A DNA stretch of 64,000 bases from Qipengyuania seohaensis (GTDB lineage: Bacteria > Pseudomonadota > Alphaproteobacteria > Sphingomonadales > Sphingomonadaceae). The translations under genes were made by a program, and so were the position numbers. The notes under the pieces were generated by a model that was not told the origin of the DNA, made no database searches, and was given only the letters and a program-made list of their open reading frames with translations. This document shows, piece by piece, positions 1 to 64,000 of the stretch. The first letter of the stretch is position 1. Each line of letters begins with the position of its first letter. The stretch lies in NCBI RefSeq assembly GCF_002795865.1, contig NZ_CP024920.1, positions 2,329,001-2,393,000 on the forward strand, written 5' to 3'.

Positions 1-678
1 CGGGTTACCGGCAGCGGGAGTGCCGTCGAGGTTGAGGCGCACCACGGTGCCGAGCGTGTTCGAAGTGTCTTGCGCCGGTTGCATCTTCTGGCGGTCGCCG
101 CTCGTGATGAAAAGATATCGCTCGTCCGGGCTGAACGCGATGCGGTGGGAATAATGGCCGCGGCCCGTCACCTTGGGCGCCTGGCGCCAGATGACGTCGA
201 GCCCCTCAATGCTGCACTCGTCGGCCTGCTGGCACACCAATGTGCCACGACCAACCACGGCACCGCGCGTATCGCCTTCACCCGCTTCTGCCCAGCTCAG
301 ATAGATCGTGCGGCGGTCGGTGCCCTGGCCTGCCTCGCTGGGTAGGAAAGCGATTTCGCCCAAGCCACCCTGGCCGCCATAATCGACCTCGGGCACGCCG
401 GTGACAGTGCCCAGCCTTCCACTGGCGAGATCCTTGAACTTGATGCTGCCTGCCTGTTCGGTGATGAAGATCATTCGGGTGCCGGGGAGGAAGGCCGAAG
501 CCCATGGATCGGCGAACGATCCGTGTTCGGTAATCGCGAACTCGCCTGAGAATTCGCCTGCCACCGGGGTTGGCGTCGATGTCGCCGAGCTGCCTCCATC
601 GGTGGAGTAACCGCCTCCACAGCTTGCGGCCATCAGCAGCGGGGATAGGGTGGCGGCAATAACCGATAGGCGTTTCAT
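1..678 (-). CDS. PQQ-dependent sugar dehydrogenase family protein, N-terminal part
   Basis: Partial gene: the start is at 678 and the reading frame runs open off the left edge, giving 226 residues. The N-terminus (MKRLSVIAATLSPLLMAASC) is an export signal with a possible but non-ideal lipobox ending at Cys20, so a periplasmic lipoprotein is plausible. The mature part reads like the glucose/sorbosone dehydrogenase beta-propeller family: the ...DPWASAFLPG..., QGGLGEIAF and FSPDERYLFITSGDR segments match its repeats. These enzymes oxidise aldose sugars using PQQ in the periplasm. The C-terminal propeller blades lie outside the window. Its ATG overlaps the divergent rnhB ATG within a single CATG, so the two genes have no separate spacer. 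Confidence 0.8.
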   Translation of the reverse strand, partial: MKRLSVIAATLSPLLMAASCGGGYSTDGGSSATSTPTPVAGEFSGEFAITEHGSFADPWASAFLPGTRMIFITEQAGSIKFKDLASGRLGTVTGVPEVDYGGQGGLGEIAFLPSEAGQGTDRRTIYLSWAEAGEGDTRGAVVGRGTLVCQQADECSIEGLDVIWRQAPKVTGRGHYSHRIAFSPDERYLFITSGDRQKMQPAQDTSNTLGTVVRLNLDGTPAAGNP

Positions 679-1303
679 GATCTCTTCATCTCCCGAACAA
701 GGTCTGGGCCAAGCTCCGCTGATCATCGGCGTGGACGAGGCCGGTCGCGGACCGCTTGCCGGTCCTGTTGTCGCTGCCGCCGTGGTCTTGTGCAACCCGT
801 GCCCCGAAGGCCTCGACGATTCCAAAAAGCTCAGCGCCGCTCGCCGTTCCGCGCTGGAGCCGCAAATCGTCGAAAATTGTGCTTGGGGCCTCGGCATCGT
901 CGGCGTTGAGGAGATCGACAGGATTAATATCTTCCAGGCCACAATGCTCGCAATGACGCTCGCCGTTTCCCGTCTGGTGGACACTTTGGGAGAGGAGCCC
1001 GAAGCTGTGCTCATCGACGGGAACCAGACGCCGCATGGCCGCTGCGATGCCTGGCGCTGGCCCGCGCGTGCGATCGTGGGGGGCGACGGCAAAGAAAAGG
1101 CAATCGGCGCCGCGTCGATCCTGGCCAAGGAATATCGCGACCGCGTCATGCGCGATGCGGCGGATCGTTTTCCCCACTACGGATGGGAGCGCAACGCCGG
1201 TTATGGAACGCCCCAGCATCTCGAAGCATTGCGAACACACGGACCGAGCCCGCTGCACCGCCGCAGCTTTGCGCCGGTATCGCAAATGGAGATGTTCGCG
1301 TGA
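677..1303 (+). CDS. rnhB: Ribonuclease HII
   Basis: Cytoplasmic endonuclease that cleaves the RNA strand of RNA-DNA hybrids and single ribonucleotides embedded in DNA. The protein is 208 aa, normal for the family. The signature DEAGRGPLAGPVVAAAV lies near residue 20, followed by the DDSKKLS motif and the ASILAKEYRD segment carrying later active-site residues. The start at 677 places the metal-binding Asp at the usual distance from the N-terminus; an upstream in-frame ATG at 650 would add nine residues lying inside the divergent gene. The next gene starts at a GTG overlapping this stop codon (GTGA), so the two are probably co-transcribed and translationally coupled. Confidence 0.95.
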   Translation: MISSSPEQGLGQAPLIIGVDEAGRGPLAGPVVAAAVVLCNPCPEGLDDSKKLSAARRSALEPQIVENCAWGLGIVGVEEIDRINIFQATMLAMTLAVSRLVDTLGEEPEAVLIDGNQTPHGRCDAWRWPARAIVGGDGKEKAIGAASILAKEYRDRVMRDAADRFPHYGWERNAGYGTPQHLEALRTHGPSPLHRRSFAPVSQMEMFA

Positions 1304-2220
1304 CCTTTGCCTATTCCGATATTCCCGACCAGAGCGGCAAGACCGCGATCGTCACCGGCTCCAATACCGGCATCGGGCTGGAAATCGCCCGCGGCCTGTC
1401 GCGCAAGGGCGCGCGTGTGATCCTAGCTTGCCGCGATGGGGACAAGGCCAAAGCGGCGATGGACGATATCGCGAGCGGGCCGGAGGAGGCGGATCTCGAT
1501 TACCTGCACCTCGATCTCGGCAATCTCGCTTCGATCCGCGAGGCCGCCGAAAAGGTGAAGGGGGAGAAGAAGATCGACATCCTGGTGAACAATGCCGGGA
1601 TCATGGTGCCGCCGCTATCGCACTCGATCGGCGGCACGGAATCTCAATTCGCGGTGAACCATCTCGGACATTTCGCATTCACCGGCCTGTTGCTCGACAA
1701 GCTGGCGCAGGACGGCGGTGCGCGGGTCGTGTCGCAGTCGTCCATCGCGCATAAGGGCGCCAAGATCGATTTCGACAATCTCGACGCGAGGCACGGCTAT
1801 TCGCGCACGAAGTTCTACGGCCAGAGCAAGCTGGCCAACCTTCTCTTTGCGCTCGAACTGGACCGCAGGCTGCGCGCCGCGAACTCGCCGGTCGTATCGA
1901 TTGCCTGCCACCCGGGCGTCGCGCAGACGGAACTGACACGTCACCTCGGCCTGCTCGGCAGCGTTTTTGGCCCCGTCATCGGGCTCGCCCTAAATTCTGC
2001 CGAGGACGGTGCCATCCCGGCCTTGCAGGCCGCCACAGATCCGCAAGCCGAGGGCGGCGACTATTTCGGCAGCTGGGGCTTCCGCGAAATGAGCGGCAAG
2101 GCATCGGGCAAGGCCTATGCCACACGCACGGCCCGCGACCCGCTGCTGGCTGCCCGCTTGTGGGAGAAGTCGATCGACCTGACCGGCGTCGATCCGGGTC
2201 TTGCGCCCGCCGAGAGCTAA
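1300..2220 (+). CDS. Short-chain dehydrogenase/reductase, retinol-dehydrogenase-like
   Basis: NAD(P)-dependent oxidoreductase of the classical SDR type, 306 aa. Seen in the translation: cofactor motif TGSNTGIG at residues 19-26, NNAG at 97-100, catalytic Ser near 147 and YGQSK with Tyr173 and Lys177. The overall length and the SSIAHKGAKIDFDNL region resemble the retinol dehydrogenase/WW-domain oxidoreductase subgroup; the substrate cannot be predicted. The GTG start overlaps the rnhB stop by 4 nt. The in-frame ATG at 1183 lies deep inside rnhB and is unlikely. No clear terminator follows; the ccrM leader begins directly downstream. Confidence 0.85.
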   Translation: MTFAYSDIPDQSGKTAIVTGSNTGIGLEIARGLSRKGARVILACRDGDKAKAAMDDIASGPEEADLDYLHLDLGNLASIREAAEKVKGEKKIDILVNNAGIMVPPLSHSIGGTESQFAVNHLGHFAFTGLLLDKLAQDGGARVVSQSSIAHKGAKIDFDNLDARHGYSRTKFYGQSKLANLLFALELDRRLRAANSPVVSIACHPGVAQTELTRHLGLLGSVFGPVIGLALNSAEDGAIPALQAATDPQAEGGDYFGSWGFREMSGKASGKAYATRTARDPLLAARLWEKSIDLTGVDPGLAPAES

Positions 2221-2244
2221 TCCAGCCGAAAACACCGACGAAAA

Positions 2245-2396
2245 GAGTCTTCCGGGTCACACCGCATCATGTTGAGTCCGCCGAATTCGTGCGGACTCAA
2301 CATCTTGTGGGGGACTCCTTTCGTTCTCCCTCAGGAGTTGTGTGTCGAAGCGATATGCAACCCAGAAGCTGCTTGACGTGGAATCGGTTTGGACTC
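2245..2396 (+). promoter_or_regulatory. Cluster of six GANTC methylation sites upstream of ccrM
   Basis: GANTC occurs at 2245, 2274, 2294, 2313, 2381 and 2392, six sites in 152 bp, where about 0.5 is expected by base composition. GANTC is the target of CcrM, encoded immediately downstream. Methylation-state control of ccrM transcription through leader GANTC sites is known from Caulobacter. I infer that this cluster is an autoregulatory region; no promoter boxes could be fixed with confidence. Confidence 0.75.
2269..2303. repeat. 13-bp perfect inverted repeat carrying two GANTC sites
   Basis: The arms 2269-2281 and 2291-2303 are exact reverse complements with a 9-nt spacer that itself contains the palindrome CGAATTCG. 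Each arm holds one GANTC site. There is no following T-run, so it is not a canonical terminator. It could be a dimeric repressor operator or a cruciform. Confidence 0.85.
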
Positions 2397-2413
2397 ACCC
2401 TGTGGATAACTAA

Positions 2414-3568
<1,155 letters not shown>

Positions 3569-3597
3569 GGACACGCCGTAAGGGGCGGTTTGCGATC

Positions 3598-4269
3598 CTA
3601 TTCTGCTTCGCGGACCAGCCGGTCCTCAGAAACACCCCGGGCCTTGAGCGCGCTCGACACGTCGTCCTCCATCGGAGGGGGTCCGCACAAATAGAACATG
3701 TTGCCGAAATCGAGGCCTGCCTCGTCGAGGAAATCGCCGTCGACCTGGCCATGGTGGATCCCGTCGACGTCTTCGTCGCTCAGGACGAGGTCCAATCGGA
3801 GCCCCGGCATCTTCTCGAGCTCCTCACGAAGAATGATGTCCTTCTCTTTGCTATTCGAGAAGATCAGCCGGTAGCCGTCCAGCGACCCATGGCTCTTTTG
3901 CCGCGCACGAAGAATGGCGAGCAAGGGCGTCAAACCGGCACCGCCGGCGATGATCACACCGGGACCCTTGTCCTCGATCGCGCCCCACGGGCCCTCGATC
4001 AGGACACCGTCACCTGCTTCCATCATGCCGATCTGTTCTGTGACGCCGTCATGCGAAGGATATGATTTGATCGTAAACTGAAGATGGTCCGCGCCGGGCA
4101 GGGAGGTAAAGGTGAAGGGGCGTTTCTCGTCCCTCCATCCATCGCGGTCCAGCGCGAGATCGGTGGCCTGCCCCGGGCGGAACTCGAAGCCCTCCGGCCG
4201 CTCGAAAGTCAATTCGTGGACGTCGTGGGTGACCGGGCGGATGCTGTGGAGCGTCAGTTCATGGGGCAT
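3598..4269 (-). CDS. Ferredoxin-NADP reductase-like flavoprotein
   Basis: Single-polypeptide FAD/NAD(P) reductase of the ferredoxin-NADP+ reductase superfamily, 223 aa. The FAD-binding RPFTFTS motif is at residues 50-56, the nucleotide-binding GGAGLTP at 109-115 and the C-terminal CGPPPM at 195-200. There is no 2Fe-2S domain, so the electron partner must be separate. The chosen start MPHELTL (4269) begins exactly at the first beta-strand of the fold; the open frame upstream to 4491 is unlike family members and lies in the spacer shared with the divergent porin gene. It is convergent with ccrM, with 29 nt between the stops. Confidence 0.85.
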   Translation of the reverse strand: MPHELTLHSIRPVTHDVHELTFERPEGFEFRPGQATDLALDRDGWRDEKRPFTFTSLPGADHLQFTIKSYPSHDGVTEQIGMMEAGDGVLIEGPWGAIEDKGPGVIIAGGAGLTPLLAILRARQKSHGSLDGYRLIFSNSKEKDIILREELEKMPGLRLDLVLSDEDVDGIHHGQVDGDFLDEAGLDFGNMFYLCGPPPMEDDVSSALKARGVSEDRLVREAE

Positions 4270-4521
4270 CGGAATCTCGTGTTGCGTCCGGAACGGACCC
4301 GGGCTGTTTGCAACCCGAGCAATGGGCGAGAGCCAAGGGGAGTTCCCAGAAGACTGTCGCTCGCAGCCCCGAAAATGGCGGATAAACGCCCTTTTTGCAC
4401 CAGTCATCGTGAGAGTGCAGAATTGCCACAAGTTCCCGAATTTTGGCCGGAACCTGCCTTGCGCAGCCTCGTTGGGCGAACCGATGCGCAACGAGCGCAG
4501 GCCAAATTACGGAGAAGACTC

Positions 4522-5301
4522 TTGAACAAGATCCTTATCACGACCGCGGCCGCCGCCGGCCTGGTAGCTATCCCCAGCGCAGCCGCTGCGCAGGGCACTT
4601 ACGTAAGCGTAACTGGTGGTTACGTTCTGCCCTCGGATTCCGACAACAGCGGTGAAACCACCGCCGATATCGCCGCAACCGACGATTTCGGTGCCATTCC
4701 GGCTGGTACCAGCGTGGGCTGGAATACCGAATTCGACAACGGCTTCGAAGCCAGCGGCGCCATCGGTTATGCCACGGCATCTGGCCTGCGTTTCGAAGGC
4801 CAGCTGTTCTACAATTCGTATGACGTTGAGACGCACAGCGGCCTCACCGTCGGTGGTGGCAATATCGACACCGTCGACGTCGCCGTGCTGACCCGCGGTG
4901 CCGCCGACGATGCCAACCCGACCGTCGGTGCGGTGATTGCCGACGGGCAGGGCGATGTCTCGAACTTCGGCCTGTTCGGTAACGTCTATTACGACATCGG
5001 CGGACCGGACGCGACCTTCAAGCCGTTCGTCGGCGCAGGCCTCGGCTATCAGTGGACCGATGTGAACTACCAGCCTTCGGGCGTGGATGTGGCTGACGAT
5101 AGCGACGGCAGCTTCGGTTACCAGTTGATGGCAGGTGCCGGTTTCGAAGTGAGCGAAGGCCTCGATATCTTCGCCCAGTACACCTATCGCGACAGTTTCA
5201 ACGATCCGGAAGTCGAACTGAACCTGCTTCCGGCTACGCTTGAAGTGGAAACGCAGCAGTCGATCGTGTCGCTCGGCGTGCGCTTCAACTTCGGCGGTTG
5301 A
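4522..5301 (+). CDS. Outer-membrane beta-barrel protein (OmpA/opacity-like porin family)
   Basis: A TTG start at 4522, preceded by GGAG at 4511-4514, gives a 259-aa precursor with a clean signal peptide ending SAAAA-Q. The mature chain alternates hydrophobic and polar residues, has the glycine-rich GYVLPSDSDNS and FGYQLMAGAGFEVSEGLDIFAQYTYR-type strands of the 8-stranded OMP_b-brl family and ends LGVRFNFGG, a typical terminal beta-signal region. It has no peptidoglycan-binding OmpA domain. The role is structural or surface; the ligand is unknown. A strong intrinsic terminator follows at 5322-5352. The frame is open upstream to 4084 but lies antisense to the reductase, so that extension is rejected. 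Confidence 0.85.
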   Translation: MNKILITTAAAAGLVAIPSAAAAQGTYVSVTGGYVLPSDSDNSGETTADIAATDDFGAIPAGTSVGWNTEFDNGFEASGAIGYATASGLRFEGQLFYNSYDVETHSGLTVGGGNIDTVDVAVLTRGAADDANPTVGAVIADGQGDVSNFGLFGNVYYDIGGPDATFKPFVGAGLGYQWTDVNYQPSGVDVADDSDGSFGYQLMAGAGFEVSEGLDIFAQYTYRDSFNDPEVELNLLPATLEVETQQSIVSLGVRFNFGG

Positions 5302-5321
5302 TCTCGGACAAGAATTTGGAA

Positions 5322-5352
5322 CGGGCGCTCCTGTGAAGGGGCGCCCGATTTT
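5322..5352 (+). terminator. Intrinsic terminator after the porin gene
   Basis: A 10-bp GC-rich stem pairs 5322-5331 with 5338-5347 (one G-T wobble), with a 6-nt loop, and is followed by ATTTT. It sits 20 nt after the porin stop codon. Confidence 0.85.
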
Positions 5353-5428
5353 CGTTCGCGAGGTGCCTGGACCACACCGCCCGATTTCGCGTGACAGCCT
5401 CTCCACATATGATAACTTTGACGACCAG

Positions 5429-6403
5429 ATGCCCGACCTCAAGCCATTCGAAGAGCTTAGCGCCGACCACCTGCGGCTGATCCTTCAGACCGGCCATATC
5501 GGCATCTGGGAATTGGACGTGAGCAGCGGTCTCGCACTGCGCAACGCGCATCACGACGCGATTTTCGGATATGAGGAACGGCTGGACGAATGGACTTATG
5601 ACAAGTTCATCGAACACGTCGTCCCCGAGCAACGTCAGTTGGTCCACGACCTGCAACAGGCTGCTATCGAGAAGGGCGAAGTCTGGTCCTTCGACTGTGC
5701 CATTCGGAAGAATGACGGGGAGTTACGCTGGATCAGCGCCTCGGGCCGACCGCTGATGGGACCGGATGGCAAGGTGGCCAAGCTGATCGGTCACGTGATC
5801 GACATCACCGATACCAAGCAGCGCGAAAACCGGCTCACGCTCCTGACCGAAGAGCTCAATCATCGGGTTCGCAACATGCTGGCGGTGATCAAGTCGATCG
5901 TGCGATTGTCGTCGCGCAAGGCGGACGACATCGCAGGATTTGCAAAATCGCTGGAGGGGCGCGTCGAAGCTCTCGCTCGAAGTCATCGCCTGATGGTCAG
6001 CGATGCTTCCGAAACCCTCACATCGCGCGCGATACTGGAAGCGGAGCTGGCAGCGTTTCCGAGCCTTGAGAAGAGGGTTGAAATCGAGGTGGGTGGCGAC
6101 AAGGAGCTTTCCGGCGCCGCCGGTCAGGGACTCGCTCTAGTCTTCCACGAGCTTGTCACGAATGCGCTGAAATATGGCGCACTTTCGAATTCGGATGGTA
6201 GGGTTTTTGTCAGCATTTCCGCAAATGGAGACGCGCTCGACATTGCCTGGCGCGAGGAAGGCGGCCCCAGGGTCGAGGCTGTCCACGAGGATGGTTTCGG
6301 CTCCCGCCTGATTGCAGATGCGATCGGATCGGCCGGCAGAGTCGACCTGCGGTTTCCTGCAGCTGGCGTCGAATGCGATATCTGCCTGCACACGCTCGTC
6401 TGA
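5429..6403 (+). CDS. PAS-domain HWE-family sensor histidine kinase
   Basis: Soluble two-component sensor, 324 aa, with no membrane segment. Residues ~15-128 form a PAS domain (IGIWELD... GHVIDITD). The kinase H-box ELNHRVRNMLAVIKSIV places the phospho-acceptor at His145; the N-box is HELVTNALKYG at 240-250 and the WxE signature naming the HWE family is WRE at 274-276. Such kinases in alphaproteobacteria often feed the general stress response (PhyR/NepR/EcfG) or act as light/redox sensors. PAS cofactor residues such as the flavin-binding NCRFLQ of LOV domains are not seen. There is no adjacent response regulator, so it is an orphan kinase. The ATG at 5429 is chosen because the upstream frame overlaps the porin terminator. 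Confidence 0.88.
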   Translation: MPDLKPFEELSADHLRLILQTGHIGIWELDVSSGLALRNAHHDAIFGYEERLDEWTYDKFIEHVVPEQRQLVHDLQQAAIEKGEVWSFDCAIRKNDGELRWISASGRPLMGPDGKVAKLIGHVIDITDTKQRENRLTLLTEELNHRVRNMLAVIKSIVRLSSRKADDIAGFAKSLEGRVEALARSHRLMVSDASETLTSRAILEAELAAFPSLEKRVEIEVGGDKELSGAAGQGLALVFHELVTNALKYGALSNSDGRVFVSISANGDALDIAWREEGGPRVEAVHEDGFGSRLIADAIGSAGRVDLRFPAAGVECDICLHTLV

Positions 6404-6542
6404 AGATTGTCATACTGCCGTGGCCCACATTACTCGGGGCACATGAGCTGACGATCGACGAATTTACGGGGTTGCAGATTTCTCTCCCAAGGCCGTGTTC
6501 CATGTGTTCCATCCTTTAGCTTCGCTGCTAGAAGGCTGAACG

Positions 6543-7658
6543 ATGAGTGATCGCGTCTATATCCGCCCTGTCGGTTTCGCCCCGGGTCCACAATCGGAAC
6601 ATGGCAATGCCATCCGGCTTGCCGGGACGATGGTTTACGCCAGCCGCTTCGCCGTGATCCTGCGGCGTGACGGGGAGGTCGTCGAAAGGCTTCTCGCCTC
6701 GGTCGACACCATCGACGAAGTCATGGGCGCCTTGCCCGACGAATTGGGCGCAGAGGCCGAGGCCCAGTGGGCCAACCTCACGCTGGCGCATCCGCCCTTG
6801 CAGTTGGGAAGCCGAGCGGTCGCGTTGGACCAACCGCAGGTCATGGGCATCCTCAACGTCACGCCCGACAGCTTCAGCGACGGCGGCGAGTTCATGGACA
6901 AGCCCGACGTCCAGCGCGAAGTCGCGGCCGCCATGCTCGAGGCCGGCGCGGCCATCATCGACATTGGCGGCGAAAGCACGCGGCCGGGTGCGCAGCCACT
7001 GTGGGAAGGCGATGAGATCGCTCGCGTGGTACCGGCGGTCGAGGCGTGTTCAGCGATGGGGGCCGCGATTAGCATCGATACGCGCAAGGCCGCCGTCATG
7101 GAGGCTGCACTGGGGGCCGGTGCGCATCTGGTCAACGACGTGTCGGGTCTCAAGCACGATCCGCGCAGCGTCGAAGTGGTTGCTGCTGCCGGGTGTCCGG
7201 TGGTGCTGATGCATGCGCCGGGTGCCGGGGGCGAGGACCTTCACGCTGGTGGCGACTATGACGCGGTGGTGTTCGACGTATTCGATGCCCTTCGAGCACG
7301 CCGTGACGCCGCACTGGAGGCGGGGATCGAGGCGAAGCACATCATGCTCGATGTCGGGATCGGCTTCGGCAAATCGCTGGCAGACAATCTCGCCCTGATC
7401 AACGCCCTGCCGATGTTCCATGCGCTCGGGCACCCGCTCCTGTTCGGTGCCAGCCGCAAGCGCATGATCGGTGCGCTGAGCAAGGAGGCGCCTGTTGAAC
7501 AGCGCCTAGGTGGCAGCGTTGCCCTTGCGCTCGAGGCAATGCGGAGCGGGGCCCAGGTGGTGCGGGTGCACGACGTCCCTGAAACCGTGCAGGCGCGCAA
7601 CGTCTGGCGCGGCCTCAGGGACGCAGCACTGACCGACTTCAGCGACCTGCCGGGTTAG
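6543..7658 (+). CDS. folP: Dihydropteroate synthase
   Basis: Condenses p-aminobenzoate with dihydropterin pyrophosphate in folate synthesis; the target of sulfonamides. The conserved MGILNVTPDSFSDGG begins only at residue 101, followed by IDIGGESTRPGA, LVNDVSG, DVGIGFGK and FGASRKRM. At 371 aa the protein is about 90-100 residues longer than the typical enzyme, because of an N-terminal segment (MSDRVYIRPVGF...) that is clearly coding, in frame and rich in charged residues. The stop codon overlaps the stop of the convergent SDR gene at 7655-7658. Confidence 0.92.
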   Translation: MSDRVYIRPVGFAPGPQSEHGNAIRLAGTMVYASRFAVILRRDGEVVERLLASVDTIDEVMGALPDELGAEAEAQWANLTLAHPPLQLGSRAVALDQPQVMGILNVTPDSFSDGGEFMDKPDVQREVAAAMLEAGAAIIDIGGESTRPGAQPLWEGDEIARVVPAVEACSAMGAAISIDTRKAAVMEAALGAGAHLVNDVSGLKHDPRSVEVVAAAGCPVVLMHAPGAGGEDLHAGGDYDAVVFDVFDALRARRDAALEAGIEAKHIMLDVGIGFGKSLADNLALINALPMFHALGHPLLFGASRKRMIGALSKEAPVEQRLGGSVALALEAMRSGAQVVRVHDVPETVQARNVWRGLRDAALTDFSDLPG

Positions 7659-8437
7659 CTACCCGGAGAAGCTGCCGAGCCTGCCAGTAATCCGCCGTCG
7701 AGCGTGAGTTCGCTGCCGGTCATGTAGCCGCTCTCGTCGCTGGCGAGGTAGACGCACAGAGCGGCGACCTCCTCGACCGTGCCGAAGCGCTTCAGGGGCG
7801 TATCGGCAACGAGGGCCGCCATGCGCGCATCGCGATCGGGACCGTCGCCCAGCATCGGCTCCCAGATGTCGGTAAGGATGGCGGCAGGATGGATCGAATT
7901 GCAGCGGATCGCGCAGCCGTTCTGTGCGGCATAGAGCGCCACCGACTTCGAGTGGTTGCGCATCGCCGCCTTGCTCGCCGCGTAGGCTGCCGCGCCCGGA
8001 ATGCCGACAAGGCCGGAGCGCGAGGACATGTTGATGATCGAGCCCGCACCCTTCTCCTTCATCGCGCGAAGGGCATAACGACAGCCTAGGAAGCAACCGT
8101 CGGTGTTGACCGCATGGACGCGTCGCCATTCGGAAAGAGTGGCGTTTTCCGGATCGTGCGCGGCAGGGCCGTCCTCGAAACCAGTGATGCCGGCATTATT
8201 CACCAGCACGTCGATGGCCGGGAAAGCGTGCGCAAAGGCGTCCCAATCCGCCTCGCTCGCGACATCTAGCCGGGCGAACTCGCAGCCTAGCGCATCGGCG
8301 GCTTTTCGCCCTTCTGCGTCGTCGATATCGGTCAGCACGACGCGCGCGCCTTCGGCCTTGAAAGCTGCACAGACGGCCTTGCCGATACCGCGTGCGCCGC
8401 CGGTGACGACGCACAGTTTCTCATTCAGTTTTTGCAT
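7655..8437 (-). CDS. SDR family oxidoreductase
   Basis: Classical short-chain dehydrogenase, 260 aa. TGGARGIG lies at residues 12-19, NNAG at 80-83, catalytic Ser at 138-139, Tyr152 and Lys156, and the C-terminal LTLDGGLL is typical of the 3-oxoacyl-reductase/hydroxysteroid-dehydrogenase subgroup. The substrate is unknown. A good Shine-Dalgarno (GAGGTAA, reading the minus strand) precedes the ATG. It is convergent with folP, the stops overlapping. Upstream, 129 nt separate it from the regulator gene on the same strand. Confidence 0.85.
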
Positions 8438-8566
8438 GGTGTTACCTCGGGAAATTCAGATGCAATTCGGGCCGCGTTTGCAGCCGCGTGGACAGTCGTT
8501 CCGCCTCAGCGGTGTCCCTTGTTCACCTGAATTACTCCCGTTCGGTTCGACCCGCTTTCTAGCAGA

Positions 8567-9982
8567 TCACGCAGCGTTGTCGATGCCGAGGTCGGAAAGC
8601 TTGCGATAGAGGGTCGAGCGGCCGATGCCGAGGCGGCGCGCGACTTCGGTCATGCGCCCGCGATAGTGCCCGATTGCCAGGCGGATGATGTCGGCCTCGA
8701 TCTCTTCCAGAGGTCGCAGGTTGCCATCGTCCTGATAAAGCAGCACGCCGAGCCCGCGAGCGCGGCTTTCACCGCGGTGTCCATCGCCGAGCAGTTCGGC
8801 AAGCTGCGGGAAGCTTTCGGCAGTGAGGGCCTCGCCATCGCAGAAAACGGAGGCGCGGAAGAGCACAGCCTGGAGCTGGCGAACGTTGCCCGGCCAGTCG
8901 TAGGCTTCCAGCAGCGACAGGCCGCTATCGGCAATCGAGTGGTGTTTGAGCCCGGGTTGTTCGGCAATCCGCGAGAGGAAATAGCGGGTGAGGGCGGGAA
9001 TGTCCCCCAATCGGTCGCGCAGCGGCGGGAGATAGATGCTGGTCGCGGACAGCTTGTCGCGTAAGGCTTCGGAGAACTCGCCGTTCTCGATCAGTATGTC
9101 GAGCGGAACGTCGCTTGCACCGAAAACGCGAACGTCGACCTTGAAACCGTGCGACGCGCCAGTGGGACGCACGATGCCGGTCTCCAGCGTTTCGGCCAGC
9201 CGCTCCTGGATCGCTGGATCGATCCGGTCGATCTCGTCGAGCATCAAGGTGCCACCGTCGCAATGCTGGATCAGCCCGATCTGCTTGTCGAAAGCGCCCG
9301 GGAAGGCGCCTTTCTCGTGGCCGAACAGAAGCGATTCCAGCGAATTGGCAGGCATGCCTGCGCAATTGACCAGACGCACGGCCGCCTTCGAACGGGTCGA
9401 CGCCTGATGCATGGCGCGAAGCAGCATTTCCTTGCCGGTGCCTGTCTCGCCCTCGACGAGCACGTGCCCATGACCACGCGCTGCGGTTGCCGCCTTGGCA
9501 AGCGCGGTGCGGAACGGGGCTGCGGTGCCGACCATGGCATCGAAGTCCAGCACCTCGGAGAGCTTCTCCGTCATGGGCTGCAATTCGTCCTTTGGCGCTT
9601 CGCGACGCGTTGCGCTGCGCAAGGCCGAGAGAAAGCGTTCAGGGGCGATCGGCTTGATCAGGTAATCGTTGGCGCCTGCGCGCATGGCCTCGACCGCCAG
9701 CAAAGGCGAAGTACTCGCCGTGAGCATCATGACGGGAATATTCGGATTGTCAGCCTTCAAGGAGCGGATGAAATTGCAGGCGTTGTCGCCCGGCACCCAT
9801 TGGTCGACCAGGACGGCACCAATCTGGGCACCCTCTTTCGAGGACAGGGTTTTTTGCGCTTCTTCGCAGCTTTCGACCACCAAAGTGCGCCACCCTTCGC
9901 GCGCGGCGAGGGCGGTGACGAGACGGCTTTGCGCCGGTTCGTCGTCGATCAGCATGAGAAGACGGCCTTCCTGACTCGCCAT
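8567..9982 (-). CDS. NtrC-family response regulator with altered GAFTGA loop
   Basis: 471-aa three-domain activator. The receiver domain (1-120) has the acidic pair Asp13-Asp14, phospho-acceptor Asp60 and Lys110. The AAA+ domain has Walker A GETGTGK at 178-184 and Walker B LMLDE at 246-250. The C-terminal Fis-type helix-turn-helix reads MTEVARRLGIGRSTLYRKL. The sigma54-contact loop reads GAFPGA (225-230) instead of GAFTGA: the key threonine is proline. That threonine is normally needed to remodel sigma54-RNA polymerase, so this protein may not activate sigma54 promoters in the usual way. No kinase gene is adjacent. Reading of the CCG proline codon near 9300 is unambiguous. Confidence 0.9.
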   Translation of the reverse strand: MASQEGRLLMLIDDEPAQSRLVTALAAREGWRTLVVESCEEAQKTLSSKEGAQIGAVLVDQWVPGDNACNFIRSLKADNPNIPVMMLTASTSPLLAVEAMRAGANDYLIKPIAPERFLSALRSATRREAPKDELQPMTEKLSEVLDFDAMVGTAAPFRTALAKAATAARGHGHVLVEGETGTGKEMLLRAMHQASTRSKAAVRLVNCAGMPANSLESLLFGHEKGAFPGAFDKQIGLIQHCDGGTLMLDEIDRIDPAIQERLAETLETGIVRPTGASHGFKVDVRVFGASDVPLDILIENGEFSEALRDKLSATSIYLPPLRDRLGDIPALTRYFLSRIAEQPGLKHHSIADSGLSLLEAYDWPGNVRQLQAVLFRASVFCDGEALTAESFPQLAELLGDGHRGESRARGLGVLLYQDDGNLRPLEEIEADIIRLAIGHYRGRMTEVARRLGIGRSTLYRKLSDLGIDNAA

Positions 9983-10168
9983 TGTCCCGCATACTCCTTC
10001 AGGCGCGCTCGCATGATCGCGGGCTCGCTGCCGAAGGGTCTATCGCAAATGGGTAAAGGGGCGATTAAGCCTGTAATTCGGCGGTGGATCGGGGAATTCA
10101 GGCACTTGTCGAAGATTAATCAGCGCTCTAGGGGTTCGTGGAATGAGTTAACATTTGAGGGACTGAGT

Positions 10169-10294
10169 ATGGAACCGGGCAACGACATGAAAGCGCATAG
10201 CAAGACCTATGGCTCTTTCATCGGAATGCTTAAGTGGGCAATTCCCGTAATTGCGATCATAGCTGCGATCGTCGTCATCCTGATCTCCGGTTGA
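10169..10294 (+). CDS. aa3-type cytochrome oxidase subunit IV-like small membrane protein
   Basis: A 41-aa peptide: a short soluble N-terminus (MEPGNDMKAHSKTYGSFIGM) followed by one transmembrane helix of ~20 hydrophobic residues ending VVILISG. This is the size and layout of the bacterial aa3 cytochrome oxidase subunit IV family (COX4_pro_2 type), a small peripheral subunit. A GAGGGACTGAGT Shine-Dalgarno region precedes the ATG. It ends 11 nt before pntAA and is therefore probably the first gene of the transhydrogenase operon, an arrangement that links two inner-membrane redox enzymes. Confidence 0.7.
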   Translation: MEPGNDMKAHSKTYGSFIGMLKWAIPVIAIIAAIVVILISG

Positions 10295-10305
10295 GCGCGC
10301 ACTAG

Positions 10306-11430
10306 ATGCGGATCGCTGTTCTGGCTGAGAGAGACGCCGGCGAAAGCCGCGTCGCATTGACGCCGGAAACGGCAAAAAAATTCATCGCACTTGGGGCCGA
10401 TGTCGCGGTCGAAGAAGGCGCAGGGGTAAGCGCCTCCATCACCGACCAAGCCTATCGTGACGCCGGGGCCGAAGTGGCCCCAGCGGCAAAAGTCGTGGAT
10501 GGCGCCGACATCGTGCTCGGGGTGCAGGCTCCCGATGTGGCGCTACTTGCGGGTGCGAAGCCGGGTGCGTGGGTCGCCGCGACATTCGATCCTTTTCGCG
10601 AGAAAGCGCGCGTCGAAGCCTATGCCAAGGCGGGACTGGAAGCGCTGTCGATGGAATTCATGCCGCGCATCACGCGCGCGCAGAGCATGGACGTCCTTTC
10701 CAGCCAGTCGAACCTGGCTGGCTACAAGGCCGTGCTGACTGCGGCGAATGTCTACGGCCGCGCCTTCCCGATGATGATGACCGCGGCCGGTACGGTGCAG
10801 GCGGCCAGGGTGTTCGTGATGGGTGTGGGCGTTGCCGGACTTCAGGCGATTGCGACTGCCAAGCGCCTCGGCGCGCAGGTCTCGGCCACCGATGTGCGCA
10901 GCGCCACGAAAGAGCAGATCATGTCGCTTGGCGCGAAGCCGGTTTTCGTTGAGGATGTGGCTGGCATCGAGGGCGAAGGTTCGGGCGGTTACGCCACCGA
11001 AATGAGCGAGGAATATCAGAAGGCGCAGGCCGAGCTGGTATCCAGCCATATCGCAAAGCAGGACATCGTCATCACCACAGCGCTGATCCCGGGTCGGGAT
11101 GCGCCGCGCCTGATCTCGGACGCGCAGATCGCCAGCATGAAGCCGGGTAGTGTGATCTTCGACCTCGCGGTGGCGCAGGGCGGGAATGTGGTAGGCTCTC
11201 AGCCCGACCAGACTGTCGAGAAGCACGGCGTGAAGATCATCGGCTATTCGAACACGGCCGGGCATCTGGCAGCCGACGCTTCGGCGCTGTTCGCGCGCAA
11301 TCTCTACAATTTCCTGTCTGCCTTCTGGGATGAGGAGGCCGGAAAGCCTGTCCTCGACGAGGAAATCGGCGACGCCGTTCGCCTGACGCAGGGCGGCAAG
11401 GTCGTGAACGAGAGGTTGGCGGCGCAGTAA
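10306..11430 (+). CDS. pntAA: NAD(P) transhydrogenase subunit alpha 1 (NAD(H)-binding domain I)
   Basis: Hydride-donating soluble domain of the proton-translocating transhydrogenase, which uses the proton gradient to reduce NADP+ with NADH at the inner membrane. The protein is 374 aa and begins MRIAVLAERDAGESRVALTP, the signature of the alanine dehydrogenase/PNT N-terminal domain. The Rossmann motif GVGVAGLQAIATAKRLGA lies near residue 175, and the C-terminal half includes SVIFDLAVAQGGN. Two further subunits follow directly, the split form usual in alphaproteobacteria. Confidence 0.95.
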   Translation: MRIAVLAERDAGESRVALTPETAKKFIALGADVAVEEGAGVSASITDQAYRDAGAEVAPAAKVVDGADIVLGVQAPDVALLAGAKPGAWVAATFDPFREKARVEAYAKAGLEALSMEFMPRITRAQSMDVLSSQSNLAGYKAVLTAANVYGRAFPMMMTAAGTVQAARVFVMGVGVAGLQAIATAKRLGAQVSATDVRSATKEQIMSLGAKPVFVEDVAGIEGEGSGGYATEMSEEYQKAQAELVSSHIAKQDIVITTALIPGRDAPRLISDAQIASMKPGSVIFDLAVAQGGNVVGSQPDQTVEKHGVKIIGYSNTAGHLAADASALFARNLYNFLSAFWDEEAGKPVLDEEIGDAVRLTQGGKVVNERLAAQ

Positions 11431-11458
11431 TCACCCGACCCGGGGAGGGGTCACGATA

Positions 11459-11743
11459 ATGGACTTCATTTCAATCCTCTCGATCTTCGTGCTGGCGTGT
11501 TTCGTCGGCTACTACGTGGTCTGGTCGGTCACGCCCGCGCTGCACACGCCCTTGATGGCGGTGACCAATGCGATTTCCTCGGTGATCATCGTCGGTGCGC
11601 TGATCGCGGCGGCGGCGGCGGATGTGCCGGGGGCGAAGTGGCTGGGGCTGCTCGGCATCGTGCTCGCATCCGTGAACATCTTCGGCGGCTTCGCGGTGAC
11701 GGCGCGAATGCTCGCGATGTACAAGAAGAAGGAGAAGAAGTGA
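11459..11743 (+). CDS. pntAB: NAD(P) transhydrogenase subunit alpha 2 (membrane)
   Basis: 94-aa integral membrane subunit with three predicted helices (FISILSIFVLACFVGYYVVW, AISSVIIVGALIAAAAA, WLGLLGIVLASVNIFGGFAV) and a basic C-terminus ending KKKEKK. It forms part of the proton channel of the transhydrogenase together with PntB. GGGAGGGG at 11441-11449 is an unusually strong ribosome binding site about 10 nt before the ATG. Its stop overlaps the pntB ATG by one base (TGATG), indicating translational coupling. Confidence 0.94.
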   Translation: MDFISILSIFVLACFVGYYVVWSVTPALHTPLMAVTNAISSVIIVGALIAAAAADVPGAKWLGLLGIVLASVNIFGGFAVTARMLAMYKKKEKK

Positions 11744-13266
11744 TGCGTCGCCTTCTCCTCGCCGCGCCTTTTGCGCTGCTCGCGACCCCCGCTGCCGCCT
11801 CGACTGGCGTGCCCGTGAACCCGTGGGTGGCGCTCGCCTACCTCGTTTCGGGTGTGTTCTTCATCCTCGCGCTGCGCGGCCTGTCCTCGCCAGCGACCAG
11901 CCGAGCGGGCAATCGCTTCGGCATGATCGGGATGCTGATCGCGGTAGTCACGACATTGCTGACGCACATTCCTGAGAAGATGTGCGGCGAATTCGGTTTG
12001 TGTGATGCCGGACCCGACTGGGCGTCGATGAGCGAGATCCTCGTTGCCATCGCAATAGGCGCGGTGATCGGCCTCATAACCGCCCGCCGCATCGCTATGA
12101 CCGCAATGCCCGAACTGGTCGCAGCCTTCCACTCACTGGTCGGTCTTGCCGCAGTGCTGGTGGGCTGGGCGGCTTACCTCAATCCGGGGGCCTTTGGCCT
12201 GCTCTTGCCGGGCAGCGACATAAGTGCGGTTTCCAAGATCGAGATGGGCCTCGGCATCGCGATCGGAGCGATCACCTTCTCCGGCTCGGTCATTGCCTTT
12301 GCCAAGTTGTCGGGACGGATGAGCGGTTCGCCAATCCTGCTGCCCGCACGCCATATCATCAATCTCGGCGTGTTGGCGGCAATCATCGTGCTGACGGCGC
12401 TCTTCGCCATGGCCGGACCTTCCGAGACCATGCCGCTGATCGTCGCGCTGACGGTTCTGGCCTTCCTCATCGGCTTCCTGCTGATCATACCCATCGGCGG
12501 GGCGGACATGCCGGTCGTGGTCTCGATGCTCAACAGCTATTCGGGCTGGGCGGCGGCCGCGATGGGCTTCACGCTCGGCAATACGGCGATGATCATCACC
12601 GGCGCGCTGGTGGGCTCTTCGGGCGCGATCCTGAGCTACATCATGTGCCGCGCGATGAATCGCAGTTTCATCTCCGTGATCGCGGGCGGTTTCGGTGCGG
12701 ATGCCAGCGCGGGCGGAGGCGAGGCGAAGGAGCAGCGCCCCTACAAGCAGGGCAGCGCGGCCGATGCCGCCTTCATGCTCGAACAGGCGGAAAAGGTCAT
12801 CATCATTCCGGGCTACGGCATGGCGGTGGCGCAGGCGCAGCACGCGCTGCGCGAAATGGCCGACATCTTGGAGGAAAAGGGCGTCGAGGTGAAATACGCC
12901 ATCCACCCCGTTGCCGGGCGCATGCCGGGCCACATGAACGTGCTGCTCGCCGAAGCGCAGGTGCCTTACGAGAACGTCTTCGAGCTGGAGGACATCAACA
13001 GCGAATTCGCGCAGGCCGACGTCGCCTTCATCATCGGCGCGAACGATGTGGTGAACCCCGCGGCCAAGACCGAAAAATCTTCCCCAATCTACGGGATGCC
13101 CGTGTTCGACGTGGACAAGGCCAAGCAGGTCTTCTTCATCAAGCGTTCGATGGGGGGCGTGGGCTATGCCGGTGTCGACAACGACGTCTTCTACATGGAC
13201 CAGACTATGATGCTGCTGTCCGATGCCAAGAAGATGGTCGAGGAAATCGTGAAGGCGCTCGACTAA
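11743..13266 (+). CDS. pntB: NAD(P) transhydrogenase subunit beta
   Basis: 507-aa subunit combining a membrane part of several helices (about residues 20-270) and the C-terminal NADP(H)-binding domain III (GYGMAVAQAQHALREM, HPVAGRMPGHMNVLLAEA, FIIGANDVVNPAAK, KRSMGGVGYAG). The ATG at 11743 overlaps the pntAB stop. The first 20 residues (MRRLLLAAPFALLATPAAAS) look like a cleavable signal peptide ahead of the first helix, an addition not present in E. coli PntB. It completes the transhydrogenase, a main NADPH source for biosynthesis and redox defence. Confidence 0.95.
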   Translation: MRRLLLAAPFALLATPAAASTGVPVNPWVALAYLVSGVFFILALRGLSSPATSRAGNRFGMIGMLIAVVTTLLTHIPEKMCGEFGLCDAGPDWASMSEILVAIAIGAVIGLITARRIAMTAMPELVAAFHSLVGLAAVLVGWAAYLNPGAFGLLLPGSDISAVSKIEMGLGIAIGAITFSGSVIAFAKLSGRMSGSPILLPARHIINLGVLAAIIVLTALFAMAGPSETMPLIVALTVLAFLIGFLLIIPIGGADMPVVVSMLNSYSGWAAAAMGFTLGNTAMIITGALVGSSGAILSYIMCRAMNRSFISVIAGGFGADASAGGGEAKEQRPYKQGSAADAAFMLEQAEKVIIIPGYGMAVAQAQHALREMADILEEKGVEVKYAIHPVAGRMPGHMNVLLAEAQVPYENVFELEDINSEFAQADVAFIIGANDVVNPAAKTEKSSPIYGMPVFDVDKAKQVFFIKRSMGGVGYAGVDNDVFYMDQTMMLLSDAKKMVEEIVKALD

Positions 13267-13269
13267 CCT

Positions 13270-13611
13270 ATGCGTAAAGCAATCATCGGCATCGCCCTTG
13301 TCGCTATCCTCGGCCTGTTCGCCTGGGGCTATTTTGGCGGGATCGAGCGCGTGACGGCGGGGCGCATCGAGAGCGTGCTGGTGAACAAGGGTATCTCGCA
13401 GCCCGTGGCAGCCTGCATGGGCACCCGCATGGCGGAGCGCCTGTCGCTCAACCAATTGCGCAAGCTGGAGAACCTCCAGGCGCGCGACGGCGAAAGCGCG
13501 GTGCCGCTCAATATGGCCGAATTTCTTGAGCGCCTGCGCCGTGTGGATGATCCCGAAGCGATCGAGGTCGTCGGCACCTCGGCGGCAATCTGCTCGTTCA
13601 CGACGCGTTAG
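13270..13611 (+). CDS. Hypothetical single-pass membrane protein
   Basis: 113 aa, starting 3 nt after the pntB stop and so probably in the pnt operon. The N-terminus is one hydrophobic helix (AIIGIALVAILGLFAWGYF); the rest is a small, mostly helical periplasmic domain with two cysteines (one in the QPVAACMG segment, one near the C-terminus), which could form a disulfide. The ACMG...MAERLS pattern is reminiscent of small alphaproteobacterial periplasmic proteins, but I cannot assign a family. No function can be given. Confidence 0.75.
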   Translation: MRKAIIGIALVAILGLFAWGYFGGIERVTAGRIESVLVNKGISQPVAACMGTRMAERLSLNQLRKLENLQARDGESAVPLNMAEFLERLRRVDDPEAIEVVGTSAAICSFTTR

Positions 13612-13667
13612 AGACGCTTGCAATAGCTCCCGATAGCGGCACTATGTGGGCCGAGAGGGAGACACAC

Positions 13668-14852
13668 ATGATCCGCACCGCATTTGTCGCCACGCTGCTC
13701 GCCAGCGCCACTCCGCTGCTTGCGGAAACCCACACGATATCGCCCGGAGAAAACGCCCAGGAGCGCTTGCAGGAAGCGCTGATCCTTGCCCAGCCCGGCG
13801 ACGAGATCGTGCTGGAAGCCGGCCGCTATGCGATGAGCGACGGGCTCAGTCTCGATGTCGACGGCGTGACCCTGCGCGGTGCAGGGATGGACGGGACGGT
13901 TCTGGACTTCACCGGTCAACAGGGCGCGGGCGAGGGGCTTCTCGTCACTTCGGACAACGTCACCATGCGTGATTTCGCCTTGGAAAACCCAAAGGGCGAC
14001 GGCGTGAAGTCGAAGGGCGCCGACAATATCGTTTATCACCGCATCCGCGTTACCTGGACGCGGGGGCCTCATCCGGAAAACGGCGCCTACGGCATCTATC
14101 CGGTCGAAAGCACGGGCGTGCTGATCGATGGTGTCAAAGTGACCGGGGCGAGCGATGCCGGTATCTATGTCGGCCAATCCAACCGGATCACTGTGCGCAA
14201 TTCGATCGCCGAGGCGAATGTGGCGGGGATTGAAATCGAAAACAGCCGCAACGCGCTGGTCGAACACAATATCGCCACGCGCAATACGGGTGGCATCCTC
14301 GTCTTCGATCTTCCCAACCTGCCGGTAATGGGCGGCGGAAATGTTGTCGTTGCGAACAACCTCGTGGTGGCCAACGACACGCCCAATTTCGCGCCTCCTG
14401 GCAATATCGTTGCCGGGGTGCGCCGCGGCACCGGCATCATGGTGATGGCCAACGAAAACGTCCTGATCGAGGACAATATCCTCTCGGGCAACCCGACCGC
14501 TCCGGTCATGGTGATCGCCTATACTCAGCCCTATGATGACGATCGCTACAATCCGTTGCCGCGCGAGGTCGTGGTCGGGCCGAACCAGTTCGATGGCGGC
14601 GGTTACGATCCGCAGCTCGACGGTGCAGAGATGCTGCTTGCGGCATTCGGCGGCGAATTGCCTCCCGTGCTGTGGGATGGCCTTGGTTCGCTCGTGGCCG
14701 CAGAGGGCACCATGGGCTGGAGCCTCAACCTGACAGAAGCGGGTAAGGGGCTGGGCGGTGCGCAGCCCGGCCTGATGACGGTCGATGCGCCTGCGGATAG
14801 CTTCGACCGCAGCGGCATCGGTGCGCCGGCGGAACTGGACACTCGCCTGTAA
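13668..14852 (+). CDS. Secreted parallel beta-helix repeat protein
   Basis: 394-aa precursor with a signal peptide ending SATPLLA-E. After it comes ...AQPGDEIVLEAGRYAMSDGLSLDVDGVTLRGAGMD..., then a run of right-handed beta-helix coils with the repeating pattern I.N.ta...GI.V..s (for example the N-G-I and N-V-L-I-E-D-N segments), as in the NosD/pectate-lyase-like fold. It resembles the alphaproteobacterial family that co-occurs with a diheme cytochrome of the SO2930 type, which indeed follows 2 nt downstream. Catalytic activity is not evident. It probably acts in the periplasm or at the cell surface. Confidence 0.8.
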   Translation: MIRTAFVATLLASATPLLAETHTISPGENAQERLQEALILAQPGDEIVLEAGRYAMSDGLSLDVDGVTLRGAGMDGTVLDFTGQQGAGEGLLVTSDNVTMRDFALENPKGDGVKSKGADNIVYHRIRVTWTRGPHPENGAYGIYPVESTGVLIDGVKVTGASDAGIYVGQSNRITVRNSIAEANVAGIEIENSRNALVEHNIATRNTGGILVFDLPNLPVMGGGNVVVANNLVVANDTPNFAPPGNIVAGVRRGTGIMVMANENVLIEDNILSGNPTAPVMVIAYTQPYDDDRYNPLPREVVVGPNQFDGGGYDPQLDGAEMLLAAFGGELPPVLWDGLGSLVAAEGTMGWSLNLTEAGKGLGGAQPGLMTVDAPADSFDRSGIGAPAELDTRL

Positions 14853-14854
14853 TC

Positions 14855-15853
14855 ATGAAGCACCTCAGCGTCTTTCTCTGCGCAGTGCTCGCCTTCGCCT
14901 CTGCCGCGGCAGTCGAAGCGCGCAGGATGGCGCCAGAAGTCTCCGATGCGGCAATCCAGGGCAAGGCATTGCCGCGAACCTTGGAGGAGTTCGGCTTTTT
15001 CATTCATGCAGATGCCCAGATCCCGACGCTCGGCGTGATCCCCTATCGCCTCAATACACCGCTCTATTCGGACGGAGCGGAAAAGCTTCGTTTCGTCTAC
15101 GTGCCGCAGGGCACGAAGATGCAGCCGGACGGGGAAGGCCTGATCGATTTTCCGGTCGGCACCGCCCTGATCAAGACCTTTGCATTTGGCGAAGGTGACG
15201 AGCGCCGACTGATCGAAACCCGCGTCCTGTTGCACCGCGCGGAAGGATGGCTTGCACTTCCCTATGTGTGGAACGAAAAACAGACGGAGGCCCGCCTGGC
15301 TATCGCCGGTGCTCGCGTCCCGGTCACGACGCCCCAGGGCGAAGAAATCAGTTACCGCGTGCCCAACAAGAACCAATGCAAGGAATGCCACGGCCTAAAC
15401 GATGCAGTTGTTCCGATCGGACCCAAGGCGCGTAATCTTTCTCAGGAATGGCTGTCGGCCAATCTCGGCGTGCTTCCGGAGGGCGCGGATACGCTGCCGG
15501 TTTGGGAAAATCGTGCGCAGTCGAGCACGGCGGCCGTTGCGCGAGCTTTTCTGGATGTGAACTGCGCGCATTGCCACCGCCCTGGCGCGACCGCCTCGAA
15601 TAGCGGATTGGATCTGCGTTGGGAGCAAGACGACCCCCATGCGAACGGCATCATGAAGCGACCGGTAGCTGCCGGCCGCGGCGCCGGAGGATTGCTCTTC
15701 GACGTGGTGCCCGGAAAGCCGCAGGAATCAATCCTTCTTCATCGCATGCTCAGCAATGAACCCGGGATAGCCATGCCGGAACTTGGCAAGGCGACGATTG
15801 ACGAAGAAGGCGCCGATGCTGTGCGTCGCTGGATCGAGGAGATGCCGCAGTGA
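14855..15853 (+). CDS. Diheme c-type cytochrome, SO2930-like
   Basis: 332-aa exported protein: signal peptide (MKHLSVFLCAVLAFASAAAVEA), then an N-terminal domain without heme motifs and a C-terminal part with two CxxCH heme sites, CKECH (around residue 175) and CAHCH (around residue 240). A distal Met for heme ligation may be within GIAMPELGK. The arrangement matches the SO2930/HNE_0200 cytochrome family, usually encoded beside a beta-helix protein as here. Electron donor and acceptor are unknown. It starts 2 nt after the beta-helix stop and overlaps the next gene (GTGA), so the three genes form one operon. Confidence 0.82.
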   Translation: MKHLSVFLCAVLAFASAAAVEARRMAPEVSDAAIQGKALPRTLEEFGFFIHADAQIPTLGVIPYRLNTPLYSDGAEKLRFVYVPQGTKMQPDGEGLIDFPVGTALIKTFAFGEGDERRLIETRVLLHRAEGWLALPYVWNEKQTEARLAIAGARVPVTTPQGEEISYRVPNKNQCKECHGLNDAVVPIGPKARNLSQEWLSANLGVLPEGADTLPVWENRAQSSTAAVARAFLDVNCAHCHRPGATASNSGLDLRWEQDDPHANGIMKRPVAAGRGAGGLLFDVVPGKPQESILLHRMLSNEPGIAMPELGKATIDEEGADAVRRWIEEMPQ

Positions 15854-16827
15854 AATGGGTTTTTCGGATCTTCGCCGCAGTCCTCGTCATCGGGGTGATC
15901 GCATTCCTCTTCTTGCGCACACCTGACACTGACCGCGACGAGATGTGGGCCAAATATGGCTCTGCTCCATCGCAAGCAGTGACGCTTGCCGACGGACGTG
16001 AAATCCACGTTCGCGACGAAGGACCGCGCGACGCGCCCGTTATCGTGCTGTTGCACGGCTCGAACGCCGATCTGCATACGTGGCAACCCTGGGCTGAAAT
16101 CCTCAGGGAAGACTACCGCGTCGTGCGTTACGACCAGCGCGGTCACGGCCTAACCGGTGCGGCGCCGGATGCGGAGTTCACGCGGGCCGCATTCGTAGCG
16201 GACGTCGACGCGGTAGCCGATGCGCTTGCGCTCGACACATTTACCCTTGCCGGCAATTCGATGGGTGGCTGGATCGCAATGGCCTATGCACTCGAAGACC
16301 CGGAGCGCCTCGATGGTCTGGTGCTGGTCGACGCGTCGGGTGCACCCATCGAGCGCGAGGGTTCGGGTAACCTCGCTTTCAAGCTCGCAACCATGCCGGT
16401 GGTCGGAACCGGGCTAAGCCAGGTGCTCCCGCGCTCGCTGGTAGCGAAGAGCCTGTCGCAAAGTGTTTCCAATCAGGCTGTCGTCACCGATGCGGCCATC
16501 GATCGCTATTGGGAAATGGCTCGCTATCCGGGAAATCGGGCTGCGACACGCAAGCGGTTCGGGACTCCGCGCGAAGGCTTCACCGCCGAGCAGGCCGCAA
16601 CGATGTCGGTGCCTACACTCGTGATGTGGGGGAAAGAGGATGCGCTCGTGCCCTTCGCTGGCGGCCAGTGGTATGCCGAGAATATCCCGAACGCCACGCT
16701 CGTCGCTTATGACGGGATCGGCCACATCCCGATGGAAGAAACACCGGAGCGCAGCGCTGCCGATCTGTCGGAATGGCTGGCCGAAAATCTCTCCACCCGA
16801 AACACCGAAACCGAGGAACCGCAATAG
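15850..16827 (+). CDS. Membrane-anchored alpha/beta hydrolase
   Basis: 325 aa with an N-terminal transmembrane anchor (residues 4-22), then an alpha/beta-hydrolase fold that should face the periplasm. Oxyanion-region motif LLHGSNAD is at ~67-74, the nucleophile elbow GNSMGG has Ser137, the probable Asp lies in WGKEDALVP and the His in GIGHIPMEE. The GTG start overlaps the diheme cytochrome stop by 4 nt. Substrate unknown; its position suggests it processes something connected with the beta-helix/cytochrome pair. Confidence 0.85.
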   Translation: MKWVFRIFAAVLVIGVIAFLFLRTPDTDRDEMWAKYGSAPSQAVTLADGREIHVRDEGPRDAPVIVLLHGSNADLHTWQPWAEILREDYRVVRYDQRGHGLTGAAPDAEFTRAAFVADVDAVADALALDTFTLAGNSMGGWIAMAYALEDPERLDGLVLVDASGAPIEREGSGNLAFKLATMPVVGTGLSQVLPRSLVAKSLSQSVSNQAVVTDAAIDRYWEMARYPGNRAATRKRFGTPREGFTAEQAATMSVPTLVMWGKEDALVPFAGGQWYAENIPNATLVAYDGIGHIPMEETPERSAADLSEWLAENLSTRNTETEEPQ

Positions 16828-16903
16828 CGCACGTCCGTTCTAGGGCGTTGAAACACAAGTCGCATCATGCGGTGGTAACAGGGTAACGGGAAGGAGCGCT
16901 TAC

Positions 16904-17599
16904 TTGCGCAAATTGGGTCTCATCGGGGGCATGAGCTGGGTTTCGACCCGCGCCTATTACGAACGTATCAACAAGGAAATCCAGCGCCGCTCCAACTTCA
17001 TGTCGAGCGCGCCGCTACTGATCGAAAGCCTGGACTATTCGCTGATCGCCAAGGCCAAGCAAGCCGATGACTGGGATGCGGTCGCTTCCTTGCTCGTCGA
17101 AAGCGGCCGCCGCCTGGAGAGTGCCGGTGCCCAAGGCATGATCATCGCCGCCAACACCATGCACAAGGTCTACGACCGCGTGGCCGAAGGGTTATCCATT
17201 CCCGTCCTGCACATTGCAGACAGTGTCGGCGAAGCAATGAAGAAGGCCAATTGCAACAATGCGGCCTTGCTCGGGACGCGTTTCGTGATGACAGAAAGCT
17301 TCTATCGCCAGCGCCTCGTCGCACATGACGTCGACCTGCTGCCGCCCGATCCGGGCGATGTGGAACTGGTCGATGGCATCATCTACAAGGAATTGATGCT
17401 CGGCAGGGTCACGCGGTCTGCCGAACGAGCGCTAAAGACAATCATCACCAACAAGGACAAAGAAGGCGCGAAAGCCATCGTCCTTGCCTGCACCGAATTG
17501 GAGATGGTGGTCGACACGGATGCGAATGTGCTGCCCGTCTTCGATTCCACCGATATCCACTGCCGCGCCGCTGCGGAATGGATGCTCGCCGACAATTGA
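16904..17599 (+). CDS. Aspartate/glutamate racemase family protein, YgeA-like
   Basis: 231 aa with a TTG start preceded by GGAAGGAG. The whole protein follows the YgeA broad-specificity amino-acid racemase pattern: LGLIGGMSW at the N-terminus, ANTMHKV at 83-89, HIADSVGEA, LLGTRFVM and LACTELEM with Cys196. Racemases of this superfamily use two facing acid/base residues, Cys/Cys or Thr/Cys in E. coli YgeA (Thr83/Cys197). Here the first position is Ala83, so only one catalytic thiol remains. The protein may have a different reaction, low activity or none. A short GC stem with a T6 run follows the stop. Confidence 0.82.
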   Translation: MRKLGLIGGMSWVSTRAYYERINKEIQRRSNFMSSAPLLIESLDYSLIAKAKQADDWDAVASLLVESGRRLESAGAQGMIIAANTMHKVYDRVAEGLSIPVLHIADSVGEAMKKANCNNAALLGTRFVMTESFYRQRLVAHDVDLLPPDPGDVELVDGIIYKELMLGRVTRSAERALKTIITNKDKEGAKAIVLACTELEMVVDTDANVLPVFDSTDIHCRAAAEWMLADN

Positions 17600-17600
17600 C

Positions 17601-17618
17601 CGGCATCGGCCGTTTTTT
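17601..17618 (+). terminator. Possible weak terminator after the racemase
   Basis: CGGC (17601-17604) and GCCG (17609-17612) form a 4-bp stem followed by six T (17613-17618), one base after the stop codon. The stem is short, so function is uncertain. Confidence 0.35.
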
Positions 17619-17711
17619 GGCACGCAGCGTCGCTTTTCGCCGATAAGCGGGCAAGTTCCCATTTCGTTCACGTTGTCGCGCGGATTCGGCTGACCTAAGC
17701 CTTGGCGCTCC

Positions 17712-18872
17712 ATGAACAGAGCTCCTTACGCTGCCGATCCCGCTGCTTCGCGCGGGCGCGAATTTTCCGAAGACCGTGACGGCACGCGTGGTCCGCGCAG
17801 CGAATTCCAGCGCGACCGCGACCGCATAATTCACTCGATCGCTTTTCGCCGCCTGCGATCCAAGACGCAGGTCTTCGTGGCGCCCGACGGCGATCACTAT
17901 CGAACGCGCCTCACGCACAGCATCGAAGTCGCCCAGATCGGACGCGTTATTGCGCGTGAACTGGGGCTGGACGAGGATCTTACAGAGGCTTTGTGTCTCG
18001 GCCACGATATCGGCCATCCCCCGTTCGGTCACGCAGGCGAAACAGCGCTCGAGGAGGCGATGGTCCACGCTGGCGGCTATGACCACAATGCGCAGGGCAT
18101 CAGGATGCTGGCGCGGCTGGAGAGTAATTACCCCGACCATCCCGGGCTTAATCTGACCTGGGAAACGCTCGAGGGCCTCGCCAAGCACAATGGTCCCGTC
18201 TCGGCAGCCAACTGGGCCTTGAGCGACATCGATGCCGCTTACCCGCTGGAACTCGGTCAATGGCCCTCCCTCGAAGCGCAGGTGGCGGCAGTCGCGGACG
18301 ACATCGCCTACGACAATCACGACATCGATGATGGGCTGCGAGCCGGTTTCCTTTCGCTCGACGATCTGATGGAGATCGATTTCCTCGCGGATCAGTTTCG
18401 GGCAGTGGAGAAGCGATTTCCGCACATCTCGCGCGACAAGCAGCTTCGCGAACTGGTCCGCAGCCAGATCGGCCTTATGGTGAACGATGTTCTGGAGCAC
18501 ACACGCAAGAACATCGTGGGCCTCGACAGCGTCCAGCAGGTTCGCGAGGCGGGCAAGCAACTCGCCGGATTCTCGCCCGATATGGCGGACCGGGAACGCA
18601 TGCTGAAAAAGTTCATGTACCAGCGGCTCTATTACCATCCGGAGCAGTTGCAGACTGCGGAACGCGCGCGCGACGTAATCGCGCGCCTGTTCGTGGCCTA
18701 TCAGCAAGATCCAACCACGATGCCCGATGACTGGCTTGAACGCCTTCCCGGCACCGATCCGGAGAAAAGCCGGCACATTGCCGATTTCATCGCAGGCATG
18801 ACCGATCGTTTCGCGATCGACCAGTGCACGCGGATATACGGACGCGCTCCGCAGGGGTTGTCCAATGTCTGA
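17712..18872 (+). CDS. Deoxyguanosinetriphosphate triphosphohydrolase-like protein
   Basis: HD-domain dNTP triphosphohydrolase, 386 aa. It hydrolyses dNTPs to the nucleoside plus triphosphate, or is regulated by dNTPs, and influences the dNTP pool. Visible motifs: FRRLRSKTQVF, RTRLTHSIEVAQIGR (metal His69), CLGHDIGHPPFGHAGE (His98-Asp99 pair) and later AVADDIAYDNHDIDDGL with the fourth metal ligand Asp. The length fits the type-2 (Dgt-like) group common in alphaproteobacteria. The start MNRAPYAADPA follows the family N-terminus. The next gene starts 8 nt before this stop codon. Confidence 0.92.
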   Translation: MNRAPYAADPAASRGREFSEDRDGTRGPRSEFQRDRDRIIHSIAFRRLRSKTQVFVAPDGDHYRTRLTHSIEVAQIGRVIARELGLDEDLTEALCLGHDIGHPPFGHAGETALEEAMVHAGGYDHNAQGIRMLARLESNYPDHPGLNLTWETLEGLAKHNGPVSAANWALSDIDAAYPLELGQWPSLEAQVAAVADDIAYDNHDIDDGLRAGFLSLDDLMEIDFLADQFRAVEKRFPHISRDKQLRELVRSQIGLMVNDVLEHTRKNIVGLDSVQQVREAGKQLAGFSPDMADRERMLKKFMYQRLYYHPEQLQTAERARDVIARLFVAYQQDPTTMPDDWLERLPGTDPEKSRHIADFIAGMTDRFAIDQCTRIYGRAPQGLSNV

Positions 18873-19563
18873 CGAAGTGCTGCGTCTGTGCCTGATCGGT
18901 GCAACCGGCCTGATCGGCGGCAAGGTCATGGAAGAATGTATCGGCCGCGAGGACGTACGCCTTTCGGCGATCGCCCGGCGCGAAGCACAGCTGCCGCGCG
19001 GTATACGCATGGAGCTGTTCGTCGCAGAACCGGCCAAATGGGGTGAAGTGCTGGAAGCGCTCCGACCTAAGGCAGTTATCTGTGCGCTGGGCACAACCTG
19101 GAAGAAGGCCGGAGAAAACGAAGAGGCCTTTCGCGCCGTCGACCAGCACCTCGTGCTGGACACTGCGCGCGCGGCAAAGGAGCAGGGCGTCGACCGCTTC
19201 GTCGCCGTGAGTTCCGTCGGCGCGGATATGGCGTCCAAGAATTTCTACCTTCGCGTCAAAGGTGAAACCGAGCGCGAGTTGACGAAGCTGCGCTTCAACC
19301 GCCTCGATATCCTTCGCCCCGGGCTGCTCCGCGGCAAGCGGGAGAATGATCGCAGGCTTGGTGAGAGAATCGGAATAGCCGCAGCGCCGGTCGCAAACCT
19401 CCTCCTTCACGGCAAGTACCGCCAGTATCGCGCGATCGACGCAGAGACCGTAGCGCAGGCTGCGATAGCGCTTGCAAAGAGCGCGGCGAGGGGACGTTTC
19501 GTCCACGACAACGACGGCATAGTTCGGGCCGCAAAGCGCTTGCCGCAACTGATTGCAGACTAG
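18865..19563 (+). CDS. NAD(P)-binding atypical SDR (Tip30/YbjT-like)
   Basis: 232 aa. The Rossmann motif GATGLIGGKV lies at residues ~10-19, and AVSSVGAD plus FYLRVKGETERE correspond to the atypical SDR group related to HTATIP2/Tip30. It lacks a convincing YxxxK catalytic pair in the usual place: YLRVK is the closest match. It may therefore act as an NADPH-binding sensor or a weak reductase. Translationally coupled to the dgt-like gene (8-nt overlap); the ABA4-like gene follows after 10 nt. Confidence 0.75.
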   Translation: MSDEVLRLCLIGATGLIGGKVMEECIGREDVRLSAIARREAQLPRGIRMELFVAEPAKWGEVLEALRPKAVICALGTTWKKAGENEEAFRAVDQHLVLDTARAAKEQGVDRFVAVSSVGADMASKNFYLRVKGETERELTKLRFNRLDILRPGLLRGKRENDRRLGERIGIAAAPVANLLLHGKYRQYRAIDAETVAQAAIALAKSAARGRFVHDNDGIVRAAKRLPQLIAD

Positions 19564-19573
19564 GAGAGCGACC

Positions 19574-20014
19574 ATGTGGGACACTGCCTTTGGAATCGCG
19601 AACGCATTGGCGTTGTTGATGTGGGTGGCACTTGTGTTCCTGCCGCGATCGCCGGCACTGCTTTCGGCAATCCTCTATCTCGGCGTCGGGTTGTTGAGCG
19701 CGGCCTACGCAGTCTTCTTGATTGCGGTGGTGACGGGTGTTTTTCCGGGTGTTGAGGGCGGTAATTTTTCCTCCATCGAGGGAGTGCGCCAGATTTTCGC
19801 GAGCGATGCCGGCGTGACAATCGGTTGGATCCACTATCTCGCCTTCGACCTCTTCGTTGGCCTGTGGATCGCGCGCGATGCCGATGCGAAGAATTTCTCG
19901 CGTTTCATCCAGGCGCCGATCCTTTTCGCGACCTTGATGGCAGGGCCCCTCGGTCTCGTCCTCTGGCTCGCCATAAGAGAACGACGAGCTCGTGCCGGGG
20001 GTCGCTGGAAATAG
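19574..20014 (+). CDS. ABA4-like membrane protein (DUF4281 type)
   Basis: 146 aa with four hydrophobic helices (starting at residues ~3, 33, 80 and 112) and the conserved YLAFDLFVGLWIARDADAK segment typical of the ABA4-like family. Plant ABA4 is required for neoxanthin formation; the bacterial homologues have no proven reaction. Erythrobacteraceae make hydroxylated carotenoids, so a carotenoid link is attractive but is inference only. GGAGAG lies 5 nt before the ATG. It belongs to the dgt-SDR-ABA4 run of same-strand genes. Confidence 0.75.
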   Translation: MWDTAFGIANALALLMWVALVFLPRSPALLSAILYLGVGLLSAAYAVFLIAVVTGVFPGVEGGNFSSIEGVRQIFASDAGVTIGWIHYLAFDLFVGLWIARDADAKNFSRFIQAPILFATLMAGPLGLVLWLAIRERRARAGGRWK

Positions 20015-20070
20015 CACGCTTGCCCTCGGCCGCATGCATGGCATGATGGCCCGCAAGGGAGATACAGGCG

Positions 20071-21627
20071 ATGACCGGTACCGGCGAACAGAAGCTGAGC
20101 TTCGACGAATTCATTACGCATTGGGCCAGCGAACGGCCCGACACCGTCGTTCTGGAAGAAGGTGACGATGCGATCACCTACGCCGAATTCGAGAGGCGCA
20201 GTCGCAAGATCGTGGCTATGTTGACCGCACACGGCCTGACCAAGGGCGACCGGGTCGCTTGGCTCGGCAAGAATGCGCGCCATTATTTCGAACTGTTCTA
20301 TTCCGCCGCCCGTATGGGCGTGGTCATGGTGCCGATCGGCTGGCGCCTGGCCGCTCCGGAAGTCGCTTATATCCTCAAGGATACAGGGGCGAAGATCCTG
20401 TTCCTTGGCGAGGGGTTCGAGGACATGGCCTCCAAGGCTGTCGCCGAACTGTCCGAAAAGCCCGAAGTTATCGGCCAGCAAGCGGCCATCGCCGTCATCG
20501 ATCAGGCGGAGGAAGCAAGCTTTGAGCCGGCAGGCCCCGATGACGCGGTACTCCAGCTTTATACCTCGGGCACGACCGGCAATCCCAAAGGCGCGGTTCT
20601 CACCAATCGCAACCTGTTCTCGCTTCGCATTCCGAGCCAGGAAGAAGGCCAGCCGTGGTCCCTGTTCGACGAGGATGAAGCGATCCTCGTTTGCATGCCG
20701 TGCGCCCACATCGGCGGGACGGGGCTGGGCGTCATGGCGATGGGGGCTGGTATCCGCTCTATCGTGCAGGCCGAATTCACGCCGGACGGGGTTCTCGACG
20801 GGTTCGAGCAGGGCATTACGCGCCTGTTCATCGTTCCGGCTGCCTTGCAGATGGTCGTCCAACATCCTCGGGCAAAGACGACCGACATGTCTGCGGTCAA
20901 ATATGTGCTCTATGGAGCGGCACCGATCCCGCTCGACCTTTTGCGCGAAGCGGTGCGCACCATACCCGAGGCGGGATTCCTGCAATGCTATGGCATGACC
21001 GAAACTACCGGGACCATCGCAGCGCTTCCGCCTGAAGATCATTCGCTCGAGGGGAACGAGCGCATGAAATCATGCGGCAAGGCCGTGGCCGGCGTAGAAC
21101 TCAAGGTCATCGGGGAGAACGGCCAGGAACTCCCCCGCGGTGAGGTCGGCGAACTGATTTGCAAGAGCCCCTCAAACATGGCGTGTTACTGGAACCTGCC
21201 GGACGCGACGGAGAGCTCGCTCAAGGACGGCTGGATGCATACCGGTGACGCCGCCTACATGGATGCGGACGGCTACGTTTTCATCCAGGACCGCATCAAG
21301 GACATGATCATTTCGGGCGGCGAAAACGTGTACCCGGCACAGGTCGAAAGCGCCATCTACGGCCATCCGAGCGTCGGCGAAGTCGCAGTGATCGGCGTCC
21401 CCGACGACACCTGGGGCGAGGCGGTGAAAGCCTGCGTCGTACCCAAACCGGGGACCCAGATAGACGAAGCCGACATTATTGCCTGGACGAGTGAGCGTCT
21501 CGCAAAATTCAAGGTTCCCAAGAGCATCGACGTCATCGACGTGATGCCGCGCAATGCCAGCGGCAAGATCCTGCGAAAGGACTTGCGCGCCCCTTACTGG
21601 GAAGGGCGAGACCGGCTGGTGAATTGA
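20071..21627 (+). CDS. AMP-forming acyl-CoA synthetase
   Basis: 518-aa ANL-superfamily ligase that activates a carboxylic (fatty) acid to its CoA thioester through an acyl-adenylate. ATP-binding loop TSGTTGNPKG is at residues 165-174; YGMTETTG, the hinge region GDAAYMDADGYVFIQDRIKDM and the C-terminal catalytic lysine in ASGKILRK are all present. The overall pattern is like medium/long-chain FadD-type ligases; chain-length preference cannot be read off. The DUF938 gene starts 10 nt downstream, so the two are probably co-transcribed. Confidence 0.92.
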   Translation: MTGTGEQKLSFDEFITHWASERPDTVVLEEGDDAITYAEFERRSRKIVAMLTAHGLTKGDRVAWLGKNARHYFELFYSAARMGVVMVPIGWRLAAPEVAYILKDTGAKILFLGEGFEDMASKAVAELSEKPEVIGQQAAIAVIDQAEEASFEPAGPDDAVLQLYTSGTTGNPKGAVLTNRNLFSLRIPSQEEGQPWSLFDEDEAILVCMPCAHIGGTGLGVMAMGAGIRSIVQAEFTPDGVLDGFEQGITRLFIVPAALQMVVQHPRAKTTDMSAVKYVLYGAAPIPLDLLREAVRTIPEAGFLQCYGMTETTGTIAALPPEDHSLEGNERMKSCGKAVAGVELKVIGENGQELPRGEVGELICKSPSNMACYWNLPDATESSLKDGWMHTGDAAYMDADGYVFIQDRIKDMIISGGENVYPAQVESAIYGHPSVGEVAVIGVPDDTWGEAVKACVVPKPGTQIDEADIIAWTSERLAKFKVPKSIDVIDVMPRNASGKILRKDLRAPYWEGRDRLVN

Positions 21628-21637
21628 GCTTGCTGCG

Positions 21638-22231
21638 ATGAAACGCCACGCGCCTGCAACTGCACGCAATTCAGGCCCGCTCGCCGACGTCCTGGCCGGA
21701 GAACTTCCGGATCGGGGTAAGGTTCTCGAAATCGCGAGCGGGTCGGGGGAGCACGCCGTCTTCTTTGCCCGTCGCTTCCCACGCTTGCGCTGGCAGCCGA
21801 GCGATCTCGACCCGGACGCGCTCGCATCGATTGATGCGTGGGCAGCCGAAGCGGGGCTGGGCAATCTGGAACAGGCGATTGCGCTTGATGCGGCGGATCC
21901 CGATTGGGACGTCGGTGCAGTTGCAGCGATCTTATGCGTGAATATGGTCCATATCAGCCCCGCTTCCGCGAGTGAGGGCCTCCTCCGAGGTGCGGGCATG
22001 GCGCTGAGCGGCGAAGCGCCGCTGATTTTATATGGACCGTTTTTTGAAGGGGGTTTCGAGCCGGCCCGTTCGAACATCGATTTCGATCGCAGCCTGCGCG
22101 CCCGTAATGCCGATTGGGGAATTCGTCATGTCGAATGGCTTGACGGATTAGCCACGAAACATGGACTGGTTCGTAAAGCGCGCCATGAAATGCCGGCCAA
22201 CAACCTCGTCCTGGTTTATCGCAAGAACTGA
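21638..22231 (+). CDS. DUF938 family SAM-dependent methyltransferase
   Basis: 197 aa. The N-terminal KRHAPATARNSGPLADVL is the DUF938 signature, followed by the AdoMet motif VLEIASGSGEHA (residues ~30-41) and SDLDPDALASI, which should contact the cofactor. The substrate is unknown for the family. It lies downstream of the acyl-CoA ligase and is convergent with the entericidin pair, separated by a hairpin at 22240-22263. Confidence 0.88.
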   Translation: MKRHAPATARNSGPLADVLAGELPDRGKVLEIASGSGEHAVFFARRFPRLRWQPSDLDPDALASIDAWAAEAGLGNLEQAIALDAADPDWDVGAVAAILCVNMVHISPASASEGLLRGAGMALSGEAPLILYGPFFEGGFEPARSNIDFDRSLRARNADWGIRHVEWLDGLATKHGLVRKARHEMPANNLVLVYRKN

Positions 22232-22239
22232 AACGAAAA

Positions 22240-22263
22240 CGCCCGCCGTTTGACGGGCGGGCG
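22240..22263 (-). terminator. Terminator of the entericidin-like pair
   Basis: 8-bp perfect GC stem (22240-22247 with 22256-22263). Read on the minus strand it is followed by TTTTCGTTT, a good intrinsic terminator; read on the plus strand it lacks the T-run but may still limit read-through from the DUF938 gene. Confidence 0.75.
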
Positions 22264-22292
22264 CTTACTGATCGCGGTCTGCAAAAACAGCG

Positions 22293-22424
22293 TCAGTCGA
22301 TTGCGCGTTCCCCGGCCTTACCGACGGATTTCACGTCTTCGCCAAGGCCTTTCACCGTGTTGCAGGCACCAAGCGCAGCAGTCATGGAGAGGGCAGATGC
22401 AATCAAAATCAGGCGTTTCAGCAT
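22293..22424 (-). CDS. Entericidin-like small lipoprotein, copy 1
   Basis: 43 aa: signal peptide with lipobox LGAC (Cys at residue 20), then the entericidin A/B core CNTVKGLGEDVKSVGKAG. A predicted small lipoprotein of the cell envelope; entericidins are stress-linked antidote/toxin-like lipopeptides in E. coli, but function in sphingomonads is unproven. The start MLKRLIL at 22424 is chosen over an upstream in-frame ATG because it begins the signal sequence. It lies 19 nt downstream of the paralogue, on the same strand. Confidence 0.82.
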   Translation of the reverse strand: MLKRLILIASALSMTAALGACNTVKGLGEDVKSVGKAGERAID

Positions 22425-22443
22425 GGGAGCGATCCTTTGGTTG

Positions 22444-22575
22444 TCAATCGATCGCGTCTTCACCAGCTTCGCCGACCGATTGGATATCTTCACCCAGGCC
22501 CTTTACGGTGTTGCAGGCAGTGGCGGCAAGACACATCGTGGTGAGACCCACGGCGAGCATCAGTTTCTTCATCAT
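22444..22575 (-). CDS. Entericidin-like small lipoprotein, copy 2
   Basis: 43 aa, paralogue of the neighbouring gene: lipobox ATAC followed by NTVKGLGEDIQSVGEAG, identical to the other copy across CNTVKGLGED. Two adjacent ATG codons (22575 and 22572) are possible; AGGAG six nt upstream of 22575 favours the first. This copy ends EDAID and the other ERAID, so the acidic/basic character of the tails differs. Confidence 0.82.
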   Translation of the reverse strand: MMKKLMLAVGLTTMCLAATACNTVKGLGEDIQSVGEAGEDAID

Positions 22576-22690
22576 GGTATTCTCCTTCGCCCGAGGACCT
22601 CTCGGACTGGCTCCAATACCACAAAAAACCGCCCTGTAGAGACGCCGTTCCTGCAACCTACCCCTTGGAGCAGGGCAATTCGCCGCCCAT

Positions 22691-22924
22691 ATGCCGGCGA
22701 TGAAGGGGTTCCTTACGTTTGCGAGCGAGGCGGAAATCGTCGCCCTTTGGGGTGCCGCGTGCATCGCTGTGGCGCTGGTCGCCCTGATAATGGAGCGCCG
22801 GCGTTCGAAGCGCACCAGCATCGATAATGTCGGCTGGGTACCCTGGACGGGACTTTTCCTGACGTTCGCCGTCCTGGGCGGCGCACTGCTGGTTGTTTCG
22901 ATCCCCGCTGTAATCAGGGGATAG
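22691..22924 (+). CDS. Hypothetical two-helix membrane protein
   Basis: 77 aa with two hydrophobic helices (EIVALWGAACIAVALVALIM and WTGLFLTFAVLGGALLVVSI) joined by a basic loop MERRRSKRTSID that should be cytoplasmic. An alternative ATG at 22700 would remove three residues. No Shine-Dalgarno stands out. It is convergent with cpaF (9 nt between stops) and divergent from the entericidin genes. No family recognised. Confidence 0.55.
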   Translation: MPAMKGFLTFASEAEIVALWGAACIAVALVALIMERRRSKRTSIDNVGWVPWTGLFLTFAVLGGALLVVSIPAVIRG

Positions 22925-22933
22925 GGCTGCCCG

Positions 22934-24466
22934 TTAGAGGCAGGCTTCCAGATACGCCTGGTCGAAGCCGAACTGCCGAGCTTTCTCGAGCGTGTAGGGG
23001 CGCAGGCCGCTGGAACGGAACTCGCCCATGATCTTGCCGTCCTCGCCCTCGTCGAGATATTCAAACTTGAACAGTTCCTGCGTCACGATCACGTCGCCTT
23101 CCATACCGATGACTTCGGTAATGTTGGTGGTACGGCGCGAACCGTCGCGAAGACGCTTCACCTGCACGATCAGGTCGACGGATTCGGCGATCTGACGCGA
23201 GATTGCTTCTTTAGGGATCTTGATGTCGCCCATCAGGATCATGTTTTCCATACGGCCGAGGCACTCACGCGGACTGTTGGCGTGAAGCGTACACATCGAA
23301 CCGTCGTGGCCGGTGTTCATGGCGGCGAGAAGGTCGAAACATTCCGCGCCACGGATTTCGCCCAGGATGATGCGGTCAGGACGCATACGCAGGGCGTTCT
23401 TCACGAGGTCGCCGATGGTGATGGCACCCTGGCCTTCAAGGTTCGGCGGACGCGTTTCCAGCGGCAGCCAGTGGGGCTGCTGCAGGCGGAGTTCGGCGGC
23501 GTCCTCGATGGTGAGCACGCGCTCGCCCGGGTCGATCATCTTCGACAGGGCGTTGAGCATCGTCGTCTTACCCGAACCCGTACCGCCCGAAATCACGATG
23601 TTCATGCGGCAAGCGCCGGCAATCTTGAGCGCGGTGCACATCTTCTCGCTCATCGAACCGAAGCCCTGGAGCATGTCCAATGTGATCGGTTTCTCGGAGA
23701 ACTTACGAATGGAGATCGCGGTGCCGCGCAGCGAAAGCGGCGGCACAATGACGTTCACACGGCTACCGTCCTTCAAGCGGGCGTCGGCAAGCGGGGTGGT
23801 CTGGTCGACGCGGCGGCCGACCTGGTTCACGATGCGCTGGGCAATCTGGAAGAGATGTCCCTCGTCACGGAAGCGGATCGGCGCAAGGATCAGCTTGCCG
23901 CCTTTTTCAATGTAGGTCTGGTCCGGACCGTTGACCATGATGTCGGATACGTCGGGATCGTTGAGCAGCTCCTCGAGCGGACCGAAGCCGAGCAGTTCGT
24001 CGACCAGGACTTTCTCGAGTGCGAACTGTTCGCGGCGATTAAGCGTGACCTTTAGTTCGGCCAGCACTTCCATGATGATCGGGCGGAATTCTTCCGACAG
24101 TTCATCCTTGGTGAGCGTAGCAGCCGCTTCGGGGTCGACGCGTTCGAGCAGGCGCGGAAGGACCTGTTCCTTGATCTTGTGAACGCTGGCTTCAAAGCCG
24201 CCGACTTCGCTGTCGCCGGAGTGAGTTGCGTTCATTCGCTCGGACAGACGGGCCATGGCCTCGCTGTTGCGATCCGTGGGTGCGCCGTCGGCGGCAGGTG
24301 CGCCTTCTTCGGGAAGGGGAGGAAACTGTTCGCCGCCTTCGGCTGCATCGTCGCCAGCGGACTTGGAACCGCCAGCGCCGCCGCGCATGGGCTTTGCCAC
24401 GCCAAACTGCGGACGAGCGCCGGATCCCATACCGCCAGCACCGTTCTTGCGTCCGAATGCACTCAT
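22934..24466 (-). CDS. cpaF: CpaF-type secretion ATPase
   Basis: 510 aa. PulE/VirB11-superfamily ATPase that powers tight-adherence (Flp/Tad) pilus assembly. Residues 1-90 are a low-complexity Gly/Ala-rich N-terminus, then the conserved core: VDELLGFGPLEELL, Walker A GGTGSGKT at 294-301, Walker B region IILGEIRG at 366-373 and the TGHDGS box at 385-390. The ATG at 24466 (MSAFGRK) is favoured over an in-frame ATG 27 nt upstream, as it matches the usual CpaF N-terminus and has GGGGG seven nt before it. No other cpa/tad gene is nearby; it stands alone beside the AT-rich island. Confidence 0.9.
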   Translation of the reverse strand: MSAFGRKNGAGGMGSGARPQFGVAKPMRGGAGGSKSAGDDAAEGGEQFPPLPEEGAPAADGAPTDRNSEAMARLSERMNATHSGDSEVGGFEASVHKIKEQVLPRLLERVDPEAAATLTKDELSEEFRPIIMEVLAELKVTLNRREQFALEKVLVDELLGFGPLEELLNDPDVSDIMVNGPDQTYIEKGGKLILAPIRFRDEGHLFQIAQRIVNQVGRRVDQTTPLADARLKDGSRVNVIVPPLSLRGTAISIRKFSEKPITLDMLQGFGSMSEKMCTALKIAGACRMNIVISGGTGSGKTTMLNALSKMIDPGERVLTIEDAAELRLQQPHWLPLETRPPNLEGQGAITIGDLVKNALRMRPDRIILGEIRGAECFDLLAAMNTGHDGSMCTLHANSPRECLGRMENMILMGDIKIPKEAISRQIAESVDLIVQVKRLRDGSRRTTNITEVIGMEGDVIVTQELFKFEYLDEGEDGKIMGEFRSSGLRPYTLEKARQFGFDQAYLEACL

Positions 24467-24697
24467 GCCAAACCCCCGAGGCTCACTATCCATATGACGC
24501 GCTGGTTTTGCCGAAAGGATGGCAAATCACGTCTTTGCGGTTGTGGTGAATAATTCGGAAACCTTGATTTTTTCCTAATGTTGGGGGGTGGGAGAGGACC
24601 ACGAGATGCTTGACGACCCACCCGACTTACCGCAGCCAAGGCGAGCCGATAATTTTCAATTTCCTGCGCAAGTTAACCTTCTACGAGCAATTTCCTC

Positions 24698-25657
24698 ATG
24701 CCCAAGAGAATTGGTCTGAAAACTTTAAGTAACATACGAAGCGGCGTGGCCCTAAGGGTCATTTCTGGCGGGCTTTCATTATTATCGATAATATTTATTG
24801 CGATCATAATAACGGAAAAAGCTGATGACATAAAGAATGTGGATGTAAAAAATTGGGAGTATATTTTATATGGCTCTTTATTGTACGCTCTATCTCTTTT
24901 TGTGTCTTCTCTGTGTTTTCCGCATATACTGCGGGCACTTCAAAGAGGTGTCAGAACGGCGCCGATGGTAATTATCGGACTGGTTAGCCAAATTGGTAAG
25001 TATGTTCCGGGTAACGTTGCGCAATACCTCGGCCGAGGAGCGATGTCTAAAGCTCTAGGAGTTCCATTGCGCGAAACAGGATTCGCAAGTTTAATTGAAC
25101 TGGCATTCGCGTTAGTCAGCGGGATTGCGATCGCCTTTCTTACGCTCTCATACGATGTGCGTGTCACCCAATTGTTGGATGACTATGAGAACGTATCTGC
25201 CCTTGGAGTTATTTTATCTGTATTACCGATAATGTTACTGGCCATATGGCTATCGCATGCGAAAATATCAATTGCGAATATTTTACAAATATTTGGGTTG
25301 GTATTTGTCTCTCAAATTATCGTTGGTTTGTCTTTTTATGTCGTTTTACGTAGTTTAGGGGGCGAAATTCCGCCGATGGCTGCGATCGGTATATTTGTCG
25401 CCGCTTGGATTATAGGTTTCTCTGCGCCGGGAGCCCCTGCTGGTATCGGACTCCGCGAGTTGGCGATGGTAGCGCTGCTTTCTTTGTTTGCCGACGCCGC
25501 CTTTGCAATCACGGTATCTCTGATTCATCGAACCATGACCATCGTTGTCGATGCAATTGTTGCGGCGGCTGGAGTCACCTATTTGTCGACACGAAACCAG
25601 CACTCATCATCAGTGGGCAGTCCTGATCGGGATAAGGTGATCGACGATGAGTCTTGA
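24698..25657 (+). CDS. Flippase-like integral membrane protein (UPF0104/LPG-synthase-TM family)
   Basis: 319 aa with about eight hydrophobic helices. SQIGKYVPGNVAQYLGR around residue 90 and GFSAPGAPAGIGLREL around residue 250 are the conserved loops of the lysylphosphatidylglycerol-synthase TM/AglD family, often encoded with glycosyltransferases and suspected to move or flip lipid-linked sugars. Base composition is markedly AT-richer than the flanks (AT-ending codons are common), the first sign of the acquired island. The 3' end overlaps the convergent epimerase gene by 48 nt. Confidence 0.78.
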   Translation: MPKRIGLKTLSNIRSGVALRVISGGLSLLSIIFIAIIITEKADDIKNVDVKNWEYILYGSLLYALSLFVSSLCFPHILRALQRGVRTAPMVIIGLVSQIGKYVPGNVAQYLGRGAMSKALGVPLRETGFASLIELAFALVSGIAIAFLTLSYDVRVTQLLDDYENVSALGVILSVLPIMLLAIWLSHAKISIANILQIFGLVFVSQIIVGLSFYVVLRSLGGEIPPMAAIGIFVAAWIIGFSAPGAPAGIGLRELAMVALLSLFADAAFAITVSLIHRTMTIVVDAIVAAAGVTYLSTRNQHSSSVGSPDRDKVIDDES

Positions 25658-26722
25658 AGGCCTAAGGTTGGGTTCTTTTTCTCCTCGTCGAAGAGTTGGC
25701 CAAATTTTCAAGAATTCTTGAAAAGCAGTCGTATCGAAGTTGGCTAACCTCACATTGGTAGCCAAGCCTTCGTCTCGTTCGGTTTCCGAGCGAAGGACCA
25801 AGCAAGGCTTGTCTAGGAAATAAGCTTCTTCCTGGATACTCCCACCGTCGGTCATCACGAAATCGCAATTATCTAGTAGTCGTACAAAGCCCGGGTGATC
25901 GGTAAGCTTTTGCAACGTAATGTTGTTGTTTGTTAGAAGCTCTTCCATCCAACCGTATTTTAAGAGTCTACGTTCTGTAGGATCATGCAGGACGAAGACC
26001 ACATGCTTTGTGGTGGCCACCTCCTGCGCCGCATCGATAACAAATCGTAGATTTTGCTTGTTGAGAATCGTCTCGACTCGATGGGTGGTCACTAAAGCAA
26101 ATGGTTCGTCCGGGATCGGCTGCGCACTCTCTTGTGTAAGGGCGTACTCCAGCGCTTCGACGTTGGTGTTCTGCGGCAGCAAAACTGATTTCTCTTCAAG
26201 CCCCATCTTTCTCGCATTTTGTAGGGCGAAAGTGCTTGGTACAAACAGGAGATCCGAAAAGTGCATGCAAAAAATGCGGACCAGTTCTTCCGGGAAAGGG
26301 CGGAAAATTCGGAAAGAGCGAAGTCCCGCTTCAAGGTGCACGACCTTCTTGCCTGCACGCTTTGCGAGCAGCAGAGAAAGGAAGGTGGTGGGTGTATCAC
26401 CGTGAATAATGCACCATTGCGATTGCGGGTCGAAAATTTCGCGCTGAACTCTTCGCTTTTGGAAAAGAGCGACGAGAAGCAGTTTCAATGACCAGATCAC
26501 CGCGTGGCCAATTGAGGTAACGTTGCCGTCATTTGCGAGAATCACCTCAGGATCGTCCACATCAAGAGCGGCACGAATGGCAGGCGACAGCGCTGCGTGC
26601 TGTCCCGTGTCGATAAGCCGATAAGGTATATTCTGGAGGCGCAATTCACGAAGAACCGGCGCCGTTTTTATGTACTGGGCCTTGGTTCCAATAACGACTT
26701 CAATAGGGGCAATATTTCGCAT
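25610..26722 (-). CDS. UDP-N-acetylglucosamine 2-epimerase family protein
   Basis: 370 aa, WecB/NeuC-like fold. It would interconvert UDP-GlcNAc and UDP-ManNAc, or a related sugar, for surface glycans. Seen: VIGTKAQYIKTAPVLREL at the N-terminus, HGDTPTT, HLEAGLRSF (conserved acidic/basic active-site loop) and a C-terminal TDGGSIQEEAYFLDKPCLVLR with the uracil-nucleotide-binding SIQEE element. The length fits the family. Its 3' end overlaps the flippase-like gene on the other strand. It lies in the AT-richer island and is transcribed after the GT39-like gene. Confidence 0.88.
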   Translation of the reverse strand: MRNIAPIEVVIGTKAQYIKTAPVLRELRLQNIPYRLIDTGQHAALSPAIRAALDVDDPEVILANDGNVTSIGHAVIWSLKLLLVALFQKRRVQREIFDPQSQWCIIHGDTPTTFLSLLLAKRAGKKVVHLEAGLRSFRIFRPFPEELVRIFCMHFSDLLFVPSTFALQNARKMGLEEKSVLLPQNTNVEALEYALTQESAQPIPDEPFALVTTHRVETILNKQNLRFVIDAAQEVATTKHVVFVLHDPTERRLLKYGWMEELLTNNNITLQKLTDHPGFVRLLDNCDFVMTDGGSIQEEAYFLDKPCLVLRSETERDEGLATNVRLANFDTTAFQEFLKIWPTLRRGEKEPNLRPSRLIVDHLIPIRTAH

Positions 26723-26781
26723 GATCTTTTCAGGTCAGTGTTTGATCGAGAAGCTGGTTTGTCATCATCGGACGAGAAGCA

Positions 26782-26801
26782 GTTCTGATAGCTATCAGAA
26801 C
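26782..26801. repeat. 20-bp perfect palindrome across the GT39-like stop codon
   Basis: Bases 26782-26801 read identically on both strands; the stop codon of the membrane glycosyltransferase (26795-26797) lies within it. No T-run follows on the minus strand, so termination is not clear. It may be an mRNA 3' hairpin between two island genes or a protein-binding site. Confidence 0.8.
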
Positions 26802-28474
26802 CCGGTCCAATAGGGGCGAGGTGGCGGAGCATGTGTCGGTTTAGCAATGTTGTCGCCCCAGGTCAGCGCTGCCGGGGCACCGTGTGTCTCGGCTAGTACT
26901 ATCTGGCCGCGCTGCAATTCAATCACGTCGCCCGTTTCCATATCCATGCCCTCGACAAGCACATGGCCACTTACGGTATAGGGCCCGGGCACCCGGACGT
27001 TCCATGTCGCCTGCTCGCCGGGTTCCAGTTCCTTTCCCGCGAGATGAACTGGTCCCCAAAATGGAATGTAGCTTTCCCGAAGTGCGTCTCGATCCGCCGC
27101 AAAGAAGGCCGTGGTTTCGGCTTCGTGATCCAATGCGCCTTCAAAAGCGGGATCGGTGGCCAGCACGAGCGGTACTGCCTTTGCGGCCATTACGTCTGCA
27201 TACCTTGGTACTTCATTGTGCCAGTATCGGTCTTGTCCCACCAAGGTGGTGAAGTGGTTCTCCTTTTTCAGCCAACCGGCCATACCATTGGCATCAAAGT
27301 AGCCGTAGCGATTGGGCGCTATGCTCTGCACTCCTTTGAGCAGCGCCATCTGGTTCTTCAGAGTTTGTCTTTCCTCCAGAGACCAGACAGCCCCCGCGTT
27401 GAGAAGGATAAGAACTCCTAGGAAAGCGGGCGAATATCGCTTGCAGAACCACTCGAATACAGGTGCGCAGGCAACCGCAAGGGGGGCTAGGAGGTAGGCA
27501 TAAAAATACGGCGCTGTGTTGTGATAAAACGCAAGGGAAAGCACCGGTAACCAAAATCCCCAGATCGCGTATTTATCGTGCCGCATTTCTTTGTTCTTGA
27601 TCAGCAAAACGATGGGAGTGATCAATATGGCTATGGCTAGGGGGAGGCTTAAAATAGCGGCGATAGGGATAACTGAGTAATATGGCAGATCGCCAAAGCC
27701 GAACATCACCCTCAACGACAAGCTCACAACTTCGGTGGGATCAGCTTCTTTAACGGACTGGGAATGGAAATATATGCCAGCCATCCAAATCACTACGGTC
27801 AAACCAACGAATAGAACGAGGCTCTTAAGAGTCCCGATCTTTCCATTGGATTTCGACAAGCGATATAATGCCACTCCTGCGAAAATCGGTGCGAACAAAA
27901 CCACCTTTATTGTTAGCATAGAAGCCAGCGCTGTGATGGTGGCTCCTATGGCCAACCATGCAAATCGAAGATCGGTTCGCAACAGCACCGATGCGCCTAG
28001 TAGGAGCCCTCCCGCTGCAAGAGTGTCAGCTCTGTAGGAGGCTCCATGTTGCAGCACATACCCTGCGCCCAAGTAAGACAAGCTGCAAACAAGTGATGTG
28101 GATCGCGACGCGAAGGCGCGTGTGCAGAGAAAAATTGAAATTGCTGCAATCAGCAGAGTTGCAAGCCCACCGATCCGCAATATCAAGAATTGCGACTTTA
28201 TATCTGACGTTAAGCCTGGCACCCACGAATAAATGCGAGCCATAAAAGTCTGGAAAGTTTGGGATAATTCTCCTGAGAGAAGGTCGTATATCAAAGAATG
28301 ATGATAAAACTCGTCCCAGTTTATTGCGCGATTAAATGCGATATCACCGTGCATAAATAGCAATAGTACTATGCAAGGCAATAGTGTCCCGGTCGCTAAA
28401 GCCGCATCCGGTCGAGACCTAGATAGGTCGCCTGTGGGCGACATTCGCTGTCGATGCAGAGGCTTCATACTCAC
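26795..28474 (-). CDS. GT39-like membrane glycosyltransferase (ArnT/PMT fold)
   Basis: 559 aa. Following a short N-terminus, the first transmembrane helix is followed by NWDEFYHH, the Asp-Glu loop expected at the first external loop of C-type membrane glycosyltransferases that use polyprenyl-phosphate sugars. About ten further hydrophobic helices follow, then a soluble C-terminal beta-rich domain from residue ~440 (PGEQATWNVRVPGPYTVSGHV...). The start overlaps the GT2 stop by 4 nt, so the two are coupled: the GT2 would make the lipid-linked sugar and this protein transfer it. The acceptor (LPS, exopolysaccharide or protein) is unknown. Confidence 0.75.
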   Translation of the reverse strand: MSMKPLHRQRMSPTGDLSRSRPDAALATGTLLPCIVLLLFMHGDIAFNRAINWDEFYHHSLIYDLLSGELSQTFQTFMARIYSWVPGLTSDIKSQFLILRIGGLATLLIAAISIFLCTRAFASRSTSLVCSLSYLGAGYVLQHGASYRADTLAAGGLLLGASVLLRTDLRFAWLAIGATITALASMLTIKVVLFAPIFAGVALYRLSKSNGKIGTLKSLVLFVGLTVVIWMAGIYFHSQSVKEADPTEVVSLSLRVMFGFGDLPYYSVIPIAAILSLPLAIAILITPIVLLIKNKEMRHDKYAIWGFWLPVLSLAFYHNTAPYFYAYLLAPLAVACAPVFEWFCKRYSPAFLGVLILLNAGAVWSLEERQTLKNQMALLKGVQSIAPNRYGYFDANGMAGWLKKENHFTTLVGQDRYWHNEVPRYADVMAAKAVPLVLATDPAFEGALDHEAETTAFFAADRDALRESYIPFWGPVHLAGKELEPGEQATWNVRVPGPYTVSGHVLVEGMDMETGDVIELQRGQIVLAETHGAPAALTWGDNIAKPTHAPPPRPYWTGF

Positions 28475-29475
28475 AACGTATTTTCACCTTCGCGGCTGTT
28501 TAGCTCGAGTAGTTCACTTTCTTCCTTTTGAGAGATCTGATCACGCAAATCCCGCACTTCGAGCAGTGTCGTTTCGATCATCTTACGATTTGCGGCCGTG
28601 AGATCGGCTAACACCCCGAGCATGCAGAACAAGGCACCAACTATCATGATGGCACTTCCGATGACGAGGGATTGAAGGTGACCATTTCCGTCGCCTTGAA
28701 GGTAGAACCAGAGGAAGCGCGTGATTGGAAGGATGCCGACCAAACTCAAAAAGAGTCCTGTGGTCACGAAAACGCGCAAGGGATTGTATGTTGTGTAGGC
28801 TCGGCCAATCGTGATCATCTGGTTGACGATGAAGCGTGGAATCGACTTAAAGAGGCGCGATGGTCGTTTGGTCTCGTGGGTTCGGACGGGGACGCTGGCA
28901 ATCGCCATCCGCTTACGCCCCGCCTGAATCAGCATGTCTGTGGTATAGCTAAACTCTGTCGTAATGGTTAGCCGCTTCGCAGCATCTCTGCTAAAGGCAC
29001 GGAAACCACTTACAGCGTCATTGATTTCGGCCTTGGATAAGCTTTTGACTAAGAGACTGCCGAGACGCTGCAACTGGCGTTTGAAAACGCCGAAGTGCAC
29101 ATTGTCGGAAACACCCCGGTCGCCCACAGCAATATCGGCAGTGCCATTAATAATCGGTCTGACGAGCAGGTCGATGTCCGCTCCTTCGTACTGGCCATCA
29201 GCATCGGTGTTTACAATGACATCGGCACCCTCGCTGAGCGCCTTGCTCACACCGCTTTGGAAAGCTGCAGCCAAGCCACGATTTCGGCGATGCCGAACGA
29301 TATGATTTATTCCTGCCGCACGTGCTTTCTCAACGGTGTCATCGGTGCTGCCGTCATCAATGATCAGGATTTCGATCGCATCGATCCCGTCGATTTTGGA
29401 GGGCAACTTACTGATTGTGTCGCCTATCGTGTCCGCCTCGTTCAGACACGGGATCTGAATGATCAATTTGGTCAT
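28471..29475 (-). CDS. GT2 glycosyltransferase with C-terminal membrane helices
   Basis: 334 aa. The N-terminal GT-A domain (IIQIPCLNEADTIGDT, IDDGSTDDT, NTDADGQYEGADID with the DxD motif) is of the dolichol/undecaprenyl-phosphate sugar synthase type (DPM1/GtrB/ArnC). The C-terminus has two transmembrane helices (LRVFVTTGLFLSLVGILPI and SLVIGSAIMIVGALFCMLGV) then a charged cytosolic tail. The predicted product is a polyprenyl-phosphate hexose for the adjacent GT39-like enzyme. The start MTKLIIQ at 29475 is preferred over the ATG 24 nt upstream because it begins the first beta-strand. Confidence 0.85.
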   Translation of the reverse strand: MTKLIIQIPCLNEADTIGDTISKLPSKIDGIDAIEILIIDDGSTDDTVEKARAAGINHIVRHRRNRGLAAAFQSGVSKALSEGADVIVNTDADGQYEGADIDLLVRPIINGTADIAVGDRGVSDNVHFGVFKRQLQRLGSLLVKSLSKAEINDAVSGFRAFSRDAAKRLTITTEFSYTTDMLIQAGRKRMAIASVPVRTHETKRPSRLFKSIPRFIVNQMITIGRAYTTYNPLRVFVTTGLFLSLVGILPITRFLWFYLQGDGNGHLQSLVIGSAIMIVGALFCMLGVLADLTAANRKMIETTLLEVRDLRDQISQKEESELLELNSREGENTL

Positions 29476-29628
29476 CGCACGAAAAGCCCCCCCAAGCACC
29501 CTATAAACATATTCCCGCTTGCCTTGAAGAAGTTTGGTAAATGGCTGGTAAAGATCCGTCGCGATGGCAATGACGGTCCCCCCAGTCTAGTGAGCCCATT
29601 CATCCCGAATTTCCAAGGCTTTCCTCCC

Positions 29629-30528
29629 ATGCAACATTCCGAACGTAGCGGCATCCTGCTCGCCCTGTGCGGGTTTGCGTTGCTCAGCGTAGGGGATGCG
29701 GTGATCAAGACGATGGCCGGGGAATGGTCGCCGCTTGCGGTTGCGTGTGTGCGCTTCGCTATCGGGGCTACGGGGCTTTCGGCTTTGTTGGCCATGACCG
29801 AGGGGCCACAAGCATTCAGGCCGGCCAATCCGAAGCTCCAGTTTGCTCGCGGGGTGTGCCTCGCCGCCGCGTCGTTGATGTTCTTCTCGGCAATCTTCGT
29901 GATGCCGCTTGCGACAGCCATGGCGCTGGCATTCGTGTCGCCAGTGATCGTTGCGGTCCTCTCGGGCCCACTGCTCGGCGAAAAGGTGCGCCCTGCCGTC
30001 TGGCTGGCATCGCTCGTTGCGCTGATCGGGGTGGCGCTGGTCCTGCGGCCGAACCTGACCGCCCTCGGGCTGGTCGCGCTGTTGCCGCTGGCGTCCGCTT
30101 TCTTTTTCGCGCTCATGGTCATCGCCAATCGTGCCAGTGCAGGGCAGGGGAGTGCCCTGTCGATGCAGGTTTTCATGCAGGTAGGCGCCATGCCGGTCCT
30201 CCTGGTCGCAGCCCTGGGAGGGCATTTTTCCGGCGTGGAAGCGCTAAGGGTTACGATGCCGGACTGGTCGGTCATTGCCCGCTGCGCGGTGGTTGCAGTG
30301 ACTGCGAGCAGCGCTCATTGGCTTGCCTACATGGGCACCCAACGCGCAGGGGCATCGACAATCGCGCCCACGACCTATGTGCAGATGCTGGTGGCGACGA
30401 GCCTGGGCTGGTGGTGGTTCGGCGATGTGCCGGATCTGATGACATTGCTGGGAGCGACGATAATCATCGGCGCAGGATTGATACTCTGGTGGAGCACGCC
30501 GCGCGCCTCCCGACCCGAGAGCCGTTGA
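29629..30528 (+). CDS. EamA/DMT-family transporter
   Basis: 299 aa with ten hydrophobic helices in two EamA repeats (SGILLALCGFALLSVGDAVIK at the N-terminus and a second half beginning near residue 150). The substrate cannot be predicted: the family exports amino acids, metabolites or nucleotide sugars. GC content returns to the genome norm here, marking the right border of the AT-rich island. The long upstream frame (from 29095) overlaps GT2 on the other strand, so the start ATG is placed at 29629. Confidence 0.85.
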   Translation: MQHSERSGILLALCGFALLSVGDAVIKTMAGEWSPLAVACVRFAIGATGLSALLAMTEGPQAFRPANPKLQFARGVCLAAASLMFFSAIFVMPLATAMALAFVSPVIVAVLSGPLLGEKVRPAVWLASLVALIGVALVLRPNLTALGLVALLPLASAFFFALMVIANRASAGQGSALSMQVFMQVGAMPVLLVAALGGHFSGVEALRVTMPDWSVIARCAVVAVTASSAHWLAYMGTQRAGASTIAPTTYVQMLVATSLGWWWFGDVPDLMTLLGATIIIGAGLILWWSTPRASRPESR

Positions 30529-30583
30529 TCGCTCGGCAAAATCAACTAAGTCACGACCGCGTCATTGTTTTGGAGCAGTCTGT

Positions 30584-32407
30584 ATGTGCGGAATTATCGG
30601 GATTGTCGGCAAGGAACCGGTTGCTGAGCGGTTGGTCGACGGCCTGAAACGCATGGAATACCGCGGTTATGACAGCGCGGGTATCTGCACCATCCACGAT
30701 TCTAGCCTGATCCGCCGCCGGGCGGAAGGAAAATTGTCCAATCTCGTCAGTGTTTTGGCGGACAGTCCCGCCGCGGGCGATGTAGGTATCGCGCATACGC
30801 GATGGGCGACGCACGGCGCTCCGACGGCAAAGAACGCTCACCCGCACGCGACCGAGCGCGTCGCGCTCGTTCACAACGGCATCATAGAGAACTTCAAGGA
30901 ACTGAAGGCCGAACTGATCGCGGATGGCCGGACGCTGGAGAGCGAAACCGACAGCGAGGTGGTGGCTCACCTTGTCTCGCGTCGGGTAGAAAATGGTGAA
31001 ACGCCAAGCGAGGCGGTTGCCAACGTCCTGCCGCGCCTGCGGGGTGCTTTCGCGCTTGCCATCGCGTTTCGCGACCATCCCGACATGCTCATCGGAGCGC
31101 GTCGCGGTTCGCCGCTCGTCGTTGGGTACGGGGACGGAGAAACCTACATCGGATCCGACGCCCTGGCGCTGGCGCCTCTCACGCAGCAGATTACCTATCT
31201 CGAAGAAGGAGACTGGGTTGTCGTCACTCGTGACGGGGCCGAGATCCATGATGACGAAGGCAAGGTAGTCGAACGCGAGATCAGGACCTCCGGGGCTTCT
31301 GCGGCTGCGGTGGAGAAGGGCAATTACCGCCACTTCATGCAGAAGGAGATCTTCGAGCAGCCGACGGTGGTTGCGCAGACGCTCAGTTCCTATCTGCGCC
31401 AGTCGGACAATTCCGTCGCCTTGCCGCAATTCGATTTCGACATCTCGTCGATCCGCCGGGTAACCATCGTCGCCTGCGGAACTTCCTATTATGCCGGAAT
31501 GGTCGCGAAATACTGGTTCGAACAGTTCGCCCGCGTCCCTGTCGATATCGATGTCGCCAGCGAATTCCGTTACCGGGAGCCAGTGCTGGAGGAGAACGGG
31601 CTTTCCCTGTTCATCTCGCAAAGCGGTGAGACCGCGGACACGCTTGCTGCCTTGCGTCACTGCAAGGAGCAGGGGCAGACCATTGCCGCTGTCGTCAATG
31701 TCCCGACCAGTTCCATGGCCCGGGAGGCGGATCTCCTGCTGCCCACCCATGCCGGTCCCGAAATCGGCGTTGCTTCGACCAAGGCTTTTACCTGCCAGTT
31801 GGCAGTCCTGGCTGCGCTTGCAGCGCACATGGCCGTCACCAAAGGCCTGATGAACCGGGAAGAAGAGCAGCGGGTCGTAGAACACCTCCTGGAAGCGCCT
31901 GCATGCCTCAACGCTGCCCTCGATCACGACGATGACATCGCATCGATGGCCCACCTGATCGCACCGGCGCGCGATGTGCTGTATCTCGGTCGAGGCCCTG
32001 ATTTTCCCATGGCCCTCGAAGGTGCGCTGAAACTCAAGGAAATCAGCTACATCCACGCCGAGGGCTATGCCAGCGGCGAGATGAAGCACGGCCCGATCGC
32101 GCTGATCGACGACGAGGTTCCGGTTATCGTTCTCGCGCCGTCCGGCCCCCTGTTCGAAAAGACAGTGTCGAATATGGAAGAGGTACGCGCACGCGGAGGG
32201 CAGATCGTGCTCATTTCCGATGCGGAAGGCCTGGAACAAGCGGGTGAAGGCTGCATGGCAACCATCGAAATGCCGAAGGTCCATCCCCTGATTGCGCCCC
32301 TGGTTTACGCGGTTCCTGTGCAGTTGCTGGCCTATCACGTAGCCTGCGTGAAAGGCACTGATGTCGACCAGCCCCGCAATCTCGCGAAATCCGTTACTGT
32401 CGAATAG
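30584..32407 (+). CDS. glmS: Glutamine-fructose-6-phosphate aminotransferase (isomerizing)
   Basis: 607 aa. Makes glucosamine-6-phosphate, the entry into peptidoglycan and LPS amino-sugar synthesis. The N-terminal MCGIIGIVG gives the nucleophile Cys after Met removal; HTRWATHG, the SIS-domain loops ACGTSYYAG and ISQSGETADTLAAL, and the C-terminal LAKSVTVE are all in place. The length is standard. No glmS ribozyme-like structure is evident in the short leader (30529-30583). Confidence 0.97.
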   Translation: MCGIIGIVGKEPVAERLVDGLKRMEYRGYDSAGICTIHDSSLIRRRAEGKLSNLVSVLADSPAAGDVGIAHTRWATHGAPTAKNAHPHATERVALVHNGIIENFKELKAELIADGRTLESETDSEVVAHLVSRRVENGETPSEAVANVLPRLRGAFALAIAFRDHPDMLIGARRGSPLVVGYGDGETYIGSDALALAPLTQQITYLEEGDWVVVTRDGAEIHDDEGKVVEREIRTSGASAAAVEKGNYRHFMQKEIFEQPTVVAQTLSSYLRQSDNSVALPQFDFDISSIRRVTIVACGTSYYAGMVAKYWFEQFARVPVDIDVASEFRYREPVLEENGLSLFISQSGETADTLAALRHCKEQGQTIAAVVNVPTSSMAREADLLLPTHAGPEIGVASTKAFTCQLAVLAALAAHMAVTKGLMNREEEQRVVEHLLEAPACLNAALDHDDDIASMAHLIAPARDVLYLGRGPDFPMALEGALKLKEISYIHAEGYASGEMKHGPIALIDDEVPVIVLAPSGPLFEKTVSNMEEVRARGGQIVLISDAEGLEQAGEGCMATIEMPKVHPLIAPLVYAVPVQLLAYHVACVKGTDVDQPRNLAKSVTVE

Positions 32408-32481
32408 CTCCCAGGACCGAGGTTTCTCTTTTCCGTCTTAGGTTTACGTGCGGCTAACCTTTCGAGGTTAATCGTGCGAGT

Positions 32482-34836
32482 GTGAGCCAGACGATAGAAA
32501 ACCAACCGATTAATGCAGAGGAGCTGACTGCACGTCAGGTCCTTGGCATGTCGAACGTCCAGGGTTCGGACTGGTCCCGCATTCACGGTCATCAATATTC
32601 GCTGGTGGCGCGTCGTGCGTTTGTCCGTGCGTTGTTCCACATGATCGCCTTCGCCCTGGTTGCCTACGCCACCTATTCCAAGGTGCCTGCCGTCATACTG
32701 GTGACCTGGGGCTGCGCGCTTTCACTCAGCATCGCCCATGCCTTCATCCTCGATCGCAAACTCAGGATCGCGGAAGCAGGTCGCTTCGATCCCGAAAACG
32801 TGCGGGCACACGCCATGTCTTCGGCAAACAAGGGTGCTGTCTGGTCACTGGGGATCGTGGCCCTGTGCGCATTGGGCGCCGCGAGCGACCTCATTACGAT
32901 CTGGATAATCCTGTGCTTCCTCGTCGTCTCGACAGTGACGAGCCGGTACAGTGTTCCGCTCAGCACGATAACATTCCTCCTTGCCGCATCGGTCGGTCCG
33001 CTTCTGGTCTCACTGATGAACGGTGATGGCCTGCTTGCCGCTATGATCGGAATGACCATGATGATCGGCACTTTGGGCACCTTCGAGATGGCGCGCATGC
33101 GGGTCGGCGCACGCCTGTCCGAACTGGTGATGCAGGAAAAGAGCGAAGTCGTGTCGATGCTGCTGCGCGAATTCGAAGAGGGCGAAGCCGACTGGCTTTG
33201 GCATATCGATACCGCCCGCAAATTGCGAAATGTCAGCCCGAGGCTGGCATTCGCACTCGGGAGCACTCCTGCGGCAGTCGAAGGCCAATACTTCCTGAAA
33301 CTGATTTCGGGCGACAATTGGGAAGCGGGGAATTTTCCAGCCAGCCTGCGCGAATTCTCCGAGAAACTGAAACAACGCGAAAGCTTCTCCAACCTCACTG
33401 TCAGCGTCGTCATCAATGGCGAACGGCGGTATTGGGAAATCTCCGGTACGCCGGTCCTGGATGAGAAGGGCGTCTGGCGCGGTTTCCGCGGCGTCGGTTC
33501 CGATGTTACGGTCAAGCATGAGAGCAGCGAGAAGATCGCGTATCTTGCGCGCTACGACACGCTGACCCAGCTTCCGAACCGGCTGATGCTCAACGAAACG
33601 CTGCGCGACGCCCTGGCATATGCGGACAAGTGGCGTTCGCGCTGCGCTTTCCTGATGATCGATCTGGACCGCTTCAAGGCAGTGAACGATTCGCTTGGTC
33701 ATCTCATCGGCGACAAGATGCTGGCCGAAGTGGCCGGCAGGCTCGCGCCGCTGATGGATGAAGGAGAGACGTGCGGCAGGCTGGGCGGGGACGAATTTGC
33801 GATCGTCGTTCGCGATGCGTCGGACAGGCGGCGCATCGACACTCTCGCCAAGACGGTCATCGCGGCGCTCTCCGCGCCGTACCATGTCGAAAACCATGTC
33901 CTTTACGTTGGCGCGAGCGTCGGTTCGGCCTTGGGACCTCGTGATGGCAAGAGCGTGGAAGAACTGCTGCGCAATGCGGACCTCGCGCTCTACCGCGCGA
34001 AGGACGAAGGCGGCGGCATCCATTGCGAATACCAGCCCGAACTCCACGCTATCGCCGAAGAGAAGCGTCAGCTGGAGTTCTCGCTTCGCAGCGCGCTCGA
34101 GAACGACGAGATGGAAGTCCACTACCAGCCCGTGGTCGATGCCACGAGCGAGGATGTGGTCAGCTTCGAGGCCTTGTTACGCTGGAACAGCAAGGTGCAC
34201 GGGTTCGTCAGCCCGGTGAAATTCATCCCCCTGGCAGAAGACACGCGACTGATCGTGCCAATCGGCACTTGGGTACTCAACGAGGCCTGCCGCGAAGCCG
34301 CCAGCCATTGGCCGGCGCACGTGAAGGTAAACGTCAACGTCTCGCCCGAGCAATTGCTGGAGCCCGATTTCGTCGGAACGGTGGTCAGGGCCTTGTCGCA
34401 CAGCGGCTTGCCTGCCGAACGGCTCGAGCTCGAGGTGACGGAGAGCATATTCCTGCGTGACGCAGGCGTCGTGCGAAAGGCGCTGGAACAGTGCCTGGCG
34501 CTCGGTTGCTCGGTTGCGCTGGATGACTTCGGTACCGGCTACTCTTCGCTCGGCTACATTCGCAAGATGCAGTTCACGACCATCAAGGTCGACCGGATGT
34601 TCGTCCAGGGCGCGGCGCAGAACAGCCCCGAAAGCCTTGCGATCATTCGTGCCGTTGTCGCCATGGCCGATAGTTTGGACATGACCACCACGGCAGAGGG
34701 TGTGGAGACCGAGGAAGAGGCGGAACTGATCCGCCGTTTGGGATGCACGAAGATACAGGGCTATCACTTCGGACGCCCGATGCCGGTTTCGGAAGTTCGG
34801 AAGATCTTCGCCAGAGACGAAGCGCGATCGGCGTGA
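32482..34836 (+). CDS. Membrane GGDEF-EAL cyclic-di-GMP enzyme with PAS-like domain
   Basis: 784 aa, GTG start. Residues ~45-200 hold six or so transmembrane helices; residues ~230-340 form a PAS-like domain (WLWHIDTARKLRNVSPRL... GFRGVGSDVT); next come the GGDEF domain with an intact RLGGDEF motif and an EAL domain with EALLRW, NVNVSPEQL, ELEVTES, DDFGTGYSSLG, IKVDRMFV and AEGVET. Both active sites look complete, so it may be bifunctional, with the direction set by the PAS/membrane input. It probably regulates motility-biofilm switching from the inner membrane. The purQ stop is directly adjacent on the opposite strand. Confidence 0.9.
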   Translation: MSQTIENQPINAEELTARQVLGMSNVQGSDWSRIHGHQYSLVARRAFVRALFHMIAFALVAYATYSKVPAVILVTWGCALSLSIAHAFILDRKLRIAEAGRFDPENVRAHAMSSANKGAVWSLGIVALCALGAASDLITIWIILCFLVVSTVTSRYSVPLSTITFLLAASVGPLLVSLMNGDGLLAAMIGMTMMIGTLGTFEMARMRVGARLSELVMQEKSEVVSMLLREFEEGEADWLWHIDTARKLRNVSPRLAFALGSTPAAVEGQYFLKLISGDNWEAGNFPASLREFSEKLKQRESFSNLTVSVVINGERRYWEISGTPVLDEKGVWRGFRGVGSDVTVKHESSEKIAYLARYDTLTQLPNRLMLNETLRDALAYADKWRSRCAFLMIDLDRFKAVNDSLGHLIGDKMLAEVAGRLAPLMDEGETCGRLGGDEFAIVVRDASDRRRIDTLAKTVIAALSAPYHVENHVLYVGASVGSALGPRDGKSVEELLRNADLALYRAKDEGGGIHCEYQPELHAIAEEKRQLEFSLRSALENDEMEVHYQPVVDATSEDVVSFEALLRWNSKVHGFVSPVKFIPLAEDTRLIVPIGTWVLNEACREAASHWPAHVKVNVNVSPEQLLEPDFVGTVVRALSHSGLPAERLELEVTESIFLRDAGVVRKALEQCLALGCSVALDDFGTGYSSLGYIRKMQFTTIKVDRMFVQGAAQNSPESLAIIRAVVAMADSLDMTTTAEGVETEEEAELIRRLGCTKIQGYHFGRPMPVSEVRKIFARDEARSA

Positions 34837-35514
34837 TCAGGCGTCCGCGAGAGACCGGATAGCCGCCTCGAACAATGCCAGACCGTCTGTCCCGCCATGG
34901 GCCGCATCGACTGCGCGCTCGGGGTGGGGCATCATGCCGAGGACGTTGCCCGCCGCATTGAGCACGCCCGCGATATCACGCTGCGACCCGTTGCAATTTT
35001 CCATGTAGCGAAACGCAACACGGCCATCGCCTTCGATCCGGTCGAGGGTTTCGTTGTCGGCGAAGAAATTTCCGTCGTGATGCGCGACCGGGATGCTGAT
35101 TTCCTGTCCTGCGTCATAGCCGGATGTGAAAATCGACTGCGTGTTTTCCACCCTCAGGCCGACATTGCGGCAGATGAAGGTCTGGCCCGCATTGCGCATC
35201 AACGCTCCGGGCAGGAGGCGCGCTTCGGTAAGGACCTGGAAGCCGTTGCAAACGCCCAGAACCGGGACGCCGCGCTCTGCTGCGCGCACGATCTCGCGCA
35301 TGATAGGGCTGTTCGCCGCCATCGCGCCTGAACGCAGGTAGTCGCCGTAGGAAAAGCCGCCCGGCAGGGCGATGAAGTCCAGCCCCTCTGGAAGCTGCGC
35401 ATCACCATGCCAGACGCGGACCGGTGCCGAGCCGGAAACCTGTTCGATCGCAACCGCCATGTCGCGGTCGCAATTGGACCCGGGAAAGGTAACGACAGCT
35501 GCGCGAAAAGCCAT
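34837..35514 (-). CDS. purQ: Phosphoribosylformylglycinamidine synthase subunit PurQ
   Basis: 225 aa glutaminase subunit that releases ammonia from glutamine for step 4 of purine synthesis. The Cys nucleophile lies in GVCNGFQ and the His/Glu pair in PHPERA; the oxyanion loop is LPGGFSYGD. It starts at an ATG overlapping the purS stop by one base (TGATG), so translation is coupled. The upstream in-frame ATG at 35574 lies inside purS and is rejected. Confidence 0.95.
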
Positions 35515-35747
35515 CAGTCGAGCTTCTCGATGCGGTAGTTCTCGATCACCGTATTGGCGAGGAGCTTCTCGCACATTTCGGTGAGGGCCTCGTCGCTCGT
35601 GTCGTCGGCCACGTCGAGGTCGATCGTGCGGCCGATCCGGGCGCTTTCTACGCCGGAGAAGCCAAGGCCTTCGAGCGCGTGGTGCACCGCACGGCCTTGC
35701 GGGTCGAGGACGCCGGGCTTGAGGCTGACAAGGACGCGGACTTTCAT
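35514..35747 (-). CDS. purS: Phosphoribosylformylglycinamidine synthase subunit PurS
   Basis: 77-aa small subunit that bridges PurQ and PurL in the FGAM synthase complex. It begins [20 protein letters not shown], the family hallmark, and ends [10 protein letters not shown]. In many alphaproteobacteria purC-purS-purQ are contiguous; here purC is 6.6 kb away at 42.4-43.2 kb, with three unrelated genes between. Upstream (35748-35875) lies a 128-nt gap to the M16 peptidase stop with no clear promoter signal. Confidence 0.95.
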
Positions 35748-35875
35748 GAGCAATGCCTTTGATCGCAAGGATTGGATTTCTTGCGCGCGCCTATGCCGTG
35801 CCCCGGCCAGCGAAGCAAGTCGCCGACCGGGGTTTCGGGCAGATTATCGGGACGAGGGAAGGGCCATCTCCCCTC

Positions 35876-38785
35876 TTATTGTCCGGGCTTGGGTACGATG
35901 GCGATCTCCAGCGCTTCGCTGGCAACGAGATACTTCTCGGCGAACGCTTTCACGTCGGCGGTGGTGACCGACCGCAGGATCGATTCGTAATTGCGCACCC
36001 GATCAAGGCGATCGCTTTGGAGTTGGGCCGCTTCCAGCGATCCCAGCCAGTACCCGTTTTCACGCCGGTCCTTGGCAAGCTTTTCCAGCAGCGGGTTGCG
36101 TGCCCGGGACAGCAGATCGTCGTCGATGCCATTCGAACCCAGGTCCGCCGCGATCTGCGCGATGGTTTCGAAGACAAGGTCCTGGTTCTCGGGAGCGACA
36201 ATGGCTGCCGCGATCAGATAGCCGAAGTTGTCGAAGGTGTCGGACATCTCCAACCCGGCCATCGGAGTATAGGTTGCGCCGAGTTCCTCCCGCAACGTTT
36301 CCAGCAGGCGAAGACGCAGCGTTTCTGCAGCTAGGCCTCCGACCACCTCCTCGCGGAAGTCATCATCGTCAGTGGTCGGCCAGTAGACCTGCACCATACC
36401 CTGATCGGCAGCGCCGGAATGGTAGAGAGTGCGCTTGCTCCTGTCTGCTGCAAAGCTGACCTGGCGTGCTTCGGCGAAGCTCTGACTTTCGAGCGGTCGC
36501 TCCGGCAGGGCGCCGAAAGTCTTGGCCACGGCATCGATGATTGCCTGTTCGTCGATATCTCCGACCACCACGATCTCGATAGGCGAATTGCCGAGGTTCG
36601 GCGAAACGGCATTGCGAAGATCGGCCAAGGTCGTGTCGAGCAGCACGTCCTCGCTCTGCGCCCCGAAGCGCGCATCGCCATTCGCCACGATACGGGGAAC
36701 CTGCGATCCTGCCACGGCCTGGGGATTGGCATCGAGGCGCGCGATATACGGCGGGATCAGCGCCTGCCACTGCGCTTCGGCTTCCTGGCGGTATCCGGGC
36801 GAAGTCAGGAATGCGGCAGCAATCTGCATCTGGGAAAGGAAGTCATCCGCCTTGGTCGAGCCGGGGATGTGGAAGTGATCATTGGCGGCGAAAATGCCGT
36901 ACCTCACATTGCGCCCGGCGAAAATGCGCTGCAACTCGTCGAGGTCGTGCGCTTCGAGCCCGGCCGTTGCCGAGACAGCATTGAGCATCGTCGACGCCGC
37001 AGGTTCGGCGTCGCCGATCGCCAGTTCGCCCGCTCCGATCCGGACATGGAAGAGTATCTCCTTGTCCTTGAAATCGGTCTTCTTGAGGTTGAGCATGACA
37101 TTGTTGCCAAACCGCACTTCACGGTAGTCGAGATCATCGACTTTTCGGTCCGACACGACAGTCCCTTCCGCGCCGAAATCTTCGTAAGCGAAGGCAGCGG
37201 TCACTTTCTCCTCCGGCGCTGCCACGGCGACTTTGGTAGAAGCGTTATAGGCAGCCAGGATCGTGTCTTCCCCACCTTCTATTTCCTGCTTGGTCGCTAT
37301 GTGGACCAGCGGCGCCGAACCTACGAAGGTGCCGCGGAAGGTTTCGTGGATCTTCTCCGGGGTCAGTTCGCCGCGGACGCTTTCGAACACGGCGAGGCGG
37401 GTGGCTGGCGTCGCGAAAATCTGTTCGTCGCGCACGGTGGCGAGAATTCCGTCTGCGAGTGCCTGGCTAGGGCGCGTAGCCTGCCGTTCCGCACCATTGC
37501 GCAGCGCGGTTTCCAGGTTCGTCAGGGCTTCATCGATTTCACTCTGGGTGAAACCATGCAGGGTGGCGCGGCGCACCTCCTGTTCCGCAGTCGCCAGTGC
37601 TTCGCGCCATTGCCCGTCCTTGGCCACGAGCTGGATGTTCGACTGCACTGCCCGGTCGAAGAAATCCGAAGTTGCGAGACGTCCGCCCAGGATCGACCCT
37701 TCCGGATCGCGCGCCAGGTTCTGCAGGCGGCGATTTACGACCATGGAGGCCAGTTGAAGCTGCAGCGATTTGCGTCCCTGCTCGACCGTGCTCAGCTTAC
37801 GCTCGTATGGAGCGAGGCGGTCGATCTGGACGATGTAGTTCACTGCCGGATCGACGAAGTAACCAGCCTGCGCCGGTCGATCGAAATCGATCTCGCCGCG
37901 CTCGCTCTCGATTATCGCGCTGGCGGGCTTTTCCCAATCGCCGAAGCGTTCGCGAACCATGCCTTCGATTTCGTCAGGCTCGACATCTCCGACCACGATC
38001 AGGGTTGCGTTGTCGGGCCGGTAGAAGCGCTCGTAGATACCGCGGAGTTCGTCTGCGGTGATCGATGCAGTTACAGCAGTCTCGGTGGGATGGCTGATGT
38101 TCTCGGCGAAGGGCGTGCCCGGAGCGATGAAGCTCTGGTACGCTCTACCGAGACGTCTGTTGTAGGTGTTTCGCGTCTGGATTTCGGACTGGAGGATACC
38201 GCGCTCGCGATCAACCGCCTCGGGGTCGAACGTCAGTTCGGAGCCGACTTCGCGCATCAGCATCAGCCCGGTGCCGATCAGCTCGGCGTCATTACGCGGC
38301 AGGCTCAGCTTGTAGGTGGTGTCTTCGAAAAAGGTGCTGGCGTTCGTGTCTGCCCCGAACTTGAGACCCTCTCGTTCGAGCAGCTTGATCATCTCCCCTT
38401 CGGGAATGTTGGTCGAACCGTTGAATGCCATGTGCTCGATGAAGTGCGCAGCGTTGAATTCGCCCTCCTTCTCGTCGATCCAGCCGATGTCGAAATTCAT
38501 GCGCAGCACGACTTCGTCTTGCGGCGTTTCATTGCGCAGGATTGCGTATTTCATTCCATTGTCGAGAATGCCGTAACGCACGGCCGGATCGGCCGGCACA
38601 TCGTACACCGGGAAGTTCCAGCCCGTCAGACCGGTCCGCGCGGGAAGGCCCAATTCCACGCCGGAAGTGGCTGCCGTGGTCGAAGCGACAGGAGCCGTGG
38701 TGTCGGAGTACGTGGTGCATCCAGCCAGCGTCAGCGCGATCAGCGGTGTGGCGACGAGAATCCTGCGGATGGAAGAATTTTTCAT
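35876..38785 (-). CDS. M16 (insulinase/PqqL-type) zinc metallopeptidase lipoprotein
   Basis: 969 aa. The signal peptide ends in lipobox LAGC (Cys23), so the protein is membrane-anchored in the periplasm. The zinc motif HxxEH reads HFIEH at residues 114-118 (N-terminal domain), with the downstream acidic ligand region ERGILQSEI near 190. The C-terminal half keeps the M16 fold but not HxxEH, as usual for the two-repeat members. Family members degrade peptides; the FusC subgroup cleaves imported ferredoxin. The gene is divergent from a TonB-dependent receptor across 387 nt, which makes an uptake-and-digest pair possible. Confidence 0.9.
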   Translation of the reverse strand: MKNSSIRRILVATPLIALTLAGCTTYSDTTAPVASTTAATSGVELGLPARTGLTGWNFPVYDVPADPAVRYGILDNGMKYAILRNETPQDEVVLRMNFDIGWIDEKEGEFNAAHFIEHMAFNGSTNIPEGEMIKLLEREGLKFGADTNASTFFEDTTYKLSLPRNDAELIGTGLMLMREVGSELTFDPEAVDRERGILQSEIQTRNTYNRRLGRAYQSFIAPGTPFAENISHPTETAVTASITADELRGIYERFYRPDNATLIVVGDVEPDEIEGMVRERFGDWEKPASAIIESERGEIDFDRPAQAGYFVDPAVNYIVQIDRLAPYERKLSTVEQGRKSLQLQLASMVVNRRLQNLARDPEGSILGGRLATSDFFDRAVQSNIQLVAKDGQWREALATAEQEVRRATLHGFTQSEIDEALTNLETALRNGAERQATRPSQALADGILATVRDEQIFATPATRLAVFESVRGELTPEKIHETFRGTFVGSAPLVHIATKQEIEGGEDTILAAYNASTKVAVAAPEEKVTAAFAYEDFGAEGTVVSDRKVDDLDYREVRFGNNVMLNLKKTDFKDKEILFHVRIGAGELAIGDAEPAASTMLNAVSATAGLEAHDLDELQRIFAGRNVRYGIFAANDHFHIPGSTKADDFLSQMQIAAAFLTSPGYRQEAEAQWQALIPPYIARLDANPQAVAGSQVPRIVANGDARFGAQSEDVLLDTTLADLRNAVSPNLGNSPIEIVVVGDIDEQAIIDAVAKTFGALPERPLESQSFAEARQVSFAADRSKRTLYHSGAADQGMVQVYWPTTDDDDFREEVVGGLAAETLRLRLLETLREELGATYTPMAGLEMSDTFDNFGYLIAAAIVAPENQDLVFETIAQIAADLGSNGIDDDLLSRARNPLLEKLAKDRRENGYWLGSLEAAQLQSDRLDRVRNYESILRSVTTADVKAFAEKYLVASEALEIAIVPKPGQ

Positions 38786-39172
38786 AGTGCGTCCCTGTTC
38801 TTACGCCGCACCAAGCGGCAGTCCCGACGCCAACTGTAACTCGTCGATTTCAAAGAAGAAGTCCCGGTTCGTCTCAATTCTACTGATTTTCCTAGAAACG
38901 CGACAAACGACCGAATGCTATCTACGAACTGCTGGACTACAATAGTAATTGTCCGACGAGATGCTGTGTTGTATTTATAGTGCACGCCGCGGCGCGTGAC
39001 GTTTCGCAGCCGCCGCATCTGTCACTGCAATGCAACATAGCGCCAAATCCCGCAGGCTTCTGCCGGTTTGCGACTCCAATTATGGTGTGGTTGGGCTAAT
39101 GGCGCCCGGTCAATTCCCCTTCTCCATCCCACCAACCCGCGCAGGCAAGCGCTGGGCCAAAAGGATCATCCC
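38786..39172. promoter_or_regulatory. Divergent promoter region between M16 peptidase and TonB receptor
   Basis: 387 nt without a supportable gene. It contains an AT-rich stretch at about 38935-38980 flanked by GC-rich sequence and a 10-bp palindrome CGCCGCGGCG near 38987, so it probably holds both promoters. No exact Fur box or -35/-10 pair can be assigned by eye. Confidence 0.5.
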
Positions 39173-41407
39173 ATGATTGACCGCTCCCTTACTCTCCGCC
39201 TTCTCTCCGCCAGCACGCTGGCACTCGCGTTCGCGCAGCCGGCTCTGGCGCAAGACGTCGATAGCTCCGACACCGAAGCAACCGGTGCCGAAGAGGCCAA
39301 TAACGGCCAGCTCGACACGATTGTCGTAACCGCCAACCGCCGCGAAGAAAACCTGCAGCAGGTTCCGGTTTCCGCCGCTACCCTGTCGGCCGACGCGACC
39401 CGCAGCATCTTCGACGCCGGTGCCGACATTACGGCCCTCTCGGCCCACGTGCCGGGCCTGTTCGTTGAAAGCTCAAACGGCCGTGCAGCGCCCCGTTTCT
39501 ATATTCGCGGTCTCGGCAACACCGATTTCGACCTTGCGGCATCGCAGCCGGTCTCGGTGGTCATGGATGATGTCGTCCACGAAAACGTAACGCTGAAGAG
39601 CTTCCCCATCTTCGACGTCGAGCGCGTCGAAGTGCTTCGCGGACCGCAGGGCACGCTGTTCGGCCGCAACACGCCGGCAGGCATCGTCAAGATCGACACC
39701 GTGAAGCCGGGCGACGAATTCGCCGTGACCGGCTCGGCCAGCTATGGCAGCTTCGGTTCGGTTGCCATCGATGGCGGCATGACTATCCCGGTCGCCCCCG
39801 GCCTTGCCTCGGTCCGCTTGTCGGGCATGTGGCAGCAGCGCGACAACTGGGTCGACAACGGCTTCACCGGTGAGGAGGACGCATACGGCGCCTACACCGA
39901 CATCGCCGGCCGCGCGCAGATCCTGCTGACGCCTACCGATCGCCTGTCGATCCTGGGCAGCTACTCGATCCGCGACCTCGATGGCACATCGACGCTGTTC
40001 CGCGCCAACATCCTTGGCCCGGGCAACAACGATCTCAACGAGAACTACGACCGCGACACCGTGTTCTACGATGCCGGTGCCGGTAACCAGGCGCAGTACA
40101 AGGCCGAGATCATCACCGGTACGGTCGATTACGAAGCAGACTTCGCCACCTTCACCTCGATCACCAGCTGGGCCGACAGCGAAGGCTCCAGCCGCGGCGA
40201 CATCGACGGTGGTTTTGGCGCAAGCTTCCTGCCCATTATGGGTCCGGGCTTCATCCCGTTCCCGTCCGATACGCAGGATTCGATCGAGCTCGACCAGTTC
40301 ACGCAGGAAGTCCGTCTCGCCAGCAATGGCGGCGGTGCTTTCGACTGGCAGGTCGGCGGCTTCTACTTCGACAGCGACTTCGACGTGACGACGGTCGGTT
40401 TCGACTTCCCGCCTTCCGTGACTGTGAACCACACCAACGAAAGCTGGGCGTTGTTCGGCCAGCTCTCCACACAGGTCACCGACACGATCAAGCTGACCGG
40501 CGGCCTGCGTTACACCGAAGACGACAAGGCATTCTTCGTGCGTGATGCAGCCGACCCGCAGTCCCGCGAAGTTTCCGACGAGCGTCTGAGCTGGGACCTG
40601 GCGGCGTTCGTGGACGTCACTGCCGATGCGAGCGTCTATGCCCGCGTCGCTAGCGGTTTCCGCGCACCGACGATCCAGGGCCGCGACGTAGCTTTCTTCG
40701 CCCCGCCGTCGATCGCGACGAGCGAGAAGATCATGAGCTACGAAGTCGGCTTCAAGTCGGAACTGGCCGATCGCCGGGTCCGTCTGAACGGTGCAGCCTA
40801 CTTCTACAACATCGAAGACCCGCAGTTCTCCGCGGTCGGCGGTGCCGGAAACCTGGTGCAGCTGGTCAATGCGGCAGACGGTCGCGGCTGGGGCTTCGAA
40901 CTGGACAGCGCGTTCCAGATCACGCCGAACTTCCTCGTCACTGCCGGTGCCAGTTACAACAACACCGAAATCCGTGACGAGAACCTGGCAGTCGGCATCT
41001 GTGCGCAATGCACCGTGCTCGATCCGATCGTGAACCTGTCGGGCACCGACCGTGCGCTGGTGGACGGCAACCCGTTCCCCAACGCTCCGGAATGGATTGC
41101 CGACCTGACCGCGCGTTACGCAATCCCGCTGGGCACCGTGGGTGAACTCTTCGCCTACACCGACTGGACGTATCAGGGAGAAACCAGCTTCTTCCTCTAT
41201 GACAGCGCGGAATATGTCGTCGACAACCAGATCGAAGGCGGTCTGCGCGTCGGTTACGCCAAGCAGGACGGCACGTTCGAAGTGGCTCTCTTCGCCCGCA
41301 ACATCACCGATGCGGACAATGTGAAGGGCGGTATCGACTTCAACAACAACACCGCGTTCGTAAACGATCCGCGCGTGATCGGCCTGTCGGTCCGTTTCGA
41401 CTACTGA
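39173..41407 (+). CDS. TonB-dependent receptor
   Basis: 744-aa outer-membrane active transporter. The signal peptide ends ALAQ, followed by an acidic linker, DTIVVTANRREENLQQVPVS (TonB-box/plug start), the plug motifs IRGLG and VEVLRGPQGTLFGRNTPAGIV, and a C-terminal barrel ending GLSVRFDY with an aromatic terminal residue. It belongs to the large group of sphingomonad TonB receptors, substrate unknown. ATG at 39173 is chosen because it begins the signal peptide. A strong terminator follows at 41433-41464. It is divergent from the M16 peptidase. Confidence 0.93.
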   Translation: MIDRSLTLRLLSASTLALAFAQPALAQDVDSSDTEATGAEEANNGQLDTIVVTANRREENLQQVPVSAATLSADATRSIFDAGADITALSAHVPGLFVESSNGRAAPRFYIRGLGNTDFDLAASQPVSVVMDDVVHENVTLKSFPIFDVERVEVLRGPQGTLFGRNTPAGIVKIDTVKPGDEFAVTGSASYGSFGSVAIDGGMTIPVAPGLASVRLSGMWQQRDNWVDNGFTGEEDAYGAYTDIAGRAQILLTPTDRLSILGSYSIRDLDGTSTLFRANILGPGNNDLNENYDRDTVFYDAGAGNQAQYKAEIITGTVDYEADFATFTSITSWADSEGSSRGDIDGGFGASFLPIMGPGFIPFPSDTQDSIELDQFTQEVRLASNGGGAFDWQVGGFYFDSDFDVTTVGFDFPPSVTVNHTNESWALFGQLSTQVTDTIKLTGGLRYTEDDKAFFVRDAADPQSREVSDERLSWDLAAFVDVTADASVYARVASGFRAPTIQGRDVAFFAPPSIATSEKIMSYEVGFKSELADRRVRLNGAAYFYNIEDPQFSAVGGAGNLVQLVNAADGRGWGFELDSAFQITPNFLVTAGASYNNTEIRDENLAVGICAQCTVLDPIVNLSGTDRALVDGNPFPNAPEWIADLTARYAIPLGTVGELFAYTDWTYQGETSFFLYDSAEYVVDNQIEGGLRVGYAKQDGTFEVALFARNITDADNVKGGIDFNNNTAFVNDPRVIGLSVRFDY

Positions 41408-41432
41408 GCGATACGTTAATGTGATCCAAGAG

Positions 41433-41464
41433 GGGCCGGGAGGGATGACCTTCCGGCCCTTTTT
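41433..41464 (+). terminator. Intrinsic terminator after the TonB receptor
   Basis: An 11-bp stem pairs 41433-41443 with 41449-41459 (one G-T wobble), with loop GATGA, and is followed by five T at 41460-41464. A textbook rho-independent terminator. Confidence 0.92.
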
Positions 41465-41502
41465 CGTGGCGCAGGATCGCGCAGGTCACTAAAAGCGATC
41501 CG

Positions 41503-42384
41503 ATGGCCTCGCTCGACCTCGTCTACAACCCGGTTTCGGGCAGCTTCAGCCAGTCGCATCTCGACGCTCTCGTTATCGCGCTGGAGGGTCAGGGGTTCGT
41601 CGTGACGCCGATGCCAACGACCGCAGAAGGCGCACAGCTATCCGGTTCTGCCGATCTGGTATGCGTCCACGGTGGCGACGGAACGCTGCGCGATACCGTC
41701 CAGGCATTGGGTCCGGCTGCGGGGAAGGTGCCCTTGTGCGTAGCCCCCTCGGGCACGATCAATCTCGTTGCCCGAGAATTGGGCTATGCGCGCAAACCGT
41801 CGCAATTTGCCGCCGATCTGCGTGCTGCGTGGGAGCGCGGCCCGGAAACGTGGGTTCAATCGCCCCTCTATCGGCTGGGCGACATGCCGATTGTCTCATG
41901 TCTTTCGATCGGTCCCGACAGCCATGCAGTGGCACGTGTCGACGGCAGGCTGAAGAAACGCATCGGCCGCTATGCCTACGTCGTAGCATTGGCACAGCAA
42001 ATGCGCGACTGGCCGCGCGACACGATGACGATCCGCGGCGAACTGGCGAGTGGCGATCCGTTCGAATACGAAGCGGAAGCCGCCATCGTCAGCCACGCAG
42101 CGCTCTATGCCGGTCCGTTCAAGGTTAGCCCGGAGGCCGCACTGGCCGCTGATTCGGTCGAACTGATCACGCTCAAGCGCTCCACGCGGATGGGTACGAT
42201 CGCTCTCAGCCTGGCAGTGATGCTGCGCTTGCCGGTCGCCAGAATGGGCATTGCCGAAATCCGTTCGTGCCGCAGGGTCGAATTCGACCGCTGCGTGACG
42301 CCGGTACAGGTCGACGGCGACCATATGCCCGACTGCGGATTTGCAATCGGGCCAAGCGGCCTGACGCTGAGCTACGTGGTCTGA
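41503..42384 (+). CDS. Diacylglycerol/lipid kinase family protein
   Basis: 293 aa. Residues 5-15 read LVYNPVSGSFS (ATP-binding NPxSG) and the catalytic GGDGT is at 57-61, in VHGGDGTLRD, followed by VAPSGTINLVARELG (the GT.N.. nucleotide loop). The fold is the DAGK/YegS/sphingosine-kinase family; the lipid substrate is unknown. It is convergent with purC, 4 nt between stops. In the purC/purSQ neighbourhood it is one of three inserted genes. Confidence 0.88.
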   Translation: MASLDLVYNPVSGSFSQSHLDALVIALEGQGFVVTPMPTTAEGAQLSGSADLVCVHGGDGTLRDTVQALGPAAGKVPLCVAPSGTINLVARELGYARKPSQFAADLRAAWERGPETWVQSPLYRLGDMPIVSCLSIGPDSHAVARVDGRLKKRIGRYAYVVALAQQMRDWPRDTMTIRGELASGDPFEYEAEAAIVSHAALYAGPFKVSPEAALAADSVELITLKRSTRMGTIALSLAVMLRLPVARMGIAEIRSCRRVEFDRCVTPVQVDGDHMPDCGFAIGPSGLTLSYVV

Positions 42385-42388
42385 GCGA

Positions 42389-43195
42389 TTATTTCTTGGT
42401 CGGTTTTGCCGGCGTGCGCAGACGGCCGCGATGGGCGTTCATGTCGAGCACTTCGCCGGGGCCATTGTCTTCATTCTGCAGCAAGCCGAGACGGCGCGCG
42501 ACTTCCTGATAGGCTTCGCTTTCGCCGCCAAGGTCGCGGCGGAACCGGTCCTTGTCGAGCTTTTCGCCGGTGTTGATATCCCACAGGCGGCACCCGTCGG
42601 GGCTGATTTCGTCGGCCAGGATCACACGGGCATAATCGCCGTCCCAGATACGTCCGAATTCCAGCTTGAAGTCGACGAGCCGGATGTCGATCGCGCTGAA
42701 CATGCCCGAAAGGAAGTCGTTGATGCGGATCGCCATGCTGGACATATCCTGCATTTCTTCGTGGTTGCACCAGTTGAAGCAGGCGATTTCTTCTTCGGAA
42801 ACCTTGGGATCGCCAAGGCTGTCGTCCTTGTAGCAATATTCGATCAGCGTGTGCGGCAGGACTTCGCCTTCCTCGATGCCGAGGCGCTTGGACAGCGTAC
42901 CGGCGGCCACGTTGCGCACCACGACTTCGAGAGGAATGATCTCGACCTGGCGCACCAGCTGTTCCCGCATATTCAGGCGGCGAATGAAGTGCGTCGGAAT
43001 ACCGATGTGCGAAAGGCGTGTGAACACATACTCGCTGATGCGGTTGTTTATCACGCCCTTGCCGTTGATCGTACCCTTTTTCTGGGCGTTGAAGGCGGTC
43101 GCGTCATCCTTGAAATACTGGATGATCGTGCCCGGTTCGGGGCCCTCATAGAGGATCTTGGCCTTGCCTTCGTAGATCTGGCGGCGACGTGACAT
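42389..43195 (-). CDS. purC: Phosphoribosylaminoimidazole-succinocarboxamide synthase
   Basis: 268 aa; step 8 of purine synthesis, ligating aspartate to CAIR. It begins [18 protein letters not shown] with the conserved YEGKAK, then [16 protein letters not shown] and [12 protein letters not shown]...DEISPD with catalytic residues. The start at 43195 has GAAGGA about 10 nt upstream. The leader directly upstream contains a terminator-like hairpin with T6 and a competing longer hairpin, suggesting attenuation control (see 43218-43271). The C-terminal extension after about residue 240 is Arg/Lys-rich and variable in the family. Confidence 0.95.
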
Positions 43196-43217
43196 GGGCG
43201 GATTTTCCTTCGCGCTC

Positions 43218-43271
43218 AAAAAACTGCCGCCCCGGCAGTACGATCGGCCTGTGTCCGATCGCCCCGGGGCG
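43218..43271 (-). promoter_or_regulatory. Terminator/anti-terminator-like leader hairpins of purC
   Basis: Read on the minus strand: a 6-bp GC stem with a 3-nt loop (43238-43224) is followed directly by six T (43223-43218), a compact terminator, only 22 nt upstream of the purC ATG. A second, longer two-part stem pairs 43228-43235 with 43264-43271 (8 bp) and 43241-43247 with 43255-43261 (7 bp). It uses bases of the terminator stem, so both cannot form at once. This is the layout of a transcription attenuator. It does not match any purine aptamer consensus I can recognise. Confidence 0.65.
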
Positions 43272-43376
43272 TCGAGCCTGCGCCTTTACAGCGAATGAAA
43301 GGGGGACGCAATCGCGCCCCGCGACCCTTGCAACAATGCTTGCAGCCTGGCTGCGTGAAGGGCAGCAGGAAAGCAC

Positions 43377-44273
43377 ATGTCTGCGCCTTTACACTACTTT
43401 CACTCGGGCCTCTCGATCGCGTCCGACCTGGCGTTGCCTGAATGGCAGGATTTCGCCTGCGGTGAGGGAGGCGACGTCGCGATCGTCGTTTCCGACGCAG
43501 AGGCGCCAGCTTGCAGCGAAGCGGACGGTACGATCGTCGAAGGCGACCTGATCCGATTCGCGATCGATGATGTCGGGGTCTGGGAAATTCAGGGCGGGCA
43601 GACAATCCGCGTCTATCCGCACGCAGGTGCGCAGGATCGTGATCTGCGCCTCTTTACACTAGGCAGCGCGTGGGGCGCCTTGGGATACCAGCGCGGCCTC
43701 GCCATGTGGCATGGCAGCGTGGTCGAACACCATGGCCAAGCGATACTGTTCTGCGGCGATGCGGGCATGGGCAAAAGCACGATGGCGGCTGCAATGCTGG
43801 TGAAGGGGTGGTCGCTCGTATCTGACGACCTCAGTCGCATCGATGCATCCCCTGAAGTTTCGTGCGTTTATCCCGCGAGCACACGGATCAAGCTTTGGCG
43901 CAACGCGATCGAGGCGCTGGGCTGGGAAGATCGCGTAATCCAGCGCGACCATTTCCGCGACGACAAGTTTCATCTCCGCGCGCCTAAGAATAATGCCGGG
44001 GAGGGAATATTGCCGCTAGGGGCGATCTTCGTGCTGGCCGACGGTGAGAAAGTCGAAATCGAGAGGCTGGAGGGGCATCGCGCGGTGACGGCGGTCCTCG
44101 CTGCGACGGTCTATCGACCCGAAATGCTCGAAGCGATGGATGGCTGGGTCAGGCAGGCCCATGTCGCGGCTCAGGTGGTTGCCGGCACGCCGGTTTGCAT
44201 CCTGCGCAGGCCGCGCGATCTCGCAAGCTTGGGCGACGTCGCCCACGCCGTGGAGCATTTCCTGTCTGAATAG
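43377..44273 (+). CDS. HPr kinase-like P-loop ATPase
   Basis: 298 aa. The region WHGSVVEHHGQAILFCGDAGMGKSTMAAAM...LVSDDLS follows the HPr kinase/phosphorylase catalytic layout: the HG..G strand, Walker A GDAGMGKS at 127-134 and an SDD Walker B-like pair near 150. The N-terminal 90 residues (...IWEIQGGQTIRVYPH) are a small beta-rich domain. No HPr or PTS gene is nearby. Such HprK-like proteins occur with peptide/RiPP clusters or as orphans; the substrate is unknown. AGGAAAG precedes the ATG. The gene shares the spacer with the divergent purC leader. Confidence 0.75.
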   Translation: MSAPLHYFHSGLSIASDLALPEWQDFACGEGGDVAIVVSDAEAPACSEADGTIVEGDLIRFAIDDVGVWEIQGGQTIRVYPHAGAQDRDLRLFTLGSAWGALGYQRGLAMWHGSVVEHHGQAILFCGDAGMGKSTMAAAMLVKGWSLVSDDLSRIDASPEVSCVYPASTRIKLWRNAIEALGWEDRVIQRDHFRDDKFHLRAPKNNAGEGILPLGAIFVLADGEKVEIERLEGHRAVTAVLAATVYRPEMLEAMDGWVRQAHVAAQVVAGTPVCILRRPRDLASLGDVAHAVEHFLSE

Positions 44274-44278
44274 GAAGG

Positions 44279-44353
44279 TGGTGCCCAGGGGCGGAGTCGA
44301 ACCACCGACACGACGATTTTCAGTCGTCTGCTCTACCACTGAGCTACCCGGGC
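44279..44353 (-). tRNA. tRNA-Phe (anticodon GAA)
   Basis: The minus strand folds as a 75-nt cloverleaf: acceptor GCCCGGG/CCTGGGC, D-arm GCTC/GAGC, anticodon stem GACGA/TCGTC with loop CTGAAAA (anticodon GAA), T-arm GGTGG TTCGACT CCGCC, discriminator A and an encoded CCA. It lies 92 nt downstream of yacG on the same strand. Confidence 0.96.
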
Positions 44354-44445
44354 ACACTGCTTCGGCAAAGGAGGCTTAAATGAGCCCCGCGAGCAATGAG
44401 AGCGCGCCTATGGCGAAGCTGGCGCGCCTTTGCAAGGGGGGAATT

Positions 44446-44634
44446 TTACTCTTCCTTGCCGCCGACCACTTCTCCAGCGATTTCTTCGGGCAAGGCAGGG
44501 CGTCCGGGCACCGAATAACCATCGCCGAACCATTTCGCCAGGTCGCGGTCGCGGCAGCGCGAGGAACAGAAAGGCGCGTGCTCTTGGCTGCGCGGCTTCT
44601 TGCAGATCGGGCAGGGGCGATTCTTGCTAGTCAT
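44446..44634 (-). CDS. yacG: DNA gyrase inhibitor YacG (zinc protein)
   Basis: 62 aa. Zinc-binding pairs CPIC and CSSRC, followed by RDLAKWFGDGYSVPG, the YacG signature; it binds GyrB and inhibits gyrase in E. coli. The start MTSKNRP at 44634 overlaps the RNase E/G stop by 8 nt. It ends the infA-maf-RNase-yacG run and is followed by tRNA-Phe. A 7-bp GC inverted repeat lies between it and the tRNA (44402-44427). Confidence 0.93.
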   Translation of the reverse strand: MTSKNRPCPICKKPRSQEHAPFCSSRCRDRDLAKWFGDGYSVPGRPALPEEIAGEVVGGKEE

Positions 44635-45577
44635 GAGGCACGATTTGGGCAGCGGCCGTTTCGATGGCAAGTCCCGGATCGGTCTCTATCCTCATCGGAC
44701 GACCTGTCCGGCGCTCCAGCTCGGTGATCCATTCCTGCTTGATTTTCGACTTGAGGGCCGGGTGAACGGTCAGAAGGGTGGTGCCGGCCCCTTCCACTCG
44801 CTCTGCCCGGCGTAGCGCCATGCGGGCAGCCATACCCGTGCGAGAAGTCGCGAACCGGTGGAGGAGAGAGGGCCCCTCGAGCCGGGCGACCAGCTGCACG
44901 AAGCCGAACCCGTTCATGGCGGTCCTTTCGTGAGGCCAGTCGTCCAGCGCATCGTCGAGGGCGGCGTCGATGGCCCTGCGGTCCGCTTTGGTTTCCAAGG
45001 TTGGGAAGTCGATCCCGATCGAGCCTGCCAGATCGAATTGGCGCAATGCATGGGCGATCGAGGGGACCGCCCTTGAGGCAAGCTCGCGCGGAGGCAAGTC
45101 GCCGTCGATGTCGATGAGGGTCATTGCCGGAGTAACGGCAAGAAGCAGCGAGCCTCCGTCGAATGCGACATGACCGCTGGACGCCTCTTCCCAGACGCCC
45201 TCCCAGGCCCCCGCGGGAAAGCGGTGAACGATCCTGGCGCTGGCGAAGGTGTCGGGTCCGGCGTTCTGTACCGCTTCGATCGGGCGCGCCGAAGGCAGCT
45301 TGTATCGTCCTCGTTCGGTGATGGCGGCGCGGGTGATTGCGCACGCAATCGTCGTTCCCTCGCTCGCATCGCGCGGCAGCTTGTCGAGCAGGAGCTCGAG
45401 CCCATCCTCCAGAAGTCCGGTTCCGCGCGTTCCGCGTTTCGTAGTGAGTTTGGCCGAAACGTGCTGGCCTGCATGAAGTTCGCCATGCCAGCGGCATTTC
45501 GCAGCAATCACCGTGTCGCCGTCGAGCAGGATCGCGCGTGTCTCGCCGATCCCTTCCTCGACCAGCCAATCAGGCAA
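44627..45577 (-). CDS. Ribonuclease E/G family protein, short form
   Basis: 316 aa. Family resemblance: N-terminal beta segment DWLVEEGIGETRAILLDG, GTGLLEDGLELLLDKLP in place of the S1 module and GSIGIDFPTLETKADR matching the active-site GxxxIDF region of RNase E/G. It is much shorter than RNase E and lacks its scaffold domain and the zinc-link CPxC motif, so activity is uncertain. TTG start at 45577, overlapping the maf stop by 8 nt; the 3' end overlaps yacG. Likely role: RNA processing in a translation-linked cluster. Confidence 0.85.
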   Translation of the reverse strand: MPDWLVEEGIGETRAILLDGDTVIAAKCRWHGELHAGQHVSAKLTTKRGTRGTGLLEDGLELLLDKLPRDASEGTTIACAITRAAITERGRYKLPSARPIEAVQNAGPDTFASARIVHRFPAGAWEGVWEEASSGHVAFDGGSLLLAVTPAMTLIDIDGDLPPRELASRAVPSIAHALRQFDLAGSIGIDFPTLETKADRRAIDAALDDALDDWPHERTAMNGFGFVQLVARLEGPSLLHRFATSRTGMAARMALRRAERVEGAGTTLLTVHPALKSKIKQEWITELERRTGRPMRIETDPGLAIETAAAQIVPHD

Positions 45578-46145
45578 TTGCGAAGCCCGCCGCCTTCAGC
45601 AGCGCTCTTGTCTCGTAAAGCGGCAGGCCGACGACACCCGAATGGCTGCCCTGGATGCGCGAGATCAGCCCTTCCGCAAAACCCTGGATAGCATAGCCCC
45701 CGGCCTTGCCGTCCCATTCGCCACTGGCGATATAGGCGTCGATCTCTTCTGGAGAGAGGCGCTTGAACATCACGATCGTCTCGCTGAGCCGTTCGCGCAT
45801 CGTGCCGTCGGGCGCGCGCAGGGCTATGGCTGACAGGACGCGGTGGCGACGGCCCGACAATAGCGCCAGGCATTCCCGCGCCGTCGCCTCGTCTTCCGCC
45901 TTGGGCAGGATCCGCCGACCGGCTGCAACCACAGTGTCTCCAGCCAGAACGTACCCCTCGTCCGAAGCGGCAGCTTCGGCCTTCTCGCGGGCCATGCGCT
46001 TGGCATAGTCGCGCGGCAGTTCGCCCTTGGCGGGCGTTTCGTCGATATCGGCAGGTGCGATGGCATCCGGCGTCAGGCCGAGCCGCGCGATCAGTTCGCG
46101 GCGGCGCGGGCTGGCGGATGCTAATATGAGAGTGGGCTTGCCCAC
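45570..46145 (-). CDS. maf: Maf-like nucleotide pyrophosphatase
   Basis: 191 aa. Hydrolyses non-canonical or specific NTPs (dTTP/UTP/CTP-type activity in Maf proteins). Starts MGKPTLILASASPRRRELI with the conserved SxSPRR; AGDTVV carries the catalytic Asp, and YAIQGFAEGLI matches the family C-terminal loop. The stop overlaps the RNase E/G TTG start. It lies 6 nt downstream of infA, so infA-maf-RNase-yacG form an operon. Confidence 0.93.
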   Translation of the reverse strand: MGKPTLILASASPRRRELIARLGLTPDAIAPADIDETPAKGELPRDYAKRMAREKAEAAASDEGYVLAGDTVVAAGRRILPKAEDEATARECLALLSGRRHRVLSAIALRAPDGTMRERLSETIVMFKRLSPEEIDAYIASGEWDGKAGGYAIQGFAEGLISRIQGSHSGVVGLPLYETRALLKAAGFAIA

Positions 46146-46151
46146 GACGGC

Positions 46152-46397
46152 TTATTGGGGGCCGGGGCCGCCGCGTCCGGGCATGAAGCGGTAGGTGATG
46201 CGCGCCTTGGTCAGATCGTAAGGCGTCAGTTCGCACAGCACCTCGTCGCCCACCAGGACGCGAATGCGGTTCTTGCGCATCTTGCCTGCCGTGTGGCCGA
46301 GCACCTCATGGCCGTTCTCGAGCTCGACGCGGAACATAGCATTGGGCAGCAGCTCCACAACGCGCCCGCGCATTTCGAGAAGTTCTTCCTTGGCCAT
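46152..46397 (-). CDS. infA: Translation initiation factor IF-1
   Basis: 81 aa. OB-fold factor binding the ribosomal A site during initiation. [20 protein letters not shown] and [20 protein letters not shown] are the universal IF-1 pattern; the C-terminal extension PGRGGPGPQ is species-typical. First gene of the infA-maf-RNase-yacG run, so the promoter should lie in 46398-46599, a 202-nt spacer with no other gene seen. Confidence 0.97.
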
Positions 46398-46599
46398 TCG
46401 TATCCTTAGTCAAAAATGCTGTTCATCGGTTCGTATCGCGCGCCCATAGCGGCAGGCGGGATAAAAGGGAAGCTTTAGGCATTGAGGCTGCGAGGCGTAG
46501 TCACGCGACAAACCGATACATAGTGGCTGTTTGATCGAAATTAAGAGCGGCCTATGCCCGACAGGGGCTGTGGGCGGAATGACAAGGCAGGATTAGTCT

Positions 46600-49344
46600 T
46601 TGATAAATTTACGTTCTCGCCAATCCGCAAGCATGCTTGCGCTGGTACTGGCCGGTATGCCGCTGATCGCCTTGGCAGAGGAGCAGGAACCGCAATCGCT
46701 GCCCGATCCCGACGAGATCGAAGCAAGCGTGCCTCCGGCCGCGAACGATACCATCGTCGTCGAAGGAACCCGCATCCGGGGGCAGCTTTTCGTCGAGGAG
46801 AAACCGATCGCCGAATTCGATGAGGCGGACATCGCCTCGTTCGGCGCGAGTTCGATCGCAGACGTGATCGCTGCCATCGAACCTGCGACGGGCAGCGGCG
46901 CTCGCGGCGGGCGTGGTGGTGGCCGCCCGGTATTCCTCATTAACGGCATACGCGTATCCAGCTGGCGCGAATTCCGCAGCTATCCGCCCGAGGCGATCCG
47001 CAAGGTCGAGGTCTTCCCCGAAGAAACCGCCCAGCGGTTCGGCTTCTCTCCCGACCAGCGCGTCGTCAATATCCTCCTCAAGCCCGATTTCCGCAGCGTA
47101 ACGGCCGAAGTCGAGTATGAAGGCCCGGAGAGCGGAGGCTTCACGCGCAACGAACAGGAGCTGACTTTCCTGCGTATCGGCGAGAAGGGACGTTTCAACA
47201 TCAACCTCGACATCGAGGATTCCAGCCTGCTTACCGAGGCCGAGCGGGGCCTGACCGTCGCAAACGGCGAACCAGGCGAAGCTGCGTTCCGCAGCCTGCG
47301 TCCGGACACGATGAGCGCCGAGGGCACGATCAACTACGCTCGCGCTTTCCAAGAAACCGGCTTGTCGCTCAGCCTGAACGGTACGGTCAACCACTCGGAA
47401 AGCCGCAGCCTGTCGGGGTTGTCGAATGACGGCCTCGTGCCGCTCGAGCGGCGGAGCGATATCGATACCGTGTCGGTGGGCGCAACCGTTTCCCGACCGC
47501 TGGGGGACTGGAATGCGGTCTTCACGAACAACTCGGTCTTCACGGACACGCGCACCGAGATCGACGCTTTCGACGGCAGCGGCTTCGATATCGCCAAGAA
47601 TCGGACCTGGCGGCTGGATAACGCGCTGACCCTGACCGGCTATCCGATCAGCCTGCCGGCAGGCGATGTCAGTGTTACGGTCGACTACGGACTGGACTGG
47701 GTGCGCCTCGCCAGCGACGACACCAGGACCGATTTCGAGACCGAGCTCACGCGGCGGCGGCTGAACGGAGGGACGAATATCTCCGTCCCGATCTCCGAGC
47801 GAGGCGGGCATTGGGGCGCAATCGGCGGCGTCAGCCTCAACTTCAGTTCGGGTTTCGAAGATCTTTCGGACTTCGGGACGCTCGGTAACTGGAGCGCCGG
47901 TATCAACTGGGGGCCGACGGACACCCTCGGCTTCAGCGCCACGCGCATCTGGCGCGAGGTCGCGCCCGGTCTCGCCAGCCTCGGCAACCCGCGCATCGAT
48001 GAATTTAACGTCCCCGTTTTCGATTATTCGAGCGGCGAAACCGTGCTCGCGACCATCGTCACCGGTGGCAATCCCGACCTGGCAGCCGAAACGCAGGCGG
48101 ACTGGAAGTTCAGTGGAAACTGGGAATTGCCGTTCTGGGAAAACGCCCGCTTCCAGGTCGATTACGGCATCAACCGTTCACGTGAAGTAACGGCAACGCC
48201 GGGCTTCGGCGCGGCCTTCGAGCAAGCATTCCCGGATCGCGTAACCCGCGATCTGACGGGCGACCTGCTCTCCATCGATCGTCGTCCACTGACTCTCTAC
48301 GAGACCCGCAGCAGGGTAGTCTCGTTCGGCCTTAATGCTCGCGGCCAGATCGGCAAGGCGCCCGAACGGCCCGAACGCGGTGAACGCGGTCGGGGTGGAC
48401 CGCCGCCCGGTGCGGGACGTGGGAGTCAGGGCGGGGGCGGCTTCGATCCGGGACGTATGGAAGCACTGCGCGAGACCTTCTGCCAAACGCCCGAAGGCGA
48501 GATGCCGGACCTTTCAGGGGTGCCGGAGATGTTCCGTGCACGCCTGCTCGACGAAAACGGCAACCCCGATCCCGAAAAGATCGCCGCTGCCCGCGAAAGG
48601 TTCTGCGGCGAGGACGCCGAACGGCGCAGCGAAGAATTTACCGCCATGCGCACAGCGATCTGTGCCGATCCTCCGCAGCTCGACGGCCTGCCCGAACAGG
48701 TACTTGCCCGCCTTCGCGGAGAAAACGGCGAGATCGATCCGGAAAAGGTGAAAACCATGCGCGAGCGGATCTGTTCGTCCCCGCCAGCGGGTGAAAGCCA
48801 GCAATCGGGCGAGCGTCGCGGCGGTGGCGGTTTCGGCCGAATGTTCGGCGGCGATTCCAATGACACGCGGCCGCGCTATTTTCTCAGCGTCAATCACAAT
48901 ATCGCGCTGGAGAACGAAGTCTTGCTTGCGCAGGGCGGACCCCTGTTCGACCAGCTCTCTGGCGATGTCCTGCAGGGCGGTGCGATCTCCGAGCATACCT
49001 CACGCCTCGAAGCCGGCCTCTTCTGGCAGGGCTACGGCCTGCGCTTGTCCGGCCGTTATACCGGCGAGGCCACGCTGCTGGGGGGCGATACCCCGGGATC
49101 CAGCGACCTCTTCTTCGGCGATCTGGCCACGTTCGACATGCGGCTGTTCGCCGACCTCGGTGAAATCTTCAAGAAGGACGAGGGCTGGATGAAAGGCCTG
49201 CGTCTGGCTTTCGTGGTCGACAACGTGTTCGATGCGCAACGCGAAGTGCTGGACGAAAACGGCGAAGTGCCGGACGCCTTTGCGCCCGAACGGATAGACC
49301 CGGTCGGGCGCTATCTCGGCATCGACATTCGCAAGGCCTTCTGA
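46600..49344 (+). CDS. TonB-dependent outer-membrane protein with tandem cysteine-repeat insert
   Basis: 914 aa. TTG start, chosen because it gives a proper signal peptide (MINLRSRQSASMLALVL...); starting at Met12 would lose the basic n-region. Residues 50-160 resemble a TonB plug (NDTIVVEGTRI, RPVFLINGIRVSSWREF, IRKVEVFP). The barrel is interrupted at ~586-757 by an Arg/Gly/Pro-rich segment enclosing two tandem ~50-residue repeats with four cysteines (628, 669, 688, 725), followed by more Gly-rich linker, after which barrel strands resume (RYFLSVNHNIALE...) to an aromatic C-terminus (KAF). Ligand unknown. Convergent with the alpha/beta hydrolase at 49.4 kb. Confidence 0.85.
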   Translation: MINLRSRQSASMLALVLAGMPLIALAEEQEPQSLPDPDEIEASVPPAANDTIVVEGTRIRGQLFVEEKPIAEFDEADIASFGASSIADVIAAIEPATGSGARGGRGGGRPVFLINGIRVSSWREFRSYPPEAIRKVEVFPEETAQRFGFSPDQRVVNILLKPDFRSVTAEVEYEGPESGGFTRNEQELTFLRIGEKGRFNINLDIEDSSLLTEAERGLTVANGEPGEAAFRSLRPDTMSAEGTINYARAFQETGLSLSLNGTVNHSESRSLSGLSNDGLVPLERRSDIDTVSVGATVSRPLGDWNAVFTNNSVFTDTRTEIDAFDGSGFDIAKNRTWRLDNALTLTGYPISLPAGDVSVTVDYGLDWVRLASDDTRTDFETELTRRRLNGGTNISVPISERGGHWGAIGGVSLNFSSGFEDLSDFGTLGNWSAGINWGPTDTLGFSATRIWREVAPGLASLGNPRIDEFNVPVFDYSSGETVLATIVTGGNPDLAAETQADWKFSGNWELPFWENARFQVDYGINRSREVTATPGFGAAFEQAFPDRVTRDLTGDLLSIDRRPLTLYETRSRVVSFGLNARGQIGKAPERPERGERGRGGPPPGAGRGSQGGGGFDPGRMEALRETFCQTPEGEMPDLSGVPEMFRARLLDENGNPDPEKIAAARERFCGEDAERRSEEFTAMRTAICADPPQLDGLPEQVLARLRGENGEIDPEKVKTMRERICSSPPAGESQQSGERRGGGGFGRMFGGDSNDTRPRYFLSVNHNIALENEVLLAQGGPLFDQLSGDVLQGGAISEHTSRLEAGLFWQGYGLRLSGRYTGEATLLGGDTPGSSDLFFGDLATFDMRLFADLGEIFKKDEGWMKGLRLAFVVDNVFDAQREVLDENGEVPDAFAPERIDPVGRYLGIDIRKAF
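48457..48789 (+). repeat. Two in-frame tandem copies of a two-cysteine module
   Basis: Protein repeats at residues ~620-672 and ~682-730 share the pattern alR..fC....P...L.G.PE...ARL..ENG..DPEK....RERfC. Copy 1 is about four residues longer. Each copy carries two cysteines 37-41 residues apart, which could form one disulfide per copy. Flanking linkers are rich in Gly, Arg and Pro. Confidence 0.8.
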
Positions 49345-49362
49345 GGCGCGGCGAGACTGCTC

Positions 49363-50151
49363 TTAGTGAAGCGAGCGCTGGGGAAAGACGATCCGTGCCC
49401 ATAGGGGCGCGTTGAACGGTTTCCACCCGCCTTCGCCCTGGGCGAGACGGTCGGCGATTGCGTAGACCGCCGCCGGATTGACGCCGAGGCCGCAATGGCT
49501 GGCGAGCACTTCGATGTTTTCGCAGTCCTCGCGGTCGCCTTCCTGCACCGAACCGCGCCAGTGGACGACACCGTCCGTGCGCGTGAGGATCGACGTGGTC
49601 GGGACCGGCGGCGCTTCGGCGAGCTTCTTGAAGTTGTCGCCCTGCATCACCTCCGGCTCCTTGCCGTTGAGGTATTCGAACAGGCGGCGGGCATTGGTAT
49701 GGTTGCGATCGTCGGAGATCGGGCTGCCGAGGCTGATGACCTGACGGACCTTCTCTGGAGCCAGCTTGGCCAGTTCGCGCGCGAACACGCCCCCAAGGCT
49801 CCAGCCGACGATGCTGATCGGGCGGCCGGTGCGCTCGTGGAGTTCGTCGACGCAGCCCATCATCGCTTCGATACGGGCCTGGTCCACCTTGATGTTGCGG
49901 CCGAGATTCCAGCCGGCGCAGTCATAACCCAGGTCGCACAGCAAGCGGCGCAATGGACCGGTGGAGTAGTCCGACGCCATGAAGCCGGGCAGCACCAACA
50001 CGCCGTGCCCGTCGCCGCGCGGGAGCAGGCTCATGAAGGGACGCAGTGCGTAGAAGCTCGCCAGCTCTCCCATGGCGCGGCCGGGTTCGGCCAGCGCGAG
50101 GATGCGGCTGGGGGGACGCGCGTCGACCCTTGCGGCGGTTGCTTGTGTCAC
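49363..50151 (-). CDS. Alpha/beta hydrolase, wax-synthase-linked
   Basis: 262 aa. GTG start overlapping the wax synthase stop by 4 nt (GTGA). LVLPGFMASDYSTGPLRRLL holds the oxyanion region, VGWSLGGVFAREL the nucleophile elbow with Ser in GWSLGG, and ASHCGLG a candidate catalytic His near the C-terminus. It resembles esterases/lipases of the alpha/beta-hydrolase fold. Being coupled to WS/DGAT it may hydrolyse or remodel wax esters or acyl-CoA; this is inference. Confidence 0.85.
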   Translation of the reverse strand: MTQATAARVDARPPSRILALAEPGRAMGELASFYALRPFMSLLPRGDGHGVLVLPGFMASDYSTGPLRRLLCDLGYDCAGWNLGRNIKVDQARIEAMMGCVDELHERTGRPISIVGWSLGGVFARELAKLAPEKVRQVISLGSPISDDRNHTNARRLFEYLNGKEPEVMQGDNFKKLAEAPPVPTTSILTRTDGVVHWRGSVQEGDREDCENIEVLASHCGLGVNPAAVYAIADRLAQGEGGWKPFNAPLWARIVFPQRSLH

Positions 50152-51740
50152 GATTTGGTTGTTCCTTTCCCTTTCGGGGCAGCCTTTGAACGGCTGGCGA
50201 CCCTTTTGGTGCCCTTCTTGGCGGGCGCCTTCTTCGTTGTCGTTGCGGCCTTCTTGGCCGGTGCCCGCTTCTTGGTGGCGGGCTTTTTGGGTGTGGTTTC
50301 CTTCGCTGCAGGCTTGCCCCCGGCTTTCGCGGCTTCGCGCAGTTCTTCGTAGGATTCGCGGATGCACTCCACGTAGAATTCCGGATCGGGCATCATCTCG
50401 CGATCGGCCGTAAATGCGATGGTCGCCTCGTCCGTATAGGACTGCACGACATGGCCGAGCCCCAATCCGTCGGTGAGGCAAAGCAGCCCCATCATGCTCT
50501 GCATCTTCGCGCCGGCAGAATAAATCGGAATGGGAGGGCCGGGCACATTGGTCACGACTGTCGTGAAGATCGGCCCCACACCGCGATTGGCGAGGCTGAG
50601 ACGGCTGTAGAGCTGTGCGCCAAGGGCCATGAAAAGGGCAGGGCTAGCCTTGCTCATTTCGGTCATGTTCCGCGCGCCCAGCGCATCGGTCATGGCCTTG
50701 GAATTCTTCGTGCGGTCGTGCACCCACTCGAGCCGTTCGATCGGGTCGGCGATATGGGTGCCGAGCGGGGCGATCATCGCCGCGACCTGGTTACCCATCG
50801 TGTCCTTTTCGTTCGACGAGCGGACCGAGATAGGCGCCATGGCGGTGAGCGTTTTCTTCGGCAGTTCGCCCTTGTTCTCAAGGTAGCGCCGCATCGCTCC
50901 GCCGATAATGGCGAGGAACACGTCGTTGACCTTGGCGCCTTCGGCGGCGGTCCGGATCGCCTTGATCTCTGCCAGCGGAACGCTGACCCCTTCGACCACG
51001 CGGTGGGGAGAGATCTTCTTGTTGAAGCGCGTCTTGGGGGCGATCATCTCGCTCGAGACGTCGAATTCCTTCGCGGCGAGGCCCTTTAGCGCCTTGGCGA
51101 GGCCGGGTGCGGCCTTGGCGGCCACTTCCAGCTGCTTGAGCGGATTGGTGATCGCGTTGAAATAGCTCTTGCCCAGCAATTCGACCGGGTTGGGCACCTT
51201 TTCCGGCTTCCATTTGTCGGGCGTTTCGGGCGGCGGCTGGTCGGGGCGCAGAGTGTGGGTCGCCTCCATCAGGTCGATCCCGCTCATCCCGTCGATCGCC
51301 GCGTGGTGGACCTTGGTGATGTAGGCATAGCTGCCCTTCTTCACGCCTTCGACGCCGTCGAGCCCCTCGACGACCGTGATTTCCCACGGCGGGCGGCTGA
51401 GGTCGAGCGGCCGGGCAAAGACGCGGGCCGCCTGGATGCACAGCTGTCGCCAATCGCCCGGTGCAGGGAGGGCGACGTGCCGGACATGGTATTCGAGATC
51501 GAAATCGGGATCTTCTATCCAGTAGGGATAATCGAGATCGAAGGGCACGCGAACGAGGCGTTGCCGCATGGTAGTCGAGAGTTGCAGTCGGCTCTCGATG
51601 AAACCGAGGATGTCCTTGAAGCGGACGAACCCGCCGGGCGCGGTACTGGGATCGTAGATAAGGATGGAGCCGATATGCATCGGCGAATTGCGCGTCTCGA
51701 GCGCGACGAAACTCGCGTCCATGCCCTGCAGTTGCTGCAT
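50148..51740 (-). CDS. Wax ester synthase/diacylglycerol acyltransferase with H1-like tail
   Basis: 530 aa. Bifunctional WS/DGAT: transfers acyl groups from acyl-CoA to fatty alcohols or diacylglycerol for neutral-lipid storage. The catalytic motif HHAAIDG is at residues 145-151 and the family N-terminus MQQLQGMDASFVALE begins at 51740, well after an upstream in-frame ATG. Residues ~473-530 (nt 50151-50324) are a low-complexity tail with 17 Lys, 3 Arg and one acidic residue, rich in Ala/Pro/Thr with AKK and KKAPAKK motifs, like histone H1 or PhaF-type C-termini. Such a tail is not part of the standard WS/DGAT fold. The 3' end is coupled to an alpha/beta hydrolase. Confidence 0.9.
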   Translation of the reverse strand: MQQLQGMDASFVALETRNSPMHIGSILIYDPSTAPGGFVRFKDILGFIESRLQLSTTMRQRLVRVPFDLDYPYWIEDPDFDLEYHVRHVALPAPGDWRQLCIQAARVFARPLDLSRPPWEITVVEGLDGVEGVKKGSYAYITKVHHAAIDGMSGIDLMEATHTLRPDQPPPETPDKWKPEKVPNPVELLGKSYFNAITNPLKQLEVAAKAAPGLAKALKGLAAKEFDVSSEMIAPKTRFNKKISPHRVVEGVSVPLAEIKAIRTAAEGAKVNDVFLAIIGGAMRRYLENKGELPKKTLTAMAPISVRSSNEKDTMGNQVAAMIAPLGTHIADPIERLEWVHDRTKNSKAMTDALGARNMTEMSKASPALFMALGAQLYSRLSLANRGVGPIFTTVVTNVPGPPIPIYSAGAKMQSMMGLLCLTDGLGLGHVVQSYTDEATIAFTADREMMPDPEFYVECIRESYEELREAAKAGGKPAAKETTPKKPATKKRAPAKKAATTTKKAPAKKGTKRVASRSKAAPKGKGTTKS

Positions 51741-51861
51741 ATGTTCCTTTCCAGCCGCCGCACACCCGCGAAGGCACCCGGCAACTCTCCCCTGCACGGC
51801 CGGCTTTTGCCGGTCCGAAGAAAGGAAGCTAGCATCATTGTGCAGCGCGTCAAATCGCGCG

Positions 51862-53049
51862 TTACAGCGCTTCCCCCGCGGCAACGCCGCTGGCCCAGGC
51901 CCATTGGAAATTATACCCGCCGAGCCAACCGGTTACGTCGACAGCTTCCCCGATGGCGTAAAGTCCGGGGACTTGCTTCGCCTCCAGAGTTTTCGACGAT
52001 AATTCGGTGGTCGAGATGCCGCCGACGGTGACTTCGGCCTTGGCGAAGCCTTCCGTGCCATTTGGCCGGAATTCCCACCGCTTGAGCCGTTCGCTAGCAA
52101 TGCGCAGCGCCTTGTCGGACGCATTGCCGAGCTCGCTCTCCACGCTCAGTTTTTCTGCGAGGATGTCTGCCAGCCTGTCGGGCAGCTCTTCGCGAAGGGC
52201 GCTGCGGACTGTGGCCCGGGGCGTTTCCTGCTTGCGCTCGAGCAGCCATTCCGCACCTCTTTCTGGCAGGAAGTCTATCAGGATCGGATCACCCGGCTTC
52301 CAGTAGGAGGAGGCCTGCAGGATCGCAGGCCCGGACAGGCCGCGATGCGTGAACAGCGCGGCTTCCGGAAAGCGTCCCTTTCCTGCGCTCGCCACGACCG
52401 GGGCCGAAACGCCCGAGATCTCGCGAAACAGAACTTCTTCGCCGCCCAATGTCAGCGGGACCAGGGCAGGGCGCGGCTCGACGATTTTCAGGCCGAATTT
52501 ACGGGCCAGGTCATAGGCGAAGCCGGTCGCGCCCATCTTCGGTATCGATGGTCCGCCCGTCGCGATGACCAGCGATGCGCCTTGATAGGTTCCCCTGTCG
52601 GTGGTGACGGTAAAGCCGTTATCACGCTCGACCGTTCGCACGTCCTCATTGCACCGGACGACCACTTCCCCGCCGAACACGCTTGCCTTGTCGCATTCGG
52701 CGAGCAGCATGGCCACGATCTGCTTGGCCGAGCCGTCGCAAAACAGCTGGCCGAGCGTCTTCTCGTGCCATGCGATATCGTAGCTTTCGACCAGTTCGAG
52801 GAAATCGCGCGCCGTGTAACGGGCCAGTGCGCTCTTGGCGAAATGCGGATTGGCTGAGAGGTAATTTGCCGGACCAGCGCCGATGTTGGTGAAGTTGCAC
52901 CGGCCCCCGCCGGAGATGAGGATCTTCTTGCCGGGGCTGTCCGCCTTTTCGAGCACCAGCATCCGCTTGCCGCGCTGGCCGGCTCTCGCCGCGCACATAA
53001 GGCCCGCGGCACCTGCGCCGAGGATTATGGCATCGAAGTTGTCCGGCAT
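51862..53049 (-). CDS. HI0933/BaiN-family FAD-dependent oxidoreductase
   Basis: 395 aa. Residues 6-17 read IILGAGAAGLMC (FAD-binding Rossmann), followed by KKILISGGGRCNFTN, the family hallmark, and the C-terminal GLYAIGEAVDVTGWLGGYNFQWAWASG. The domain order and length fit the HI0933 flavoproteins, some of which reduce C=C bonds of steroid/bile-acid-type substrates; substrate here unknown. ATG at 53049 begins MPDNFDAI at the first strand. Same strand as the permease 7 nt upstream, so probably in one operon. Confidence 0.9.
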   Translation of the reverse strand: MPDNFDAIILGAGAAGLMCAARAGQRGKRMLVLEKADSPGKKILISGGGRCNFTNIGAGPANYLSANPHFAKSALARYTARDFLELVESYDIAWHEKTLGQLFCDGSAKQIVAMLLAECDKASVFGGEVVVRCNEDVRTVERDNGFTVTTDRGTYQGASLVIATGGPSIPKMGATGFAYDLARKFGLKIVEPRPALVPLTLGGEEVLFREISGVSAPVVASAGKGRFPEAALFTHRGLSGPAILQASSYWKPGDPILIDFLPERGAEWLLERKQETPRATVRSALREELPDRLADILAEKLSVESELGNASDKALRIASERLKRWEFRPNGTEGFAKAEVTVGGISTTELSSKTLEAKQVPGLYAIGEAVDVTGWLGGYNFQWAWASGVAAGEAL

Positions 53050-53056
53050 GGCGGCC

Positions 53057-54331
53057 TCAGGCTTGTTCTGTCGGCTTCTGGCGCGCGGCAACGAAATACA
53101 GGACCGTGCCGACGACTACGAGCACACCGAACATGGTCCACGCCTGCTGGTTCGCATGACTGGCAATCCAGACCGAGGCAGCGAAAGCCAGGACGGCGAC
53201 AATCAGGTGCAGCGGATTTATCCGCCCTTCGCGATGTTCGATCATCGGCAGTGCCGCGGCCGTTATGACATAGGTCAGCAAGCGCGACAGCGTGCTGGCC
53301 GCAGCGAGCGCCAGAAAGCCTCCCCACACGGCGAACAGGGCCGATGCAAAACCGTAGAACAGGATGGAGTTTGCAGGCGTCAGGAAACGCGGGCTGACAC
53401 GCTCGAACCACTGGGGCAGCATTCCCTGTTCGGCCATGCCGTATGCCATGCGCGGTACGATGATCAGTCCGCCCAAGCTATTGGCGGCGATCGAGAAACC
53501 TGCGCCCACGACGATGACAAGTGCGCCCCATTGGCCCATGGCTACCTCCGCCGCTCCTGCGAGCGCGTTCTCATTGGCGCCTTCTTCGGGGCCAATGGTG
53601 AGATAGGCCCAGATCACCAGCGCATAGAGAATGGTGACACCCGCCAACACGGTGACCAGGACGCGCGGAATATCCTTCTTCGGATCCCGCACCTCGCCTG
53701 CCGGGACGGTCACGCCCTCGAACCCGATGAACGCGTAGAACAGCAGCAAGACGACGGACTCGACCTGGCTGAACTCTGGCAGGACTACCGCCTTGTGCGC
53801 GAAGGCTCCGAACATGGCCACCCCGATGATGAGGCCCAGCGGCATGAGCTTCAATGCGGTCAGCAGGCCCAGCGTGTTGACCGAACTGCGCATGCTCAAC
53901 AGCGTCACGCCCGTCAGTGCAAGGATCGTGACGACTACGGTGGCGGTCGCCGCCGTGCCGTTCTCCAACCATGGGAAGACCGCCGCGAAATAGGCGATCA
54001 TGACGTGGGTGTTCGCGGCCATCGCGACTGCGCCCGATGCATAGCGACCCCACCCGGCCTGGAAGCCGGCAAAGCTGCCGAAAGCTGCCTTGCCGTAGAG
54101 CACCGGTCCGCCGCTACCGTCGAAACGTGCGGCAAGCCACGCGAAGGTGAGCGCCAGCGGCAGGAACATGATCCCGCCGATAACCATCAGCCACGGCGCA
54201 AAGCTGCCCACGGCGGCTACCAGCACGGCGGGTAGGGCAAATATTCCCGACCCGATCATTCCGTTGATCTGGAACAGCGAGGTGCCCCAGAAGCCGACCG
54301 TACGCGGCGGCGCTATCTTGTTCCCGTCCAT
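53057..54331 (-). CDS. APC-family amino acid permease
   Basis: 424 aa with about twelve hydrophobic helices. FQINGMIGSGIFALPAVL near residue 25 is the amino acid/polyamine/organocation signature (GxGIF), and ...YAFIGFEGVTVPAGEVRDPKKDIPR is the conserved middle loop. Substrate unknown. The start MDGNKIAPPRT at 54331 is taken because the family helix begins just after. Divergent from uvrC. Confidence 0.9.
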   Translation of the reverse strand: MDGNKIAPPRTVGFWGTSLFQINGMIGSGIFALPAVLVAAVGSFAPWLMVIGGIMFLPLALTFAWLAARFDGSGGPVLYGKAAFGSFAGFQAGWGRYASGAVAMAANTHVMIAYFAAVFPWLENGTAATATVVVTILALTGVTLLSMRSSVNTLGLLTALKLMPLGLIIGVAMFGAFAHKAVVLPEFSQVESVVLLLFYAFIGFEGVTVPAGEVRDPKKDIPRVLVTVLAGVTILYALVIWAYLTIGPEEGANENALAGAAEVAMGQWGALVIVVGAGFSIAANSLGGLIIVPRMAYGMAEQGMLPQWFERVSPRFLTPANSILFYGFASALFAVWGGFLALAAASTLSRLLTYVITAAALPMIEHREGRINPLHLIVAVLAFAASVWIASHANQQAWTMFGVLVVVGTVLYFVAARQKPTEQA

Positions 54332-54408
54332 ACCGACAATCCGTGCCCTCAATGACCTTTGTGCGCAAGCGATTGAGTATGGCGCGTCCACCGCCTATCT
54401 CCCTTGTC

Positions 54409-56376
54409 ATGTCGCGTTCGAAGGCCGGTTCCCCCAACGATCCCAGAGGTAAGGAGCGTTTCCACGAGGAACGCGCCACCAAGACCGTGGCCAGCGCGCA
54501 GCCGGACCTAGAAGCGGGGATCGCCGCCATTCGCGAGACGGTAAAGACGCTAAAGCCGCGGCCCGGCGTATACCGGATGCTCGATACGCGCGGAGATGTG
54601 CTCTATGTCGGGAAAGCCCGCAGCCTGAAGGCGCGCGTTGCCAACTACACCCAGATCAACGGCCTTTCGAACCGCATCGTGCGCATGATCAGCCAGTGCC
54701 GTGCGATGGAAATCGTGGTCACCAACTCGGAGGCCGAGGCGCTTCTGCTCGAAGCGCAATTGATCAAGCGTTATCGCCCGCCGTTCAACGTGCTGCTGCG
54801 CGACGACAAGAGCTTTCCCTTCATCCTCCTGCGTGCCGACCATGCCTTCCCGCGCATCCAGAAGCATCGCGGCGCGCGGCGGGCCAAGGGCAATTACTAC
54901 GGTCCCTTCGCCAGCGCAGGTTCGGTCAACAAGACGCTGAACGCGCTTCAGAAACTCTTCCTGTTGCGGAGCTGTACGGACAGCTTCTTCAACAATCGCG
55001 ACCGGCCCTGCCTGCTCTACCAGATCAAGCGATGCAGCGCGCCGTGTGTCGGCCGCATCGACGAGGAAGGCTACGCGAGCCTTGTGTACGAGGCGAAGGA
55101 TTTCCTGTCCGGCAAATCCTCCGCCGTGCAGGCCAATATCGAAAAGCAGATGGCGAAGGCTGCCGAAGATCTCGACTTCGAGACCGCGGCGATCCTGCGC
55201 GACCGGCTGCGCGCCGCGACATTCATCCAGGGTTCGCAGGCCATCAATGCCAGCGGCGTGGGTGATGCCGATGTTTTCGCGCTGGCGAAGAAGGGCGGCC
55301 AGATCGGCGTGCAGGCGTTTTTCATTCGCGGCGGACAGAACTGGGGGCATCGCGCGTTCTTCCCGCGCAATACGGGCGATCTGGAGGAGGCGCAGGTTCT
55401 GGCCGATGTGCTGCTCCAGTTCTACGAGGAAGTTCCTCCGCCAAAGACCATCCTGACCGATCGCGAACTGGCGGAGCAGGAGCTTATCGCAGAGGCACTG
55501 GCGGAAAAGGCGGGCCATGCCGTCGCCATCTCGATCCCGCAGCGCGGCGATCGCCGCAAGCTGATGCAACAGGCCCAGCGCAACGCGACCGAGGCGCTCG
55601 AACGGCGGCTGGCCGAAAGCGGGACCAAGGCTCGCATCCTGCGCGAACTGGCCGAATTCCTCGAGCTGGAAGAAGTGCCGCAGCGTATCGAGATATACGA
55701 CAACAGCCATATCCAGGGCGACAAGGCGCTGGGTGCGATGGTGGTCGCCGGGCCCGAAGGCTTCGAAAAGGGCCAGTATCGCAAGTTCAACATCAAGACC
55801 GCCAAGACCAATGACGATTTCGGCATGATGCGCGAGGTCATGCAGCGCCGCTTCCGCAAGCTGGCCGAAACGGAGCGTGACAACGAGGCTTCTCCGACGG
55901 GCAAGGGGCACGAGGCGATCTGGCCCGATCTGCTGCTGATCGATGGCGGCAAGGGACAGGTGTCGAGCGTGATGGCGGTGCTGGAGGATCTGGGAATCGC
56001 GGACGATGTTCCGGTCATCGGTATCGCCAAGGGGCCGCATCACGGTCGCGAAGGGCGTGAGGTGTTCCATTTCCCCGACGGGCGCGAAAAGACGCTGCCG
56101 GTCAATTCGCAGGTATTGTTCCACGCCCAGAACCTGCGCGACGAAGTGCACCGCTATGCCATCGGCGCCCACCGCGCCAAGCGGAGCCGCGCGATCACCG
56201 CTTCGCCATTGGACGAGATCCCGGGCATCGGTCCCGCGCGCAAACGCGCGCTGCTGCTCCACTTCGGCACCGCGGGCAAGGTCAGGGCTGCGGCCCTGGA
56301 GGACCTCATGCGTGCGCCGGGCATTAGCGAAGGCGTCGCGCAACAGATCTACGATTTCTACCACGCGGGCGGGTAG
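54409..56376 (+). CDS. uvrC: Excinuclease ABC subunit C
   Basis: 655 aa. Makes the dual incisions around bulky lesions in nucleotide excision repair. GIY-YIG domain PRPGVYRMLD...VLYVGKARSLKARVANY near residues 40-75, the Cys-rich loop CLLYQIKRCSAPC, UVR motif (IEKQMAKAAEDLDFETAAILRD), RNase H-like nuclease domain with DNSHIQGD and LLIDGGKGQ, and C-terminal helix-hairpin-helix IPGIGPARKRALLLHFG. The start is uncertain: 54379 (MARPPPIS) and 54343 are also in frame; 54409 (MSRSKAG) looks most like related N-termini. Confidence 0.92.
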   Translation: MSRSKAGSPNDPRGKERFHEERATKTVASAQPDLEAGIAAIRETVKTLKPRPGVYRMLDTRGDVLYVGKARSLKARVANYTQINGLSNRIVRMISQCRAMEIVVTNSEAEALLLEAQLIKRYRPPFNVLLRDDKSFPFILLRADHAFPRIQKHRGARRAKGNYYGPFASAGSVNKTLNALQKLFLLRSCTDSFFNNRDRPCLLYQIKRCSAPCVGRIDEEGYASLVYEAKDFLSGKSSAVQANIEKQMAKAAEDLDFETAAILRDRLRAATFIQGSQAINASGVGDADVFALAKKGGQIGVQAFFIRGGQNWGHRAFFPRNTGDLEEAQVLADVLLQFYEEVPPPKTILTDRELAEQELIAEALAEKAGHAVAISIPQRGDRRKLMQQAQRNATEALERRLAESGTKARILRELAEFLELEEVPQRIEIYDNSHIQGDKALGAMVVAGPEGFEKGQYRKFNIKTAKTNDDFGMMREVMQRRFRKLAETERDNEASPTGKGHEAIWPDLLLIDGGKGQVSSVMAVLEDLGIADDVPVIGIAKGPHHGREGREVFHFPDGREKTLPVNSQVLFHAQNLRDEVHRYAIGAHRAKRSRAITASPLDEIPGIGPARKRALLLHFGTAGKVRAAALEDLMRAPGISEGVAQQIYDFYHAGG

Positions 56377-56534
56377 GGCTTCCGACTGGACGCGAATTTC
56401 GCGAGTTGGTGTCATTCGAGGCGGCGGCCCAAATTTGAGCCAGATCAATGAACGCCGCCGTGCAAGCGCTATCCTGACTGCATCAAATCCGGAAAGCCTC
56501 GGTTGCCGGATCAACGCCAAGTGGGAGATTCGCC

Positions 56535-57353
56535 ATGAAGTCCATTCTGTTCAACGCTTTCGCCGACAAGGGCCATGCGCAGCGCCTAGATCTCGCACTC
56601 GACCTGGCGCGGGCCTTCGACGGTCATCTCTCGGTACTGAACGCGGTGCCCTATGAGGCCGCTGGCACGATCGATCCCTATGGCGCAGCCTTCGCCGCCA
56701 TGGTGCCGATCTGGCGCGAAGAAGCGGCCAAGTTGAAGGCAGATACCGAAAACGACCTCGCCAACGAAGGCGTGGCGTGGGACTGGATCGATTGCGCAGG
56801 GCCGGTATCGCTCTCGCTCATTCGCCATTCGACCTTGGCCGACCTAATCGTGATCGGCGAGAAGGAGCCGCGTAGCGGCGGCAAATCACCGTCGTTCACG
56901 GCCGGTGAGGTGGCGCTGGGCGCGGATTGCCCCGTGCTGGTCCTGCCGGACGAGTGCAAGCGGCTCGACTTCGACAAGACGGCGATTGTCGCCTGGGATG
57001 GATCGTCGGAAGCCTCCCACGCCCTGCGCGCTGCGGTTCCCCTTCTGGCGAAGATGAAGGCGGTCTTTCTCGTGACTGTCGGCGAAGGGAAAAAGAGCGA
57101 CAAGGATTTCGACCTGCCCGCTATTCGCGGCGCCGATTACCTCGCCCGTCACGGTATCGGCTGCGAGATCGTGCAGGTCGCGGCAGACGACAAGGGTATC
57201 GCCCACGCGATACAGTCGGCCGCCGATTCGCGTGATGCGGGCCTGATCGTGATGGGCTGCTATGGGCGCCTGCGCCTTGCCGAACGGTTGTTCGGAGGCG
57301 TGACGCGCGCCATGCTCACGGATGTGAAGGTGCCACTCCTCCTCAAGCACTGA
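56535..57353 (+). CDS. Universal stress protein, tandem USP domains
   Basis: 272 aa with two USP halves. The first (1-135) lacks a clear ATP motif; the second has the GxxGRLRLAERLFGGVTRAML pattern with the G-2x-G-9x-G[T] ATP-binding spacing near residues 240-260. Such proteins are induced by starvation, oxidative or envelope stress. GTGGGAG lies before the ATG at 56535. Convergent with the DEAD-box helicase. Confidence 0.9.
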   Translation: MKSILFNAFADKGHAQRLDLALDLARAFDGHLSVLNAVPYEAAGTIDPYGAAFAAMVPIWREEAAKLKADTENDLANEGVAWDWIDCAGPVSLSLIRHSTLADLIVIGEKEPRSGGKSPSFTAGEVALGADCPVLVLPDECKRLDFDKTAIVAWDGSSEASHALRAAVPLLAKMKAVFLVTVGEGKKSDKDFDLPAIRGADYLARHGIGCEIVQVAADDKGIAHAIQSAADSRDAGLIVMGCYGRLRLAERLFGGVTRAMLTDVKVPLLLKH

Positions 57354-57375
57354 GTTGGGGAGGAGAGAGCGCAAC

Positions 57376-57400
57376 GGGTCAGCCCTTTGCGGGCTGGCCC
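57376..57400. repeat. Inverted repeat at the convergent end of helicase and USP genes
   Basis: 10-bp stem GGGT CAGCCC / GGGCTG G CCC with a TTTGC loop, spanning the helicase stop codon (57379-57381). No T-run on either side; it may protect the 3' end of the helicase mRNA. Confidence 0.5.
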
Positions 57401-59175
57401 GGCTTGCGCTTTCCAGCGAACTTCTTGCCTGCACCCGGACCCTTCTTGAAGGGCTTGCCGGGCTTCTTTCCGCCGGGACCCTTGCCGAAGGGCTTGGGGC
57501 GAACGCGCGGGCCACCGCCGCCACCACCGCCGTGTTCACGGCGGTTCTGGCGTGCCTCGATACGGGGTCCGTCGGGCGCCGCTTCGATCAGGATCGCGTC
57601 CTGCTCGTCTTCCGGGCTCGCGGTGCGCGCAACGGCATCGGCGAACTTGCCGGCGACGTTATTCGGAATCTGGAACCAGGTTTCGTGCTGGCCCACGCGG
57701 ATTGCACCGATCTCGTTGCGCGTGATGTGACCACGGCGGCACAGCAGCGGCAGGATCCAGCGCGGTTCCGCATTCTGGCGGCGCCCGACGCCGATCTTGA
57801 ACCAGGCCACGTCCTCGAAACCGGGGCGGTGGCGTTCGGTCTTGGCCTTTTCGCGCCCCTCGGGCGTGTTGGCGACCAGTTCTTCGGGTTCGGGCAGACG
57901 AGCGCGGTGGGTGTTCACCAGCGCGGCAGCGATGTCTTCCGGGGGCATACGCGACAGCAGGTCGGCCGCCATCTCGCGATCTTCATTGCTGAACTCGCGC
58001 GGCTCGGTGAGGCGTTCCATCAGGCGGGTGCGATCCTTCTTGCGGATCTGTTCCGGCGAGGGCGCTTCCATCCATTCCGCAGCGATCTGTGCACCGCGCA
58101 ACATGCCTTCGACCCGGCGACGACGGTTGTAGGGCACGATGATCGCAGCCGTACCCTTCTTGCCCGCACGGCCGGTACGACCGGAGCGGTGCTGCAGGGT
58201 TTCCGCATCGCGCGGAATCTCGACATGTATGACGAGGCTCAACGTCGGCAAGTCGATGCCGCGGGCTGCCACGTCCGTGGCAACGCACACGCGCACACGC
58301 TTGTCGCGCAGGGCCTGGAGAGCCTGGTTGCGTTCCGATTGCGAATGCTCGCCAGAAAGTGCAACGGCTGCGAACCCGCGCTCTTGGAGCGTTGCGTGGA
58401 ATCGCCGCACATTGTCGCGTGTCGCGCAGAACAGGATTGCCGTTTCCGCCTCGTGGAAGCGAAGCAGGTTGACGACGGCATTCTCGATCTCGGCAGGGGA
58501 GACGGTGATCGCCTGGTAGCTGATGTCCCCGTGACCACGGTCTTCGCCGCGCAGCGAGAGGCGCAGCGCGTCCTGCTGATAGCGTTCGGCGAGGCGCACG
58601 ATCGGGCCCGGCATGGTAGCCGAAAACAGCAGCGTGCGGCGCGTTTCGGGCGAGGCGTCGAGAATTTCTTCAAGATCGTCGCGGAAGCCCATGTCGAGCA
58701 TCTCGTCCGCTTCGTCCAGCACGACGCCGATTAGGCCAGAGAGGTCCAACGCGCCGCGTTCGAGGTGGTCGCGCAGACGACCCGGCGTGCCGACGACGAT
58801 CGCTGGTCCGGCCCGCAGGGCGCGGCGTTCCTTGCTGGCGTCCATTCCGCCGACGCAGGTCGCGATGCGCAGACCTGCCTTGGCATAGAGCCAGCCGAGT
58901 TCGCGGCTCACCTGCAGGGCAAGCTCGCGCGTCGGTGCGATAACCAGTGCGAGCGGCTTTTCCACCAGCGACAGATTGCGGGTTTCTTCCAGCAGGGCGT
59001 CGGCCAGCGCCAGCCCGAAAGCGACGGTCTTGCCGGAGCCCGTCTGGGCGGAAACGATGAGATCGCGGCCTTTCGCGTCGTCCGCGATCGTGGCGGACTG
59101 GACGGGGGTAAGGTCGGTATAGCCGCGCTCGGTCAGCGCTTCGCCGATCATCGGCGGGAGAGTTTCGAAGGACAT
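57379..59175 (-). CDS. DEAD-box RNA helicase with DbpA-type RNA-binding domain
   Basis: 598 aa. Motif I AQTGSGKT at 43-50, motif II DEAD at 154-157, motif III SAT at 185-187 and HRSGRTGRAGKKG (motif VI) define the two-RecA core. Residues ~450-530 (VAWFKIGVGRRQNAEPRWIL...) match the DbpA RNA-recognition domain that targets 23S rRNA, suggesting 50S assembly or cold-adaptation work. The last ~60 residues are Gly/Lys/Arg/Pro-rich, an unstructured RNA-binding tail. ATG at 59175 or GTG at 59196 are both possible starts. The preceding 200-nt spacer (59176-59375) shows no gene. Confidence 0.92.
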   Translation of the reverse strand: MSFETLPPMIGEALTERGYTDLTPVQSATIADDAKGRDLIVSAQTGSGKTVAFGLALADALLEETRNLSLVEKPLALVIAPTRELALQVSRELGWLYAKAGLRIATCVGGMDASKERRALRAGPAIVVGTPGRLRDHLERGALDLSGLIGVVLDEADEMLDMGFRDDLEEILDASPETRRTLLFSATMPGPIVRLAERYQQDALRLSLRGEDRGHGDISYQAITVSPAEIENAVVNLLRFHEAETAILFCATRDNVRRFHATLQERGFAAVALSGEHSQSERNQALQALRDKRVRVCVATDVAARGIDLPTLSLVIHVEIPRDAETLQHRSGRTGRAGKKGTAAIIVPYNRRRRVEGMLRGAQIAAEWMEAPSPEQIRKKDRTRLMERLTEPREFSNEDREMAADLLSRMPPEDIAAALVNTHRARLPEPEELVANTPEGREKAKTERHRPGFEDVAWFKIGVGRRQNAEPRWILPLLCRRGHITRNEIGAIRVGQHETWFQIPNNVAGKFADAVARTASPEDEQDAILIEAAPDGPRIEARQNRREHGGGGGGGPRVRPKPFGKGPGGKKPGKPFKKGPGAGKKFAGKRKPGQPAKG

Positions 59176-59375
59176 AAGGCTCACGGGCTTTGGCACATCG
59201 ATATCTGCGACGTGCGGGGAAACAGGAATCCGGCTGCTCGCGGTCCGTTAAGGCACGTGCGCGAGAGGGAGAGCGCGGCGGAAATTAGAAGCCGTCGGCG
59301 CGTTCAGGCGGCCCTATAGCGGGATTCGACCCGTTTGGCTCGTTTTATTTTGCACCTGCGAAATGAAGGGCGCGC

Positions 59376-60305
59376 TCAGCCTTCGTCCTTGCCCTTTGCG
59401 CGCCGGATCACGCCTTCCTGCGCCACGCTGGCGACCAGCTGCCCGTCCCGATTGAAAATCCGGCCACGGTTGAAACCGCGACCGCCACCGGACCACGGGC
59501 TGTCCGTTGCGTAGAGTAGCCATTCGTCGGCGCGGGCGGGGCGATGGAACCAGATCGTATGGTCGAGGCTGGCGCCTTTCAGTTCGCCGCGCGCCCACGA
59601 CAGGCCATGGGGCAGGGCACTTGTGCCGAGCAGCGTGAAATCGCTGGCATAGGCGATCACGGCCCTGTGCAGGGCTGGGTTTTCCTCGATCGGAGGAAGC
59701 GGGGCGACTGTGCGGAACCAGCTATGCGCGGCAGGCGGCTTGGGTTCTGCGTTCATCCAGTGCAGCTTGTCGGACGTGCGCATCTCGATGGGGCGCGGGC
59801 GCAGCATCAGGGCGCGCTGAACGTCAGAAACCTTGTCCATCGCATCCAGGAAACGTTTCCTCAACTCGCCGTCGGACAACAGGTCTTCGGGCGGGGCGAC
59901 GTCCGGCATCGGGCTTTCCGCGTGTTCCAGCCCGTCTTCGGGGCGCTGGAAACTGGCGGTGAGGTTCAGGATCGCGCTCGGCGCGTCGTCACCGATCTGC
60001 TGGCGCGCGACGACCCTGCGATTGGCGAAGGACCGGCCGTCGAAATCGGCAGCGACCGAATAGTCGATGTCGATGCCCTCGCGTCCGCCGCGCAGGAAAT
60101 AGGCGTGAAGCGAATGCGCCTCCATCCCCTCCGGCGCGCTGGCCTGCGCTGCCTGGAGGGCCTGCGCGACGACCTGTCCGCCGAATACGCGCCCGATGCC
60201 TCCGGGCTGCTGGCGACCTGCGAAATGTCCGTCGCCCTTGTCGGTTACGGTCAACAGGCGGATTAATCCGGCGACGAGGTCTTCTGGGGTCTTGGTATCG
60301 GTCAC
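59376..60305 (-). CDS. tesB: Acyl-CoA thioesterase II
   Basis: 309 aa, double-hotdog thioesterase hydrolysing medium/long-chain acyl-CoA. FGGQVVAQALQAA near residue 45 and AYASDFTLLGTSALPHG (catalytic Asp/Thr region) with the later FHRPARADEWLLY are the TesB pattern. GTG start at 60305 (VTDTKTPED) suits the fold; an in-frame ATG 51 nt upstream would overlap the cupin gene. Possible functional link to the acyl-CoA ligase at 20 kb and the wax synthase at 51 kb is only by pathway. Confidence 0.92.
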   Translation of the reverse strand: MTDTKTPEDLVAGLIRLLTVTDKGDGHFAGRQQPGGIGRVFGGQVVAQALQAAQASAPEGMEAHSLHAYFLRGGREGIDIDYSVAADFDGRSFANRRVVARQQIGDDAPSAILNLTASFQRPEDGLEHAESPMPDVAPPEDLLSDGELRKRFLDAMDKVSDVQRALMLRPRPIEMRTSDKLHWMNAEPKPPAAHSWFRTVAPLPPIEENPALHRAVIAYASDFTLLGTSALPHGLSWARGELKGASLDHTIWFHRPARADEWLLYATDSPWSGGGRGFNRGRIFNRDGQLVASVAQEGVIRRAKGKDEG

Positions 60306-60336
60306 GCAGCGGCTTTGCGTCGGAGCGCGCGCAGGG

Positions 60337-61194
60337 TCAAGCGCCCCCGGCTCCAAGTCGTCTCAGCACCCGCCAGGCGAGCGACTTGGCACGGTTGCGA
60401 TGGGGCCACCTGCCCGGCGCTCTCGGAGCCATGCCCCGTCGGCGCAGGACGCCGTTGAAGCAGCGCGCCGCAGCCTCGGCATAGCTCCACTCGCTTCGCC
60501 AGGTGATGGAAAGAGAAATCGAACTTGCAGGGCCGTTGCGCACGAAATGGGGCGCCATGACCGGCACATATACCGCCTCCTTGGGCCCCAGTTCGAATTG
60601 CCTGCCCGCGTCTATGAGCGCGTCGTTCCAAGGCAATTCGCGCGGGCCGCCCAGGTGATAGCTTTCATGCACAGTGTCCGGCGCGAAACCGGGATCGCCT
60701 GCGGGGAACTGCGTCATGACCTTGGTGCCGCTAAGCTGGAGCAGGATATTATGCTCCGGATCGAAATGGTAAGGCGTGACTGCATCCGGGCTGGAAATGA
60801 AGATATAGCCCTGCGGGGTCAGCATCCGTCCGGTCCGCGCTTCGATAAATGGCTTCATTTCGTCGAGCAGCCCTTCGAGCAGGTCGCGATATACGGGCAC
60901 CTGTTCGATATTCTTGAGGACAGCCCAACTGTTGCTGTCGGCAATCCGGCGGATCGTGTCCTGGATAGAGAGGCCGTTGGACGCGGGCTTGCCGTCCACG
61001 CCGATCGGCACATCGCCGCGGTTATATTCCACGCTCCCGGCGGGAAGCTGCGACGCCAGTTCGGCCAGGCGGTCGAGGGTCAGTCGCTGCTCGTCTTCCA
61101 GATGATGGGTGAGCGTGTGCGGCACCTCGGGGTAGGATCTGGCGAAGACATCCCTGCTTTCATGGTCGAATACCGGAGGCTTCCTGCTGCTCAT
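60337..61194 (-). CDS. Cupin-like (JmjC/cupin_8 type) oxygenase candidate
   Basis: 285 aa. YHFDPEHN places His143 and Asp145 and APHFVRNG His216 in the order of an Fe(II)/2-oxoglutarate facial triad, typical of the cupin_8/JmjC-like hydroxylases; Thr/Lys near 157-160 could bind 2-oxoglutarate. Substrate unknown. The ATG at 61194 overlaps the upstream GNAT stop by 4 nt (ATGA); the frame remains open upstream to 62301 but that part is a shadow of the GNAT gene. The pair looks like one functional unit. Confidence 0.82.
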   Translation of the reverse strand: MSSRKPPVFDHESRDVFARSYPEVPHTLTHHLEDEQRLTLDRLAELASQLPAGSVEYNRGDVPIGVDGKPASNGLSIQDTIRRIADSNSWAVLKNIEQVPVYRDLLEGLLDEMKPFIEARTGRMLTPQGYIFISSPDAVTPYHFDPEHNILLQLSGTKVMTQFPAGDPGFAPDTVHESYHLGGPRELPWNDALIDAGRQFELGPKEAVYVPVMAPHFVRNGPASSISLSITWRSEWSYAEAAARCFNGVLRRRGMAPRAPGRWPHRNRAKSLAWRVLRRLGAGGA

Positions 61195-62351
61195 TGCCTG
61201 CCCTCCTGACGCCGTTCCTCGATCCATGCGAGTGCCTCTCCTGCCATTCGGCGCCAACCCGTGCCTACGGGGATCGAATAACAGGCTATCCGCCTGCGTT
61301 CGGACCAGATGCGCTCGATCATCGAATGCCCCGGGACGGCGCAGCTGTCGCACCATTCTATACGCTCGTCCTCCAGCAGGGCGAGGTTTTCGAGCTGGAG
61401 CTGCAAGCCGGGCGAAAACCTCGCGAAGTCTTCGTCGAAGGTCGTCTTGAACGCGAATGAACCGGGCGGCGTGAGGAAAGTGGCCAGCATGGCGACGGGA
61501 CGACCGTCGCAGGAGAGGGTCAGCCGTTCCAGCCGGCCAAGAGCTGCCGCATTGGCGAGCGACCTGCCAAACACTTCGCGCGTGCGCGGATCGGCGGCGA
61601 TGGCGGAACCCGCTTCGCCTTTCCACCCTCGTTCTTCGAGGGCGAGAAACGCCTCCACCCAGCCGTCGATATCCGTGTCCGACCGCTCCCTTGAAAATTC
61701 GAGCGTCCCGGTTTCGGCCAGCCGCTTGCGCTGCCGCCGCAATTCCTTGCGCGCCTTCGTGGTCATTGAGTTCGCGAGGTAGGCCTCGGGCGGCAGGCTG
61801 CTTTGGAGCAGGGCACGCTGTGCGGAAAAGACCTTTCGCATGGTTCTGCGGGTCCGCTGGCAGGCCTCCTGCAAAGATCCGATCACCGGATCGTCGGGCG
61901 AAACCTGTCGCAGGTGAAAGAACAGCGCTCCGTCCGCGTTGCGGTCGATGTGGTCCAGTAGATCCGTCCAGAACTGCGTCTCGTACCCGTCTGCGATCAA
62001 AGGTGCGCCGCAGAACATATTGGGGTGCAACCATGCGGCAGCGTGACGTAACGAGCGCCCGTGATAGTCGCCGGATTGCCCGAACGGCATGAGCGCGCGC
62101 AGATGACCGGCCTCTACCAGAATGGCGAGCGCGACCTGGCCACTTGGATCGAAAGCCTTGAGGGAGGGCAGAAGAAACCAGCGCTCGAAAAACGGATTCG
62201 GCGATACGGCGCTTCCGGCAAGAGAATGCCACGCGTCCTCGGGCAAGCGGGCGTTTGCGTCCTTCCACGAGATGCAATGGAAGCCGTCGGGCAGTGGGCA
62301 TGGGAAAAGGGCAGCGGACGAGCAGTCCGAGCGTTTGCCAAGCTCCTGCAT
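61191..62351 (-). CDS. GNAT-family (BioF2-like) acetyltransferase
   Basis: 386 aa. The central part (SMTTKARKELRRQRKRLAETG ... WVEAFLALEERGWKGEAGSAI ... RPVAMLATFLTPPGSFAFKTTFDEDFARFSPG) matches the acetyltransferase_6/GNAT domain often annotated with exopolysaccharide or peptide-bridge chemistry. Start MQELGKR at 62351 chosen for its position just before the conserved part; an in-frame ATG lies 105 nt upstream. The substrate is unknown. Coupled to the cupin-like gene. Confidence 0.78.
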   Translation of the reverse strand: MQELGKRSDCSSAALFPCPLPDGFHCISWKDANARLPEDAWHSLAGSAVSPNPFFERWFLLPSLKAFDPSGQVALAILVEAGHLRALMPFGQSGDYHGRSLRHAAAWLHPNMFCGAPLIADGYETQFWTDLLDHIDRNADGALFFHLRQVSPDDPVIGSLQEACQRTRRTMRKVFSAQRALLQSSLPPEAYLANSMTTKARKELRRQRKRLAETGTLEFSRERSDTDIDGWVEAFLALEERGWKGEAGSAIAADPRTREVFGRSLANAAALGRLERLTLSCDGRPVAMLATFLTPPGSFAFKTTFDEDFARFSPGLQLQLENLALLEDERIEWCDSCAVPGHSMIERIWSERRRIACYSIPVGTGWRRMAGEALAWIEERRQEGRQ

Positions 62352-62440
62352 ATTTCCGGCCCCGTCGCAGTGCGCAGTTCCGACCCTGATGTAAGGTCTA
62401 GCGCCATCGTGCGGCGATGCAAACCACGATGCCCACACGG

Positions 62441-62477
62441 AAAAGGGCGGCGACACCCTGAGATGCCGCCGCCCTTT
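62441..62477 (-). terminator. Intrinsic terminator of hppA
   Basis: 11-bp perfect stem (62442-62452 with 62467-62477), GC-rich with an A/T end, followed on the minus strand by a short T-run. It lies 22 nt after the hppA stop. Confidence 0.8.
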
Positions 62478-62499
62478 GTAGCGTCAATGATCTTACGGA

Positions 62500-64000
62500 T
62501 CAGCCAGCTGCGAGTGCTGCGAGGAGCAGCAGTGCAACGATATTGGTGATCTTGATCATCGGGTTCACGGCCGGGCCCGCGGTATCCTTGTAGGGATCGC
62601 CCACGGTGTCGCCGGTCACGGCAGCCTTGTGGGCTTCGGAGCCCTTGCCGCCGTGATTGCCGTCTTCGATGTACTTCTTGGCGTTATCCCACGCACCGCC
62701 GCCGGCGGTCATGGAAAGCGCCACGAAGATACCGCCGATGATCACGCCGAGGAGCAATGCACCCACCGCAGCAAAGGCGTTCTCCTGGCCTGCAAGGAAC
62801 AGGATGGAGAAGTAGACCACGATCGGTGCCAGAAGCGGAAGCATCGAAGGCAGGATCATTTCCTTGATCGCGGCCTTGGTCACGAGGTCGACCGTACGCG
62901 CGTAGTTTGGCTTGCTGGTGCCGGCCATGATGCCTGCATCGGCTGCGAACTGCTCGCGCACGTCCTTCACCACGTCGCCGGCCGCGCGGCCCACGGCGGT
63001 CATGCCCATCGCACCGAAGAGGTACGGGAGCAGTGCGCCGAGAAGCAGGCCGACGATGACATACGGGTTCTCGAGGCTGAAATCGACGTCAGCATCCGGG
63101 AACAGCTTCGCAAGGTCGGTCGTGTAGGCGGCGAACAGCACCAGCGCGCCGAGGCCCGCCGAACCGATTGCATAGCCCTTGGTCACGGCCTTGGTGGTGT
63201 TGCCCACTGCATCGAGCATGTCGGTCTTTTCGCGAACGCTTTCGTCGAGACCGGCCATTTCCGCGATGCCGCCTGCGTTGTCCGTCACCGGGCCATAGGC
63301 GTCGAGTGCCACGACCATACCCGCCAAAGCCAGCATTGCGGTGGCGGCATAGGCGATGCCCATGAGCCCGGCGAGCTGGAAGGTGGCGATGATGCCGGCG
63401 ACGATCACCAGCGTCGGAAGTGCGGTCGATTCAAGGCTGATGGCGAGGCCCTGGATCACATTGGTGCCGTGACCCGTTTCCGAGCTCTTGGCGATCGAGC
63501 GGACCGGACGATAGTTCGTGCCGGTGTAATACTCGGTGATCCAGATGATGAGGCCGGTGATCGCGAGGCCGATCAGCGAGCACCAGAACAGGTCCATGCC
63601 GGTAAATCCGACGACCTGAGCTGCCGTGCCTTCTTCAGCCAGCGGAGCGCCCGGGTCGATGCCTGCGACAGCGCCGCCGATTTCCGTTCCCATACCGCCA
63701 AGCGCATAGCTGATGACGACATAGATGAGCGGAATGGCGAGGACTGCCGAGACGATGAAGCCCTTGTACATCGCGCCCATCACGTTCGTGCTGCCCTTGC
63801 CGAGCTTCACGAAATAGGTGCCGATGATGCTGGTCACGATGCACGCGCCGCCGATCAGCAGGGGCAGTGCCATCATGGGCAGCAGCAGGTCGCCCAGAAC
63901 CTCGCTAAAGAGCAGCGCGGTCAGGACCATTGTGACACCGACCGTTACGACATAGGTTTCGAACAAGTCGGCAGCCATGCCGGCGCAGTCGCCCACGTTG
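62500..64000 (-). CDS. hppA: Membrane-bound proton-translocating pyrophosphatase, C-terminal part
   Basis: Partial: the frame enters from beyond the right edge; 500 residues are visible. [14 protein letters not shown] at the edge is the pyrophosphate-binding/transport signature, and [17 protein letters not shown] lies in the conserved C-terminal part. The GNTTKA segment (~63188-63205) has Lys where K+-dependent pumps have Ala, so this should be the K+-insensitive H+-pumping type. It uses pyrophosphate to build the proton gradient. A terminator follows. Confidence 0.95.

Follow-up and report, generated by a model that had tools for sequence, protein, structure and literature searches.

In most of the sampled Sphingomonadaceae (the GTDB-type family, Erythrobacteraceae included) the purC mRNA appears to carry an element at its 5' end, and the existence of this cis-acting element, as well as its action as RNA, is well supported by a comparison of leaders across the family. 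The window (i.e. the whole stretch of 64,000 nucleotides that was analysed, from Qipengyuania seohaensis contig NZ_CP024920.1) holds purC on the minus strand, where it encodes SAICAR synthetase (Pfam PF01259, E 2.4e-82) from an ATG at 43195; the genome of origin is one contig of 2.94 Mb, and its PurC reaches up to 97% identity to those of named Qipengyuania species. Read on the minus strand, the leader consists of promoter, outer helix P1 with inner helix P2, GCAG, T6, a Shine-Dalgarno-like AAGGAA and the ATG, with the following features:

42389..43195, minus strand: purC (Pfam PF01259), the gene behind the element; its leader is the best match in the scan of its own genome.
43306..43311, minus strand: predicted -35 element TTGCGT, from the sequence and the gap pattern in the family.
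43283..43288, minus strand: predicted -10 element TAAAGG, of alphaproteobacterial type, with its last place lacking T.
43274..43279, minus strand: predicted transcription start (about 43276), placed 7 nt past the -10 element by calibration on Z. mobilis.
43264..43271, minus strand: P1 left arm CGCCCCGG, near invariant at 43270-43264 in the 133 thinned leaders.
43255..43261, minus strand: P2 left arm CGATCGG, covarying inner helix in a region that folds better than shuffles.
43241..43247, minus strand: P2 right arm CCGATCG, covarying inner helix on the same basis as the left arm.
43228..43235, minus strand: P1 right arm CCGGGGCG, conserved; some relatives show a G.U or double changes that keep the pair.
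43223..43239, minus strand: terminator-like hairpin ACTGCCGGGGCGGCAGT of the window clade, overlapping the P1 right arm and not conserved family-wide.
43218..43223, minus strand: T6 tract, whose letters 43221-43219 correspond to the conserved T's (+8 to +10 from P1).

An earlier note on this DNA had described a T6 hairpin and a two-part stem on the minus strand; its coordinates are exact, and a structured purC leader in which the two overlap and are mutually exclusive is indeed present in the window. The T6 hairpin (arms ACTGCCG and CGGCAGT around a GGG loop, 43239-43223, T6 at 43223-43218) ends 22 nt before the ATG and has a dG of -9.6, compared with about -30 for the two-part stem P1/P2, which is thus about 20 kcal/mol more stable and is also the first to form. 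Since the P1 right arm is needed by both, the structures exclude each other, and the ensemble probabilities in the window are 0.997 for P1 and 0.0004 for the T6 hairpin. The whole window leader folds slightly better than chance (z -2.0; 6/200 shuffles equal it), and terminator-like patterns between 42300 and 44500 show no excess over shuffles (2 found, 2.3 expected), so that the case rests on comparison. Judged by the aligned relatives, this comparison reverses the first reading, in that the two-part stem, and not the T6 hairpin, is the conserved object.

The purC leaders were taken from whole genomes of the family and from named species, and the removal of exact repeats only left 215 family leaders, from which a set of 159 was obtained by setting aside 27 in which tRNA-Phe lies no more than 100 nt away and 29 that the covariance model had selected. 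With 0 or 1 mismatch, both arms of P1 (GCCCCGG/CCGGGGC) were found in 133 of these 159 leaders versus 124 of 3720 Markov-shuffled ones (derived from 186 leaders, the 29 model-picked ones included), counts that themselves score likeness to GCCCCGG/CCGGGGC. The arms had 0 mismatches in 106 leaders, 1 in 27, 2 in 7 and 3 in 6, and were absent in 13. A thinned set (133 of 163 leaders at 70% identity, from which spans outside 28-60 and leaders with a short upstream stretch were dropped) retains doubtful P1 calls, e.g. leader L236; alignment A1 and model R1 were seeded by leaders with the P1 pattern, and P1 conservation is to be read from the 159-leader counts. Considering that the columns outside P1 and the T-tract mostly carry little information in the 133 thinned leaders, shared ancestry alone does not account for the fixed P1 letters. 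The spans from P1 arm to P1 arm fall mainly around 31, 42 and 54 nt and seldom at 45-51.

Covariation across aligned purC leaders, which the earlier note had proposed as a check, was found in P2. In a 50-leader alignment 38 cells were changed on both sides and remained paired, as opposed to 15.1 in shuffles (0/500 as high), and 34 of them fell in P2, where they cover all 7 pairs; shifting the partner by 1-3 columns lowered the paired cells from 88% to 37-47%. The signal is weaker when counted by pairs (8 with both-side changes versus 6.1 in shuffles, 32/500 of which reach 8), and RNAalifold, applied to the same alignment, returned P1 only and no compensatory pair, because P2 varies in letters and register; the lack of a compensatory pair nonetheless cuts the other way and counts against the RNA-structure evidence. 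Among 98 matched loci (100 given) there were 102 both-side cells versus a maximum of 53 in 300 shuffles, in an alignment that was fitted to the model, and hence leans to it, with the best row per locus kept and opposite-strand rows present. Compared with its own shuffles, the inner region has the more stable fold (mean z -1.97 over 133 leaders, of which 79% have p up to 0.1); the predicted fold includes P1 in 123 of the 133 thinned leaders. Double changes in P1 keep the pairing in L163 and L253 (both C-G to U-A) and lose it in L158 and L236; a further paired one, in L028, is left out of account, as this leader adjoins a tRNA gene. Single changes in P1 are strongly skewed, both in the 133 leaders thinned at 70% (C-to-T 22, G-to-A 4, transversions 6; p 0.0005) and in 80 leaders thinned at 55% (C-to-T 13, G-to-A 3, other 6; p 0.02). 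As C-to-T keeps a G.U pair and G-to-A breaks the pair, such a bias is unexpected for a symmetric DNA operator.

Behind P1 lies the second conserved part of the leader. In the 133 thinned leaders, T occupies +8, +9 and +10 after CCGGGGC in 91%, 96% and 74% of cases, versus 14%, 28%, 37% and 26% at +1 to +4 and 50%, 40% and 60% at +5 to +7. When the leaders are aligned on the ATG, T nowhere rises above 54% (it is about 50% at 22-25 nt upstream), and P1 lies between 21 and 82 nt from the ATG (median 32). The T's are thus fixed to P1 and not to the ATG, which means that the tract belongs to the hairpin and not to the ribosome site. The base behind the T run is C in 69, G in 40 and A in 19 leaders (n=128), i.e. 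there is no excess of the G+1 that belongs to the elemental pause consensus (40/128). Apart from the U's, no conserved unpaired nucleotides were found among the 133 thinned leaders, and the tail showed no covariation with other parts beyond neighbours and weak links; a pseudoknot with the tail was rejected, as the strong covariation signals were those of neighbouring columns.

The promoter had been expected upstream of the leader, and a TTGCGT-17 nt-TAAAGG arrangement is found there, with a position pattern that lies far above shuffles in the family: of the 133 thinned family leaders, 121 have 17 nt as their best -35/-10 gap (159/1330 of shuffled ones), and in 114 the first base of a -10-like hexamer lies 14-18 nt ahead of P1 (169/1330 of shuffled upstream stretches). 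An E. coli-type promoter scan gave no match at the purC leader promoter; the sigma-A promoters of Z. mobilis are described as being without a conserved T-7 (PMC7566282, in extract), and Table 3 of PMC7566282 (in extract) puts the mapped purC start of that species 81 nt upstream of the start codon. In three low-GC Zymomonas-like genomes, a distance of 81 nt falls 7 nt past TATAAA (L262, L264) or 13 nt past it (L260). With this calibration the purC RNA is predicted to start 2-6 nt before the first G of P1, a position that holds in 114 of the 133 thinned leaders, the mapped starts coming only from a non-carrier. A rewritten P1 in the same Zymomonas-like leaders (L260, L262, L264) was rejected, as the 81-nt start leaves its left arm upstream of the transcript.

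Within its own genome the covariance model has one strong match, at purC (E 1e-7), the next being at E 0.0016. Matches at E <=0.01 occur in 165 of 298 family genomes (some with 2 or 3), under strict filters by which some may have been missed, and in 68 of 96 sampled genera, the location at purC being confirmed for part of them only. Among 40 fetched matches (second matches, or ones whose place relative to purC was unknown beforehand) 29 precede purC and 11 do not, 9 of the latter being short GC hairpins. Judged by their appearance, the GCCCCGG hairpins away from purC look like ordinary terminators. Short GCCCCGG-loop-CCGGGGC hairpins followed by T's were seen away from purC in L142, L157, L162 and L164-L168. 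The idea that GCCCCGGC is a general terminator stem was rejected, since 21 genomes hold 0-4 exact 8-letter copies per strand and genome versus 0-5 for the reversed control, and it is not among the top U-tailed stems listed near purC.

Class-wide, 16 of 240 genomes match at E <=0.001, and in the 16 new class loci that were fetched (with up to about 1.5 kb on each side) PurC is encoded only in L325, a family member. A strong match (E 3.7e-7) was also seen in another family (L322, near 1505-1565), placed between a transporter permease-like gene and another gene in a locus without purC. At up to 2 mismatches, both P1 arms were found in none of the 16 purC leaders of outgroup families in the order (L290-L305) and in none of the 27 family leaders in which purC lies directly behind tRNA-Phe. 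The latter arrangement, without the hairpin, is seen in many Erythrobacter-type genomes (e.g. L042, L053, L064, L223, L246), where the gene order reads as if purC were expressed from the tRNA promoter.

The earlier note's remark that it knew of no described purC leader for this group stands, both for Rfam and for the literature searched. Rfam yielded no known family (in the window only the tRNA passes), and its best match to the leader was Xoo2 (E 5.2; 10.7 bits versus 45 required), so that a known riboswitch or cis-regulatory Rfam family was rejected, with no match near threshold. No description of a purC leader in Sphingomonadaceae was found among the best-ranked matches in the open-licence PubMed Central literature; the three purC-like matches in the available extract of PMC8632094 are the word "purchased", and purC is absent from that of PMC2704228. 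We consider the motif a candidate for a new one. That it further represents a new class of cis-regulatory RNA, limited to purC in Sphingomonadaceae, whose GC helix and UUU (8-10 nt behind the helix) are read by a factor or by the polymerase itself, is doubtful, albeit a real possibility. If true, it would add a new RNA leader motif on one enzyme of purine synthesis across a widespread family and would give the Sphingomonadaceae a means to control purine synthesis through RNA, at the step of SAICAR synthetase; the rigid spacing between hairpin and UUU would furthermore provide a specific prediction on RNA polymerase.

We reason, tentatively and with somewhat less than even confidence, that the 5'-terminal hairpin causes a polymerase pause or weak termination, a mechanism that we infer from the geometry of the sequence. 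The 5' end of the transcript would comprise a few free nucleotides, the GC-rich P1, the covarying P2, about 7 nt and UUU; P1 would close on its exit from RNA polymerase, at which time the active site would stand on the UUU, and the outcome would be a hairpin-dependent pause or weak partial termination some 50-60 nt into the transcript. Such a pause or leaky termination could set or modulate the level of purC transcription, and a trans-acting factor that reads P1 could account for its near-fixed letters. A terminating polymerase stands 7-9 nt behind the hairpin (PMC7566282, in extract) and hairpin pausing involves 10-13 nt from hairpin to RNA 3' end (PMC12288461, in extract); the UUU lies 7-10 nt behind P1 and matches these spacings, which favours a pause or termination, while strong termination is unlikely with so few U's at +1 to +4, so that a pause or leaky termination is preferred. 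Against pausing stand the G's that are not enriched behind the T run and the P1 letters, which are needless for pausing as such; left unexplained by it, these invariant letters would be compatible with a factor that recognises the helix. Expression of purC in Z. mobilis is high and steady (4,868 in minimal, 5,365 in rich and 5,980 in aerated rich medium; PMC7566282, in extract). As the Zymomonas-like genomes have a predicted purC transcript without P1, these values neither support nor exclude regulation in the P1 carriers.

Hairpin-stabilised pauses in leaders are typified by that of the E. coli his type. Pauses of this kind (including NusA-stimulated ones in B. subtilis) share with the purC element a leader hairpin and pyrimidines near the RNA 3' end, and the purC U's at +8 to +11 fit their hairpin-to-3'-end distance (10-13 nt; PMC12288461, in extract); the purC motif differs by the absence of an enriched G after the U's and by its fixed P1 letters. 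The NusG-dependent TTNTTT pause of the B. subtilis trp leader similarly combines a leader hairpin with a T-rich non-template strand. There, the T motif occupies -11 to -6, with 11-12 nt between the hairpin and the 3' end (PMC12288461, in extract), so that its T's follow the hairpin at once, whereas the purC T's peak at +8/+9; pausing of the NusG TTNTTT type was rejected, as the T peak lies too far downstream and TTNTTT occurs inside +1 to +14 in 36/128 leaders. Intrinsic terminators and leader attenuators resemble the element in having a GC hairpin followed by U's, with the promoter upstream and the gene downstream; in purC, unlike these, U's are few at +1 to +4 and most frequent at +8/+9, and no competing terminator is conserved. 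A canonical intrinsic terminator was thus rejected, given that the U-tract is not directly behind the stem.

The purC element could alternatively be the site of an RNA-binding regulator (or small ligand) that reads the P1 letters and UUU and controls purC post-transcriptionally. We deem this somewhat unlikely, even though the P1 letters are near invariant where pairing would permit many others, the T's at +8/+9 are conserved almost like P1, and the only strong match of the genome is the one at purC: no candidate protein was found, the U's are the sole conserved unpaired nucleotides in the 133 thinned leaders (which speaks against a ligand pocket), and a P1-to-start-codon distance that varies between 21 and 82 nt makes it unlikely that the element blocks the ribosome site directly. 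In E. coli, mRNA stabiliser hairpins at the 5' terminus are those of the ompA type, and the textbook place of a protective 5' hairpin is a few nucleotides from the RNA 5' end. The predicted start, 2-6 nt before the first G of P1 in 114/133 thinned leaders, would place the purC hairpin similarly, and a stable hairpin a few nt from the predicted 5' end is what it has in common with the ompA type, the fixed letters and fixed U spacing being found only in the purC element. A hairpin that guards against decay, combined with a U-tract that aids ribosome binding, is further favoured by the T's that reach about 50% at 22-25 nt upstream of the ATG; we regard it as unlikely, given that the T-tract is fixed to P1 and not to the ATG and that stabilisation has no need of fixed P1 letters.

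The attenuator that the earlier note had proposed, with the T6 hairpin as terminator, P1/P2 as antiterminator and a purine signal deciding between them, draws on the mutually exclusive structures of the window and on the T6 hairpin being kept in L170 and L172. We hold it to be highly improbable. Of the two stems whose conservation in relatives was in question, the long one is kept (133/159), and the T6 hairpin is no stronger than in shuffles: in the 125 thinned leaders with TTT after P1 (8/133 are without it) hairpins abutting the T-tract have a mean dG of -1.6 versus -1.9 kcal/mol in shuffles, and 11/125 reach -6 or below. The hairpin of the window is the strongest of the 125 (-9.6; L146 and L148 have -9.4). 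Q. nanhaisediminis (L170) and Q. aquimaris (L172) keep it whole, and Q. intermedia (L171) differs at a single stem base, while the remaining 14 of the 17 non-duplicate named leaders (L170-L188) have no abutting hairpin stronger than -5.3. The T6 hairpin was therefore rejected as a conserved attenuator, being kept neither in the family nor in most named leaders, and the terminator/anti-terminator switch falls with it, the more so as P1 is favoured in the window and P1/P2, the more stable structure, is also the earlier one. Neither a leader peptide (among ORFs of 60 aa or more) nor a sensor was seen, and no result ties the element to purines, the trigger that had been suggested. By its sequence distribution, the on/off attenuator seems to be local to a few close relatives; the T6 hairpin may bring about some termination within the small window clade and is not the conserved device. 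More generally, a terminator seen in a single genome can arise locally, as a by-product of a conserved helix that serves another purpose.

The most improbable of the readings is that the arms are the two half-sites of a DNA operator, although inverted GCCCCGGC/GCCGGGGC blocks do lie shortly downstream of the promoter and the arm spans cluster near 31, 42 and 54. The covarying P2, the G.U-type asymmetry of the P1 changes and the presence of T's on one side only all speak against it, and 21 leaders with spans of 34-38 spoil a clean helical phase; helical phasing of the arms as a sign of an operator was rejected on account of these spans.

The surroundings of purC vary. In the window, it is followed on its 3' side by a convergent gene with a diacylglycerol-kinase domain, and elsewhere 3 of 5 tested same-strand downstream genes encode M16 peptidases; the variability of these neighbours indicates that the element is tied to purC rather than to an operon. 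A divergent gene (43377-44273, plus strand), with a weak match to the HPr-kinase C-terminal domain (PF07475, slightly under the cut-off), shares the intergenic region with purC, and it is the one gene that separates the window purC from an upstream tRNA-Phe gene (44282-44353, minus strand). An in-frame TTG at 43219 (minus strand), within the T-tract, would extend PurC by 8 residues if used as start; the ATG at 43195 suits the relatives better, and automatic annotation might pick the TTG.
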